Below, piece by piece: positions 1-50,253 of a DNA stretch of 50,253 nucleotides. Position 1 is the stretch's first letter, and the number at the start of each line of letters is the position of its first letter. The translations under genes were made by a program, and so were the position numbers. Source of the stretch: a virus; IMG/VR virus record IMGVR_UViG_3300025000_000149, positions 1 through 50,253 of that record. One strand, given 5' to 3'. Under the pieces are notes generated by a model. The model had not been told where the DNA came from. It worked only from the letters and a program-made list of their open reading frames with translations, and did no database searches.

Positions 1-201
1 TTACCCCCCTCAAACATTCATTACATGACAGTAAATCCCTAAACCAAGTGGGCGGATATTTGTGGAATAAAAACAATCAGTTAGTCTCCCCAATTTTTTA
101 AAAAATATTTTAAAGAGGTGTCGGAATACTCCTCCCATTTTTATGCTAGAATAGTTCTAATCTTATATATGTCTAATATAATAACAAACAAGGAGTAACA
201 A
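1..201 (+). promoter_or_regulatory. Upstream region of the packaging operon
   Basis: No gene is seen here. A TATAAT hexamer lies at 177-182, about 20 bases before the first start codon, but the -35 position (154-159, GTTCTA) does not match sigma70. A short inverted repeat, TAGAA/TTCTA, lies around 147-159 and could be an operator or just part of AT-rich DNA. GGAG at about 191-194 is the ribosome site of the first gene. Confidence 0.3.
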
Positions 202-954
202 ATGAGTAAAGAAGAAGAACTATTGTGGGATAAAAATGAAGGTTATTTAGAACTAAAAGAGGAGTTGACGACCGAAGAGAAGAAGAAGAAACATGATAAT
301 AGGAGTAGAGATAAAAAAGGAGAGCGTGAGTCTAGTTACGCCAAGTTGAAGAAGATTTACAAAGAAGAAAAGGCTTTGATGACAGACGCTAAGAGGATAG
401 AGAAGTTTAATATTAGGACTAACTTTGCGGGGATGGCCTCCTCTGGTGGTCGGCCCAAGAAGTATACACCTATACGCCTAAAGAATAAAATCATTGACTA
501 CTTTGCTATGATTAGTGCTACGCACCGCCCTCCAACTGTCTCGGGTTTAATGGTACACTTAAAGATGAATAGAGATCAATTTTATCATTATTATACTTAT
601 CCTGAGTTTAAGGATATTATGGAACAAACTAAGAATATGATGGAGAATTGGAATGAGGAGGCACTTGTCTTAGCTAAACACAACACGGCGGGGATTATGT
701 TTGCCCTCAAGAATAGATTCGGATGGAAGGACTTACAATCTGTAGAGACTACGGTACAAATACAAGAAGATCAATTGATTCATAGGATTGCTGCACTCGC
801 TCCTGACCTTGTAGGATTTATTCAAGGAGCAACACAATACGAAGCAATAGAAGTAGAGAACGATAAGACAGCTATGCTGGCGGGTGAAGCCGAAGGCGAA
901 ACGTTTGACTTTATAGCCTATAAAAAGGAGAGACAAAATGGAACCGCTAAGTAA
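202..954 (+). CDS. Terminase small subunit, P22 gp3-like
   Basis: This 250-residue protein is probably the DNA-recognition subunit of the packaging motor. The first 75 residues are very charged and Lys/Glu-rich. Residues about 90-180 contain a helix-turn-helix-like segment (SGLMVHLKMNRDQFYHYY) followed by a stretch ending in ALKNRFGWKD, the style seen in P22 gp3-type small terminases. GGAG lies about 8 bases before the ATG. It opens the late operon and is followed by the large terminase three genes on, which supports the call. Family assignment is from motif memory, not a search. Confidence 0.72.
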   Translation: MSKEEELLWDKNEGYLELKEELTTEEKKKKHDNRSRDKKGERESSYAKLKKIYKEEKALMTDAKRIEKFNIRTNFAGMASSGGRPKKYTPIRLKNKIIDYFAMISATHRPPTVSGLMVHLKMNRDQFYHYYTYPEFKDIMEQTKNMMENWNEEALVLAKHNTAGIMFALKNRFGWKDLQSVETTVQIQEDQLIHRIAALAPDLVGFIQGATQYEAIEVENDKTAMLAGEAEGETFDFIAYKKERQNGTAK

Positions 955-1099
955 GGATGAGAAGATTCTTTTACTTGAGGAACAGATTAGATTGATGAAG
1001 GAGATTGAAAAACTAAGGGCAGAGGTAGCAAAGAAGCCTTGGCCTAATAGGGTTGCTGGCACTGATATAAGTGTGTTTTCTCCGGGTTGTTTTAGCTAA
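938..1099 (+). CDS. 53-residue coiled-coil protein, unknown function
   Basis: A short gene starting inside the end of the small terminase gene (17-base overlap) with an AAAGGAGAG ribosome site before ATG 938. The protein begins MEPLSKDEKILLLEEQ and continues as a Leu/Glu/Lys-rich helix to about residue 32, which looks like a coiled coil, then a Pro-containing tail. Position between the two terminase subunits suggests a late or packaging-associated role, but no function is recognised. The ribosome site and overlap argue that it is real. Confidence 0.6.
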   Translation: MEPLSKDEKILLLEEQIRLMKEIEKLRAEVAKKPWPNRVAGTDISVFSPGCFS

Positions 1100-1115
1100 C
1101 TATAAAGGGGTTATT

Positions 1116-1436
1116 ATGAGTTTATTTGGACGAGTAGATTTCACAAAAAATAAAGAGGCTGTGATGAAATTCATAAGTAAATACATAGGCCAATGTAATT
1201 TCACCGGGCATATACCTGATGAGGTATATAAGCAATTTGTATCGTGGGGTACATTTAAACTCGGGTGGTATCTTAGTATAAGATTCCCCATTCCTTACAT
1301 TAAAAGACTTATAGATGGTGAAGAGTATGCTTGTTATAAGTTACTTATCCTTTATAGGGTAACTTCTGCTAGCGAGGAAACTCCTATTGGAAATATTTGT
1401 ATTAGTGGTTTAGATCTACCTATTGAGGTGTTATAA
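1116..1436 (+). CDS. 106-residue protein, unknown
   Basis: The start at 1116 (MSLFGRVDFTKNKE) is preferred over upstream starts because AAGGGG precedes it. The sequence has mixed charge, aromatic clusters around residues 50-75 (FVSWGTFKLGWYLSIRF) and no clear membrane span or catalytic motif. It sits inside the terminase operon and its stop overlaps the next short start as TAATG. Not recognised. Confidence 0.6.
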   Translation: MSLFGRVDFTKNKEAVMKFISKYIGQCNFTGHIPDEVYKQFVSWGTFKLGWYLSIRFPIPYIKRLIDGEEYACYKLLILYRVTSASEETPIGNICISGLDLPIEVL

Positions 1437-1504
1437 TGAGCATACTAGATATATATAAGCAATTGGTTACTATAATTGCGGGGAGGCTAGAATGTCTATT
1501 CTAG
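1436..1504 (+). CDS. 22-codon ORF, possible leader peptide of the large terminase
   Basis: It begins as TAATG on the stop of the previous gene and ends 12 bases inside the large terminase gene, so translation could be coupled through it. It encodes MSILDIYKQLVTIIAG and a short tail. Its first five residues, MSILD, are identical to those of the large terminase starting at 1492, although the codons differ at synonymous sites. It may be a leader peptide or a relic of a duplicated start. No independent support. Confidence 0.3.
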   Translation: MSILDIYKQLVTIIAGRLECLF

Positions 1505-2991
1505 ACACCTTGACCGCATCTCTTGTTGAGAAGTATACTGAACACCTTAGTGAGAGTAAGAAGCGAGAACTCTTTAAGGCTATAGAAGACCTCTCAACTC
1601 TTAAGAAACACAGGATGTTCTACGAGACTTTCCCCGAGAAAGGTAAATTAAGTAGGCACGCTTATGCAAAGCATTGGGAGTTTATAAAGGCGGGGCAAAG
1701 CCACCGAGAACGTCTGTTCATGGCAGGTAACAGGATTGGTAAGACGATACTTGGAGCCTATGAGGTTGTTGCACATGCTACGGGTCAGTACCCACAGCAT
1801 TGGGAAGGTAGGAGATTTAATCGTAGTGTTAAGATTTGGATTGGTGGTGATACATCCATATCGGTACGTGATATTATCCAAGAGAAGCTTTTGGGTAAGG
1901 TTGGGGAGTTTGGTACGGGGATGCTCCCAAAGGATTCTATTGTCTCTACGAAGACTAAACGCAATATTCCTGATGCTATTGAGACGATACAGATCAAGCA
2001 TATCAGTGGTGGGACTAGTACGATTGTCTTCAAGACCTATGAGCAAGGAAGAGAGCTTTGGCAAGGTACTGAGATAGATGTTGTTTGGTTGGACGAAGAG
2101 CCACCTATGGAAGTGTACGCAGAGGCACTTATTAGGACCATGACGACCAATGGAATACTTCTCCTTACCTTTACCCCTCTAAATGGTATGTCGGACGTTG
2201 TAACGAGTTTTATTGATGCTCAAAGTAATACTGATCCAAGTCTTACGACTTCTCAGCGTGATGAAGAGAGTAGTAAGTACATGATTATGGCATCTTGGGA
2301 TGATGCCCCTCACCTTACCCCCGAAGCTAAGAAAGAGATGCTTAAGACTATACCTCCTAATCAGAGGAAGGCACGTAGTGAGGGTGTACCCGTAATAGGT
2401 GCTGGTCTTATCTATCCTATTGATGAGGATGTATGTTTCGTTAAGGATTTTGAGATACCAAAGCATTGGCCTAAATTCTACGGGATGGACGTTGGTTGGA
2501 ATGTTACGGGTGTAGTGTTTTGTGCCTTGAATAGAGAAGATGATTGTGTTTATATTTATAGTGAGCACTATGGGCAACAGAGTGAACCTGTGATTCATGC
2601 TGATGCAATCAAGCGTCGGGGCGGATGGATGAAGGGAGTTGTTGACCCCGCCGCCCGTGGCCGTTCTCAGGCCGACGGTAAGGCTTTATTTGATATATAC
2701 AAGGATTTAGGTTTAAAGATAGTTCCGGCTAAGAATGCAGTAGAGGCAGGGATATATGATGTGTGGTCTAGGTTTACAAGTGGTAGACTTAAAATCTTTA
2801 ATAGTTGTGTTAACCTAAAGCGAGAGTTGAGTATGTATCATAGGGATAATGAGGGTAGGATTGTTAAGAAGCATGACCACCTTCTTGACTGTACGAGGTA
2901 CGCTATAGTTAGTGGTATTGATGTTGCTTCGGTCAGTATGACCTTATTGCCTCAGAAACCTAAAACTATATCAACCCTAGCGTGGTGCTAA
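1492..2991 (+). CDS. Terminase large subunit (packaging ATPase-nuclease)
   Basis: This 499-residue protein is the motor that pumps and cuts phage DNA. The ATPase domain shows Walker A GNRIGKT at residues 79-85, Walker B VVWLDEE at about 198-203 and the coupling motif TFTPLNG at 226-232. The C-terminal RNase H-like nuclease is visible as YGMDVGW (D333), VVDPAA (D385) and HDHLLD (D462/D466). Length and domain order are normal for P22- and T7-group large terminases. GGGGAGG before ATG 1492 supports the start. A transcription terminator for the opposite strand follows directly. Confidence 0.93.
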   Translation: MSILDTLTASLVEKYTEHLSESKKRELFKAIEDLSTLKKHRMFYETFPEKGKLSRHAYAKHWEFIKAGQSHRERLFMAGNRIGKTILGAYEVVAHATGQYPQHWEGRRFNRSVKIWIGGDTSISVRDIIQEKLLGKVGEFGTGMLPKDSIVSTKTKRNIPDAIETIQIKHISGGTSTIVFKTYEQGRELWQGTEIDVVWLDEEPPMEVYAEALIRTMTTNGILLLTFTPLNGMSDVVTSFIDAQSNTDPSLTTSQRDEESSKYMIMASWDDAPHLTPEAKKEMLKTIPPNQRKARSEGVPVIGAGLIYPIDEDVCFVKDFEIPKHWPKFYGMDVGWNVTGVVFCALNREDDCVYIYSEHYGQQSEPVIHADAIKRRGGWMKGVVDPAARGRSQADGKALFDIYKDLGLKIVPAKNAVEAGIYDVWSRFTSGRLKIFNSCVNLKRELSMYHRDNEGRIVKKHDHLLDCTRYAIVSGIDVASVSMTLLPQKPKTISTLAWC

Positions 2992-3021
2992 GGTTTAATA
3001 AGACTACTAGTTATTAAAGGA

Positions 3022-3056
3022 TAAAAAAAAATAGGGGGAAGCGTATGCTATCCCCC
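3022..3056 (-). terminator. Rho-independent terminator (minus strand)
   Basis: GGGGGA (3034-3039) pairs with TCCCCC (3051-3056), extended by AGC/GCT. On the minus strand the stem is followed by a run of nine T residues broken only at its edge, a classic terminator. It lies just past the end of the minus-strand gene 3066-3341. On the plus strand the hairpin lacks a T tract, though it may still help end or stabilise the terminase message. Confidence 0.8.
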
Positions 3057-3065
3057 TTCTACCCC

Positions 3066-3341
3066 TTAATCTACCCAAGGTAGAGATGTATTATTTTTTG
3101 ATTCTATAAAGTATTTACCAACTATAACACCATATGATTTTGTATTTACTCTTTCTATATTTTTCTTATCTCTTTGTTTGTTTACTTCTTTAAGGCAGGA
3201 CTTACAAAGCTGTTGATTGATAGGTGGTTGTTCTGATTGTTTAAATCCTTTAAGTCTTCTCTCTAATCTACACAACGAGTTGTTTTGTTTCTTATTTAGG
3301 AGGTGGTAAATCTTACCACCACATTCTCTTATTAAAAACAT
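3066..3341 (-). CDS. Minus-strand 91-residue protein with CxxC pair, unknown
   Basis: This is the only minus-strand gene in the late half. It has its own ribosome site (AAAGGAAAT before ATG) and its own terminator at 3022-3056, so it looks like an independently expressed insert (moron-like). The protein is basic, with Cys residues at about 7, 24, 46 and 49 (QLCKSCLKEV), which could bind zinc. It resembles the zinc-finger part of small homing-nuclease proteins, but no HNH core is present. Function unknown. Confidence 0.6.
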   Translation of the reverse strand: MFLIRECGGKIYHLLNKKQNNSLCRLERRLKGFKQSEQPPINQQLCKSCLKEVNKQRDKKNIERVNTKSYGVIVGKYFIESKNNTSLPWVD

Positions 3342-3907
3342 TATTTCCTTTCGCTTCTTCGTTTGTTCTACGAAGCTTCTTATCCCTCTTGTATCGCCGC
3401 CTTAATTAGTCTCGGCGGCTCTTTATAAAATCTTACTATAAAACATATCTTCTTAGGAAATAAAAACAGTAACAAAGATAATACCCGGAAATGGAATAAA
3501 TCCCCCCTACCCCCAAGTCTTAAAAATATATTAAGAGGGGTAGTAATATTAAGTTAGTCTGCCACACAGACTGACTACATCTAACAGGAAGATGTTTCGG
3601 AAGTTCCCCACGGCACGGTTATGGTTTCTAGTAAATACTCCCTTTTACTCCCAACACTCGCTGGTTTCATCAGACACTCAACTAGATTTGCTCGTGGACT
3701 CTGTGTCTCTTTTTTGTTCACATCTTCTTGAGGTATCTAAAGAAAAAGCAAACCCGCAAAGAAACAAATCCCCCAAAAAAGGAAAGCGGAAAAGAAAAAG
3801 AAAAACATTTACTACTCAATAATTATATCATACCTTTTTTAAAAAGGGAACAATTATTTTTATATTATGGTATTATTTATTTATTATTAAAATTAATCGA
3901 GGTGAAA
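3342..3907. other. Long intergenic region with several hairpins
   Basis: No convincing gene lies here. Three inverted repeats are visible: GCCGCC/GGCGGC (3396-3419) followed by TCTTT, a possible plus-strand terminator; CTACCCC/GGGGTAG with an inner CTTAA/TTAAG (3507-3543); and AGTCTG/CAGACT (3556-3572). A purine-rich stretch (about 3735-3815) and an AT-rich stretch (3820-3900) come before the portal gene. The region probably holds termination and re-initiation signals for the portal-capsid operon, but no sigma70 promoter with both boxes stands out. Confidence 0.5.
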
Positions 3908-5968
3908 ATGATTTCTTCTCCAAGTGATGCCGCTTCACTAGCGCAACAGATAGAACTTAAACAATATGCCCAAGATACACGAGAGAAGCGCACTATGGAC
4001 TCCCTCTCAAGTCATATTGCTAAGATTTGGGAAAAGGTACGGGATGAGAATAAAACCGTAAGACAACAGATGGTGGAAGAGTTAGATATTTGTAAGGGTA
4101 AATATCCTAATGATAAGCTAGCCGCAATTAAACAATTTGGGGGCAGTACTTCCTACTTTAGACTCTTAGAGAATAAGTGTCGTGCCGCCTCTTCTTGGGT
4201 TGCAGATATTTATTGGTCGAATGGTAAACCTCCTTATGGTATTAACCCTACACCCATTCCTGAACTACCTGAAGATTCTCAAGCTAAGATACAACAGCTT
4301 CTAATTGGTGTTCAGCAGCAGATGATGCAAGATGCCCAAATGCGTCAACAGGCAGGGGAGCAAGTAGACCCTCAGATGTATCAAGCACAACTAGAAGAAA
4401 TTAAGGAGCAAGTACAGCAAAAAGAGATTACACGTATTAAGGAAGAGGCTCAAGAGAAGGCAGATAATATGCTCCGTCTCATTGAAGACCAGAATGAGCA
4501 AGGAGGTTTTAAGAAAGCCTTCCATGACTTCCTCTACTATCTTGTACGAGTTAAAGCTGGTATCCTAAAAGGACCAATTGTACGTAAGAAGAAGCAACAG
4601 GTTTGGTCTAAGTCACCAGAGGGTGAGTACGCCCTTGAGTATAAAGACGTGCTTGTACCTGAAGTATATTGTGTATCTCCCTTTAACTTTTATCCTAGTA
4701 TTGGTATGACCTCTCCTGATGATGGGGATATTATAGAGATTCATGAATTAACTAAAACTGCTATTGCAGATTTGCTAGGTGTTCCGGGCTACAATGATAT
4801 AAAGATACGAGCAGTATTAGATGAGGTAAATAAAGGTTCCCTTAAAGATTGGATTAATATTGATGATGCTGATACTGTTAAGCGCACAGAGAAAAGTGCT
4901 GAAGCAGCACAAGCTCAAGTAACACCAGATAAGATTAAGGCAATGGAATTTTGGGGTTCTGTACCCGGCTCCTTCTTAATTGATTGGGGTATTGAGGGGG
5001 AAATTGACCCTGAGATGCAGTATGAAATTGATGCTTGGAAGATAGGTACACACGTTATTAAGGCTGTAATTAACCCTGATAAGCTTGGACGCAAGCCATA
5101 TAGTGTAACCTCTTGGGCTAAGAACCCTGCTTGGATTTGGGGGGATGGTCTTGTAGACTTTGGTAAAGATGTTGAAGAGGCTATGTTGGCACTCGTTAGA
5201 GCAGGTATCAATAACGTAGCTATTGCCTCCGGCCCACAGGTAGAGCGTAATACTGATAGATGTAATGATCGTACACCAATGTTCCCTTGGAAGATTTGGG
5301 ATGCTACAAGTGCTCAGATGAAAGAAGCACCAGCAATGAATTTCTATCAACCACAGATGCACATTGCGGAAATACAAGGTGGTTATAATTTCTTTGGGAG
5401 GATTCTTGATGAACTCACAGTACCAGCATTTGCTCATGGTGATTCAATGGTTGGGGGTGCAGGAAATACCGCTTCTGGCCTCAATATGCTTATCCAAAAT
5501 GCTTCTAGGTCTATAAAGGCAGTTATTAGGAATATTGATAATGATATTATTGTACCCTATATTCAGCGTTGTTATGATTTTAATATGTTATATTCTGATG
5601 ACCTCTCAATAAAAGGGGATGCTAAGATTACTGCTGAAGGGGTAAGTTACCTCACGACTAAGGAACAACAAGCTACTCGTAAGAATGAACTTCTTATGGC
5701 CCTTTCTAATCCTATGTTTGCTCAACTAATGGGACAACCTAAACTTCAATACGTATTGGATGAAGTTGTAAAGGCACATGATATAGATTTTCCTAGTGAT
5801 GTGGTAAAGGAAACTAAAAGACAGCAAGCACAAGCAATGATACAACCACCCCAAGGTGCTGACCCTGCACAACAAGCTGCGGGAAACCCTGCTTCTGGTG
5901 GCTCACCCGCTGCACCACAGACTATAGGTCAAGATGGTGGTAATATGGGGGGTAATATAGGTGGTTAA
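3908..5968 (+). CDS. Portal protein
   Basis: This 686-residue protein should form the dodecameric channel at the capsid vertex. ATG 3908 is chosen because GAGGTG precedes it; upstream codons in frame are low-complexity. It begins MISSPSDAASLAQQ and shows long helical Gln/Glu-rich segments (residues about 115-185) like the P22-type portal stem and wing, and a C-terminal Gln/Pro/Gly-rich tail. Its position after terminase and before scaffold and coat is the standard portal position. Length fits P22-like portals (about 700 residues). Confidence 0.85.
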   Translation: MISSPSDAASLAQQIELKQYAQDTREKRTMDSLSSHIAKIWEKVRDENKTVRQQMVEELDICKGKYPNDKLAAIKQFGGSTSYFRLLENKCRAASSWVADIYWSNGKPPYGINPTPIPELPEDSQAKIQQLLIGVQQQMMQDAQMRQQAGEQVDPQMYQAQLEEIKEQVQQKEITRIKEEAQEKADNMLRLIEDQNEQGGFKKAFHDFLYYLVRVKAGILKGPIVRKKKQQVWSKSPEGEYALEYKDVLVPEVYCVSPFNFYPSIGMTSPDDGDIIEIHELTKTAIADLLGVPGYNDIKIRAVLDEVNKGSLKDWINIDDADTVKRTEKSAEAAQAQVTPDKIKAMEFWGSVPGSFLIDWGIEGEIDPEMQYEIDAWKIGTHVIKAVINPDKLGRKPYSVTSWAKNPAWIWGDGLVDFGKDVEEAMLALVRAGINNVAIASGPQVERNTDRCNDRTPMFPWKIWDATSAQMKEAPAMNFYQPQMHIAEIQGGYNFFGRILDELTVPAFAHGDSMVGGAGNTASGLNMLIQNASRSIKAVIRNIDNDIIVPYIQRCYDFNMLYSDDLSIKGDAKITAEGVSYLTTKEQQATRKNELLMALSNPMFAQLMGQPKLQYVLDEVVKAHDIDFPSDVVKETKRQQAQAMIQPPQGADPAQQAAGNPASGGSPAAPQTIGQDGGNMGGNIGG

Positions 5969-6101
5969 CTTTCATTGCCCTTGTTGTAAGAAAGAATTTC
6001 CTGATAGAGTTATGTATTGTAATCACTTAATACAATGTTTAAAACTAAAAGAGGTGAAAATCAATGGACAAACAAGTATTGCTTCAGATAAGCACAATTA
6101 A
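5961..6101 (+). CDS. 46-residue C2HC zinc-finger microprotein
   Basis: A GTG-initiated ORF that overlaps the end of the portal gene by 8 bases and the start of the next gene by 38. Residues 5-26 read HCPCCKKEFPDRVMYCNHL and onward to C26. This fits C-x2-C-x3-F-x5-aromatic-x2-H-x3-C, with C6, C9, F13, Y19, H22 and C26 exactly placed for a classical zinc finger. A G-rich stretch upstream may act as the ribosome site. The finger match is the main support; the unusual start and double overlap lower confidence. Confidence 0.5.
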   Translation: MVNFHCPCCKKEFPDRVMYCNHLIQCLKLKEVKINGQTSIASDKHN

Positions 6102-6315
6102 GAACCAAATCAATGGTGCTACATTTATAAATGAGGTAAAAGAGCGTAGAGATAGGGCTTTTATGAACTTTTTGGCTGATGAAGACAGTGAAAAGGTATA
6201 TAAAGGACAGCTTAGAGAGCTTACTTTTATCCTTGATTTATTGGAAAATACTGCTGAAAAACTAGAAAATCTAGAGAAATATGAAGAAAATTATACAATC
6301 GGGAAGGCTTTTTAG
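6064..6315 (+). CDS. 83-residue helical protein, unknown
   Basis: AGAGGTG precedes the ATG. The protein (MDKQVLLQISTIKNQINGA...) is predicted largely helical, with heptad-like Leu/Ile spacing across residues 40-75. It lies between portal and scaffold. Not recognised. Confidence 0.65.
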   Translation: MDKQVLLQISTIKNQINGATFINEVKERRDRAFMNFLADEDSEKVYKGQLRELTFILDLLENTAEKLENLEKYEENYTIGKAF

Positions 6316-6474
6316 TATTAATTAAGTATAATTATAAGTGTAAAAGTTGTTCTCTAATAATTGTAATATTTTGACAAAGGTAATGGGATACTTAAATGCC
6401 CCAAATTCCTTATTGATAAATAATGTAACATAACTTATGGGAAACCGTTAAGTCGGCCCCAACATGGAGGTAAC

Positions 6475-7380
6475 ATGTCTGTAGAAGATGGAGTCCCAAC
6501 ACAAGTAGATCGTGATGCAGAGGAAGCTTTAGAATATCTTAAGCAACTCGCTACACAGCAAGAAGAAGCACCTACTCAAGAAGAAAATGTTGTAGAGACT
6601 GATAAAGAAGACGGTGAGGGAGAAGTTGAAGATGTAGTAGTTGAAACAAAGCCGGAACCTTGGAAAGATAGGTTTCTTACCCTTAAGGGAAAGTATGATG
6701 CAGAAGTACCACGACTTTCTCAAGATATTAAGGAACTAAAAGAACTCCTAACTAGAAAAGATACTCCTATTGTTGAAGATACTACTGATGATACTGAAGA
6801 CCCTTTTGCTACCTTCTCTGAAGAGTACGGTGATGATTTCGCTGAAGCGATTAGAAAACTTGTAGTACGTGAAACAGCTAAAACAGTTGCACCTGTCACA
6901 ACTAAAGTAGATAAGGTTGAGGATGTGCAAATTAAGGCTGCTCGTAATCAATTTGAAGCAACACTAGATACAAAGGCAGAAGGTTGGCGGGATTTGTGGG
7001 ATGGTAAAGACCCTAACTTTGTTAATTTTCTAGCACAACCTGACCCTAGTGGGCTTTACACTTATGGTGATTTGGTTACGGCGTACAACCAGAATTGGGA
7101 TGCAGACAAACTTGGTATAGTTTTTAAAACGTACATGGACACTAAACAAACACCCACTAAACAAAAACCTAGTACTACTACAAAGGTTCCAGATAGTATG
7201 ATTGCACCAAATACATCCGCAAATAGAACTGCACCAGCTAATAATGAAAAACGTTCTTGGACTATGGCATCAATTAGTCAGTTTGAGAAAGATGATCTAG
7301 CTGGTAAATATTCTGCAAGTGAAAGTGATGCAATTTGGAATGATATACTATTGGCTCCTGCGGAAGGTAGAATCAGGTAA
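6475..7380 (+). CDS. Scaffolding protein (capsid assembly)
   Basis: This 301-residue acidic protein sits directly before the coat gene, the usual place for a podovirus scaffold. The first 75 residues are very Glu-rich, residues about 75-95 form a charged helix (KYDAEVPRLSQDIKELKELL), the middle is a mixed helical region, and the C-terminus ends in a basic stretch. GGAGG precedes the ATG by 5 bases. No protease domain is visible. The call is by position and composition. Confidence 0.7.
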   Translation: MSVEDGVPTQVDRDAEEALEYLKQLATQQEEAPTQEENVVETDKEDGEGEVEDVVVETKPEPWKDRFLTLKGKYDAEVPRLSQDIKELKELLTRKDTPIVEDTTDDTEDPFATFSEEYGDDFAEAIRKLVVRETAKTVAPVTTKVDKVEDVQIKAARNQFEATLDTKAEGWRDLWDGKDPNFVNFLAQPDPSGLYTYGDLVTAYNQNWDADKLGIVFKTYMDTKQTPTKQKPSTTTKVPDSMIAPNTSANRTAPANNEKRSWTMASISQFEKDDLAGKYSASESDAIWNDILLAPAEGRIR

Positions 7381-7397
7381 ACTAAAGGAGACACATC

Positions 7398-8390
7398 ATG
7401 GCTGTATACCCTGTCGCACCCGGAGCACCGGATTATTCAAGTACTTCTACTAACAAGTATATCTCTAGCGTTTACTCTAAGCTGCTTGTTAAAAAATTCT
7501 ACCCTGCAACTCTTTGGGGAGCAATCTCTAATACTGCATATGAAGGGGAGATTAAAGGCCAAGGCGATACTATTCATATCCGTACTCGCCCGACGATTGA
7601 TACCTTTGCGTATAAAAAAGGTATGGTTCTGCCGGTTCAGAATCCTGAAAGCCCTTACATTGAGTTGAAAATCAATCAGGGTGAGGGTTTCTCCTTCGCA
7701 ATTGATAAAGTCGATGAGTTCCAGACGGATATTCCGTTGATGAATGAGTGGGCTACTGATGCTGCGGAGCAGATGAAGCAGGTTATTGATAAGAAAGTAC
7801 TTGAGTATCTCTGTACTGGTGCTTGTGATAATGACCCTGAGATTATAGGTTCTTATACCTCTAAAGCTGGTGTAGTGCACACTCTTGGTACTCTTGCTGG
7901 TGACGGTACTGACTTCTCTATTGCTACTAACACTAATATTGCTGGTGTAGGTAATGCATTGCTGGCACGTATCATTGAGTATGGTCAGATTCTTGATGAG
8001 AATAACATTCCTGAAAGTGAGCGTTTTGTTGTGCTTCCTGCTTGGGCAACTGCTGCTCTCAAACAGTCCGATCTGAAGGCTGTTTACCTTACTGGTGATG
8101 GTAAGACCCCTCTCCGTAATGGTGAGATTGGTACTATTGATAGGTTTAAAGTTTATGTTTCTAATAACCTTTATTCTGCTAATGATAGTGAAACTGAGAA
8201 GTGCTTTGGTGTTATCTTCGGTCATAAATACGCCACCACTTTTGCAACTCAGATTACTGAGAGCCGTATCATCGACAATCCTTTTGCATTCGGTAAGATG
8301 ATGCAGGGACTTCAGATTTACGGTTTCAACGTCATTAAAGGCGATGCAATCGGTGTTGACTTCATCAGTCAGGTTGCTAAAACTGCCTAA
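7398..8390 (+). CDS. Major capsid protein
   Basis: This 330-residue protein is the likely HK97-fold coat subunit. It begins MAVYPVAPGAPDYSSTSTNKYISSVYSKLLVKKFYP-type sequence, with the pattern ...YEGEIKGQGDTIHIRTRPT... and a C-terminal ...FGKMMQGLQIYGFNVIKGDAIG... that resembles coat proteins of many podoviruses. Codon use is enriched in C-ending and G-ending codons compared with neighbours, as expected for the most abundant virion protein. AAAGGAG lies before the ATG. A strong GC hairpin follows the stop. Confidence 0.85.
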   Translation: MAVYPVAPGAPDYSSTSTNKYISSVYSKLLVKKFYPATLWGAISNTAYEGEIKGQGDTIHIRTRPTIDTFAYKKGMVLPVQNPESPYIELKINQGEGFSFAIDKVDEFQTDIPLMNEWATDAAEQMKQVIDKKVLEYLCTGACDNDPEIIGSYTSKAGVVHTLGTLAGDGTDFSIATNTNIAGVGNALLARIIEYGQILDENNIPESERFVVLPAWATAALKQSDLKAVYLTGDGKTPLRNGEIGTIDRFKVYVSNNLYSANDSETEKCFGVIFGHKYATTFATQITESRIIDNPFAFGKMMQGLQIYGFNVIKGDAIGVDFISQVAKTA

Positions 8391-8409
8391 TTAACTACTA
8401 ACCAACTAG

Positions 8410-8427
8410 GCGGGGAGCAATCCCCGC
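8410..8427 (+). terminator. GC-rich hairpin after the capsid gene
   Basis: GCGGGGA (8410-8416) pairs perfectly with TCCCCGC (8421-8427) around a GCAA tetraloop. No T tract follows, so it may be a partial terminator or a 3' stabiliser that gives the coat message its high level. The next gene starts 27 bases later. Confidence 0.55.
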
Positions 8428-8453
8428 TTACATACATTTAAGGAGAATATATT

Positions 8454-8888
8454 ATGGCTATTACATCTACCCCTACTGTTACTAATGTTAAACCTGCTGC
8501 TATTACTGCAACAGGACTCAATAGTATTCAGACTAAAAAGGTTACTTTTGCAGTACCTACTAGTACCTCATCTGATGGTTATTATACTGGTGATACTATT
8601 TCACTTCGGAATGTTGTTCCTGTAGGTTGCGCTGTAACTGGTCTTTGGTATAAAGTTACTACAACTCAAGGTGCAACACTTACCTTTGCAGCTAATCTTG
8701 ATGGTCAGACAGCTTTTGTAGCTGCTACTAGTCTTACTGCTACCGTTCCAACTGCTCTTACTGTAGTTCCTGCTAATTCTTTTGCTACTACTGGTAATAT
8801 TAACCTAGTACTTGCAGGTACTACTGTTGGTTGTACTGCTGCTGCTATTACTCTATATATGACATTGGCTGCATTTGGTCCGGTCTAA
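8454..8888 (+). CDS. Probable capsid decoration (cement) protein
   Basis: A 144-residue protein rich in Thr, Ala and Val with alternating polar and hydrophobic residues, typical of an all-beta virion protein. It lies directly after the major capsid gene between two hairpins, as decoration or cement proteins do. AAGGAG precedes the ATG. No specific family is recognised, so the role is inferred from position and composition. Confidence 0.55.
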   Translation: MAITSTPTVTNVKPAAITATGLNSIQTKKVTFAVPTSTSSDGYYTGDTISLRNVVPVGCAVTGLWYKVTTTQGATLTFAANLDGQTAFVAATSLTATVPTALTVVPANSFATTGNINLVLAGTTVGCTAAAITLYMTLAAFGPV

Positions 8889-8900
8889 TCTTAAATTTCT

Positions 8901-8922
8901 AAGGGGGTCTAAAAGCCCCCTT
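8901..8922 (+). terminator. Rho-independent terminator after the decoration gene
   Basis: AAGGGGG (8901-8907) pairs with CCCCCTT (8916-8922), followed by ATTTA. With the hairpin at 8410 it brackets the decoration gene, so coat and decoration transcripts may be made at levels different from downstream genes. Confidence 0.65.
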
Positions 8923-8951
8923 ATTTACACTATCTCTTAGGAGTTTATTAT

Positions 8952-9314
8952 ATGTCACAAGTAATGATGCGTAAAAAAGGTACACAAATTGTTTGTCCTT
9001 ATGATGCAGTAAAGTTTAAAGAATATGGTTGGTATGAGATGTATGAACCATTGATTCAAAAAGAGACTATTGCAGTGAAGATTGAAGAAGAAAAGAAAGA
9101 GATTGTAGAAGAAAAACGAAGTGGTTTTAATCACATGAATGACGAAGACAAAATTCAGAGTATTAAGAATGCTATTGCTATTATTCCACCTAATATTTTT
9201 GTAAATTATCAGGGACGTATGCAACCTAAACTCTCAGATGTAGAGGCTATTGTAGGGTTTAAGATGAATAGTAAAATGCTTCAAGAGGCTCTTAATTTTA
9301 ATATAGAGGAGTAA
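8952..9314 (+). CDS. 120-residue protein, unknown (head-completion region)
   Basis: TTAGGAG precedes the ATG. The N-terminus (QIVCPYDAVKFKEYGWYEMYEP) looks globular, the middle (residues about 45-60) is a Lys/Glu helix, and the C-terminal half is helical. It lies between decoration protein and adaptor. Not recognised. Confidence 0.65.
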   Translation: MSQVMMRKKGTQIVCPYDAVKFKEYGWYEMYEPLIQKETIAVKIEEEKKEIVEEKRSGFNHMNDEDKIQSIKNAIAIIPPNIFVNYQGRMQPKLSDVEAIVGFKMNSKMLQEALNFNIEE

Positions 9315-9319
9315 TCCCT

Positions 9320-9994
9320 TTGAATTTACGAGAACTAATAGATGAACCACGATCTTTGGCTAGAGATAATGGACGTGTTGATACTGATAGACTTTGGCCT
9401 GATCATGAGATGGTTTATTATGTAAATCGAGTTTATCGTGAATTGGCTAGGGAATGTAAAATTATAAAAGATAGGAATAGTACCCTCTGCTCTATTGCAG
9501 TAGATGGGACAACTACACCTGTTTTAGAAATTAATCTTGACCCACGGATTCTTTCTGTAGAAGCTGCACACTTTGTAACAAAACAAAATGTATTAAGCTT
9601 TAGCTCAGTAAAAACCTTTGAACAAAACCCACTTTGGTATACTTATGTAGGTATTCCAACAAAGTTTTGTCTTGATGCCACAAGCAAAAAACTTACATTT
9701 AATTATTTGATTGATTTTGCTGATACCTTAAAAATACGGGTATCAAGGATGCCTTTAGTACCCCTTGTTAGTGATGTGGATATTCCTGAATTTGAAGAAG
9801 AATATCATGATCATTTTCTTAATGGTATTATGGCTTGGATGTATTCTAAACAGGATGCAGATACTATTGATAAGGTTAAAGCAGAAGAGTACAGACAGAA
9901 ATTTCTTATGGATATAGATAAAATTAAACGTATAGAGATATATGATCGCAATGTTCAAAATCCTTCTAATAACTCCTTACTAGCATTTAGGTAA
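9320..9994 (+). CDS. Head-tail adaptor (connector) protein
   Basis: This 224-residue protein starts with TTG, with GAGGAG 8 bases upstream. It begins MNLRELIDEPRSLARD and has the pattern seen in podovirus adaptor proteins: an N-terminal helix pair with ...WPDHEMVYYVNRVYRELAREC, a beta-rich middle, and C-terminal helices with ...YHDHFLNGIMAWMYSKQDADT. Position after the capsid genes and before the nozzle-like gene supports an adaptor joining portal to tail. Confidence 0.7.
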   Translation: MNLRELIDEPRSLARDNGRVDTDRLWPDHEMVYYVNRVYRELARECKIIKDRNSTLCSIAVDGTTTPVLEINLDPRILSVEAAHFVTKQNVLSFSSVKTFEQNPLWYTYVGIPTKFCLDATSKKLTFNYLIDFADTLKIRVSRMPLVPLVSDVDIPEFEEEYHDHFLNGIMAWMYSKQDADTIDKVKAEEYRQKFLMDIDKIKRIEIYDRNVQNPSNNSLLAFR

Positions 9995-10002
9995 TATAAT
10001 AT

Positions 10003-11496
10003 ATGGCAGATAAAGGTAAAATACTTTTAGATTACACTGGTAAACTATTAGGTGCTAAACTTGCATTTAATGGTATGAGTGCCTTAAATGATGCTGCAAA
10101 TATACCTATTGACGGACCTCTCTGTTACGATATATTAAATTGTGATATAGACAACAGAGGTAATATTAGTAGACGTGATGGTTTAACACTTATTACTAAT
10201 GCTGTGATAACATCAGTTTGGTCAAACGGAACTTACGTTTATTGTGTTTCTGGTGGTAAAATTTGTACTTACAATAATGCTACTACTATTACACCCCTCG
10301 TAAACTCACCAACTGTAAATGTGGTTACTGAGTTTAAACAAGTTAATAATGTAGTGGTATATTCTGATGGTACTAATGTTGGTATTATTGAGGGTACTAC
10401 TTTAACTGCTATTACTACCTCTACTACCTTTGCTAATGATGCTGCAATAGCATCTCATGTGACTACTAACTTACCTGCTAACTTTCAAGCTGCTGCTAGT
10501 AACTTTGAGGTGGATGCTTTTAAACTTACTACTCCTGCGGGTAGGTGTTTAGAGTTTTATGATGGTAAACTTTACTTTGCTATTAATAACTATCTTTATT
10601 GTACAAAAACTTTTGATGTGGAGCATATTGATATTAGATATAATGTTGTAGCTGGCTTCCCTACTAATATAACAATGGTAGCTAAAGTAACAGATGGTTT
10701 ATACGTAGGTACTGCTGATGGTACTTATTTCTTAAGTGGTTCTGCTACTGAACAAGGTGGCTTCTCCCAAGAACAAATATCTAAATTTGGTGTTATTTAC
10801 GGTTCTAATATTACTTATCAGAGTGAAAATTCTAAGGCAACAGAGGGTGTTAATATAAATGTATATTGGACCTCTACTAATGGTATTTATTCTGGTACTA
10901 GTGGTGGTAAATATAAACACTTGTCTGAAGACCAAGTTAACATGTCTTTAGGTACTACTGCAACTGCCTTACTTAAAACTTTTGGTGAAACACAGCAATA
11001 TATAGTTTGTTTTAATGCTGATGGCAATGATACATATCCTACGTGGGTGGTTAATACTGATACAAGTGCTCATAGTAGGTATTCAAAGTATACCTTTAAA
11101 AGCCTCTATACCTTTAATAACTTATATTATGGTGTTAATGCTAATGGTGTATATCAACTAATAGGTGAAGATGATTTTGGTAGTACTATAGATGCATTTG
11201 CACAGTCACCTATAACTGACTTTGAGAAAACAGAAATAAAAGCTGTTATGTATGCATATTTAAATCTTCGTGCAGATGGTGATATAGGTATAGATTTTAT
11301 TATTGATGAAGAGATTGAGCGTAGTGATTATATGACTAACTTTGATTATAAAGAAGGTTCTCATCGTCGTAAATTTACTTTTCCTAAAGGTCTTAAAGGA
11401 ACTAATTGGCAATTTAAAATTAAAAATATAAATGGTTCATATTTTAAGTTGTTTGATTTTGAACTAAAAGCCGCTACTTTAAAACGTAATATTTAA
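10003..11496 (+). CDS. Tail nozzle-type protein, P22 gp10-like
   Basis: This 497-residue protein is beta-rich, with repeated short motifs such as NGTYVYCVSGGKICTYNN, YDGKLYFAINNYLY and TDGLYVGTADGTYFLSG that read as blades of a beta-propeller. An early segment, DILNCDIDNRGNISRRDG, is typical of phage tail-hub stabilisation proteins. Position after the adaptor is the expected nozzle position. Call by fold pattern and order. Confidence 0.65.
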   Translation: MADKGKILLDYTGKLLGAKLAFNGMSALNDAANIPIDGPLCYDILNCDIDNRGNISRRDGLTLITNAVITSVWSNGTYVYCVSGGKICTYNNATTITPLVNSPTVNVVTEFKQVNNVVVYSDGTNVGIIEGTTLTAITTSTTFANDAAIASHVTTNLPANFQAAASNFEVDAFKLTTPAGRCLEFYDGKLYFAINNYLYCTKTFDVEHIDIRYNVVAGFPTNITMVAKVTDGLYVGTADGTYFLSGSATEQGGFSQEQISKFGVIYGSNITYQSENSKATEGVNINVYWTSTNGIYSGTSGGKYKHLSEDQVNMSLGTTATALLKTFGETQQYIVCFNADGNDTYPTWVVNTDTSAHSRYSKYTFKSLYTFNNLYYGVNANGVYQLIGEDDFGSTIDAFAQSPITDFEKTEIKAVMYAYLNLRADGDIGIDFIIDEEIERSDYMTNFDYKEGSHRRKFTFPKGLKGTNWQFKIKNINGSYFKLFDFELKAATLKRNI

Positions 11497-11499
11497 GTA

Positions 11500-13626
11500 A
11501 TGGTAATTATTAATACTACAGATATACCTTCTGAAACAGTAAACCCCCTTGCGCAACAAGTATATATAGCCTTATCTAAACGTAATATATCTCGACCCTC
11601 TAAAAAAGCCCTCTCTCTTACAATAGGTACTTTAAGTGATATACCCATCTATATTGTAGATTTTGCTAAAGAACCTAAAAATGATAAAATAATAATTGTT
11701 AATGCTAATCCCTTTGTTATAACTAATGCAGTTAATGAAGAGGTTACTGGTGATTTATACCCTACCTTGTATTGGAAGGGTGGTGTGGCTCCTTTTGTAA
11801 TTAAGCTTGTTTATCAAAGTGTAGATGGTAATACTATTATATACGATGTAGATACTATGAATGTAAATATAGATGATAATCTTACTGATGGTACTGGTGA
11901 TATTACATATCAACGTGATTATATTATGATGAAAAAGGTTGAGGAAGATGGTTGGTGGGTTGATGATTTAGAGATAGAAGATTTAAACCATAAAAATGCT
12001 ATTGGTCTACAGATTACTGATGATTTAGGACGCACTTTATTTGCTCCTTTTAAACCAGATACGGCGACTATATATACTGAATATGGACCAGAAACATGGT
12101 GTGTGCCAACGATACATTGGGCGCAACCAAGCCCTATTACCTATGGTGAAGCACTTACTGTTGGGACTGAATTGGCAGCATATACGCATATCCCCGGAAC
12201 AAGCACAGCATTACCGGGGGAATTTTTTTATTGGTTAGATGCGGCTTATACTACTCCCGCTGAAAATGTAGTACCTAATGCAAACACAGGCTTGCCTCTA
12301 TATACAACTTTCCAAGCAACTGATGATGTACACTACCATTTAGCTGAATATGAGACTGGTATTGTAGTTAATAAGGCTACACCTAATATTCTATGGTCAC
12401 ACCCACAATCTGTTGATTATAATGCATATTATAATGTATCACTTATTAGTACTGATACTTCAGGAGTAGCAACTTTTAATCCACCAAATAATACACATAT
12501 TACTGCAATGGGTGATTTTACTGGTTCAATTACTTTTACCCCTACTGATCTTAATAATTATAATATTGTAAATGATTCTTATACGATACATGTAAATAAG
12601 ATTGCAGCTACTATATCCATTACAGCAGGTTTAACTCAAACATGGAGTTCAAGTGAGCCTTTTTATGGTGTTAGTATTAATACAACACCAAGTGGTCTTA
12701 CTTATGGTGTAACTTATGATGGTAGTACACAAGCACCTACTATGCCGGGAACTTATAATGTAGTTGCTTGGGTTATTGATAATATTTATGAGGGTACAAC
12801 TTCAGATAATATGGTAGTTAATAAGGCTACACCTGTATTTACTGATGTTGATGATATTACTGGTACATACCCAGCAGATGTTAGTCAAGGGTATATTACA
12901 TCTAGTTCAGGTGCTACTGTAACACTAAGTACTTCTAATTCTACGGTATGTACAGTTTTGGGTAATATGTATCAAACAACTACTAATGCAGGTGATTGTT
13001 TGATTACTGCAAGTTGTGCTGCAACTGATACTTATGCGGCTGCTAATAACATAACTGTTATTGGTATTAGTATAGCAAAAGCTAACCAAACTATATCAGT
13101 ATATACTACAAGTGGTACTTGTCAAGTTGGTAATTATGGTTCTTCTCTGACTGTTGGCGGAGCATCAGGTAATCCTGTAATACTATCATCAAGTAATGAA
13201 GCTATTGCCACTATTTCAGGTTCAAATATTTACGGTGTATCTCGTGGTACTGTAACTATTTATGGAAATCAAGCAGGGAATAGTAATTATAATGCTGCAC
13301 CACAAGTTAATATGGGTAACTTTATAGTTAAGGATTGGGTTACTCTTGCAGAATATACATGTGGACAGATTTCAGTATTACAATATTGGATAGGTAATGG
13401 TTATTGGTCAGCCCTTGGAACTTATATAAGAAAAGTTGATCCAACTGGAACAATGGCTGTTACATGGGGGTATTCATATAATAATACTGCTGGTACTCAT
13501 TCTGCTGCTGTTGTTCCTGATTTACTTGATATAACAAGTACACAATTAAATAATTGGGCTTGGAATGGTGCTCAAGGACTTAGTTATGATGATATTCATA
13601 TTCTTAAGGTAGAAAAATATATGTAA
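11500..13626 (+). CDS. Virion protein with MBG/Ig-like repeats
   Basis: This 708-residue protein has a unique N-terminal region (about 1-195), then at least two MBG/Ig-like repeats that each end in VNKATP or VNKIAA (about residues 196-445), then further Ig-like segments with Ser/Thr-rich sequence, and a distinct C-terminal domain (about 610-708, DWVTLAEYTCGQ...). Such repeats usually act as spacers or adhesive domains on the virion surface. It starts 3 bases after the nozzle stop with no strong ribosome site, so translation is probably coupled. Confidence 0.65.
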   Translation: MVIINTTDIPSETVNPLAQQVYIALSKRNISRPSKKALSLTIGTLSDIPIYIVDFAKEPKNDKIIIVNANPFVITNAVNEEVTGDLYPTLYWKGGVAPFVIKLVYQSVDGNTIIYDVDTMNVNIDDNLTDGTGDITYQRDYIMMKKVEEDGWWVDDLEIEDLNHKNAIGLQITDDLGRTLFAPFKPDTATIYTEYGPETWCVPTIHWAQPSPITYGEALTVGTELAAYTHIPGTSTALPGEFFYWLDAAYTTPAENVVPNANTGLPLYTTFQATDDVHYHLAEYETGIVVNKATPNILWSHPQSVDYNAYYNVSLISTDTSGVATFNPPNNTHITAMGDFTGSITFTPTDLNNYNIVNDSYTIHVNKIAATISITAGLTQTWSSSEPFYGVSINTTPSGLTYGVTYDGSTQAPTMPGTYNVVAWVIDNIYEGTTSDNMVVNKATPVFTDVDDITGTYPADVSQGYITSSSGATVTLSTSNSTVCTVLGNMYQTTTNAGDCLITASCAATDTYAAANNITVIGISIAKANQTISVYTTSGTCQVGNYGSSLTVGGASGNPVILSSSNEAIATISGSNIYGVSRGTVTIYGNQAGNSNYNAAPQVNMGNFIVKDWVTLAEYTCGQISVLQYWIGNGYWSALGTYIRKVDPTGTMAVTWGYSYNNTAGTHSAAVVPDLLDITSTQLNNWAWNGAQGLSYDDIHILKVEKYM

Positions 13627-13697
13627 TTAAGAATAGATATATTAATATTATGTTAATATAGAAGTTATAAAATATAATTAACTAAAGGGATATAAAT

Positions 13698-14726
13698 ATG
13701 CCTATATCTACACCAGCAAATCTTGCAGATTCTAATGCCGTATATATTAGTGCGATGCAATCAGCAGCAGGTACAGCGGTAACTAATTTAAATACATATG
13801 CATCTAGTTGGACAAATACTACTATAAGTGCAATTTCCCCTGCTGTTACATTGGGTACATACCCTACTGGTGAGGTTGCACTATTACCCACATATACACC
13901 TATAGATTTTACTCCTGTAACAATACCAACGCTACCAGATGCACCTAGTCTTACTGGTGGTACTACCCCTTTGTGGAATGAAACTTATTGGTCAAATCTC
14001 AAGACACTTATTACTAATTTTACTGGTAGTGTAACTTCATCTACTAATCTTGATACTGTTATAACTAATTTAACGACTGATCAAGGTAAATTAAATACTG
14101 CAATGTACGCGGCTGATCTTGAACGTAAGCAACAGGCTCTTAGAGATGCTTATAGTGCAGCTAACTCTGCTACGGGAGCAAAGGGCTTCACTTTCCCTAA
14201 CAGCATGTCCAATGCCCTTAAAATGGATGCACAACAAAAGTTTCAATTTGATCTTTCCCAAACTGCTCGTGATCTTATTAAAGGTATTTTTGAGTGGGCT
14301 AAATCTAATTGGCAATTTACTATTTCACAAGGTGTTTCGGCCCATAACTCTGATGCCGAATTTAATACACGATACTTAAGTGCTATAACACAAGCATATG
14401 CAAATACTTTAAATGGGCTTCTTTCTATTTATAAAACTGAGACTGATGTTCTTATGTTACAAGTAGATACTAAAGTTAAGGAATATAATTTTTATTTAGA
14501 GAAGATTAAAGTAAAAGCAGAGATAGTAAATATTGAAGATAAAGCTAAATTAGCTAAGTTTGCAGAAGACATTAAAAATGCTGCTACTGCCGCTGAGATA
14601 ACTTTAAAAGCTAATCATGATAATGCTGCAAATAAGATTGCTGCTGGTACAGCGATTATGCAGGGAGCATCATCAATAGCTGCATCAACATCTAATATAG
14701 CAATAGGTATGCTACCTACAGCATAA
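13698..14726 (+). CDS. Virion-associated protein, coiled-coil
   Basis: This 342-residue protein has a Thr/Pro-rich N-terminal 90 residues and then long Ala/Lys/Asp helices, including a run from about residue 250 to 305 rich in Lys and Glu. Such a layout fits an internal or needle-like virion protein. AAAGGG lies 8-10 bases before the ATG. Its place directly before two probable ejection proteins supports a virion role. No family named. Confidence 0.55.
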   Translation: MPISTPANLADSNAVYISAMQSAAGTAVTNLNTYASSWTNTTISAISPAVTLGTYPTGEVALLPTYTPIDFTPVTIPTLPDAPSLTGGTTPLWNETYWSNLKTLITNFTGSVTSSTNLDTVITNLTTDQGKLNTAMYAADLERKQQALRDAYSAANSATGAKGFTFPNSMSNALKMDAQQKFQFDLSQTARDLIKGIFEWAKSNWQFTISQGVSAHNSDAEFNTRYLSAITQAYANTLNGLLSIYKTETDVLMLQVDTKVKEYNFYLEKIKVKAEIVNIEDKAKLAKFAEDIKNAATAAEITLKANHDNAANKIAAGTAIMQGASSIAASTSNIAIGMLPTA

Positions 14727-14736
14727 GGAGAAGTAA

Positions 14737-16131
14737 ATGGCTAATAATCAATATGAAGATACTTTCAAAGGTAACTTTAATCAACATCCTATCTTAGGTA
14801 GTCTTACTGCTGGTATAGCCCCTGCTATTGCTACTGTGGGTGGGAAGTTTCTAAATACAATGACTTATCAACCAACACCAGAACAAAAGGCTATTAATGA
14901 TAAGGCTTTTACAGATGGCGTTGCTGCTAGGTTCAATGGTAGTATTGGTTCTTCTCCGGGTTCTACTCGTATTGGTGTACCCACCCCTGCTGGTACTGCC
15001 CCTATTGTTTCATTAAACTTTGGAGGTAGTAATATACCTAAAACAGATTTACCAGTAATCTCTGATAGAAATGCTCTTCCAACAAAACCCTCTATAACTT
15101 CTACAGTGAGAGTAACACCCAAACCTAAAGTACAAAGTACTACTAAAAGAGTTAGTGATAAACCTAAAGTTGCAAAATCAACTAATGATATAGCTACACC
15201 AAGGGGTTTACAAACTCCCGGTTTTACTATTCCCGGTGTAGACCCTAAGATAACACACCTTCCTGTAGGTGCTGGTAGTGGTTATGAGGATTATAGTACA
15301 CAAGGGGTGGAGACTTATTTACCCCCTTCTGGTGGTGGTATAGCTACAGATGGTGAGAATACTTATTTCCTTCGGGGTAACACTCCACTAGAACAAGAAA
15401 AGATTGCTACACAACCTACAGCAATACAAGCACCTGTTGGTACAACTTTTGAAAATGACCCATCTTATGCTGATCAAAGACGCTGGCAACAGCAACAGGA
15501 TATTGCTGCTCTTGTACCTAAAGATGAAGAACTCGCTAAAACTGCTTGGGGTGCTAGATATGGTGCTGGTGTAGATGCAAAGCGTGTAGCTCTTATAGAG
15601 AATCAACAGAAGCTAAGTATAGACCAACAGAATGCTAATAATAGTCAGGAGTATAATAAAGGTAAGTTAGCTATAGATAGTGCACTACTTCCCGGTCAGA
15701 TACAAGAACAAGGGTCAAAACTTGCTAATGAGTCGCTTATACGAGAATTATCTATAAGTAAACACCCACTTGAAATGAGTAAAATCAAGGCCGAGATAGA
15801 AGAACTTGTTGGTAGAGGAGAGTATAGAAAGGCTCAAGTACTTATTCAAAAACATGCTATAGATGCAAAATTAAAGGCAATGACAGTACAAGGTTCTGAT
15901 ACAGATTATTTTGACCCCGGTAAATATAATGGCACTATTGAACTTATTAAATTGATGGATTCTCAATTAAGTCTCTTAGATAAGGATAGTCCAGAAGCAA
16001 AAGATTTAATTGCTAATAGGAATTTACAAATGTCTCAACTTGCAGTATATAGAAATAAACCATCAAAACCTGCTCTTGTTAAAGAGTCATATATGCCAGT
16101 ACAAACTGCTAACACAGGAGATATTTACTAA
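14737..16131 (+). CDS. Probable internal virion protein
   Basis: This 464-residue protein has a Gly/Ala-rich, weakly hydrophobic N-terminal segment (about 18-38), a long Pro/Thr/Lys-rich linker (about 85-190), and a Gln-rich helical C-terminal half. AAGGAG precedes the ATG and its stop overlaps the giant gene as TAATG. The position and disorder suggest an ejection protein packaged with the genome, like T7 gp14-gp16. Function inferred. Confidence 0.5.
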   Translation: MANNQYEDTFKGNFNQHPILGSLTAGIAPAIATVGGKFLNTMTYQPTPEQKAINDKAFTDGVAARFNGSIGSSPGSTRIGVPTPAGTAPIVSLNFGGSNIPKTDLPVISDRNALPTKPSITSTVRVTPKPKVQSTTKRVSDKPKVAKSTNDIATPRGLQTPGFTIPGVDPKITHLPVGAGSGYEDYSTQGVETYLPPSGGGIATDGENTYFLRGNTPLEQEKIATQPTAIQAPVGTTFENDPSYADQRRWQQQQDIAALVPKDEELAKTAWGARYGAGVDAKRVALIENQQKLSIDQQNANNSQEYNKGKLAIDSALLPGQIQEQGSKLANESLIRELSISKHPLEMSKIKAEIEELVGRGEYRKAQVLIQKHAIDAKLKAMTVQGSDTDYFDPGKYNGTIELIKLMDSQLSLLDKDSPEAKDLIANRNLQMSQLAVYRNKPSKPALVKESYMPVQTANTGDIY

Positions 16132-19100
16132 TGCCTACATGGGAAGAAATTTTAGCTCAATTAGAATCAGGTACTAATCCTAATACTACAGTTATGCAAA
16201 AGGTTCCTCTTACTAAAAGACCTCCTGCACCAATTGACTTTCCTGCTTATGTTCCTACTCCACCAGAACCAGAGAAAGTTGGTGCTCTACGTTCTATTGC
16301 GGGTAATGTTGTATCTGGTGCTCTCCAAGGAACTGTTGGTACTGCTGGTAGGCTTATTGAGGGTGGTCTTCGACATGGTTTAGGGGCTACTGATCTTGCT
16401 GAAACCTATCGTCAAGGTAATGAAGGTTTTGAAGAGTGGGTGCATGATACCTTCACTAAGGATAACCTTCAAACCAAAGATATTAACGGGGTGGGTTCTG
16501 CTCTTAGATATATAGGTGAAAACGTTGGTAACTTTGCTGGTCAAATGCTCCCATCTATTTTTCTTATGGGTGGTGTTGGTGGCATAGCATCTCGTGCTGC
16601 TCTGAAGAGTGCTATTGCTGGTGGTATGGAAAAAGAAGCTGCTATTGCCTACGCTCAGAAGATGGGTGAGCGTGCTGTAATTGGTGCTGCTACAGTGAGT
16701 GAAGGTGCTCAAGAGGGTGGTATCATTTATGGGATGCAAGGTAAAAATATAGAAGAAGGTAAACAAGAGGATTATAATCATCTTCAAGGTATTGCTGGTA
16801 CTAGTGCTGCCGCTGCCCTTGGTGCAGGTAGTACAATATATAATATGGGTCGTTTAGGTCTTACAAAAGCTTTAGGGGCATCTGGTGTTAAAGAAGGTGT
16901 AGAAGAATTAGGTAAAAAAATTAGTGCTAAAACACTTCTCACACAACCCTTTGTTGGTGCTCTTTCAGAAGGTGTTCAAGAGAGTGCTCAAACACTTGCA
17001 GAAAACTATGGTGCTACTAATAAGGTATTGGCTGATGGTGAAACCTTAACTCCATATAATGCTTTACGTACTGGTACTGCTGCCCTTACGGGTGGTATGC
17101 TTGGTGGAGATGTACTACAACCTACCCTGCGTAATGAAATGTTTGAATCTGGTGCTGCTGGTGCAGCGGGTGGTTTTGGTCTTGGTGCTATAGGTGCTGC
17201 TGGTAAGGGTACTATACAAGCACTAGCTACCCCACCTAAAGTTATATCTACTGATGCTACCTCTATTGGAGATAATAAAACTGGTACTACTATAGTAGAG
17301 GAGACTAAAGCTGGTCTTGGGTCTAATCAGGAAGTTCAAGGTATCCTTGGTCTGCCTACAGAAGGTGGTCTTGTAGGTGGTTTGCTTGGCAGCGAGGAAA
17401 ACATCCTCAATCCTGAACTTATTAAACAAGGTAATCCAACTTCAGCAGTTGCAAAAGCAGCTAAGTTTAAATCCATACTAGAAACACAACTTAAGAATAT
17501 TCCTGCTGATGCTGATTTCCAAAAGAACTTTGATAAGATTCTTAATAATGCTATTACTACGGCTAATCCTGCTACCCTACAACAGGCTTATACTACAGGT
17601 CAGGATACTACGCCTATAGAGTACGCTTATTTTGTTAAGGATGCTCTCGCTAACAATCCTGTTTATGCTAATGCATATAATAATAATAGTAAAATACAAG
17701 GGGAGAAGCGTAAGCAAGAAGCTCTTCAAAAGAAAGTAGCTAAAGAAGCTCCTCAGACTCGTTCTAACGCCTCCGAAGGTATACAAACAAGTCTTCCTAT
17801 TGATAATTATATTAATAGTACTGATGGGCATGTAAGTGCGTATAATGATGATATAGCACTTAAGAGAGAACAAGCACAACAAGAAGAGATTGCTAATATG
17901 TCTAGTGGGTCACAAATAGGTATGTTTGGTGATCATACTGATAATACTGAAACAAAAGAAAGTAATATTGATTTTCCCACAAGGGATGCGGCTAAAGAAG
18001 CTATTACATCTACTATTACTAATCTTAAAAGCTTAGTTAGTAAACGTAAAGGTATAACTGCGGAAGAAAAGGTTGTTGCTCGTCAGCAAATAAAAGATTT
18101 AACTAATAAAATTGCAAAACAATACACTTCTTGGACACAACCAGAACTTAATTTTAACCCTGTTGAAGAATTAAAAATTGTACAAGAGCATAAAGAGACT
18201 GTACAAGGTTTACATGATCTTGTTACTAATGATGTAATTACTCCTGATGAAGCAACATTGTTACAGCATACACTTACTGACCAAGCTGTAGAGCACCCTA
18301 TTGTTCCCCCTAAAGGTAAATTAGAGAAAAAACCACCTACGGTGAAAGTAAAACAAAAGCGGGATATAATTAAGAAGGTAGAGCCTGTTATTGCTCCTGA
18401 AGTAAAAGTTGAGTCTAAAGTAACACCTACGGCTATTACACCTAAAAAGGAGAGTAAATTAGATAAGGCGGCAAGGGAGCGTAAGGAAGCTAAAGAAGCT
18501 GAAGCAGTAGTTGTTGAAGAAGCACCTAAAAAGAGTAAAACCAAAGTAACTGAAAAGGGTCAAGAATCTACACACCCTGATTTTACCGAAGATGAAGCAC
18601 AAGCACTTGTAAAAACTTTACTTGGTAATAAAGCTGAATTAGAAATAGTTGACGCTGATTATATTATTGCAACTGACCCCAATGGCAATATTGTACGAAT
18701 TTCTGCACAAGCTATAGGTAAATTTATTCAGGTTGCTTCTGGTTCTGCAACTCTTTATGAGAACGTGCGTCATGAGGCTATACATGTAGCTAGGACTCTT
18801 GGTATTATTAATGATAAAGAGTGGAAAGTATTACAACTTAAAGCTAATAAATGGATAAAAGATTTTGGTATTGAAGATCGTTATAAGGGATTTACAAAAG
18901 AAGAGTTACAAGAAGAAGCGATTGCCAGAGCCTTTGAAATTAATCCAAAGGATAATACCATTTTTGGTAAGCTTAAGAACTTCTTTGAAAAAATTGTTAA
19001 TACTCTCAAAGGTCTTGGTTTTAACTCATCAAAGTCAGTATTTAGTAAATTTGAATCCGGTGCTTATGCATCTCGTTCAGTAAATAAGACTCTTGATCTT

Positions 19101-22100
19101 GGTAGAATTATGGCATCCCTAAAAAAAGATTCTACGAGCGAAGAGATCAAAGCTGCCTTTGAAGAGAAAGGTATGATTCCCCCTGCAATACTGGAAAGTA
19201 AAAAAGAACGTGAAGATGCAGTTAAAATGTTTAATCGTCTTAAAGAGAAACCTCTTGCCCGTATTTTTAAGAGAGTAATACAAGTAGCAGAGGCAGTAAA
19301 TTCTGCTGGTGTAATAAGAGGTACACATTATAATATTCCTATTAACAATCTTTATCTTACAGACCACTCTAGTTTATCTTTTGCTGATATTGTTTATGCC
19401 GAGGATACAGAAGGTCTTCTTGAGAGCATTCTTGATGACGCAGAGGATGATTTAACTAGCTCTATAATTTATAAACGTTATAAAAGTTTTAAGAAAAAGG
19501 AGGGTCTTGAGAGAGAAAAACTTACTGATGCTGAGTGGCGTAACCGTGTAGACTGGAATCTTATTAAGAAGGCTATTGAAGAGGATGATTATATTTCCTT
19601 TCACTCTGATCTTTCTCGTATGCATAATGCTACTGAGGGGGGTGATTGGGATTTAGATTGCTCTATATTCTCCTTTTATCATACTGGTTATACTGACCCG
19701 CTTTATGTACCAGAACTCTTTTTACCTCCTGCGGGAAAAGATAAAGACCTTACGGATGAATATATAGATAATGCAGAACGTATTATCAAAACTGGTTATC
19801 GAGCAAGGTTGGGTCTTGATGCAGATCATGAAGGTCTTCTTAACACACCCCTTAAGAACCTTATTAAGGACTCAAATTTAATTAAAGAAATAATAAATAT
19901 TTCCAAACCAGAAAATGTTGGTACTATTATTCAGCTTAAAGATTTTAAAAGTCCTACGGATAGAAATATAGCCTCAATGACAATGTTGAATTGGTTAGAA
20001 AAGATTGGTGCTATAACAATACTTGATATTGCCGCTACTACTACTGATAAAGTAGACAAGGTTAGTGGTGAGATTAGACAGCGAATTGAATCTTTTGCTA
20101 AAGACTCTACAAACATTGCTCAATTTATGTTTGATCGAGGTTCTCATTTTGAACAAGGTACTGGTACTGAGGATGAAGAAGGTAACGTTCTTTCTCATAC
20201 TTCTGATTTAACCCAAGACTTTTTCTTTAGGGATATTACTACTGATATTACTAATGGTGACACTTACATTAAATTTAATCCTGAGTTTAAAAATTATTTT
20301 ATTACTCTGGCTGAAATGGATAAAGGTAGTGATTTATTTATTGATGAAATTATAGGTGGTAAACGTTATAAAATAGTAACACCTCTTGGACAAGAACTTA
20401 CCGATATTATAGATACAAGAACTAAAAATGACATTGTTCGTGCTTTACAAAAAAGTGGTGCTACTCTTGATAATATAGTAGATATAGGTATAAAAAATGT
20501 AGAGCGAGAATATCAACTTGATGCATCACAACCACTAGATAAATCTTTAATGGATATAATTGATTCTTCTAAAGTGCGTTTAAGTGAGTTACGTTCAGGG
20601 GCCAAGAAAAAGTTATATAAAGCTTTAGGTAAATCTCGTAAAGATATTAAAGCCTTTTTAAAAAATGATATTGAAGCTGTGCGTAATATTAATGGTTATG
20701 AAATGCCAATAAAATATAGTGTAGCACTGTATCTTGCAGCGAAGGGTAACATTGAAGATTATAATAAATCCAGATCAACCACAATATTAAATGCATCTGG
20801 TGCTAAAGAGTTTACTGAGTTAGGTAGAAGGTTATTATTTAAAGCTTTAGGTAATGTATTATTACACCAAAAATATTTTGATGTACCTATGCCCGGAAAC
20901 TATGAAGCTTTACTTAATAAGTCAATGCGTTATTTTGACCATAATGGTACTGTAGTATCAAAAGTAACTCGTGCTAATTTATTTAGTACACCGTCAACAA
21001 CAGAACTTGATAATATACGTTGGGAAACTTTTACTCCCGCTATAACACAAAATATTCTTATGGCACTTAATGTTATAGATGAGTTTGGTATACCTATTGC
21101 CGACCAAGAAAATCAAATTAAGGCTCTTGAAGACCCTATTAGAACTGATTTAGTTAGTACTTATGGTTCAGTACAAAGTATCTTAGATGCTTTACAAGAG
21201 GATAATAATAGTCCTGAAGAGAGCGCTAAAATAATGCGTGCTTATTCAGCTATGATCAAACGTCTAAAAGCATCTAATGTTATAGCTAAAGCTGGTGTTA
21301 CAGAAGCACAAAGCCCCATTAGACAATTAGTTAGTCATGACCCTGAGTTAATTAAAGAATATAAAAAGTTAAAGGATGGTACTACAGAAGCTAAATTCTT
21401 TAGTGATAAAGCTGCTGAGTTAGTTAACAAATATTCTGTTGAACTTTTTAAACTTCTTGAAGCACCTATTGAAGATGCTAAAGAAGCAGAAGTATCTGTA
21501 ATTGATAAGAAAACTAAAGAGACAAATATAATTAAGACTATAAAATTAAGTGAAGAATCAGAAGCACGTATAAGAGAATTAGTTGAATTACTTGATCTTA
21601 CTTATGAAAGTAAGAATGTATCAGAAGAGCGTAATATACAAATTAGTGTAGGTAGTATCTTTGATGCTTGGTCTAAGAATTTTTCTACACCACAACGAGA
21701 TGCTATTGTCCCGCATATCAAAGACCTTATTGCTACTGTGGTTCTTGAGAATAGTACTCTTAAAGGTATTACAAACATAGTAGTATCTGAACGTAGGGTA
21801 AAGAGAGTATCAAAGGATAGTAAAGAAAGTGAAACCCTTTATTTTGATCTTAAGGCGGCAGATGATGTTAAAAATATCTCTGTAGAAGAGTATACTAAAG
21901 AGCAAAAACCTATTGTATATACCCGTAAAAGGGAATTAAGTGGTCCTGCGGCTGAAGGTGATTATGGTGTAAATATATTTGAACATATACCAACTGAAGA
22001 GGAAAAAATCGCAGCACGAAAAATTGCACTAGAAAAACACTCTGTAAGTACTACACGAGTAGTAGCAAAACCTGTACCTAAATCTTCCCCTCATGATGGT

Positions 22101-25100
22101 CGTATTGTAAGACCTTCAGAGAATGATAAACGTGTATCTCCTTTAGGTGGTTTTTTAAATCTTCGTGATAGGTTTGAATCTAAAGAATCTAAATCTGTAG
22201 TAAAACTCGCCAATGAAATGGGTCTTGATACAAATATTATAGAAGAGATTAAGAGGTCTGATGATAAAGCTACAAAACAAAACTTAAACGATATATTTAA
22301 TAATTCACCCTTTGGTCTTTTTTATAATGCTATTATAAGTGCTAAAGAACAAATACCTACAGGACAATTTAATATTGGTTTAGTGTATAGCCGTGGTGAG
22401 TATAATCAATGGATTAAATTTTTTAATGCTTTAGAAAAGAAAGCTACTAGTATTATTGAAGATAGACTTATATCAAGTAACTCTGCTATCTCAGTAGATA
22501 AACTTAATGTGTTGAAAGCTGATCTTGAGTGGAAAATTAAAAGGTACTTTGCTAAATTTACTTGGGACATTGAACAGAAAGAAAGAACACCTATAAAAAT
22601 AACACAAGATACTTCTAAAGTAGAATTATCTGCCGATCAAGTCTATAAGAGTAAAGGTACAGAAAATGAACGTGTGCGTATAGTACCTGCTACCTCGGAG
22701 AAACCTATAAAAGGTTTTGTGCGTCTTGAGGTTTTAGATTATAATAATAAGGTTGTAAATAAACGAACTGTATCAGAAAGTAAGTTTGAACGAGATTATG
22801 AGATAGATACAGAAAATACAATAAAAGATTTTAAGAAGGTAGCATTTGATGCTAAAACTAATAGAGAGATAATATCCCTTTTTAATAATTATGGTGAAGA
22901 AATGCGAGAGAATCTTGTTAAGCCTCTCCTCACATTTTTAAAGAATAATGATGCTACTTTTTATACACCTAAACAACTTACAAAATTTATTCTTGCGGGT
23001 AACGTATTAAGTCGCAGTTTATTAGAAGATAGTGGTTTAGTGTACACTTCTGAAACTGAGGCTGATTTTAAATTAGATGCTACTATCACTCGTATACTTA
23101 GTAATCTTGTAGACCTTGGTTTAGCTATACAAGGTGTTCCAAATAAGGGTGAAGGAATTTATGGTAGGAAATCAATAAAGATAAGTGAGCGATTGGTTAA
23201 TTTCCTTAATAATAATAAGCTTGGCTCTACAACTAAAGCAAGTATTATCAGTGAACAAGTAAGAACTCAAAATGCAGTGCTCTCAAAGTTTGACCAAGCC
23301 TCTATAATGAAGGGTCTTAAACAAACCTTTCAAGGTGTATCTGAAATCAAACTCTTTAAGTTTATTAAGGATGCTTTTATAACTCCTTGGTATGATTCTG
23401 AGAAGCATCCGGTTCTCCGTAAATTTATGTTTACTGCTGCTGAACGTGGTGATAAAAGAGCAACCTATCTTAGTGAATTTACTGAGCCTCTTGAGGATGT
23501 TGTAGCTGATTTAAAGACTTATGGTGAGGAGCATCCTGACCAACAGGAAGCTATAAATAAACTTGTTATTAAAGGGGATATAGAAAACCAAGAATATACA
23601 ACACTTAAAGAAGCACAAGCAGTAGTACCTAATATTACACAAACAAGCTTAGATAAATATATTGCTTTACGTAAGGCTCTTACTGGCTTTAGTGATACTA
23701 TATTTAAAACTGGTGCCCGTGTATATATGGTTTGGGCTAATATGCGTTATGGTGAGCATGGTAGTATTAAGTTTAGTGAGAAGCTTCATGAATTAGTAGG
23801 TACTCGTGATATTAAGGAGCCTGCTGAAATAGATATTATTGTCTCAAAACTTCTTGAGATGATACCCGTAGAGAAGCGTGCTGAAGAACAAACTGAAATG
23901 AGAAAATCTGTTAGGGCTTATATTGATTGGCTCGATAAAAAACGTACCCTTATACATAAGGTAAAAGGTTGGATGCCAAGGGTAAGGTTCGTAAAAGATT
24001 ATGTTGGTAGTGTGCGTGATACTTCTAAAAAGAATAACCCTCTTGTTGCTTTTAAGTATTTTAAAACATTGCGAGAGGCACAAGAATATATAAAGGGTTT
24101 TGATGGTGTGGGTTATGATAAGAATGCAGTTGCCACTGAGGTAGAAATGAAGAATCTCTTTACCTCTATGGACCAGATTAAAGGTTTTGAGAACCTTGAA
24201 CACTTCTTAAAGAATGGTATGTCCGAAGATTGGGATAACCCTCAATTTGGTGTGTCTACTCTTACTGAAGGTCATAGTGGTGGTCAACACCTTATTAGAC
24301 GTAAAGACCATCTTGTAGAAGGTTATGAAACTGAGAACTACTTACAGAATTATATTACTGCTGCTAACCGTATGGCTAACTCCTTTTCTCAATTAGAGTA
24401 CGGTTTGGCACAACGAGAGAATCTCCACCAAGCTCGGTTATTGGAGAAAACTGTTCCTATAGTACGAGATACACTTCCTAAGTTTGTAAAACATCTCAAG
24501 GATGATTTATCTCCTGCCACTTCTTTTGAAGGTACAGCTACACAGGTACGTAATGCCACAGTATTCTACTTTATGGGTTTTAGGATGCTCCCTGCTATTA
24601 TTAATACTACACAGAACTTTGTTATTGGTGTACCTAACTTGGCTAAAGAATTAACTAGTATGAATGGTAAGTCTTATGTTAAGAATCTATTTCTTGCAAC
24701 TAAGATGATGCACTCTGCTATGATTGATTCAGTACGAGATTTAATTACCAACGTACTACATAAAGATAAATCCAAGATGTTAGGTTTGATTTTAAAGGCA
24801 CTTGATAAAGTAGCACCAGAAGGTAAGGGTAGAATTAATATTGATAGTATGTCTGATGTTGATAATAGAGCAATAGAGGAATTTAATAAATATAATATTG
24901 CTACACAGAACCTATCTCACACAAGTTCTATTATGGATAGTTACAAAGAGGGTATGGCTGTAGCTAGACATGGTAAGGCTGGTGAGGCTGTTAATGCAAT
25001 TATGAATGAGGCAATGGTTTATATGCGCCTTACAGAACAGGTAAACCGCACAGGGGCATTTCTTGCTGCTTATAGACTCTTCTCTAAAGGAGAAAATACT

Positions 25101-26063
25101 TTTAACCATGAGGCTGCTGAGAAAGCAGTAGAATTTGTTTATAATACAAACTTCATGATGAATAGTTTTAATATGCCTTTAAGTATTAAGAAATTGGGAC
25201 CAGCAGGACGTACTATTATGACACTCTCTACTTATCCTATACATTATCTTAACTCTGTATTTAGATTATTAGGTGGTACTGAGAATGGTGGTAAAACTGT
25301 TCTTACTATGGTTGGTGCAGCAATGATGTTAGGTGGTGTAAATGCAGTACCACTTAAAGATTTCTTTAGTAAAATATTCTCTATGGTATTTAAAAAAGAC
25401 CTTAACATCTCCATACGAGAATCTGTTAAAGCAATGGGTGGTAATGAGTGGTTGGCTAACACCACTATGAGGGGTTTACCCCCTACATTTGGTGTAGATG
25501 TTGCTAACAACATATCATTTAATACACCTTATATTGGTGGTTGGTTAGGTGATAAGAATGCAATGGAATCCGCAACTGGCGCGGCTGGTGGTATGGCTTC
25601 ACGAGCCTCTAATGTAGTTAAGTATATTGGTGAGGGCCAATACTCTAAAGCTATTTGGGAAAACCTTATGCCAGAGGTAGTTGCCTCTCGCGCAAGGGTC
25701 ATTAATCAATATAATAATGGTATGAAAACTAGCTCTGGTTCTAAACAAATGTATAAAGGACAACCTCTTGAACTTAGTTTTGGTGATGCACTTACTACGT
25801 TTATTACTACAGCTAAATCAGCAAATATGGGTACTATATCTGAGAAGCGTAACTCTATGCGTAAGCTTGAGACTCAATATAAGTCTATTGCTGCAAATGC
25901 AAGAAGGTCTTATTTAGAAGACAATGATCCATCGAAAATCAACAAGTTTAATCAGCTTATCATTAAGAATAAATTGATTGGTTTCATAAAACCAATAGGC
26001 AAAGTAAAACAACCAAAAGAAAATAGCGGAAGAATTGCTTTTGAAAACCAATTAAGCAACTAA
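16131..26063 (+). CDS. Giant virion protein with zinc-peptidase motif
   Basis: A single 3310-residue ORF, about a fifth of the window. Residues about 45-240 hold several Gly/Ala-rich hydrophobic stretches that could span a membrane. A charged linker follows to about 820. Residues 881-885 are HEAIH, with a later Glu in EELQEEAIARAF, the pattern of HExxH metallopeptidases. The last 900 residues include further hydrophobic segments near 3015-3085. It belongs by layout to large polyvalent or ejection proteins of phages: probably packaged, injected, and multi-functional. I see no RNA polymerase motifs like those of N4 virion polymerase. It begins as TAATG on the previous stop. Confidence 0.7.
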   Translation: MPTWEEILAQLESGTNPNTTVMQKVPLTKRPPAPIDFPAYVPTPPEPEKVGALRSIAGNVVSGALQGTVGTAGRLIEGGLRHGLGATDLAETYRQGNEGFEEWVHDTFTKDNLQTKDINGVGSALRYIGENVGNFAGQMLPSIFLMGGVGGIASRAALKSAIAGGMEKEAAIAYAQKMGERAVIGAATVSEGAQEGGIIYGMQGKNIEEGKQEDYNHLQGIAGTSAAAALGAGSTIYNMGRLGLTKALGASGVKEGVEELGKKISAKTLLTQPFVGALSEGVQESAQTLAENYGATNKVLADGETLTPYNALRTGTAALTGGMLGGDVLQPTLRNEMFESGAAGAAGGFGLGAIGAAGKGTIQALATPPKVISTDATSIGDNKTGTTIVEETKAGLGSNQEVQGILGLPTEGGLVGGLLGSEENILNPELIKQGNPTSAVAKAAKFKSILETQLKNIPADADFQKNFDKILNNAITTANPATLQQAYTTGQDTTPIEYAYFVKDALANNPVYANAYNNNSKIQGEKRKQEALQKKVAKEAPQTRSNASEGIQTSLPIDNYINSTDGHVSAYNDDIALKREQAQQEEIANMSSGSQIGMFGDHTDNTETKESNIDFPTRDAAKEAITSTITNLKSLVSKRKGITAEEKVVARQQIKDLTNKIAKQYTSWTQPELNFNPVEELKIVQEHKETVQGLHDLVTNDVITPDEATLLQHTLTDQAVEHPIVPPKGKLEKKPPTVKVKQKRDIIKKVEPVIAPEVKVESKVTPTAITPKKESKLDKAARERKEAKEAEAVVVEEAPKKSKTKVTEKGQESTHPDFTEDEAQALVKTLLGNKAELEIVDADYIIATDPNGNIVRISAQAIGKFIQVASGSATLYENVRHEAIHVARTLGIINDKEWKVLQLKANKWIKDFGIEDRYKGFTKEELQEEAIARAFEINPKDNTIFGKLKNFFEKIVNTLKGLGFNSSKSVFSKFESGAYASRSVNKTLDLGRIMASLKKDSTSEEIKAAFEEKGMIPPAILESKKEREDAVKMFNRLKEKPLARIFKRVIQVAEAVNSAGVIRGTHYNIPINNLYLTDHSSLSFADIVYAEDTEGLLESILDDAEDDLTSSIIYKRYKSFKKKEGLEREKLTDAEWRNRVDWNLIKKAIEEDDYISFHSDLSRMHNATEGGDWDLDCSIFSFYHTGYTDPLYVPELFLPPAGKDKDLTDEYIDNAERIIKTGYRARLGLDADHEGLLNTPLKNLIKDSNLIKEIINISKPENVGTIIQLKDFKSPTDRNIASMTMLNWLEKIGAITILDIAATTTDKVDKVSGEIRQRIESFAKDSTNIAQFMFDRGSHFEQGTGTEDEEGNVLSHTSDLTQDFFFRDITTDITNGDTYIKFNPEFKNYFITLAEMDKGSDLFIDEIIGGKRYKIVTPLGQELTDIIDTRTKNDIVRALQKSGATLDNIVDIGIKNVEREYQLDASQPLDKSLMDIIDSSKVRLSELRSGAKKKLYKALGKSRKDIKAFLKNDIEAVRNINGYEMPIKYSVALYLAAKGNIEDYNKSRSTTILNASGAKEFTELGRRLLFKALGNVLLHQKYFDVPMPGNYEALLNKSMRYFDHNGTVVSKVTRANLFSTPSTTELDNIRWETFTPAITQNILMALNVIDEFGIPIADQENQIKALEDPIRTDLVSTYGSVQSILDALQEDNNSPEESAKIMRAYSAMIKRLKASNVIAKAGVTEAQSPIRQLVSHDPELIKEYKKLKDGTTEAKFFSDKAAELVNKYSVELFKLLEAPIEDAKEAEVSVIDKKTKETNIIKTIKLSEESEARIRELVELLDLTYESKNVSEERNIQISVGSIFDAWSKNFSTPQRDAIVPHIKDLIATVVLENSTLKGITNIVVSERRVKRVSKDSKESETLYFDLKAADDVKNISVEEYTKEQKPIVYTRKRELSGPAAEGDYGVNIFEHIPTEEEKIAARKIALEKHSVSTTRVVAKPVPKSSPHDGRIVRPSENDKRVSPLGGFLNLRDRFESKESKSVVKLANEMGLDTNIIEEIKRSDDKATKQNLNDIFNNSPFGLFYNAIISAKEQIPTGQFNIGLVYSRGEYNQWIKFFNALEKKATSIIEDRLISSNSAISVDKLNVLKADLEWKIKRYFAKFTWDIEQKERTPIKITQDTSKVELSADQVYKSKGTENERVRIVPATSEKPIKGFVRLEVLDYNNKVVNKRTVSESKFERDYEIDTENTIKDFKKVAFDAKTNREIISLFNNYGEEMRENLVKPLLTFLKNNDATFYTPKQLTKFILAGNVLSRSLLEDSGLVYTSETEADFKLDATITRILSNLVDLGLAIQGVPNKGEGIYGRKSIKISERLVNFLNNNKLGSTTKASIISEQVRTQNAVLSKFDQASIMKGLKQTFQGVSEIKLFKFIKDAFITPWYDSEKHPVLRKFMFTAAERGDKRATYLSEFTEPLEDVVADLKTYGEEHPDQQEAINKLVIKGDIENQEYTTLKEAQAVVPNITQTSLDKYIALRKALTGFSDTIFKTGARVYMVWANMRYGEHGSIKFSEKLHELVGTRDIKEPAEIDIIVSKLLEMIPVEKRAEEQTEMRKSVRAYIDWLDKKRTLIHKVKGWMPRVRFVKDYVGSVRDTSKKNNPLVAFKYFKTLREAQEYIKGFDGVGYDKNAVATEVEMKNLFTSMDQIKGFENLEHFLKNGMSEDWDNPQFGVSTLTEGHSGGQHLIRRKDHLVEGYETENYLQNYITAANRMANSFSQLEYGLAQRENLHQARLLEKTVPIVRDTLPKFVKHLKDDLSPATSFEGTATQVRNATVFYFMGFRMLPAIINTTQNFVIGVPNLAKELTSMNGKSYVKNLFLATKMMHSAMIDSVRDLITNVLHKDKSKMLGLILKALDKVAPEGKGRINIDSMSDVDNRAIEEFNKYNIATQNLSHTSSIMDSYKEGMAVARHGKAGEAVNAIMNEAMVYMRLTEQVNRTGAFLAAYRLFSKGENTFNHEAAEKAVEFVYNTNFMMNSFNMPLSIKKLGPAGRTIMTLSTYPIHYLNSVFRLLGGTENGGKTVLTMVGAAMMLGGVNAVPLKDFFSKIFSMVFKKDLNISIRESVKAMGGNEWLANTTMRGLPPTFGVDVANNISFNTPYIGGWLGDKNAMESATGAAGGMASRASNVVKYIGEGQYSKAIWENLMPEVVASRARVINQYNNGMKTSSGSKQMYKGQPLELSFGDALTTFITTAKSANMGTISEKRNSMRKLETQYKSIAANARRSYLEDNDPSKINKFNQLIIKNKLIGFIKPIGKVKQPKENSGRIAFENQLSN

Positions 26064-26104
26064 TATAGTATAATTAATTAAGTTAAACAAAAGGGGATAG
26101 CTAA

Positions 26105-28309
26105 ATGGCTACAACTCAAATATTATCAGGTTACGTAAAAAGCCTAAATCTAACTACAGGAGCAGGTACTATTACTGCTACCCCTGCATATTACCCACAA
26201 TCAGTAGAGGGTAATTTAATATCCTCTTTACCTGTTAGTGCTACTATTAATGCAACTACAGGGGCATTTACAATTACCCTTCTAAAGGGTGCTATAATTA
26301 GATTGGTAGCAAAAGATTCCCTAGGTAAAAATGTATTTGCTCAAGAGTTAACTATAACTTATAATGATACTCTTGATATTGCTGATTATCTTAATGCTAA
26401 TCCTGAAGTAGAATTAATAACTCAATATACTCTTGCTACTACCTCTGCTGCCGCTGCATCTGCATCTGCTAGTGAGGCTAGTGGTTATGTAGAGGATGCA
26501 AGTGGTTTTGCTAATAATGCTTCTACTTCTGCTATTGCTGCAAGTGGGTTCGCTGATGATGCAAGTGCTTCTGCTGGTGCAGCACTTACTTCAGAAAACA
26601 ATGCCTCTACCTCAGAAACTAATGCAGGTACTTCAGAAGATAACGCTGCTACTTCGGAAACTAATGCTTCTAGCTCTGCAACCCTAGCTCAAAATTGGGC
26701 TACACAACTTACTACAGAGGTTGTAACTGGACAAGGTTATAGTGCCAAACAATATGCAGCTAATGCTGCCCAATCAGCAGTAGACGCTTTAACTGCTGCT
26801 GGTGGGGGTGTACTATCTCTTAATACTAGAACAGGAAATGTAACCCTTACTAGTACTGATGTTAATCTTGGCAACGTCACCAATGATGCTCAAGTTAAAG
26901 TTTCCGAAAAGGGTGTAGCTCTTGGTGTTGTCCCACTTGATGCTGACACAAAAATTTCTAGTGATTACCTTCCTAGCTATGTTGATGATGTTCTTGAGTT
27001 TGCAAATCTTGCTGCTTTCCCTGCAAGTGGCATAAGCGGTAAAATTTATGTAGCTCTTGACACTAACAAGACTTATCGGTGGTCAGGCTCAGTATATATT
27101 TATATTACATCTGGTGCTGTTGATACAGTATTTGGGAGAAGTGGTGTTGTTGCGGCAGAAGGTGGTGACTATACTGCTGACTTGATTACTGAAACAGCTT
27201 CAAGGGTTTTTGTTACACCAACACAGGTTGCAGCTTTTCACCCTGTTGAGACAGCTACTAGTATTGGAACACTTTATAATGCTGCTGCTGTTACACTTAC
27301 AAATAAGACTATAAACCTTACCAGCAATACACTTGTTACAACACTTGCGCAACTTAATAGTGCTGTAAGCGATGCTGATTTATGTCCTGTTGGCGGCCCC
27401 GGTAGTTCACAGGCGTTTGCTGTTGGTGCATTAAGTGCGACTTCTGTAGTTACAACAGGGGATGGGCGTGTAGGTTCTGCTACACCTATTTATAATGCCA
27501 GATTTGAAGTTATCAAAGGGGCGGCTGATGCTTACGTAAATGTCGGAGATGAATTTACAGCGGCAACAGCAAACAAGAATATTGCACTTGGTGCAGGTGG
27601 TTATAGAAATGTACTTACTATAAATGCACTAACAGGCTCCGTTGCAGCAACTAGGTCAACAACTGGATTGTTGCTTAACTCCTTTTATGGTTCTAATGCA
27701 TACGCAGCTTCTTCTATTAACATAAACTGTAATACCGGCGTAGGAACCATACATTTTTATACTGGTACAGGTTCATCAGCAATACCAACAGAACGAGCTG
27801 TGATTAGCTCAACTGGTCTCGCTGTAACAGGTGATGTAAGTGCCACAGAAATTATAACAGCATCTAAAGGTATTGCCTTTCCTGCAACCCAAGTAGCAAG
27901 CTCCAACCCTAATACTTTGGATGACTATGAAGAGGGAACTTTCACACCAACTATAGCAGGTATAACTTCGGCTGGTGTGGGGACATACACAACCCAAATA
28001 GGTACATACACAAAAGTAGGTAACAGAGTATCTATTACTATTTACCTTATATGGTCTGCGCACACAGGCACAGGTAATATGCAAATATCAGGTTTGCCAT
28101 TTGTAAGTAAAACTACAACTGGTTATGCCACTTTCTCCTTGTATGTATCAAATATTGCCTTAACAGCAGGACATGTTGTACAAACTGCTATGGGTGATGG
28201 TAGCACAAATATACCTATTTATAGTTATGCAACAGGTGGTGGAGCCTCGACAAGTGTTGCTTTAGATACTGCTGGTACAATACTGTTGTCAGGAACTTAT
28301 GAAGTTTAG
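26105..28309 (+). CDS. Tail fibre protein
   Basis: This 734-residue protein has a unique N-terminal domain (about 1-110, probable virion attachment), an Ala/Ser/Thr/Asn repeat region (about 112-200) with short repeats such as ASGFADDASAS and TSETNAGTSED, typical of lambda side-tail fibre and related fibre shafts, then beta-rich repeats and a C-terminal domain starting DDYEEGTFTPTI. That C-terminal motif is common in phage fibre tips. AAGGGG precedes the ATG. It is probably the receptor-binding protein. Confidence 0.82.
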   Translation: MATTQILSGYVKSLNLTTGAGTITATPAYYPQSVEGNLISSLPVSATINATTGAFTITLLKGAIIRLVAKDSLGKNVFAQELTITYNDTLDIADYLNANPEVELITQYTLATTSAAAASASASEASGYVEDASGFANNASTSAIAASGFADDASASAGAALTSENNASTSETNAGTSEDNAATSETNASSSATLAQNWATQLTTEVVTGQGYSAKQYAANAAQSAVDALTAAGGGVLSLNTRTGNVTLTSTDVNLGNVTNDAQVKVSEKGVALGVVPLDADTKISSDYLPSYVDDVLEFANLAAFPASGISGKIYVALDTNKTYRWSGSVYIYITSGAVDTVFGRSGVVAAEGGDYTADLITETASRVFVTPTQVAAFHPVETATSIGTLYNAAAVTLTNKTINLTSNTLVTTLAQLNSAVSDADLCPVGGPGSSQAFAVGALSATSVVTTGDGRVGSATPIYNARFEVIKGAADAYVNVGDEFTAATANKNIALGAGGYRNVLTINALTGSVAATRSTTGLLLNSFYGSNAYAASSININCNTGVGTIHFYTGTGSSAIPTERAVISSTGLAVTGDVSATEIITASKGIAFPATQVASSNPNTLDDYEEGTFTPTIAGITSAGVGTYTTQIGTYTKVGNRVSITIYLIWSAHTGTGNMQISGLPFVSKTTTGYATFSLYVSNIALTAGHVVQTAMGDGSTNIPIYSYATGGGASTSVALDTAGTILLSGTYEV

Positions 28310-28315
28310 CCACTC

Positions 28316-28370
28316 TTGCCATAGCTAGGCTTATAACCGAAAAGGAGAACCTTACTCCCTGCTGTGGCAA
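28316..28370 (+). other. Structured RNA or hairpin between fibre and lysis genes
   Basis: TTGCCATAGC (28316-28325) can pair with GCTGTGGCAA (28361-28370) over ten positions with one G-U pair, closing an inner GGAG/CTCC hairpin. There is no T tract. It could be an RNA processing site or a stabilising structure separating virion and lysis messages. Role unknown. Confidence 0.4.
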
Positions 28371-28401
28371 TAACTATAAGGACTGTCCAAAGGAGATAGA
28401 A

Positions 28402-28683
28402 ATGAAAGTAAATTTATATGTAATACTAACTGATTTAAAGGGTAACGAAGTTAAACAAGGTGATGAGCTTATTTTTCTTGCTGACTTGTGTGTAAATGCT
28501 TTACTGAGTGGTGAAGGTAAAGAAGATAAACTAAAATGCTTTAAACTTGCAACTGCTATAAACACCTCCCCTGCGGAAGTTGAAATGACTGTGGAAGATG
28601 CTAGTTTCTTAAAGTCTATTTTGAATAATTCAAGTTATACCCCACTTGTTATTGGTCGTGTATTTGAAATCTTAGAGGGTTAG
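28402..28683 (+). CDS. 93-residue protein, unknown
   Basis: AAAGGAGA precedes the ATG. The protein begins MKVNLYVILTDLKGNEV and has an acidic central helix. No signal peptide or membrane span. It opens the lysis-region genes. The layout, a short beta start then a count-like ...ALLSGEGKEDKLKCFKLA..., is common in small phage proteins of unknown role. Confidence 0.65.
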   Translation: MKVNLYVILTDLKGNEVKQGDELIFLADLCVNALLSGEGKEDKLKCFKLATAINTSPAEVEMTVEDASFLKSILNNSSYTPLVIGRVFEILEG

Positions 28684-28697
28684 AGGTAAGTACTACT

Positions 28698-28976
28698 ATG
28701 AGTGAACTTAAAGAATCTTGTGATGTGTGTCCAGCCCATAGTGGTGTTGAAGGTAAACAACAACTTATTATTTGGTTATTGGGTATTATGATTGCTATTA
28801 CATTAAGTGTAGGTAGTTATACAACACTATCCTTAAATGAAATACAAAAACAAGTTTATATTATACCAACACAACTTAAGTATCTTTCTGATAATGATAA
28901 TGAAATTAAAGACTCTTTTAAAAAATTAGAAGAGCGGGTTAATTTACTTGAACATACTATAAGGAACACTAAATAA
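28698..28976 (+). CDS. Small single-span membrane protein, lysis region
   Basis: This 92-residue protein has one hydrophobic segment (about residues 22-43, LIIWLLGIMIAITLSVGSYTTL) and a C-terminal charged helix that looks like a coiled coil. A CDVC pair near the N-terminus is notable. Its stop overlaps the endolysin start by one base (TAATG). Such proteins near endolysins are often holin-like or lysis accessory proteins; a spanin role is possible but not shown. Confidence 0.6.
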   Translation: MSELKESCDVCPAHSGVEGKQQLIIWLLGIMIAITLSVGSYTTLSLNEIQKQVYIIPTQLKYLSDNDNEIKDSFKKLEERVNLLEHTIRNTK

Positions 28977-29407
28977 TGACTAAAATGTTAGGACCACCTA
29001 AAGGTATTATTATTCACCACTCCTTAACTAAGGACGGTAAAACTGAATCTTGGGCCTCTATTAAGAAATACCATATGGAGGAGAAAGGTTGGGATAATAT
29101 TGGATATCATCTCGGCCTTGAGTATGTGGGTGACAAAGTAATGATTATAGAGGGTCGCCCTATGAATATGCAAGGTGGTCATTGTGTAGGCAAGAACACT
29201 TGGTTGGGTATTTGTGTTGTAGGTAATTTTGATCAAGAGAAGTGTCCCTCGGATAAGTTTGAATCTCTTGTAGAATTAGTACGAGCATTGGTAGGTCAAT
29301 ACAAGTTTACTAAGGAACAAATACAACCACATAATAAATATGCACCTAAGTCTTGTCCGGGCAAGCTATTTCAATTTCAGGAATTAATTACACGAGTGTT
29401 TACTTAA
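28976..29407 (+). CDS. Endolysin: N-acetylmuramoyl-L-alanine amidase, T7 lysozyme-like
   Basis: This 143-residue single-domain enzyme cleaves the amide bond between muramic acid and the peptide of peptidoglycan. Zinc ligands H14, H119 and C127 and the catalytic Lys K125 (PHNKYAPKSCPGK) keep the spacing of H17, H122, C130 and K128 of T7 lysozyme. The tyrosine in NIGYHLG (Y44) matches the T7 active-site tyrosine region. No signal peptide is present, so release depends on a holin. In T7 the homologue also binds its RNA polymerase; whether that holds here is unknown. Confidence 0.9.
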   Translation: MTKMLGPPKGIIIHHSLTKDGKTESWASIKKYHMEEKGWDNIGYHLGLEYVGDKVMIIEGRPMNMQGGHCVGKNTWLGICVVGNFDQEKCPSDKFESLVELVRALVGQYKFTKEQIQPHNKYAPKSCPGKLFQFQELITRVFT

Positions 29408-29409
29408 GT

Positions 29410-29637
29410 ATGCAAAAATTCTTTATACATCTTTTAACTGGTCTTGATAATAGAACATATGATCTAGGAAGGGTATCACTCCTTTCAGGGTTACTTGTTT
29501 TTTATTATAATGCTATTTCTGCTTGTTATCAAACTGGTATATTTAATATGCAGGAGTTTGGGGTTGGTTTTGGAGCACTTTGTGGGGGAGTTGGTGTTCT
29601 CCTTAAACTTAAAGAGGGATCGGAACCTAAAGAATGA
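29410..29637 (+). CDS. Putative holin
   Basis: The first ATG after the endolysin gives 75 residues (MQKFFIHLLTGLDNRTYDLG...). Two hydrophobic segments (about 21-40 and 48-65) and a charged C-terminal tail (KLKEGSEPKE) give a class II-like topology. It starts two bases after the endolysin stop, so translation is probably coupled. The ribosome site is weak. A longer in-frame TTG start inside the endolysin gene is less likely. Confidence 0.6.
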   Translation: MQKFFIHLLTGLDNRTYDLGRVSLLSGLLVFYYNAISACYQTGIFNMQEFGVGFGALCGGVGVLLKLKEGSEPKE

Positions 29638-30236
29638 TAAAATTCCTTGAAGAGAATAAAATAAAGATAAAACGATGGGGTTTTAAAGCCTTTATTGTTA
29701 TCTGTGCTATAGCTAGTATGCTTTTTGTGTATAAACTCTTTGGCAAGGCTTCTACGCCCTCTGGTGAGGTATTAGTGGCTAATACCCCTTCTGTGGTACA
29801 GGATGTACCTACTATAGTTGTCTCAAGACCTAAAGTTAGAGTTTATGATAAGAAAAGGGTAGCAGAAGAGGTAAAGGTACAAGCAGGAATTGTTGAAGAT
29901 AATACAAAGGATATATTAGCAATTAAAGAGATACCTCCTTCGGAGGGTGGCTATATTGCAACTGCTGTTTTGAATAATAGTAACGGTATAACGGATTTGC
30001 ACCTTGTTGAGAAACCACAGAAGTTATTTGGTTTTGGGGGTAAAACAGAGGTGGGAGGTAGAGTTGGTTTATCTTCTAAGGGAGGTTTTGCGGTGACTGG
30101 TTTTGTAAGGCAGGATTTATTACGAGTTAATAATTTTTATACTTCTGGATATGGTGAGGTTACTGGTACTTTAGTAAATAATATAGTAGAGGATGCGGCA
30201 GCTAAAGTAATGGTAGATGTAAGTTACCGATGGTAA
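29634..30236 (+). CDS. Membrane-anchored 200-residue protein, unknown
   Basis: It overlaps the holin gene as ATGA. Residues about 13-34 form one membrane span after a basic start, so an N-in, C-out topology is likely. The rest is a charged linker and a C-terminal Gly/Val-rich beta segment (about 130-200) ending VDVSYRW. The context suggests a lysis accessory protein. An inner-membrane spanin is possible, but the expected long helical coil is absent, so the function stays open. Confidence 0.55.
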   Translation: MIKFLEENKIKIKRWGFKAFIVICAIASMLFVYKLFGKASTPSGEVLVANTPSVVQDVPTIVVSRPKVRVYDKKRVAEEVKVQAGIVEDNTKDILAIKEIPPSEGGYIATAVLNNSNGITDLHLVEKPQKLFGFGGKTEVGGRVGLSSKGGFAVTGFVRQDLLRVNNFYTSGYGEVTGTLVNNIVEDAAAKVMVDVSYRW

Positions 30237-30316
30237 AGTGTATAGGTTGTCCTGTTAGATATAAGGGAGCTCTTAAATGCTCCGCTTATAAAGATTGTCA
30301 GTGGTTCCTTAAATAG
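30230..30316 (+). CDS. 28-residue cysteine-rich microprotein
   Basis: It starts 7 bases inside the previous gene and encodes MVKCIGCPVRYKGALKCSAY and eight more residues. Cys residues at 4, 7, 17 and 23 have CxxC...C...C spacing that could bind one zinc. It is the last plus-strand ORF before the convergent terminators. Real translation is suggested only by overlap and cysteine spacing. Confidence 0.4.
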   Translation: MVKCIGCPVRYKGALKCSAYKDCQWFLK

Positions 30317-30334
30317 GTTGTTAATAAAACAACC
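30316..30334 (+). terminator. End-of-late-operon terminator 1
   Basis: GGTTGTT (30316-30322) pairs with AACAACC (30328-30334), followed by TTAAAATTTT. It lies at the stop of the last plus-strand ORF. Confidence 0.65.
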
Positions 30335-30344
30335 TTAAAATTTT

Positions 30345-30455
30345 AACAAAACAAAAGCCCCTACTCCTTGTTGGAGAGGGGCTTAAGTCTTTAAATAACA
30401 TAGTTAATACAATTATTCCCTAATAGCTTTCTTTTTTCTCTTCTTTTCTTTCTAT
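30345..30455 (-). ncRNA. Candidate small RNA gene (about 110 nt)
   Basis: A near-perfect sigma70 promoter (TTGACT, 17-base spacer, TATAAT; 30462-30490) points leftwards from the end of gene 30480-30935, and about 70 bases later lies the GC hairpin 30355-30384 with a U tract. Nothing between has a ribosome site with a convincing ORF. The RNA would start with a purine-rich stretch (GAAAGAAAAGAAGAG) and end in the terminator stem. It could act in trans, or be an antisense brake on read-through from the late operon. Predicted only from signals. Confidence 0.5.
30355..30384. terminator. Strong bidirectional terminator between convergent operons
   Basis: AAGCCCCT (30355-30362) pairs with AGGGGCTT (30377-30384), extended by CTCC/GGAG with one bulged A. 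The plus side is followed by AAGTCTTT. The minus side is followed by TTTGTTTTG, a good U tract. It can end both the late operon and the minus-strand transcript starting near 30455. Confidence 0.85.
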
Positions 30456-30461
30456 GGTTTA

Positions 30462-30490
30462 ATTATACCATATTTTTATCTATAAGTCAA
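30462..30490 (-). promoter_or_regulatory. Sigma70 promoter for the candidate small RNA
   Basis: Read on the minus strand, TTGACT (30490-30485) is followed after 17 bases by TATAAT (30467-30462). The -35 box overlaps the last codons of the SprT-like gene. Start of transcription would be near 30455. There is no gene to transcribe before the terminator, which is why a small RNA is proposed. Confidence 0.7.
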
Positions 30491-30935
30491 GACTTTCTTC
30501 TAGTTTTAAAAATCCATCCGTAATTTTACTGACACTCTCCTCTAATTCCCAAGGCCAGCGCTTTAGTAGAGATTCTCTCAACTCGTTATCTTCTATCTTC
30601 TCAATAAAAGTAAGACCACTAACATACATATTATTTACTGGTATATGTACCATCTCATGAATAATACAAGTTATAAACTTTAGTGATGTTAAATTATCTT
30701 TAATATACATATTAGCTTTTCGTGTTGTTTGATAAATGTCTGTACAACCATTGGTACTACCCTCAAATAATACCCCATGCTTCTTAGCATATTTAGCTGC
30801 TGATATTACCTGTACATTAATCTTCCAATGTTGAAGTTGAAGGAGTTCCTGATACTTGGTTACAACACTCTCCGCAAAATTCTGTAGATTCTGTAACTCT
30901 TCCTTGGATTTCGGTTCTGCATATGATATGCTCAA
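30480..30935 (-). CDS. SprT-like zinc metallopeptidase domain protein
   Basis: This 151-residue protein starts with TTG behind AAGGAAG. Residues 93-97 are HEMVH, in a hydrophobic helix (KFITCIIHEMVH), with a later Glu in WELEESVSKI as candidate third zinc ligand. Length and layout resemble SprT-like phage peptidase domains. Targets are unknown; host protein or DNA-protein crosslink processing are possibilities. It overlaps the upstream gene by 119 bases, which is unusual even here, but the motif lies well outside the overlap. Confidence 0.6.
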   Translation of the reverse strand: MSISYAEPKSKEELQNLQNFAESVVTKYQELLQLQHWKINVQVISAAKYAKKHGVLFEGSTNGCTDIYQTTRKANMYIKDNLTSLKFITCIIHEMVHIPVNNMYVSGLTFIEKIEDNELRESLLKRWPWELEESVSKITDGFLKLEESLDL

Positions 30936-31149
30936 TTTGCTTCCTTTCTAGTGCAGGAGGATTAGGAATATTTATCTCAGGACAATTTTGAATTAAGCTA
31001 GTTAAGTGTTTTAGTATTTTAGTACCATTATCATAATACCCTATAGCTTCATCTTGGTTAGAAAAGTACTTCTTAAAATCCCTCTTAAACTTATTTAAAG
31101 ATATAAGAAGATGTTGTTTGGGTGTTGCTTCTTCACAGGCGCTACACAT
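30817..31149 (-). CDS. 110-residue protein with terminal CxxC motifs, unknown
   Basis: The protein starts MCSACEEATPKQ and near its end carries FCGECC. The two pairs could join into one zinc-binding knuckle. The middle is helical and basic. Its start overlaps the end of the previous gene by 8 bases. The last 119 bases are shared with the SprT-like gene in another frame. The cysteine motifs at both ends suggest the full length is translated. Confidence 0.5.
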   Translation of the reverse strand: MCSACEEATPKQHLLISLNKFKRDFKKYFSNQDEAIGYYDNGTKILKHLTSLIQNCPEINIPNPPALERKQIEHIICRTEIQGRVTESTEFCGECCNQVSGTPSTSTLED

Positions 31150-31417
31150 GTTTTGCCTCCCTTTTACTCATCTCTTCTTTCTTAAGCATATTTAAAGTAT
31201 ACTCAAGTAGTTTATCCTTCTTTTTAGCCTCTTCTTTCTCCCACTTCTTAGCCGCTTTAGCCGCCTCGTAGAGGCAGGTAGCTAAACCATCTTCAAAGAT
31301 ATGTTCAAAGGTACACAATCTTTTATTATTAATTTGGAGAGAGTATATTTGTCTACCTTCGCCATATCTACCCATACCTAAACTAAGCTCTTCAGTTTTA
31401 TTAATTATCGCTATCAT
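31142..31417 (-). CDS. 91-residue phage protein, unknown
   Basis: GAGGAAG precedes the ATG. The pattern LCTFEHIFEDGLATCLYEAAKAAKK is of a kind I recall from many phage proteins of unknown function, where it is near the early operon. The C-terminal half is a Lys/Glu helix. No catalytic motif. Confidence 0.65.
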   Translation of the reverse strand: MIAIINKTEELSLGMGRYGEGRQIYSLQINNKRLCTFEHIFEDGLATCLYEAAKAAKKWEKEEAKKKDKLLEYTLNMLKKEEMSKREAKHV

Positions 31418-31454
31418 GATTCTTCCTCACTTTGCTCGTTGAATTGGGTAGGGC

Positions 31455-31574
31455 TTATTCTTTGTCTCGCTTAACAACATCACACTCACAATTAGGATAC
31501 ATTTTTTCATTTTTCCAATCATACTTATAATATTGTTTACAAATAAGGCATCTAGGTCTTTCTACTCCTGCCAT
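31455..31574 (-). CDS. 39-residue zinc-ribbon-like microprotein
   Basis: ATG 31574 is chosen because AAAGGAG lies 6-7 bases upstream. A longer form from 31637 would overlap the reductase stop as ATGA and is possible. The protein MAGVERPRCLICKQYY... has CLIC and CEC pairs (C9, C12, C29, C31), so it probably binds one metal. It follows the ribonucleotide reductase gene directly. Confidence 0.55.
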   Translation of the reverse strand: MAGVERPRCLICKQYYKYDWKNEKMYPNCECDVVKRDKE

Positions 31575-31633
31575 ATTAATCTCCTTTTCTGTAGGTGACA
31601 TAAAAGAATTATCTCTTAAGAAATTTCCGAGAA

Positions 31634-33313
31634 TCATATACTACACACCCCACCTGAACATGTACTCTCTTCTGCATATTCTATACCATGATGTTTTATT
31701 GCCTCTTCATAGGGAACTTCTGTAAGTGGTTGACCACCACGAGAACCATTAGGGTATACAGTAATACCCCTAAGTCCATGACAATAAGTAAGTAAAGTAT
31801 CTGCAAGTTTCCTAGAGGTATCAATATTATTAAACTCAGTATCCCAACTAGGCAAATTAATAGTAGAGCTAATAGCCATATCAACATACTTTTGTATTTC
31901 ATATTGAAATTTTATCCTTTGTTCGGGATTGGGAGCAAGGGAGTTACTTGTTTCGATAGAGTCGGGGTGTATTCCAAAATCGTTAATAAGCCGTTGAGCC
32001 GTCGAGTCAATAACATATTGATATTTCCATCGTGTGCCACCTTCAAGATAGCGTCTTTTATAAGCAACTGCAAAGAGGGGTTCAATTCCCGTTGAAGTAG
32101 CTGCTAAAATTCCTATTGTCCCGGCAGGTGCTAGTGCATTGTATTTAACACAGGGGGAGATAAAGAGTCGTTCTGTATGTTCGTCTGCTCCTCGCTTTGT
32201 TTCATCCTTCCAAACTCCCAACCAAGATTTAAGTTCATCATTTACCTCATATTTATAACCTCGTTGAATAAGCCACTCATGTACACCCATAAGACCAAGA
32301 CCTATTTTACGTGCCTTCTCTCTTGTCTCATATACACGCTGATAAGGAAGATCAGCCCTGAGAGTACCACACACCAAGAACTTAGAAGCAAGACTAACCA
32401 CATCTTTGAGCTCGTCGATACTAGATATGTTTCCAAGGTTAATAGAGCCAAGATTGCATACATCGGAGTCATATTCAGAAGTGACCTCGCAACACGCATT
32501 TCTACCAGTGTCATTTTCATTCTCCCAAAAGTTATAACTATGTCCCGGCTCACCGGTTTGGCACATTTTCTTTACTGAGTCATACCAAAGATCAGGAACA
32601 CAACCTTTTATAAAACCCTCTTTGGTTTTCGCGTTAGCGTAACATCGTTCAAGGAATGATGTACTCCAATTGATTGAGATATTAGTCATATCTAGTGGGG
32701 CAGGGAAGTTAAAATCTTTACTCTTAGCTAGTTTGATTTCCTCTGACCAATCCTTTGTTGTTAAGAATTGAGGTGTGTCCTCATGCTGCCAGTTAAGTGA
32801 ACCATATATAGCTGATCGTCTTGATCCTCCTTGCATAACATTCCTACCAATCTCGTTAGTGATGTGCATGAGGGGTATTGGACCAGAAGAGATACCTCCA
32901 GTTTTTCCCAAACTTCTTCCTTGTGGTCTAAAGATAGAGTAATCCACACCGATGCCGCCACCGGACATGAGACACGAAGTAGCATCTCCTGCGAGTCTTG
33001 CCCACTCTTCACGCGTATCCTCCATTCCCTTTAAGATAAAACAATTATTGTAAAAGCTAACAGGTCTACCTGCATAATAAAGGTAACGACCACCGGGAAT
33101 AAACTTCATTTCTACCATATATTTAATAAGTTGTTCTTGATCACTTATAGACATAAGCATTGTTGTTGTAGGTTTAGCACTTAAACTTCGATCACCACAT
33201 ACATCATTTACCAAGCGTCTACATAGGTTAGGCCATGTATCACTTATTCCTTGGGCGTACTTTGATCTAAAGATTGCTTCCGCAAAAGGTGTTTTAAATT
33301 TAAAGTTGTTCAA
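31634..33313 (-). CDS. nrdJ: Class II (B12-dependent) ribonucleoside-triphosphate reductase
   Basis: This 559-residue enzyme makes deoxynucleotides from ribonucleotides. Signs are GGRYLYYAGRP near residue 75, SGGGIGVDYS, NACCEV with the following DVCNLGSINL, GLGLMGVHEW, and ALAPAGTIGILAATSTGIEP. C552 and C557 at the C-terminal end (CSGGVC) are the redox pair recharged by a thiol protein. No R2 subunit or glycyl-radical partner is near, which fits class II. It starts with TTG that overlaps the previous stop as TTGA, after GAGAGGA. Dependence on adenosylcobalamin is inferred from family. Confidence 0.88.
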   Translation of the reverse strand: MNNFKFKTPFAEAIFRSKYAQGISDTWPNLCRRLVNDVCGDRSLSAKPTTTMLMSISDQEQLIKYMVEMKFIPGGRYLYYAGRPVSFYNNCFILKGMEDTREEWARLAGDATSCLMSGGGIGVDYSIFRPQGRSLGKTGGISSGPIPLMHITNEIGRNVMQGGSRRSAIYGSLNWQHEDTPQFLTTKDWSEEIKLAKSKDFNFPAPLDMTNISINWSTSFLERCYANAKTKEGFIKGCVPDLWYDSVKKMCQTGEPGHSYNFWENENDTGRNACCEVTSEYDSDVCNLGSINLGNISSIDELKDVVSLASKFLVCGTLRADLPYQRVYETREKARKIGLGLMGVHEWLIQRGYKYEVNDELKSWLGVWKDETKRGADEHTERLFISPCVKYNALAPAGTIGILAATSTGIEPLFAVAYKRRYLEGGTRWKYQYVIDSTAQRLINDFGIHPDSIETSNSLAPNPEQRIKFQYEIQKYVDMAISSTINLPSWDTEFNNIDTSRKLADTLLTYCHGLRGITVYPNGSRGGQPLTEVPYEEAIKHHGIEYAEESTCSGGVCSI

Positions 33314-33498
33314 ATATTAATCCTCTCAATTGTTATTTTCCAATCTCCCTTTTCCACACCACCTTCAGTAACACCTTCTATAACAATTTCTGATTTAGTT
33401 GAGTTATGATCAAAGGAATTACAACAAAGTAAAGTAACACATTCCCTAAGACCTTTACCATCTTCTTCAAGAAATTTTTTAAACTCCGCTGCTTCCAT
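33310..33498 (-). CDS. 62-residue protein, unknown
   Basis: AAAGGAGG precedes the ATG. The sequence MEAAEFKKFLEEDGKGLREC... has a helical start then beta strands ending in ITIERINI. It ends inside the reductase start (TTGA), so the two are translationally coupled. Not recognised. Confidence 0.6.
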   Translation of the reverse strand: MEAAEFKKFLEEDGKGLRECVTLLCCNSFDHNSTKSEIVIEGVTEGGVEKGDWKITIERINI

Positions 33499-33521
33499 CC
33501 CGCTTCCCTCCTTTGGTGGTA

Positions 33522-33941
33522 TTACTGACCAGTACTACCATATCCCCCCTCCCCACGCTCTGTATCATCTAACTCTTTTACCTCTTCCCACTCACATCGC
33601 TCTACGGGACAAAGTACCATCTGAGCTATGCGATCACCATCTTCTACAAAATGGCCATACTTACTATGGAGGATAACCCCCACTTCACCCCTAAAGTCTG
33701 AATCAATGGTGCCAGGACTATTTGCTACGGTAACACCCTTTATACTAAGACCACTTCTACTTCGTACTTGTAACTCATAACCATAAGGAATCTCTACACT
33801 AAACCCAAGAGGGAATACCCTTGTTTCATTAGTAGGCATCCAGCCAAAGGTATAAGCATATACATCCATACCTGCACTACCATCCGTTGCATAGGTAGGT
33901 AGCTTAACATCATCGTGTAGTTTCTTAATTTTAATTTGCAT
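33522..33941 (-). CDS. dut: dUTPase (dUTP diphosphatase)
   Basis: A 139-residue trimeric-type dUTPase that hydrolyses dUTP to dUMP, limiting uracil in phage DNA and feeding dTMP synthesis. All five motifs are present: AGMDVYA, RSRSGL, the long GTIDSDFRGEVGVIL, GDRIAQMVL and the C-terminal RGEGGYGSTG arm. GGAG precedes the ATG. It lies two genes from the ribonucleotide reductase, forming a nucleotide-supply cluster. Confidence 0.95.
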   Translation of the reverse strand: MQIKIKKLHDDVKLPTYATDGSAGMDVYAYTFGWMPTNETRVFPLGFSVEIPYGYELQVRSRSGLSIKGVTVANSPGTIDSDFRGEVGVILHSKYGHFVEDGDRIAQMVLCPVERCEWEEVKELDDTERGEGGYGSTGQ

Positions 33942-33959
33942 TAAATTATAATCTCCAAT

Positions 33960-34106
33960 TTAATTTTCATCGCTCTCAATAGCCTCCATTGCATCATCAA
34001 AACCTTCCCAATTATCTACACCAGCACCTTCTAAAGCCCATAGTTTATATCTATCTTGTCTAAGGGCTTGATACTCTCTGAGAGGTATTGTTATTTGATC
34101 AATCAT
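33960..34106 (-). CDS. 48-residue acidic protein, unknown
   Basis: The short ORF encodes MIDQITIPLREYQALRQD and a tail with DNWEGFDDAMEAIE, a pattern I associate with small conserved phage proteins. It overlaps the preceding gene by 8 bases and ends 18 bases before the dUTPase start. Confidence 0.6.
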   Translation of the reverse strand: MIDQITIPLREYQALRQDRYKLWALEGAGVDNWEGFDDAMEAIESDEN

Positions 34107-34293
34107 GTATTCCCACCCATATTGCTACAATAATTGCTAAACTAATAACTACGGCTAGTGGTATCCAAAGGGGTGCTAATACCCAACACCAAGACCAAGT
34201 AATATAATTAGTTAGTTTAAGGGTTATAAAGATTAGTGTGAGGAGTGAGCAAAAACCTAGACCTGCTGACTTACTTTCCGTTTGTGTGGACAT
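34099..34293 (-). CDS. Small membrane protein, 'Fragile-X-F' type phage protein
   Basis: This 64-residue protein has two hydrophobic segments (about 12-30 and 33-60) around LTNYITWSWCWVLAPLWIP. That core, LKLT..I.WSW.WVLAPLWI, is the pattern of a widespread family of small phage membrane proteins with no known function. GGAGG precedes the ATG. It would sit in the inner membrane. Confidence 0.7.
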   Translation of the reverse strand: MSTQTESKSAGLGFCSLLTLIFITLKLTNYITWSWCWVLAPLWIPLAVVISLAIIVAIWVGIHD

Positions 34294-34477
34294 AATATGC
34301 CTCCGTTGTTTCTAACAACCTCAAAGCGTAAGCTTCTCTAAAATAATACTTCCTTGGTGAGATAGAATTTGGATTAATAAACCAATATATACTTGTTTTA
34401 CCATCTCTTACTATAATCCAACCATTCATAATTAATTCCCTAAATCTATCTACATACTCTTTCCAGTTAAGCCGCAT
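34271..34477 (-). CDS. 68-residue protein, unknown
   Basis: ATG 34477 (MRLNWKEYVDRFRELI) is preferred because GGAGGA precedes it. The gene overlaps the end of the phosphoesterase gene by 11 bases and the start of the next by 23. The protein has basic and aromatic residues (WFINPNSISPRKYYFREAYALRLLE). Not recognised. Confidence 0.55.
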   Translation of the reverse strand: MRLNWKEYVDRFRELIMNGWIIVRDGKTSIYWFINPNSISPRKYYFREAYALRLLETTEAYYVHTNGK

Positions 34478-35234
34478 ACTTCCTCCGTAGATAATCAAGG
34501 GAAAGAGGCATTTCATCTGTACTTCCATCAATTACATCATGTAAAAACCATATACCCTTCCAACATTTATTATTTTGTGCAGTCATATAATCCTCGTCAT
34601 GTTGATAGAAACTACCACTGATAATCCCTGTCATACGAGTACCATCTGCCCGTTGACCATAGCTTATGTCTCGTCCTTGTTGGTGTCCAGCCACGCAAGA
34701 CATATGGTGCTTAGTGAGAAGCATACGTGCGCTAGAAACCGGACGACCAAGTACACCAGAAACAAAATAGTGACTATATGCAATTCCATCAATCGTAACC
34801 ACTTCAAGATAGGGGTAAACTTCCCACCCATACTCTTCATAAGTCAAGTCCTTTACACTAATGAGTCCCTCAATCTTAGGGTCACTCTCTATTGCTCGAT
34901 TAATCCTATTCTCGTGGTTGCCTAATGTGAGCACCATACGAGGATTCCATCTTTTCTCTTTATTACGTATAAGGCGTTGTTGCTCTTGTCTAATAGGTTC
35001 TAGGAAGGTACACATAGCTTCTTGAGCTACTTCTATATCCTTTGTATACCGCCTACCTTCAAAGCTTTTCTTTCCTACATCATAGGAACTAAGGGAAGGC
35101 ATATCAGCAAAATCACCTAAACAAATAATTGTATCAGGCCTCTTCTCTGCTATGTAACGAGCTGCCCATGTAAGATGATCTAGGGAAACACCTTCTTTTG
35201 CTTGTACGTCAGGAATTACACAATGAACACTCAT
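34467..35234 (-). CDS. Calcineurin-like metallophosphoesterase 1
   Basis: This 255-residue enzyme carries the metal motifs D9 (IPDVQ), GDFAD (D41), GNHEN, and the later His motifs SHYF and AGHQQG. It is of the type seen in many phages and may act on phosphodiester or nucleotide substrates; the substrate is not predictable. It starts on the TGA of the previous ORF as ATGA. Confidence 0.82.
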   Translation of the reverse strand: MSVHCVIPDVQAKEGVSLDHLTWAARYIAEKRPDTIICLGDFADMPSLSSYDVGKKSFEGRRYTKDIEVAQEAMCTFLEPIRQEQQRLIRNKEKRWNPRMVLTLGNHENRINRAIESDPKIEGLISVKDLTYEEYGWEVYPYLEVVTIDGIAYSHYFVSGVLGRPVSSARMLLTKHHMSCVAGHQQGRDISYGQRADGTRMTGIISGSFYQHDEDYMTAQNNKCWKGIWFLHDVIDGSTDEMPLSLDYLRRKYAA

Positions 35235-35404
35235 TTAGTAACCTTTCTTTTAGGTGAGGATTTCGTTTCGACGAAATCGGGGAAGGGCCACATACCCTTC
35301 GCATCCCAATTAAGCTGCTTCTCCGAAGTTTGAAAAACCTTCTTACTCTTCGTCCTTTTCTCTTTTGTAGTAACTTCTTTCCCGTCTTTCTTGATCTTGT
35401 TCAC
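35231..35404 (-). CDS. 57-residue basic protein, overlapping frame
   Basis: A GTG start (35404) with GGGAG upstream gives MNKIKKDGKEVTTKEK and a tail with QLNWDAKGMWPFPDF, ending as ATGA on the phosphoesterase start. The first 60 bases overlap the last part of gene 35343-35498 in another frame. Without it, about 110 bases would be non-coding in a very compact operon, and the Trp/Pro-rich C-terminal part looks like real protein. It could be a separate gene or a frameshifted extension of the previous gene. Confidence 0.45.
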   Translation of the reverse strand: MNKIKKDGKEVTTKEKRTKSKKVFQTSEKQLNWDAKGMWPFPDFVETKSSPKRKVTK

Positions 35405-35498
35405 GAATGTATTCTCCCTTTAGCTTTGGTTGTTTAATAATCTTCTCAAAGGTTGGTACTTCCATATCCTCATCACCCCAATAGAGAAATTTAGTCAT
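35343..35498 (-). CDS. 51-residue charged protein, unknown
   Basis: ATG 35498 (MTKFLYWGDEDMEVPTF) follows GAGG inside the end of the previous gene. The C-terminal part is very Arg/Lys/Glu-rich. It overlaps the next ORF. Not recognised. Confidence 0.5.
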   Translation of the reverse strand: MTKFLYWGDEDMEVPTFEKIIKQPKLKGEYIREQDQERRERSYYKREKDEE

Positions 35499-35697
35499 TA
35501 ATAACCTCATAATTAATAGTTGATAAACCACAAAACCCATCTATACACTCTTTATTAACCCATTGCCATGCCATACAACTATCAGCCTGACAATTAGAAT
35601 TATAATAAACAGCAAAATTAGAAGAGTAACAACTTTGTTCATTTCCAATATAAGTCATGTGTGGACATATTTTTGTTTGTGCTACTTTTGGTGTCAT
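35491..35697 (-). CDS. 68-residue cysteine-rich protein
   Basis: GGAGG precedes the ATG. The protein has seven cysteines, including the pattern SNCQADSCMAWQWV, which resembles small phage proteins with a metal or disulfide core. It overlaps the endonuclease I gene by 4 bases (ATGA) and the next gene by 8. Confidence 0.6.
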   Translation of the reverse strand: MTPKVAQTKICPHMTYIGNEQSCYSSNFAVYYNSNCQADSCMAWQWVNKECIDGFCGLSTINYEVIND

Positions 35698-36098
35698 TTA
35701 ATTACCTCCAACCACTCTTTTGGCATATCAATCCCACAAGCATAGTCAATATTATTTTTTATACACCACATAGAATAAAAAGTCTTACTTCCTTTACGAA
35801 TAGGTTGGTCCCTCATGAATAACAATCTAATATCAATATCGGGATGCTGTTCTTTGATAAGTAACATCTTTTTGCGATCATCGGGATCGAAGCGTCCCTT
35901 TGCCTCAACATAAAGCTTTGTCCCATCTGCTCTCGTAAAGATAAAGTCTGGTGTATACTTATGCTTAGAGGCTGGTACGGTATAATGGATAACCTCTGTC
36001 TCATACTCATAAGGAATCTTAGCCTCCTTTAAAGCCTTTTGTACCTTCTCTTCAAAACCACTTCTATAAAAATTAATCTTACGTTTTATACGAGCCAT
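35694..36098 (-). CDS. T7-type endonuclease I (Holliday junction resolvase)
   Basis: This 134-residue enzyme cuts branched DNA during recombination and before packaging. Its core is YTPDFIF followed by LYVEAKGRF, the PD-(D/E)XK site of T7 gp3-type resolvases, with an N-terminal basic segment (ARIKRKINFYRSGFEEKV) typical of that family. GAGGAG lies before the ATG. Size is close to the T7 enzyme. Confidence 0.88.
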   Translation of the reverse strand: MARIKRKINFYRSGFEEKVQKALKEAKIPYEYETEVIHYTVPASKHKYTPDFIFTRADGTKLYVEAKGRFDPDDRKKMLLIKEQHPDIDIRLLFMRDQPIRKGSKTFYSMWCIKNNIDYACGIDMPKEWLEVIK

Positions 36099-36592
36099 TG
36101 TTTTACAATCTCCTCTAGGTCTACAGGATAGTAATCATGCATCTCTACGCTTACGCTATAGGCATTAGGAGCGAGTCTAAGTCCTAACCCATGTGTATGT
36201 CCATGTATAAAATCCGTGTCCTTTAAAACGCCTGCTACGGCGGGATCATGTATAAGGGTAAAACCACCTTCTATTTCTAAAGAAGTGTGTACCGACTCAA
36301 AACCCATCTCAGTATATTCAAAGGGTCTAAAGAGGTCGTGATTACCGAGGATAAGAATATGTCGCCCATTAAGTTTCTCAAGGATATGCTGAATGTCTCT
36401 ATAATTCTTGGAGAAAGTAAAATCTCCTAAGTGGTATGTAAGATCACCCTTTCCTACAACTTCATTATGGTGCTTAATTATATACTCATTCATTTTATTA
36501 ACTGTTGGAAATACTCGTCTTGCCTTATCATCTCTCCACATAAGTATATTACTGTGGTAGAAGTGTTGGTCACTTATTAAGAAGATGGACAT
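36086..36592 (-). CDS. Calcineurin-like metallophosphoesterase 2
   Basis: This 168-residue protein has ISDQHFYH, LGDFTF, LGNHD and HGHTHG, the full set of metal-binding motifs of small phosphoesterases. It overlaps the endonuclease I start by 13 bases and the SLOG gene by 23. It is distinct in length and sequence from the other two phosphoesterases. Confidence 0.85.
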   Translation of the reverse strand: MSIFLISDQHFYHSNILMWRDDKARRVFPTVNKMNEYIIKHHNEVVGKGDLTYHLGDFTFSKNYRDIQHILEKLNGRHILILGNHDLFRPFEYTEMGFESVHTSLEIEGGFTLIHDPAVAGVLKDTDFIHGHTHGLGLRLAPNAYSVSVEMHDYYPVDLEEIVKQWLV

Positions 36593-36917
36593 AAACTTTT
36601 AATCCTTTCTTAGTTGCTGTATCAATCATATGTTTAGTACCTCTACTTTTACCATCCCATATTGCTATAAGAGCGTCCGCTACTTCCGCCATTTGATTAT
36701 TTCTTATAGGACCAGCTTTATTACCATATAAATCCCAATTAGCAGGAAATATCTCACAAGGAATTTTATTTCGCTCTGCCCATAATTCACCAAGTTTATC
36801 TACACCCCTAGCATGACCACTAATGACAACCGCAGGAGTCCAACCACATCTTTGTGTAGCCCTTATAATATGAGCATATTCAGTAACTTCTCGACCACCA
36901 GCAATTATAGTTCTCAT
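36570..36917 (-). CDS. SLOG-superfamily (YspA-like) protein
   Basis: This 115-residue protein begins with IIAGGREVTEY and has SGHARGVDKLGELWAERN and PIRNNQMAEVADALIAIWDG. These are the hallmarks of the small DprA/YspA-like SLOG domain, which binds nucleotides or nucleotide derivatives. GGGAGG precedes the ATG. Possible roles are nucleotide sensing or recombination support; none is shown. Confidence 0.78.
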   Translation of the reverse strand: MRTIIAGGREVTEYAHIIRATQRCGWTPAVVISGHARGVDKLGELWAERNKIPCEIFPANWDLYGNKAGPIRNNQMAEVADALIAIWDGKSRGTKHMIDTATKKGLKVYVHLLNK

Positions 36918-37132
36918 ATATACCTCCCTCGCATAGCAGCTTTGTATCCAGAATGGTATTCATTTAGACAACCCTTACTTATACACCACCTAGTAAAATC
37001 ATTTCGCAAAGTTACTAAACCACAATGTTTACAAACTAGCTGTGGTATCCCTTTATAAAGCTTAACAAAATTATGTGGTTCATACTCATACTTTACAACA
37101 AAGTCGGATGGTCCTTGATAAGTTACCCACAT
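36914..37132 (-). CDS. 72-residue zinc-finger protein, unknown
   Basis: The protein has LVCKHCGLVTL and WCISKGCLNEYH, a four-cysteine zinc-ribbon pattern, inside a fold with an N-terminal beta strand. GGAGAG precedes the ATG and its end overlaps the SLOG start by 4 bases. Confidence 0.65.
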   Translation of the reverse strand: MWVTYQGPSDFVVKYEYEPHNFVKLYKGIPQLVCKHCGLVTLRNDFTRWCISKGCLNEYHSGYKAAMRGRYI

Positions 37133-37315
37133 CTAACTCTCCGCGATTTCAATAATAGAACCACCCTCACTTACATATTCAACAGCTTCTTCCTTAGTGT
37201 TAAAGGCGAGTAAAACACCTACACAACCATCTGCCATACTAGAGAATGGTATTTTAACTTCTTTACCTAAAATAATAACTGTTGCATCCTTCTTTAAACT
37301 AAGTGTTAACCACAT
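37133..37315 (-). CDS. 60-residue protein, unknown
   Basis: ATG 37315 (MWLTLSLKKDATVIIL) is chosen because GGGGTG lies 5 bases upstream. The sequence alternates beta and helix and ends GGSIIEIAES. It lies just downstream of the helicase gene. Not recognised. Confidence 0.55.
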   Translation of the reverse strand: MWLTLSLKKDATVIILGKEVKIPFSSMADGCVGVLLAFNTKEEAVEYVSEGGSIIEIAES

Positions 37316-37353
37316 AATCACCCCTGATTCTACGCCTTGCTTGAATTTGGGCT

Positions 37354-40300
37354 TTAGCCCATGTCTGAATACCGCGCCCTCTCCGGGTTTATTAATACTG
37401 CATGCTTACCATGCTTACCACTAATCTTATTCTTGGCAAGACGAATATATCTTATATTTTCCTCACCATCAGCACTATTACAACCTATACCAATAATTAA
37501 ATCCATTTCTCCCGGTTTACCTGTATTATGGGTTACAATGTAATTTTCTAGCATATATAAACCATCACCATCTAAGGTAAAACCAGCATACTCACCCATA
37601 CCTACACTTTCAATTTCCATTGGAGACGTTGTTACCTGCGTCTTTGCACAAAAAGTTGTTTGCTTTCTAGTAATCTTTGTAGGTATTTTACTTATGTCAC
37701 CTGATATATATACGTAATAGTATGGTACCTCTTTAATATATTTTATTGCATAGCTAGCATACAAACCAAGCGACCTGCATAACTCAATTAAATCTAAGCA
37801 TATATTAATATACTTAGTTGCAACTTCAAAGTACTGATGTGTTTTAGTACTTAAAAGACAACCATCTGTATCTATAAGACCCGCTAAAAATTTCTGTCTG
37901 TCCCAAATTGAGGTTGTAAGTACCCATTTAGGTATATGTTTATTATTAATAAGATTAAGTTTCTGCAATTCCTTTAAAACTGGATTATTACCATTTACTT
38001 TACCACAAGAAATGTGCAGAGTTTTGTATGTAGGGGAATAATCTTCTGTAATCTTCATACCAAATTTAGAAGCTACTTTCTGTACATATTCCTCTATTTC
38101 TTTATCTGCTGTTGTGATAGAAGAACTTCTTGAGGAACCATCACCTAGCCACATACCTATAAAATATGGGTCTAGTATAGATAACCAATCATTATTATAC
38201 TGAATACTATCTGTATAATATCCTTTATGTCTATATCTAACTGTGGGAGATAATGCTAACCAATCATGCAGAGATTTATTAATCACTTGTTTATTTTTTA
38301 TAAAGGTAGAATAGTTACCAGACATTTTAGTAGATAATATATGATTATCATTACATATAAAACTATCTCCTGTTTTAACCATAGATACTTTCCACATCTT
38401 AGATATACCTTTATCTGTAGAGATTACATTTCTAGGGGTACTATCTACACCCATTACTTGATCACCTATTTTAATATTTTCTATACACTTTAAAGAACCA
38501 TCATACATACGAACCTTAGTACCAATAGCAAGACATTTTGAGAAATCCATCCAATCCATAGTAAGCCATTTCTTACCCTCTGCTTCGCCACTAGCTTGAC
38601 CAACAGTAATAATAGGTATATCTAATTCTTTTGCGAGTTCCCTAAACTTTACGTAGAGAACTTTAAGCCGTTCTGTTGTAGAATAATCAGAAGCACCTTT
38701 AAATGTTACTTTATCTCCTTGATCTACTACTAGAAACTTAGGTTTATAGTCACGGCATATTTGTTGTATCTGCTCAAATGTAATTGTTGCGGAGTCTACA
38801 ATCTTAATCTTTGTTCCCCACTTGGGGAGGAATACCGATAAGGCAGAATCTATCTTAGCAAGTATTTCTTCCTTTGTGGCCTTAAGAGCCGCTTGCATTG
38901 TCCTAAACTTTACTTTCTTTCCTGCCTCTTCATTATTAATCCAGATACCATATTCACCCTCTTCTAGTTGTTCTGCAAAGAAGGTAAGTTCAGAGGCTAG
39001 GAAGGTTGTTTTTCCCGTATTTCCCACCACAGCAGTAGCCAACCCCCTACGTACAAGAAGCATACCAGTACTTACAGAAAAACAATAAACCATACCAGAA
39101 TAAGATGATTTCTCCTTAATAATACATTGTCCATCTACAGGTTGATAATTAGTCCTAATACTTAAGGAATATACATCATTATAACTTTCTTTCCTATTAT
39201 CTTGCTTAATACTAATAAAACAATTATAACCAGCAAGAGAAGCAACGGCACTAACTATATCTGCTACAGCACCATTTGTTGTATCATATTTATAGCGTTT
39301 ACTTGTTCTTCGTGTAGCATCCCAATAGGATAACTCCTCTATAAAATCTTGGGCGTATGCAGTAGATACCTCTTCTAAATCTAACCAGTTAAAATCTTTA
39401 CTAAGGGGTTTTTTAGTCTTTACATAAAAACCTATATTATCCCTATTACCATCTTTATAAGTTGTGTACTCATATTGTAATTCAGCAAGAATACCTTTAA
39501 GACGATCTATCTTACATTGTTTCTTAAAACTAAAGGTGTAACCATACTCCTTATAATTTCGTGTATGACCATCTGCTTGATAAGCAATTTGTAAAGCATC
39601 AAAGGCTGTAAAAACTTTACTACCTTTACCATAACCTGCTATGTGATGCTTAACTCCTTGAAAGTATTTAATATCTCTAGCAGCTTTCTTTTGAAGACCA
39701 TTACCATCAAATTCATAAACCATTTGATGCCCACCTGATACACAAAGATTAACTCTACCTAAAGTATCATGAATATTATACATTTCAATTTCTTCGTGAG
39801 CCTCTATATGGGAAGGTTTCTCAAAATGAATACCACGATTTTTATCTACACAAGCAATTTTATCTTTATAAGTTATTTGATTTACATATCGCCAACCATT
39901 AGGGGTTAAGACTTCTGTATCAGGGGTAAAACATTCTGGTCGAGCAAAGATGTGTGTAAGGGTACTACCACCAAGAGGACCAACATCATCGTTAAGGCAT
40001 TGTAGCCGCCACTTAAAACCTTTACCCTCGCTTTCCTCAGTGAGAAGTTCTCGCATATCAATATCTAAGAATGGACTCTCTTTATCCTCTCTACTAATAA
40101 CTTCTTGGTAGGTTAAAAGTTTTGCCTCTATTTCACCCAACTTACCATAACTACGTGTTAAGAGAGCATCTTGAGTAATATTAGATATAGCACGATAAGT
40201 ATCATTTTCTATAAGTTTATGAACGTAATTCTTAATCGTATCAGAAGAGAGACACATACTATAAATAGAATCAATATAAATATCAAAGGCCGCAGTACCT

Positions 40301-40521
40301 CTTAATTGTGGGTAATTAGTAGAGAAGTATAGTTTTAAATCATCCTCGCTAATATAAGTGTGGTTTGGTGATTCTTGATAATAAGCATCTATAGCCTCAT
40401 ACAATGTTTTTAAATCTCTTGATGTAATATATTTTTGAACTATACTAAAGTACTTATCATAGTAACCACGGTTCTTAACTAAGAGCCGTAGGATTTCCAT
40501 TTCATTTGTAGACTCTTCCAT
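37354..40521 (-). CDS. Replicative helicase (DnaB/gp4-type) with two inteins
   Basis: The 1055-residue precursor contains 413 residues of helicase (1-196, 502-662, 1000-1055) and two inteins. The spliced protein shows a P-loop ARPETGKTT, Walker B KFLVVDQGD (near 596-603), the VGQASG glutamine sensor and an arginine-finger region near RYIRLAKNK, all as in RecA-fold ring helicases. The N-terminal 180 residues are helical and lack a primase zinc motif, so priming must come from another gene. Intein 1 interrupts the P-loop, so no ATPase activity is possible before splicing. It starts 2 bases after gene 40524-40700. Confidence 0.85.
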   Translation of the reverse strand: MEESTNEMEILRLLVKNRGYYDKYFSIVQKYITSRDLKTLYEAIDAYYQESPNHTYISEDDLKLYFSTNYPQLRGTAAFDIYIDSIYSMCLSSDTIKNYVHKLIENDTYRAISNITQDALLTRSYGKLGEIEAKLLTYQEVISREDKESPFLDIDMRELLTEESEGKGFKWRLQCLNDDVGPLGGSTLTHIFARPECFTPDTEVLTPNGWRYVNQITYKDKIACVDKNRGIHFEKPSHIEAHEEIEMYNIHDTLGRVNLCVSGGHQMVYEFDGNGLQKKAARDIKYFQGVKHHIAGYGKGSKVFTAFDALQIAYQADGHTRNYKEYGYTFSFKKQCKIDRLKGILAELQYEYTTYKDGNRDNIGFYVKTKKPLSKDFNWLDLEEVSTAYAQDFIEELSYWDATRRTSKRYKYDTTNGAVADIVSAVASLAGYNCFISIKQDNRKESYNDVYSLSIRTNYQPVDGQCIIKEKSSYSGMVYCFSVSTGMLLVRRGLATAVVGNTGKTTFLASELTFFAEQLEEGEYGIWINNEEAGKKVKFRTMQAALKATKEEILAKIDSALSVFLPKWGTKIKIVDSATITFEQIQQICRDYKPKFLVVDQGDKVTFKGASDYSTTERLKVLYVKFRELAKELDIPIITVGQASGEAEGKKWLTMDWMDFSKCLAIGTKVRMYDGSLKCIENIKIGDQVMGVDSTPRNVISTDKGISKMWKVSMVKTGDSFICNDNHILSTKMSGNYSTFIKNKQVINKSLHDWLALSPTVRYRHKGYYTDSIQYNNDWLSILDPYFIGMWLGDGSSRSSSITTADKEIEEYVQKVASKFGMKITEDYSPTYKTLHISCGKVNGNNPVLKELQKLNLINNKHIPKWVLTTSIWDRQKFLAGLIDTDGCLLSTKTHQYFEVATKYINICLDLIELCRSLGLYASYAIKYIKEVPYYYVYISGDISKIPTKITRKQTTFCAKTQVTTSPMEIESVGMGEYAGFTLDGDGLYMLENYIVTHNTGKPGEMDLIIGIGCNSADGEENIRYIRLAKNKISGKHGKHAVLINPERARYSDMG
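37525..38535 (-). mobile_element. Intein 2 in the helicase, LAGLIDADG endonuclease type
   Basis: Residues 663-999 (337 residues). It starts at C663 (CLAIGTKVRMYDG), has the splicing block with H727 (ICNDNHIL), two LAGLIDADG-like motifs (FIGMWLGDGSS and FLAGLIDTDGC) and ends VTHN with the usual penultimate His and final Asn, followed by Thr as the +1 nucleophile. All residues for splicing and homing look intact. Confidence 0.88.
39019..39933 (-). mobile_element. Intein 1 in the helicase P-loop, degenerate endonuclease
   Basis: Residues 197-501 (305 residues). It starts at C197 (CFTPDTEVLTPNGW), with a block B-like histidine (CVSGGHQM, H265), and ends AVVGN followed by Thr. The penultimate residue is Gly instead of His, which is rarer but known in functional inteins. 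The centre has one recognisable LAGLIDADG-like motif (IAYQADGH) and a degenerate second one (LSYWDATRR), so homing activity may be lost. Confidence 0.82.
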
Positions 40522-40523
40522 AT

Positions 40524-40700
40524 TTAAAGTATCCTTGCCTCACCTTTATATTGAAGACCTTTTATTTGCTTTACTTGAATACCTACTTTCTCACCAAAGT
40601 AATTAGTAGTTTCCCGTAGGATGAAAACCGCTTCCTCCTCCGAAGAAGCGGCAACAAGAAGTTTAAAAATAGATTCTCTATAAGCATTAAGTAACGTCAT
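40524..40700 (-). CDS. 58-residue protein, unknown
   Basis: The start overlaps the stop of the HNH gene as TAATG and the stop lies just before the helicase start. The protein MTLLNAYRESIFKLLVAASS... is a helix followed by beta strands. The tight fit between two genes supports it. Not recognised. Confidence 0.55.
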   Translation of the reverse strand: MTLLNAYRESIFKLLVAASSEEEAVFILRETTNYFGEKVGIQVKQIKGLQYKGEARIL

Positions 40701-40942
40701 TAAGAGCCTTTCGTTCTACCACCTTTGTGATGGGTAGGGTCGATTTTATTGTGGCCTGCTTTTGTTGTTACCTCAAGATTTCCACCACTATTACTAGCAG
40801 GATTACCATCTTTGTGGTGGACAATTTCATCACTTCTAAGTCGTCTACCAAGTTTCTTTTCCATCTTATATCTGTGTTCATACACATAACCCCTTCCTTT
40901 AATCCAGATCATACGATGCCCACTTTCCATTTTCTTACTCAT
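40700..40942 (-). CDS. Small HNH endonuclease
   Basis: This 80-residue protein has HRYKMEKKLGRRLRSDEIVHHKDGNPASN then NLEVTT..H-type residues: the HNH_3-like core with the two His and Asn of the metal site. GGAGGG precedes the ATG. Free-standing HNH enzymes of this size act as homing endonucleases. It sits two genes from a helicase carrying two inteins. Confidence 0.8.
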   Translation of the reverse strand: MSKKMESGHRMIWIKGRGYVYEHRYKMEKKLGRRLRSDEIVHHKDGNPASNSGGNLEVTTKAGHNKIDPTHHKGGRTKGS

Positions 40943-40988
40943 CTCATTACCCTCCCTCTATAGGTATGTGGTCTATTCTCTTGGATTG

Positions 40989-41261
40989 TTACCCATCTAC
41001 AAGTTTTGATTTATCCTGTGGAAGATAATCTTCAAGATTACTTTTCAGAGGAGTCTTTTGTGTTTCTTCATAAATAAGTAGATCAAGATAATGCTTTGCC
41101 TTCTTTAAATCCTCAATGCGTTTACCTTTTTCTCTACAGACGTATTTAATTATATTACCCTCAATAAAACCAAGACCATTCACATAAGAGAAATAAGCAG
41201 GTTGTATCTTCTTGGATTTATAGTGATTACCACCGATCTGTTCTTCCCATGGGCTAACCAT
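40989..41261 (-). CDS. DUF3310-family protein
   Basis: This 90-residue protein has GGNHYKSKKIQPAYF and GNIIKYVCREKGKRIEDLKKAKHYL, the signature of DUF3310, found in many phages and in part of T7 gp1.7. Some members are linked to nucleotide metabolism. It overlaps the exonuclease gene by 8 bases. Confidence 0.85.
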   Translation of the reverse strand: MVSPWEEQIGGNHYKSKKIQPAYFSYVNGLGFIEGNIIKYVCREKGKRIEDLKKAKHYLDLLIYEETQKTPLKSNLEDYLPQDKSKLVDG

Positions 41262-42126
41262 TAATATTTACCTCCTTAAGATAATCTTGATATATACTAC
41301 ACTTACTATTACAAGAGCAGTAATCAATACAACGAGTAGGTTGCCCTTTACGTTCTACTAAGTATTGTTTATCATCTTGTGCTTGATCCATGAAACATAC
41401 TGCATCATCTTCTTCAGAAAAAAGTCGTACCGCACTCTTTCGCCCTTCTTTCATTACTGCCCACGTAGAATCACGTACCCACATTTCTTCTTTAGTACAC
41501 TCAATAAGGTCTTCATCGCTTAATGTTTCACAAGCTATAAGCATCATAACCCGCTCGTCAATAAACTCTAAACATTGCTCGTCAGACCAAAGTTCAATAG
41601 GTACTACAATAAAAGGTGTCTTAGGGTAATCAGCTTGTGCCCTCGCCTTGTTTCTATCCCAATCCCGTAGAAAGGCTGCAATATGTAAGCGATTAACCTC
41701 TATTCCATTCTGACGAAGAATATAACCATAAAGGTTAAGCTGCTCAGTCCAACCCTTTATTTTACTCTTATAAACAATACTATATGCTGATGTTACCTTA
41801 TAATCTGTAATTGTACCGTGATTATAAGCATCAATCATACCACCAATAGTACGTTCTCTGTGAGTGATATAATATCGTTGTTCGGCAAAATCACCATCGG
41901 ATGCATGTGTTTCCATAAGGTGATGGACTGCTGAACCAAATACCGACCAAATAGAATCCATCGCATCTTCAACTAACTCAGCATCATAACGTCTTTGAAG
42001 GTGAACTATACGAGGGGAATTAATAAGTTCTGTTACGGAATAACCATCTTTACCACGTTTATAATTATCTTTAATTATTACTTTAAGAATTGCATCAGGG
42101 AGGTTATAATTATTTGTATAAATCAT
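41254..42126 (-). CDS. PD-(D/E)XK exonuclease, RecB/Cas4-like
   Basis: This 290-residue nuclease shows GSAVHHLME (H69), GGMIDAY (D99), TDYKVTS (D108, K110) and WTEQLNLYGYIL with the Q-x3-Y motif, all as in RecB-type nucleases. A C-terminal cluster, CIDYCSCNSKC, gives four to five cysteines and may hold an iron-sulfur cluster as in Cas4/AddB nucleases. It likely makes 3' tails for recombination or degrades host DNA. AAGGAG precedes the ATG. Confidence 0.82.
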   Translation of the reverse strand: MIYTNNYNLPDAILKVIIKDNYKRGKDGYSVTELINSPRIVHLQRRYDAELVEDAMDSIWSVFGSAVHHLMETHASDGDFAEQRYYITHRERTIGGMIDAYNHGTITDYKVTSAYSIVYKSKIKGWTEQLNLYGYILRQNGIEVNRLHIAAFLRDWDRNKARAQADYPKTPFIVVPIELWSDEQCLEFIDERVMMLIACETLSDEDLIECTKEEMWVRDSTWAVMKEGRKSAVRLFSEEDDAVCFMDQAQDDKQYLVERKGQPTRCIDYCSCNSKCSIYQDYLKEVNING

Positions 42127-42161
42127 GTTTTAAAACACTCCTTAAAATTAAAGTTTATAAG

Positions 42162-42242
42162 TTAAGGTAATCTCCCCAAATCTTTAACAATAGAACCATT
42201 AGTTTGTACTACTCTATATTTATTACGTCTATCTATTATCAT
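42162..42242 (-). CDS. 26-residue basic microprotein
   Basis: GGAGGT lies 8 bases before ATG 42242, which overlaps the previous stop as ATGA. It encodes MIIDRRNKYRVVQTNGSIV and seven more residues. The strong ribosome site and coupling argue for translation, but nothing is known of its role. Confidence 0.5.
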   Translation of the reverse strand: MIIDRRNKYRVVQTNGSIVKDLGRLP

Positions 42243-42469
42243 ATAAGTTTACCTCCACTTAGGTGTAGTTTAACCATTTTAATAATTTCTTCTCCTTCCT
42301 CATTAGGGAGATAACCAACACCCTTGCAATTATAACAAGTAGTTTTATCCATCCAACTTACACGAGCTATTACTTTTCCACTACAGCGACACCATGGACA
42401 CGGATCAGTTAAAAACTTATTCGTGTACTGCTCCGTTGTCAGGCAGTCTATTGTCATATATTTTAACAT
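42239..42469 (-). CDS. 76-residue DnaJ-type zinc-finger protein
   Basis: The protein has CPWCRCSGK and CYNCKGVGY, matching two halves of the DnaJ CxxCxGxG zinc finger. The rest is helical. Its start overlaps the previous gene as TAATG. Probably a small metal-binding adaptor; role unknown. Confidence 0.7.
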   Translation of the reverse strand: MLKYMTIDCLTTEQYTNKFLTDPCPWCRCSGKVIARVSWMDKTTCYNCKGVGYLPNEEGEEIIKMVKLHLSGGKLI

Positions 42470-42771
42470 TAATTAAAACCTCCGGGCATATCTAATTCAG
42501 CTTGTTCTCTAGCCTCATCAAAATAAGCTAAATCACAAGTTTCTTCTAGTACACAATTATTACAATCTTGCTCACACCTTATAAGATCATCAGGGTAATC
42601 CTCAAATTCATGTATTTCTCTATCTTCTTCTAATGTTACAGAACAAGCTACACGAACATCTTTATTACAACCTTTACAAGTATAAACGCTATTTTGATCT
42701 ACAAGATAACAACTCTCACTCTTCTCAATAGTACAAATAAGATTATTACAATTAGGGCAAGTTGCCAACAT
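42469..42771 (-). CDS. 100-residue protein with eight or more Cys, unknown
   Basis: ATG 42771 (MLATCPNCNNLIC) follows GGAGAG. One zinc ribbon is formed by CPNC and CKGC. A second cluster CEQDCNNCVLEETC lies near residue 85 and could bind another metal. The linker is acidic. It overlaps the end of gene 42752-42913 by 20 bases. Confidence 0.65.
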   Translation of the reverse strand: MLATCPNCNNLICTIEKSESCYLVDQNSVYTCKGCNKDVRVACSVTLEEDREIHEFEDYPDDLIRCEQDCNNCVLEETCDLAYFDEAREQAELDMPGGFN

Positions 42772-42913
42772 GATTACACTCTCCACACCGATAACCCCAT
42801 ATAATGAGTCCCGGTTCTTTAATAAAATAATATCTAGGCATTTCAGAAGGTAACATAACTCGTTTACAGGAGGGGCAATAGGTCTTTACATGTGGTGGGT
42901 TTACTTTAAACAT
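42752..42913 (-). CDS. 53-residue zinc-ribbon microprotein
   Basis: AAGGTG precedes ATG 42913. The protein MFKVNPPHVKTYCPSCKRVM... contains CPSC (C13, C16) and CGEC (C43, C46), a complete zinc ribbon. It is the first gene downstream of the tRNA-like gene and a hairpin. Confidence 0.6.
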   Translation of the reverse strand: MFKVNPPHVKTYCPSCKRVMLPSEMPRYYFIKEPGLIIWGYRCGECNHVGNLP

Positions 42914-42937
42914 AAACACCTTCTAGGGTAAGATAAA

Positions 42938-42965
42938 GCCGCACTAAGAAGATTCCTAATGCGGC
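42938..42965. terminator. Hairpin between the tRNA-like gene and the zinc-protein genes
   Basis: GCCGCA (42938-42943) pairs with TGCGGC (42960-42965), with further imperfect pairing inside. On the minus strand the stem is followed by TTTAT, on the plus strand by CTTATTTG. It may terminate or set the 3' end of the upstream minus-strand message and the tRNA. Confidence 0.55.
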
Positions 42966-42975
42966 CTTATTTGTT

Positions 42976-43053
42976 TGGTGGCTCCGATGAGATTTGAACT
43001 CACACTTGTAGGGATTTTAAGTCTCTTACCTCTACCAATTGGGTTACGGAGCT
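42976..43053 (-). tRNA. tRNA-like gene, anticodon UAA (Leu)
   Basis: The minus strand folds as a cloverleaf: an acceptor stem GCTCCG/CGGAGC with encoded CCA, a D arm with GG in the loop, an anticodon stem AGAGA/TCCCT with loop CTTAAAA (anticodon UAA), and a T arm GTGAG/CTCAT with TTCAAAT. Oddities are an A-C mismatch at position 1-72, one mismatch in the anticodon stem, and a short variable loop although Leu tRNAs normally have a long arm. UUA codons are frequent in this phage, so it may boost them. It may alternatively be a decayed tRNA. Confidence 0.7.
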
Positions 43054-43270
43054 ACAATTTAAGAAGTGTTTTAATATTAGATACCATCTCTTGTGCTTTT
43101 AGTGAATCTTTAGTGAGGACTTCTTTTTTAATGGTAAGAGCACTAATTTCAAGGTCTACCTTTACAGCCTTTTCTGCTTGTTCTTTACAGTGAGTAGTAA
43201 GTTTATCAAGCATAGTAATGATAGGAGCAATCAAAGAATCTGTGGTAACAACTGCTTTTGCTTTAAACAT
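43052..43270 (-). CDS. 72-residue helical protein, unknown
   Basis: AAAGGAG precedes the ATG. The protein MFKAKAVVTTDSLIAPIIT... has strong heptads from residue 18 to 70. Its stop codon overlaps the first bases of the tRNA-like gene. Not recognised. Confidence 0.6.
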   Translation of the reverse strand: MFKAKAVVTTDSLIAPIITMLDKLTTHCKEQAEKAVKVDLEISALTIKKEVLTKDSLKAQEMVSNIKTLLKL

Positions 43271-43282
43271 AAGGTAACTCCT

Positions 43283-43459
43283 TTAATTAGGTGTATAATT
43301 AAATTCTAGTTGTGTAGTAGGTACAAAGCGTTGTTCATAATCGTCACAAGTGCCATCTTTATCAATATCAGGTAGATAAAGGAGAATACATTTAAATAAG
43401 TTATTATGAATACAAGTAACTGCACTACAGGTTAAGGGCTTAAAACATTGGCTCATCAT
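43283..43459 (-). CDS. 58-residue cysteine-rich protein
   Basis: The start (MMSQCFKPLTCSAVTC) lies in the end of the SSB-like gene, after GGGGGTG. It has five Cys (including CDDY), with no obvious CxxC finger. It overlaps the SSB-like gene by 20 bases. Not recognised. Confidence 0.5.
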   Translation of the reverse strand: MMSQCFKPLTCSAVTCIHNNLFKCILLYLPDIDKDGTCDDYEQRFVPTTQLEFNYTPN

Positions 43460-44003
43460 CACCCCCACTAGACGGTATAATGGATTCCATACTACAAGCT
43501 ACACTATCATAATCATCACTAAGGGTAACATAAGCCTCAAAGGATTTAGCGAAACGTTTTACCTCTCCAAGCAATTCATCAGGTGTTGCCTTTTTACCAT
43601 ATACACCATTAGCAAGAAGTCCTACAACAAAATTCATTGCAGCAGTATTAGAACTCTGACGACAGATAGACCTTTGTGTATCATCACTCTTAGCACCATA
43701 GGCTTTAGGTGCTGTTGTAGAGGTAACAGCAGATGGCGCTGTTATAGTTGCTCCGCTTGCTACACGAGTAAAACCAACTACATTAAAATAATCTTTACCA
43801 TTAGAAGTATTCTTTTCATACGCTACGTCAACAACATCACCAACATTACAAACAGCTACAGCAGAATAACACTTAGCATGAGTATTAATATTTTCCCATT
43901 TATCCTTACCATCCTTTACGAGCTTAACTTGAATGTTATCAACCTGTTTACCTTTAATCTCCTTCTTGTCTGTTTTCATGTAAGCGATTGTGTACTGTGG
44001 CAT
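43440..44003 (-). CDS. Probable single-stranded DNA-binding protein
   Basis: This 187-residue protein has a beta-rich N-terminal 80 residues suggestive of an OB fold (YTIAYMKTDKKEIKGKQVDN, then VGDVVDVAYEKN), a middle linker of Thr/Ala/Pro, and a short acidic tail ending GGDDEPMF, the common tail by which SSBs recruit partners. A helical segment follows QRSICRQSSNTAAM. It is the first gene after a strong promoter, expected for abundant SSB. No direct homologue is recalled, so the role is inferred. Confidence 0.6.
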   Translation of the reverse strand: MPQYTIAYMKTDKKEIKGKQVDNIQVKLVKDGKDKWENINTHAKCYSAVAVCNVGDVVDVAYEKNTSNGKDYFNVVGFTRVASGATITAPSAVTSTTAPKAYGAKSDDTQRSICRQSSNTAAMNFVVGLLANGVYGKKATPDELLGEVKRFAKSFEAYVTLSDDYDSVACSMESIIPSSGGDDEPMF

Positions 44004-44068
44004 TTGTTACTCCTTTGGGGTTACGCACTACCAAGACTTGCGTAGCACGTCAATTTAATTATACATAT

Positions 44069-44097
44069 ATTATAACATGGCTTGAAGCCTAAGTCAA
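44069..44097 (-). promoter_or_regulatory. Sigma70-type promoter for the SSB-like gene
   Basis: On the minus strand TTGACT (44097-44092) is followed by a 17-base spacer and a perfect TATAAT (44074-44069). The spacer contains GGCTTCAAGCC, a perfect 5-bp inverted repeat around one base, a possible operator. The leader before ATG 44003 is about 60 bases and includes an ACGCA/TGCGT hairpin. It is the clearest host-type promoter on this strand. Confidence 0.82.
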
Positions 44098-44126
44098 GAC
44101 AAATCTTAACTGTATCTATAAATATA

Positions 44127-44315
44127 TCAAGGATTATAATCACCTTGTTCACCATCACAATAACCCCTACTATATCCTACAATATCCCCATCTACATAAC
44201 CTTCTGCCATACCAGCATTAAAAGCCTTTTCTAAATCATTATAGTTTAAAACTTCTTCATATTTATCAAACTCTCCATAAGTTTGTCTTAACCAAATATC
44301 AAAGGGTGTGTTCAT
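44127..44315 (-). CDS. 62-residue acidic protein, unknown
   Basis: GGAGG lies 9 bases before the ATG. The protein MNTPFDIWLRQTYGEFDK... has a Gly/Asp/Tyr-rich tail. It is the last gene before the promoter at 44069-44097, so it ends the upstream transcript unit. Not recognised. Confidence 0.6.
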   Translation of the reverse strand: MNTPFDIWLRQTYGEFDKYEEVLNYNDLEKAFNAGMAEGYVDGDIVGYSRGYCDGEQGDYNP

Positions 44316-44318
44316 TTA

Positions 44319-44909
44319 TTATTTAACCTCCGATTTACGTGATTCATCTCGTTCACACGTTACTTTAAACGCCCTATTAAGGGCCGTATGCCAAATAACT
44401 ACACCCTCTGGTTTCATATATCCAGGTACTACTATACTACCCTCTTGATTTAATGCATCTATAATATCATTTATGGTTTCAGTTTTAAATATACCTTTAT
44501 ATAGAGTAGGTACTACATCACAACAAGCGGGACGCACAGACGCGTCCGACCAACGCTCTGCATTAAATAAACTAAACCGCCGTTCTTCAAGACCATAGCC
44601 TCTTTGGATACCTTTACCCCACCACTCTCCAAAATGTTGTCCCGCACCAAGCCTAAAGAGTTCAGCAGCATTTAATTTTACCCAACTAGCAAAGCCAGCA
44701 TTATCATTCTTACCGGGAGTAATCCATCTAGTGCGACTACCTGCAAACATTGAGAAACCGTCTTGTCTTGCCAGTTCATAAACTAATGTATCTACACAAT
44801 TATCATTTGTTTCAGTTATATATACTTGGGCATTTGTACCGTCTATTTTCTCTGTTACAATCATTTCACGATTAAGTCTTGTTAGTTTAGGAAATCCAAT
44901 AAATTCCAT
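44319..44909 (-). CDS. RNA ligase (Rnl2-like)
   Basis: This 196-residue enzyme seals RNA ends through a covalent nucleotidyl-lysine. Motif I is EKIDGTNAQV with K21 as the nucleophile; LFNAERW, EGVVIW and AFKVT correspond to motifs III, IV and V. It is short, without an added C-terminal domain, like other compact phage RNA ligases. In context it may repair cleaved tRNAs. GAGG precedes the ATG. Confidence 0.82.
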   Translation of the reverse strand: MEFIGFPKLTRLNREMIVTEKIDGTNAQVYITETNDNCVDTLVYELARQDGFSMFAGSRTRWITPGKNDNAGFASWVKLNAAELFRLGAGQHFGEWWGKGIQRGYGLEERRFSLFNAERWSDASVRPACCDVVPTLYKGIFKTETINDIIDALNQEGSIVVPGYMKPEGVVIWHTALNRAFKVTCERDESRKSEVK

Positions 44910-44959
44910 TTATTCTACCTCACTTATTGTTCGTTGAATTTAGGTAAATAAAACTTATA

Positions 44960-45670
44960 TTATATAAGCTCCTTTGTATATGCTAACCTACCCTCCTTAC
45001 CAAACATTTTCTTCAAATCTTTATAATTATAACCAACCTCTACCTCACCTGTCATTTTAACAAACCAGTTATAATCCCAATACTTACTTATATAATCAGG
45101 TAATTTATTAAAGGTAGTCCATATTATCTCAGCAACTCTATCAGTATCTTTTGTACAAGAATCAACTACTAACGAATCATGTACTTGACATATAATCTTT
45201 GCATCTAAACCCTCATCTATAATCTGTTTACGTATTATCATAATAGCAAAGGGAACTATATCTCCTGTAGCAGTTCCTTGGACGATATAATTACATACCG
45301 CAGGACGACTATACTTTAATACTCCATGAAAATCAGGCTCTTTATGAAAGACCCACCATCGACCTGTAAAGGAACTATAATTGCCTTTAGTACAAACTTC
45401 TGTGTAGAGTTTATTTTGCCACGCTTCTAATCCTTTATATTTTGTATAAAATTTTTCCCTAATACTTTCCCACTCTCTCAAAGGTTTAGAAGGCATATTA
45501 GAATCCATAAAGAAGGCATAAGCAGACCCCCCATAAATCATTCTAAATGAAAAAACTTTTGCTAATTGCCTAGTTGCAGCATCTCCATTACCAAATATAT
45601 ATTCTGCATTAAATTGATGGGCATCTATACCATTTGCTATTTCTTCTATCATTACCTTATCATTAGACAA
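44960..45670 (-). CDS. DNA polymerase A, C-terminal part (split gene)
   Basis: The open frame from TTG 45670 covers 236 residues of the polymerase domain. Motif B is RQLAKVFSFRMIYGG (R34, K38, Y46, G47) and motif C is QVHDSLVVD (H164, D165), with VVGT-type elements YIVQGTATGD. Motif A with the first catalytic Asp is not inside this frame: the codons for LSALEWCC lie just upstream, after an in-frame TGA. Alone it would lack one of two metal-binding Asp residues. See the segment 45671-45727 and the HNH gene. Confidence 0.8.
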   Translation of the reverse strand: MSNDKVMIEEIANGIDAHQFNAEYIFGNGDAATRQLAKVFSFRMIYGGSAYAFFMDSNMPSKPLREWESIREKFYTKYKGLEAWQNKLYTEVCTKGNYSSFTGRWWVFHKEPDFHGVLKYSRPAVCNYIVQGTATGDIVPFAIMIIRKQIIDEGLDAKIICQVHDSLVVDSCTKDTDRVAEIIWTTFNKLPDYISKYWDYNWFVKMTGEVEVGYNYKDLKKMFGKEGRLAYTKELI

Positions 45671-45727
45671 TTGTGCGGCACAGCACCACTCAAGAGCACT
45701 AAGTCAAAGGTCTCCATTAATTAACAT
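45671..45727 (-). pseudogene. 5' end of the polymerase C-terminal part, interrupted by TGA
   Basis: AAAGGAGG lies 9 bases before ATG 45727, an ideal start. The frame reads MLINGDL, then TGA (45706-45704), then LSALEWCCAAQ and continues into the frame at 45670. GDLSALEW would be a perfect polymerase motif A if TGACTT (45706-45701) were absent. The sequence GACCTTTGACTT looks like an imperfect duplication of GACCTT. So either this copy is inactivated, or the stop is bypassed, or the sequence has an error here. Confidence 0.6.
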
Positions 45728-46346
45728 GGAGACCAACCTCCTTTCTGAATATCTTATTTCGATACTCAGTTGAACAGGAATGACTACAGAATTTTTGTTC
45801 TTGTTTAATATAAGACTCAAATTTAATAATACAATTTAAGCAATTCTTAATTATTTTATATACTTTATCTTTTCTTATACGTTTACTATTTTCTGATTTA
45901 GTAATCCATCTGCAATTTTTAGGAGTATAATCTTTATTTGAATCAATTCTATCTAAAGAGAAGTCTAAAGATGGTCTACAAGACATATCTAATAGAAATT
46001 GTTCAAATGTACCCCACTCCTTGCAAACTTTAATACCTCTACCACCATAATGTTTATAATCCTTATTTTTAGGACATTCACATCTTTGATGCATTGCTCT
46101 CCAAGACTGGTATGTTGGTGTTGTTGTGCCTCCCCTTGCGTGACCATGTGTTTTTATTTTTCTTGCTTTGAGACGCTCTCTGTTTAAGCATCCACAGGAT
46201 TGTGTTTGTCCATTACGTAGAGCACTTGTTGTTGGTGTTACAATAAAATTACCACAAATACATTTACATACCCATTGTTGTTTTCTATTTTTATTAACAA
46301 GATGTTTGCGTATAACTAAAAGTTTACCAAAAGTTTTACCTATCAC
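45717..46346 (-). CDS. HNH homing endonuclease splitting the polymerase
   Basis: This 209-residue protein starts with GTG behind AAGGAG. It has two zinc-like clusters at the N-terminus (CKCICGN, SCGCLN), then TYQSWRAMHQRC, YGGRGIKVCKEW, SLDRIDSNKDY and NCRW, the core of a widespread phage HNH family, and a C-terminal cluster with FCSHSC. It lies exactly between the two halves of the polymerase gene. The gaps on either side (9 and about 25 bases) are too small for a group I intron core, so it seems a free-standing insertion. Confidence 0.85.
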   Translation of the reverse strand: MIGKTFGKLLVIRKHLVNKNRKQQWVCKCICGNFIVTPTTSALRNGQTQSCGCLNRERLKARKIKTHGHARGGTTTPTYQSWRAMHQRCECPKNKDYKHYGGRGIKVCKEWGTFEQFLLDMSCRPSLDFSLDRIDSNKDYTPKNCRWITKSENSKRIRKDKVYKIIKNCLNCIIKFESYIKQEQKFCSHSCSTEYRNKIFRKEVGLHVN

Positions 46347-46355
46347 TAATTCTCC

Positions 46356-47384
46356 TTATACATATCTAGTAATAAAAGATCGTTTTACTACTACCGTCTC
46401 AGGGGTAGAGCCTCGTGGTAAGGTTTGAAAGAAACTACTTAACCTCCCCGTTACTGTAAGAGCTTGGTTAAATGGGGGATGTACTACATTAGACCCTTTA
46501 GGAATAAGCTTCTTCATACCTGTTAGGTAAGTACTTAATACCTTAGATACATCAGCCTGCTCTCGTACAATAGCGAGAAACTCTTTTGTGGTTTTAGACC
46601 CCCCTTTTAATTGGGCCATTACTTCTTTATTAGTCTTATAATAACCTTCCTTCTTAGTCTTATCAGACTCCTTGGGTTTAAAACCTAACCCCTGTACTAC
46701 ACACTCTTTTACACAAGCACGTTCGTAAGTACGCGGGGGTTTAGTTTTATATTCTCTTGTAACCCATTCGGTAGAATCGTACTTTACTATGCCGCCGTAA
46801 AGGATTGCCGACAGGTGATCATTTGAAGTGAGACTATAAGGTATGTCGCGTAGTTCTGGAACGTGGTCAGTGATGTAATAAGAAAGTTTTTCATTTATTC
46901 CCTCCAAGCGTTTAGTAAATAATTCTTGTTGTTTATCAAGATGAGGTATATCTACAACCATTCCATTTGACTCAATCTCCATAAGGCACTCTACAAAACT
47001 ATTCTGTAGGTGCATAAGCTTCTTTAGAGACGGTATGATGGATTCTTTTTGTTGCTCCTTATACAGGTCTAGGGTAATCTCTACGTCCATGTAGCAGTAC
47101 TCTAAGAGCGTCTCAAGGGGTATATCACAAGTATCTACTCCCTTGTCCCAATACTCCGTCTTAACTACATCTAGTTTAGGCTTAAGCCCTCGTCTAATAC
47201 AAGAGTCTTCTAGGGAATAACCTAGACGATTATTCTGTCCATTGATAAGATATTCCATTACAAAGGTACAGTAGGGATTATTAATCTTAATACCAAGATA
47301 TTGTAACCACAACATTTCAAACTTCATATTATGAGCAATTACCTTATCTGCCCTACTAAGAATATCTCTAATCTCTTGAACCAT
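46356..47384 (-). CDS. DNA polymerase A, N-terminal part (split gene)
   Basis: From ATG 47384 this frame has 342 residues: the 3'-5' exonuclease motifs II (VIAHNMKFE) and III (EYCYMDVEITLD) and the start of the polymerase domain (PPFNQALTVTGRLSS, the TGRLSS motif) up to KRSFITRYV, where it stops. The next residues of a normal enzyme would lead straight to motif A, which is found beyond the HNH gene. Exonuclease motif I lies upstream of this ATG (see 47385-47557), so the true start is earlier. Confidence 0.82.
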   Translation of the reverse strand: MVQEIRDILSRADKVIAHNMKFEMLWLQYLGIKINNPYCTFVMEYLINGQNNRLGYSLEDSCIRRGLKPKLDVVKTEYWDKGVDTCDIPLETLLEYCYMDVEITLDLYKEQQKESIIPSLKKLMHLQNSFVECLMEIESNGMVVDIPHLDKQQELFTKRLEGINEKLSYYITDHVPELRDIPYSLTSNDHLSAILYGGIVKYDSTEWVTREYKTKPPRTYERACVKECVVQGLGFKPKESDKTKKEGYYKTNKEVMAQLKGGSKTTKEFLAIVREQADVSKVLSTYLTGMKKLIPKGSNVVHPPFNQALTVTGRLSSFFQTLPRGSTPETVVVKRSFITRYV

Positions 47385-47557
47385 TCTACCTTGTGGTTTA
47401 ATTCCTCCACTAGAATGATTGAAAACCCAATGGTAACGATCACCATCACTAGTGATAATACATACACAACTAAGATAAGAATCCTTTACCCAAGGAAAGT
47501 GACGAGGGCTACAACTTGTTTCAACATCAATAGCTAAATAAATATAAGCACCCCCAT
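47385..47557 (-). pseudogene. Exonuclease motif I segment of the polymerase, out of frame with its ATG
   Basis: In frame with the N-terminal part, this stretch encodes YIYLAIDVETS with the Asp and Glu of exonuclease motif I, but has no ATG, GTG or TTG. An ATG at 47557, one base after the stop of the preceding gene, is in another frame. It is followed by five G residues (47555-47551 on the minus strand). Six G residues would give MGGAYIYLAIDVET. So one base is missing or a frameshift occurs. Confidence 0.6.
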
Positions 47558-47558
47558 A

Positions 47559-47717
47559 TTAACAAGATAAATCGCAAGGTCTATAACCACATGTCACACA
47601 TTCAAGAGGTGAATAGCTACAATAATAATAAGCATAACCATCTACTGTAGGCTCACTACAATCTTCACAAGTACCATTAATTTCATCTTCATTATAACCT
47701 GATGGTTCACAACACAT
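47559..47717 (-). CDS. 52-residue cysteine-rich microprotein
   Basis: AAAGGAGG precedes the ATG at an ideal distance. The protein MCCEPSGYNEDEINGTCEDC... has nine cysteines, with CEDC, ECVTC and a terminal PCDLSC, so it probably binds metal. It ends one base before the presumed polymerase start. Its 5' end adjoins the end of the cassette array. Confidence 0.6.
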   Translation of the reverse strand: MCCEPSGYNEDEINGTCEDCSEPTVDGYAYYYCSYSPLECVTCGYRPCDLSC

Positions 47718-47732
47718 AATTACCTCCTTTAA

Positions 47733-47782
47733 TTATAACTTACGCTACAACGGACAAGCCGTTGAGCTTGTCATTATATTTC
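47733..47782 (-). other. attC-like site A (end of cassette array)
   Basis: On the minus strand it starts with GAAATATAAT (47782-47773), holds the hairpin GACAAGC/GCTTGTC (47772-47753), and ends with GTTGTAG (47751-47745) or GTTATAA (47739-47733) as possible core sites. Its first ten bases are 9/10 complementary to the start of its own cassette (GTTATATTTC at 48056-48047), the hallmark of integron cassettes. It is short (38-50 bp) and the most degenerate of the three sites. Confidence 0.5.
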
Positions 47783-48034
47783 TAACCCGAATTTTTCCCT
47801 GATTGTCTTTGCAGCATCAGGCCCGAACTCATGTGACGATGCAATTTGATAGCATTCTCTGATTGCCTTTGCTGCCCCAGTTGTCTGTGTGCAATCCAAC
47901 AAAAAATCAATCAATTCACCGAATGATGTAGTATCCATTGCAGTGCTTCCACATTTTATACTGAAAAACGGTTGTTCTAACATTTCGCACTGTCGCCAAT
48001 GTCGGATTGCTGCTATTCGTTCTGATCTAGTCAT
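47774..48034 (-). CDS. Cassette ORF 2, 86 residues, unknown
   Basis: Strong GGAGGG ribosome site before ATG. The protein MTRSERIAAIRHWRQC... is helical with a C-terminal DAAKTIREKFGLEI. Its stop lies inside the inverse core of attC-like site A, as is usual for cassette genes. Codon use is visibly richer in G and C than the flanking phage genes. No function recognised. Confidence 0.65.
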   Translation of the reverse strand: MTRSERIAAIRHWRQCEMLEQPFFSIKCGSTAMDTTSFGELIDFLLDCTQTTGAAKAIRECYQIASSHEFGPDAAKTIREKFGLEI

Positions 48035-48046
48035 AAACCCTCCTGC

Positions 48047-48114
48047 GAAATATAACCACGGAATCCAGCCGATTCCGCTTCGTTACACGGCTAATTCCTT
48101 AGCCGTTATTTTGC
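48047..48114 (-). other. attC-like site B between cassettes
   Basis: On the minus strand the site runs from GCAAAATAAC (48114-48105) to GTTATATTTC (48056-48047). Inside, GGAAT-AGCCG (48098-48088) pairs with CGGCT-ATTCC (48071-48060), with T facing two extra G bases. This is the attC plan: paired outer boxes, unpaired spacer, paired inner boxes with extrahelical bases, and a terminal loop. R' is GTTATAT, close to GTTRRRY. Confidence 0.7.
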
Positions 48115-48327
48115 TTTCAACAGTTTCGAGAAAAACTTTTGTCGGCTCTGATGATGCTTACGTTCCACGGAAAACGCCTGCGCTCGCTCCATCCATTCAG
48201 TAGGGGTAAATGATGTTGCCTCCGGATCACGGGACAGCCCCACATTTGTCTGCTCGCAATCGCGATAGTGTTTCGCCCACCATTTATGATGATCCCGCAA
48301 AATTGCCATTTCTTTCTGAGTCAACAT
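48106..48327 (-). CDS. Cassette ORF 1, 73 residues, unknown
   Basis: GGAGGG precedes the ATG. The protein MLTQKEMAILRDHHKWW... is basic and aromatic, with a C-terminal Lys-rich end (KFFSKLLKAK). Its TAA stop falls in the inverse core of site B (AAATAAC). The G+C-richer codon use sets it apart from neighbours. Not recognised; a DNA- or RNA-binding role is only a guess. Confidence 0.65.
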   Translation of the reverse strand: MLTQKEMAILRDHHKWWAKHYRDCEQTNVGLSRDPEATSFTPTEWMERAQAFSVERKHHQSRQKFFSKLLKAK

Positions 48328-48346
48328 TGATCCCTCCGATCACCGC

Positions 48347-48408
48347 GCAAAATAACAAAACGTTGGACGGGGACGAACCCCGCCCGTCAACTCAAGCCGT
48401 TATATTTC
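48347..48408 (-). other. attC-like site C at the upstream edge of the array
   Basis: On the minus strand it runs from GAAATATAAC (48408-48399) to GTTATTTTGC (48356-48347). The inner stem, read on the plus strand, is GTTG-ACGGG paired with CCCGT-CAAC, with one extrahelical G on one arm. The 3' core GTTATTTTGC is a perfect complement of the inverse core of the next cassette (GCAAAATAAC at site B). Length 56-62 bp fits short attC sites. Confidence 0.7.
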
Positions 48409-48438
48409 TACTGCGACATTATTCCCATAAAACCTCCT

Positions 48439-48711
48439 TTAGAGACAACCACCGCAACATCCCTCAGAAACTTGTATATTTATAGCTTCTTCAACTGCCA
48501 TTTGTAAATTATCAGGGAAACCATCAGGCCAATCAGAAATTGACCACTCCCCGCTAGTAACATCTTCATTCCAATCTTCATCAAAACTTACTGAGCCACC
48601 TGATGACATACAGTAATCAGGGAATACCCACCGTGTACCATCAATAATTACTATCAATGAACCAGAACAAAGGTTTGGGTATTTACCATCATATTCTATT
48701 TTAATATTCAT
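48439..48711 (-). CDS. 90-residue protein ending CCGGC, conserved phage type
   Basis: GAGAGGG precedes the ATG. The protein begins MNIKIEYDGKYPNLCSGSLIV and contains WVFPDYCMSSGGSVSFDEDWNEDV, ending GCCGGCL. I recall this pattern in small phage proteins with no function. It forms the upstream edge of the cassette array. AAAGGAGG and ATG follow its stop, but that downstream frame ends after six codons at site C. Confidence 0.7.
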   Translation of the reverse strand: MNIKIEYDGKYPNLCSGSLIVIIDGTRWVFPDYCMSSGGSVSFDEDWNEDVTSGEWSISDWPDGFPDNLQMAVEEAINIQVSEGCCGGCL

Positions 48712-48713
48712 AA

Positions 48714-49397
48714 TTAATCCCTCTCAATTTGATCAATATTTATTTGATGAAATATCTCCATATCCTCTAAGCGTAAGGCTAACAATCGTCCTATTTCATA
48801 AGAATAAGGTTTATAAAAGACACAACCGTTATCTATACCTATTTTATAATTAGATCGGCTACCCTCTATTTCAGTAAAATCACGTACTGTATGTCCACAT
48901 ATAAGAACCTTTCGATTTATCGTTTCTTTATTAACCTTACAAGACCTATCCCAAAGAAGATCATCATCTGTTGATTGTAAGTAATCAAGAGAATTAATAC
49001 CTGCATGCACGAGGAAATAATCCTCTAATTCAATACTAAGAGGTAGTGTATCTATCCAATCTAACCATCCCTCTGCTTCCTTAGTAGAGCTAAAGCTTGC
49101 AAGGGTTTGACGACCCCCGTTATCCAGCCAATTCTCCCAAAGACCATAACCCCTACCATACATACTAACACCACCAGACCTAAGAGCATCTTGCATCATC
49201 TGTTCATGATTACCCTTAAGACATATAGCTTGAGGAAGTTTAGAGACTAGCTCTAAAACCCCCTTAGAATCAAGCCCACGATCAACATAATCTCCGAGGA
49301 AGTATACTACATCATCCTCTTGAAGGTTAAGTTGCTTTAGTAATGCTTGTAGGGTGCGTAAGCACCCGTGTACGTCACTTATGCAGTACCGATACAA
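48714..49397 (-). CDS. Ser/Thr phosphatase-like metallophosphoesterase 3 (lambda PP type)
   Basis: This 227-residue enzyme has SDVHG, GDYVDRG, LKGNHE, HAG and CGHT, the full motif set of lambda-type PPP phosphatases. It removes phosphate from proteins or nucleotides. It starts with TTG behind GGGGGAG and overlaps the preceding gene by 19 bases. It is the third phosphoesterase in 15 kb. Confidence 0.88.
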   Translation of the reverse strand: MYRYCISDVHGCLRTLQALLKQLNLQEDDVVYFLGDYVDRGLDSKGVLELVSKLPQAICLKGNHEQMMQDALRSGGVSMYGRGYGLWENWLDNGGRQTLASFSSTKEAEGWLDWIDTLPLSIELEDYFLVHAGINSLDYLQSTDDDLLWDRSCKVNKETINRKVLICGHTVRDFTEIEGSRSNYKIGIDNGCVFYKPYSYEIGRLLALRLEDMEIFHQINIDQIERD

Positions 49398-50253
49398 AGT
49401 CTCCCCCTTACTTCATCTAAAGTAGTTTCATTACAGAGTTTACCATTATCAAGGATAGTTTGTAATTTATCTTCTAAGTGCCAAGCAGCCTCTCTATAAG
49501 TAAAACCATCCTCAAAATATAATTCACCATCTTTATCCTCAAGAACAACTACACGACCAGTTTGTGATTTCTTTGTACCATCATCAGTGATGGGGTCTTT
49601 AAAGATGTTGTATTCTTTACCATTAATTGTTACGTGGGTAGATTTAAGAGCAAAACCAAAAGTATCCCGAGTATTATACTGATAAGTAAAGCTACCAATA
49701 CCAAATACAATATTAGTAGATGCAAAGCCTTTTGCTGCAAGTCTTGAACATATTTGTTCACAGCGGTCAAGTGTAATAGCATCTCCATAAATAGCTCCTA
49801 TGTGGGGGTCGAGTACCTTATAACCTTTGTCATTGATTGTACCTCCGAAGGTATCCCACAAGAGTTCAATAACGCCTTTAAAAGCAGGTTCAGATACTTC
49901 ATGATCAAAATCTTTTATATAATTAGAATAAGAAAGATTAACACCCTCACTTTTAAAAAAACCATCAAGACCACATATAATATCTACGGGATCACCCGAG
50001 TCAGGGCGGATAACAACTTTACCCTCACGCAGTATAATGGATTCTTTTAGTCTTGGGATAATATCAGTAAGAGTATTCCACAAGTCCCAAGTATCTGAAA
50101 CAATAGAAACAATACCTGTGGGATATACATCTTCGATAAGTCTACGATATGTTTCAAACTCATCATTCTTACCTCCCGCACACATAACACTATGCTCCGT
50201 TGCATTTACACTACAACCAACTAATCCTTTGGATATATCTGCTCCGTAATTGT
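49379..50253 (-). CDS. nadV: Nicotinamide phosphoribosyltransferase, 5'-truncated by window edge
   Basis: The frame is open from the right edge. Visible parts are SVNATEHSVM, then IVSIVSDTWDLW, KVVIRPDSGDP, ...LLWDTFGGTINDKGYKVLDPHIGAIYGDAI, and NIVFGIGSFTYQYNTRD. These match the NAMPT/NadV family, which makes NMN from nicotinamide and PRPP for NAD salvage. The N-terminal third lies outside the window. Phage copies can restore NAD during infection, including after NAD-depleting defence; a partner NMN adenylyltransferase is not seen here. Confidence 0.9.
   Translation of the reverse strand, partial: NYGADISKGLVGCSVNATEHSVMCAGGKNDEFETYRRLIEDVYPTGIVSIVSDTWDLWNTLTDIIPRLKESIILREGKVVIRPDSGDPVDIICGLDGFFKSEGVNLSYSNYIKDFDHEVSEPAFKGVIELLWDTFGGTINDKGYKVLDPHIGAIYGDAITLDRCEQICSRLAAKGFASTNIVFGIGSFTYQYNTRDTFGFALKSTHVTINGKEYNIFKDPITDDGTKKSQTGRVVVLEDKDGELYFEDGFTYREAAWHLEDKLQTILDNGKLCNETTLDEVRGRLCIGTA

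Follow-up and report, generated by a model that had tools for sequence, protein, structure and literature searches.

How did two small genes bounded by integron-type recombination sites come to lie inside the replication operon of a tailed phage, and which way do those sites face? The window analysed here is a stretch of 50,253 nucleotides, an incomplete IMG/VR virus record (IMGVR_UViG_3300025000_000149) that holds a tailed-phage gene set: terminase, portal, major head protein, a 3310-aa virion protein, DNA polymerase A, NAMPT and a NinI-like phosphatase. Window positions 1-5988, the first 6 kb being compared, recur with 100% identity in L168 and L169, two contigs assembled from other metagenome samples, which reach about 2 kb beyond the window's start into further early genes. 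The record is therefore a fragment, and the same phage has been assembled more than once. The cassette block sits inside the replication operon, which is transcribed on the - strand, and has a G+C content of 43% and 50% against 37% in the flanks, as the first-pass annotation of this DNA had remarked. Neither a DNA polymerase scan nor the TerL relatives yielded a relative covering this locus, and L168 and L169 match only the opposite end, so that no gain or loss at the site can be observed.

Several other features of the window deserve mention in their own right. An HNH endonuclease-like ORF of 209 aa (45717-46346) splits the DNA polymerase gene (46356-47384 / 44960-45670) and resembles a homing endonuclease or intron insertion. 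In the helicase region, the 1055-aa ORF at 37354-40521 resembles a replicative helicase with two intein-like interruptions. Rfam matches place an int-alpA RNA directly after a tail-fibre-like gene (28318-28382, + strand; 40.4 bits, above the gathering score) and a tRNA gene in the early-gene region (42979-43053, - strand; 47.2 bits).

The block and its neighbours, in window coordinates, are the following.

47559-47717, - strand: flanking phage gene of 52 aa (phrog_13157), downstream of the block in the operon and before the DNA polymerase.
47733-47779, + strand: degenerate attC site2, TTATAAC ttacg CT[A]CAACG gacaagc CGTTGAG cttgtc ATTATAT (trained model 1.4; covariance model R1 15.2 bits with filters off).
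47774-48105, + strand: cassette A, 332 bp in attC orientation, from the first base past the site2 R' cleavage point to the R' G of site1.
47774-48034, - strand: ORF2, 86 aa, antisense in cassette A, with the RBS GCAGGAGG; its stop, TAA, is the cassette's first three bases.
48050-48111, + strand: attC site1, ATATAAC cacgg AAT[C]CAGC cgattccgcttcgttacacg GCTAATT ccttagcc GTTATTT (trained model 17.7; R1 12.0 bits with filters off).
48106-48399, + strand: cassette B, 294 bp in attC orientation.
48106-48327, - strand: ORF1, 73 aa, antisense in cassette B, with the RBS GGAGG; its stop, TAA, is again the cassette's first three bases.
48350-48405, + strand: attC site0, AAATAAC aaaac GTT[G]GACG gggacgaaccccgcc CGTCAAC tcaagcc GTTATAT (trained model 20.2; R1 34.4 bits).
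48400-48438, no strand assigned: block-end segment TTATATTTCTA, either the beginning of a third, truncated cassette or an old phage target.
48439-48711, - strand: flanking phage gene of 90 aa (weak match to phrog_20678), upstream of the block in the operon.

Are these sites attC? To score them we used a model of R'', spacer, L'' plus one extra base, loop, L', spacer and R', with joint pair probabilities, trained on 80 bacterial integron loci that were fetched with an IntI alignment and oriented so that each array leads away from intI. The published consensus served as its seed, only the intI-proximal strand was used in training, and it converged on 223 sites in 40 loci. It superseded an earlier, loosely seeded model that had drifted onto both strands; a segment that had scored high in that first model (25454-25546) reaches only 7.8 in the better one and lies within the 3310-aa gene. 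Site0 and site1 rank first and second across both strands of the window, ahead of a third-best score of 11.1. Other viral DNA, 882,657 bases in all, yielded one match scoring at least 17, and this match (L005, 19.9) falls within a NAMPT gene. The independent covariance model R1, built from 21 short bacterial attC sites, returned site0 as its sole match in the window (E 2.7e-5) and as its top match in 1.11 Mb, a set that includes known phage integrons and CALINs; with filters off it also returned site2 and site1, both on the + strand.

The check proposed with the first-pass annotation, a covariance-model search for attC, thus found the sites, and the three palindromes with paired boxes and extrahelical bases are as it described them, with one of them degenerate: all have R''/R' cores, L boxes and one extrahelical base, except that the R' G of site2 is replaced by A (R' = ATTATAT). 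Folding of the bottom strand in silico places site0 (moderate) and site2 (good, but lacking the R' G) within the bacterial range, while the predicted fold of site1 is not canonical, with L and R pairing probabilities of about 0 against a bacterial 5th percentile of about 0.02. That the sites are chance look-alikes, phage hairpins serving as terminators or in processing, is hardly credible: all three are intergenic and folded, but two of them take the top ranks in a window set against a single match of at least 17 in 0.88 Mb, one is the best covariance match of 1.11 Mb, and the cassette cores match at 9/9 positions. Judged by these models, the sites are genuine attC-type sites.

Site0 and site1 give at least two attC sites on the same strand within 4 kb, as an integron cassette array or a CALIN (a cluster of attC sites lacking an integrase) should have, as called by our own models and not by IntegronFinder's. 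A PF00589 search gave 0 matches in this incomplete record; the window carries no tyrosine recombinase, in agreement with the earlier reading, and without intI the block is not a complete integron.

The ends of the cassettes were compared as well. The start of cassette A, TTATATTTC, is complementary to its own R'', GAAATATAA, at 9/9 positions, and that of cassette B, TTATTTTGC, to its own R'', GCAAAATAA, also at 9/9; random G|TT starts paired with AA|C ends in the window gave 9/9 in 52 of 400,000 trials. For bacterial cassettes the mean is 5.8 of 6 core bases matched to their own R'' and 4.2 to the preceding site. Such own-end matching makes the junctions hybrid cores, as expected of recombined cassettes. 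The first-pass annotation had regarded this complementarity as its strongest sign, and on the + strand reading it holds in full; the single mismatch that it had counted is the R' G of site2, outside the cassette. Together with the two site models, the cassette ends support its central claim that the virus carries integron-type cassettes.

Which way does the array run? The trained model reads all three sites on the + strand (site0 +20.2/-20.3, site1 +17.7/-22.4, site2 +1.4/-15.6 on the + and - strands), and R1 has no match above 6 bits on the - strand. Both small ORFs are present, each with an RBS as listed, and both lie on the - strand (48327-48106 and 48034-47774), in sense with the replication operon and antisense to attC. 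Cassette ORFs are usually co-directional with attC, although this is not strictly required; here neither is. We conclude from the models that the array is opposite in direction to its genes.

The first-pass annotation had instead placed the sites on the - strand, as ordinary cassettes in which each ORF is followed by its own attC. Stops that fall within a core box, and starts of ORFs just behind a core, do form the mirror image of normal cassettes, and the end complementarity is compatible with this layout; since it compares two ends with each other, it holds in either direction and cannot show direction. However, the - strand scores are far lower at all three sites, the covariance model offers nothing above 6 bits there, and the trained model called direction correctly in bacterial arrays at 236:1. 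An array on the - strand is accordingly very improbable, and the claim that each ORF precedes its attC has to be given up. The ORF stops, which it had placed in the inverse core, do lie in a core box; that box is the R' of the preceding site, whose bases open the cassette and supply the stop codon of each ORF.

How unusual is this arrangement? Of 185 bacterial cassettes, 104 have their longest RBS-led ORF in the forward direction and 10 in the reverse, the other 71 having no such ORF, and none of the 185 has an RBS-led reverse ORF that fills the cassette and stops in the R' box. Compared with bacterial integron cassettes, class 1 or chromosomal, the window has the same R''-spacer-L''-loop-L'-spacer-R' order, extrahelical base and own-end matching, but its genes are antisense, their stops lie in the R' box, and no intI, nor any evident attI, is nearby.

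A DNA-pattern scan of IMG/VR for the site0 type, made without use of genes, found model-supported arrays in two contigs.

L251 (IMGVR_UViG_3300020045_007239), attC sites at 4802, 5057, 5267 and 5908, - strand; genes on the + strand.
L252 (IMGVR_UViG_3300036866_000010), attC sites at 961 (961-1008), 1161 and 1545, + strand; genes on the - strand.

Seven of the nine contigs in a wider pattern scan (L253-L259) held no model-supported attC. Across the window, L251 and L252, all 7 callable cassettes are reversed, compared with 10 reverse and 104 forward in bacteria (Fisher p 3e-7), and in 5 of the 7 the stop lies at the first cassette bases. Like the window, L251 and L252 have reversed genes, a similar leader ahead of the gene, and the spacer types AAAAC/TCAAGCC, CACG./..AGCC and TTACG/CTTG.C. 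Two of these types were absent from the scan pattern: TTACG/CTTG(T)C, found at window site2 and at L252 961, and CACG./..AGCC, found at window site1 and at L251 5908. The nearest relatives of the window's sites are in other viral contigs. Unlike the window, the two contigs carry other genes and have three to five sites per array, and L251 carries a phage integrase; own-end matches were not seen in the L251 cassettes. As a separate observation, the TerL-related viral contig L237 has, within 97-1016, an attC site (97-162, - strand), a reversed RBS-led ORF (186-449, + strand) and a broken intI with fragments to 1016. We read it as the fusion of an integron with a prophage or phage, the first cassette being reversed again.

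What do the cassettes encode? ORF1 and ORF2 have no Pfam, PHROG, phage, plasmid or viral-contig relative and none in 85,000 genomes, and similarity searches of phages and plasmids with the cassettes or the site module returned nothing. The predicted structure of ORF1 consists of two long helices (pLDDT 77.5), for which a fold search found no match. Apparent matches of ORF2 in L002 and L003 proved to be a 13-residue antisense coincidence within another gene. ORF2 and an L251 protein have in common only their last residues (I.KFGLEI) and 19 nt; these 19 nt (AAATTCGGGTTAGAAATAT, C-terminus KFGLEI) lie at the end of ORF2 (47774-47796) and at the end of an L251 gene (4270-4288) that has no attC behind it. 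From the context of a lytic-type early operon, our guess is that the products serve host takeover or counter-defence.

The end of the block may also hold a trace of earlier events. The segment at 48400-48438 has 73% of 26 nt in common with the start of cassette A. A 6-codon ORF (MGIMSQ; 48428-48408, - strand) with a strong RBS ahead of it ends adjoining site0, and would be what is left either of a third cassette or of a phage gene that the insertion interrupted.

Altogether, we read the block as a short CALIN within the replication operon of a tailed phage, and think it probable that its cassettes were put in by a host IntI acting in trans and that the reversed genes were kept by selection. 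The three + strand sites bound two cassettes, each with one small orphan gene on the - strand. IntI action on the folded bottom strand of attC is established for integrons (PMC11023631). In the phage, a host-encoded IntI would fold the bottom strand, which is the - strand of the window, and insert cassettes at a resident phage site that would point against phage transcription. Cassette genes would be expressed by read-through from the phage operon, each with its own RBS. Since such a site faces against transcription, only cassettes with a reversed gene would be expressed, and selection would retain those. With the reversal, the bottom strand of attC also coincides with the operon's coding strand.

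The first-pass annotation had suggested both capture from a bacterial integron and use through a host integrase. Of these, use through a host integrase is our best inference, while capture from a bacterial integron is possible. In a thin sample of 770 bacterial genomes (369 gammaproteobacterial, 395 from a second phylum, the one to which a Desulfobacteraceae genome belongs, and 6 others) the exact site0 type was absent, and none held a source integron with these site types.

Could the block be a non-mobile relic? It might have arrived by illegitimate or homologous recombination, its sites now being only spacers or RNA hairpins. Phage mosaicism has been proposed for other phage CALINs (PMC9892861), the window has no integrase, and the array may be a relic or decaying, given the poor fold of site1 and the change of the site2 R' G to A. 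However, the cores and extrahelical bases of site0 are well preserved, each cassette retains its own matching ends, and site types common to three viral contigs suggest repeated movement. We therefore regard a relic as unlikely. By the models, the cassette that at present seems most mobile is B, the one with site0.

A further idea, which we hold tentatively and at somewhat less than even chances, is that phages keep a cassette pool of their own. Its members would have the gene against attC, the stop in the cassette start and a conserved leader by attC, and would be expressed without Pc from an antisense site. Were this so, the attC bottom strand would be part of the coding (non-template) strand and so be exposed by transcription.

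A host integrase acting on a phage-borne CALIN, the reading we prefer, has precedents. CALINs were described in virulent phages in 2023 (TJE1, P12002L, PH101 and MW202573; Qi et al., PMC9892861). In that work IntI1 was active at 5/6 tested phage sites, and the attC sites of PH101 and P12002L recombined with IntI1 in E. coli (PMC9892861). The active phage sites score 20.9-26.3 (TJE1) and 20.3 (P12002L) in our trained model, the same order as the window sites. PH101 has four strong + strand sites (27-36) where the annotated genes are all on the - strand; its last cassette also holds one competing + strand ORF with an RBS. Sites are on the - strand and genes, including a methyltransferase, on the + strand in MW202573, where RBS-based calling is ambiguous; P12002L has a + strand site between - strand genes, and the genes of TJE1 run forward relative to attC. 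At the level of arrays, 6 are reversed and 1 is forward in phages, against 3 reversed, 30 forward and 3 ties in bacteria (p 1.4e-4), in a small sample. The 3 reversed bacterial arrays are each called from a single cassette. The direction of genes relative to attC is not discussed in the main text of PMC9892861 or in the other open-access papers searched.

Why does direction matter? Phage-borne attC clusters were already known, and the reversal bears on how a phage without an integron promoter could benefit from a cassette gene. Reversal in 6/7 of the phage arrays compared suggests that phage cassettes obey rules other than the bacterial ones, and the layout makes a testable claim about where the genes are expressed and which strand is recombined. 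It also raises the question of whether phages exchange small genes for host takeover or counter-defence by means of borrowed host integrases. What appears new here, as far as comparison of sequences can tell, is the corrected direction and the recurrence of reversed genes among phages, the phage CALIN itself being a known kind of element. Like the CALINs of Qi et al. (2023), the window has attC arrays and small unknown genes in a tailed phage that carries no intI; it differs from them in its site types and in its cargo.
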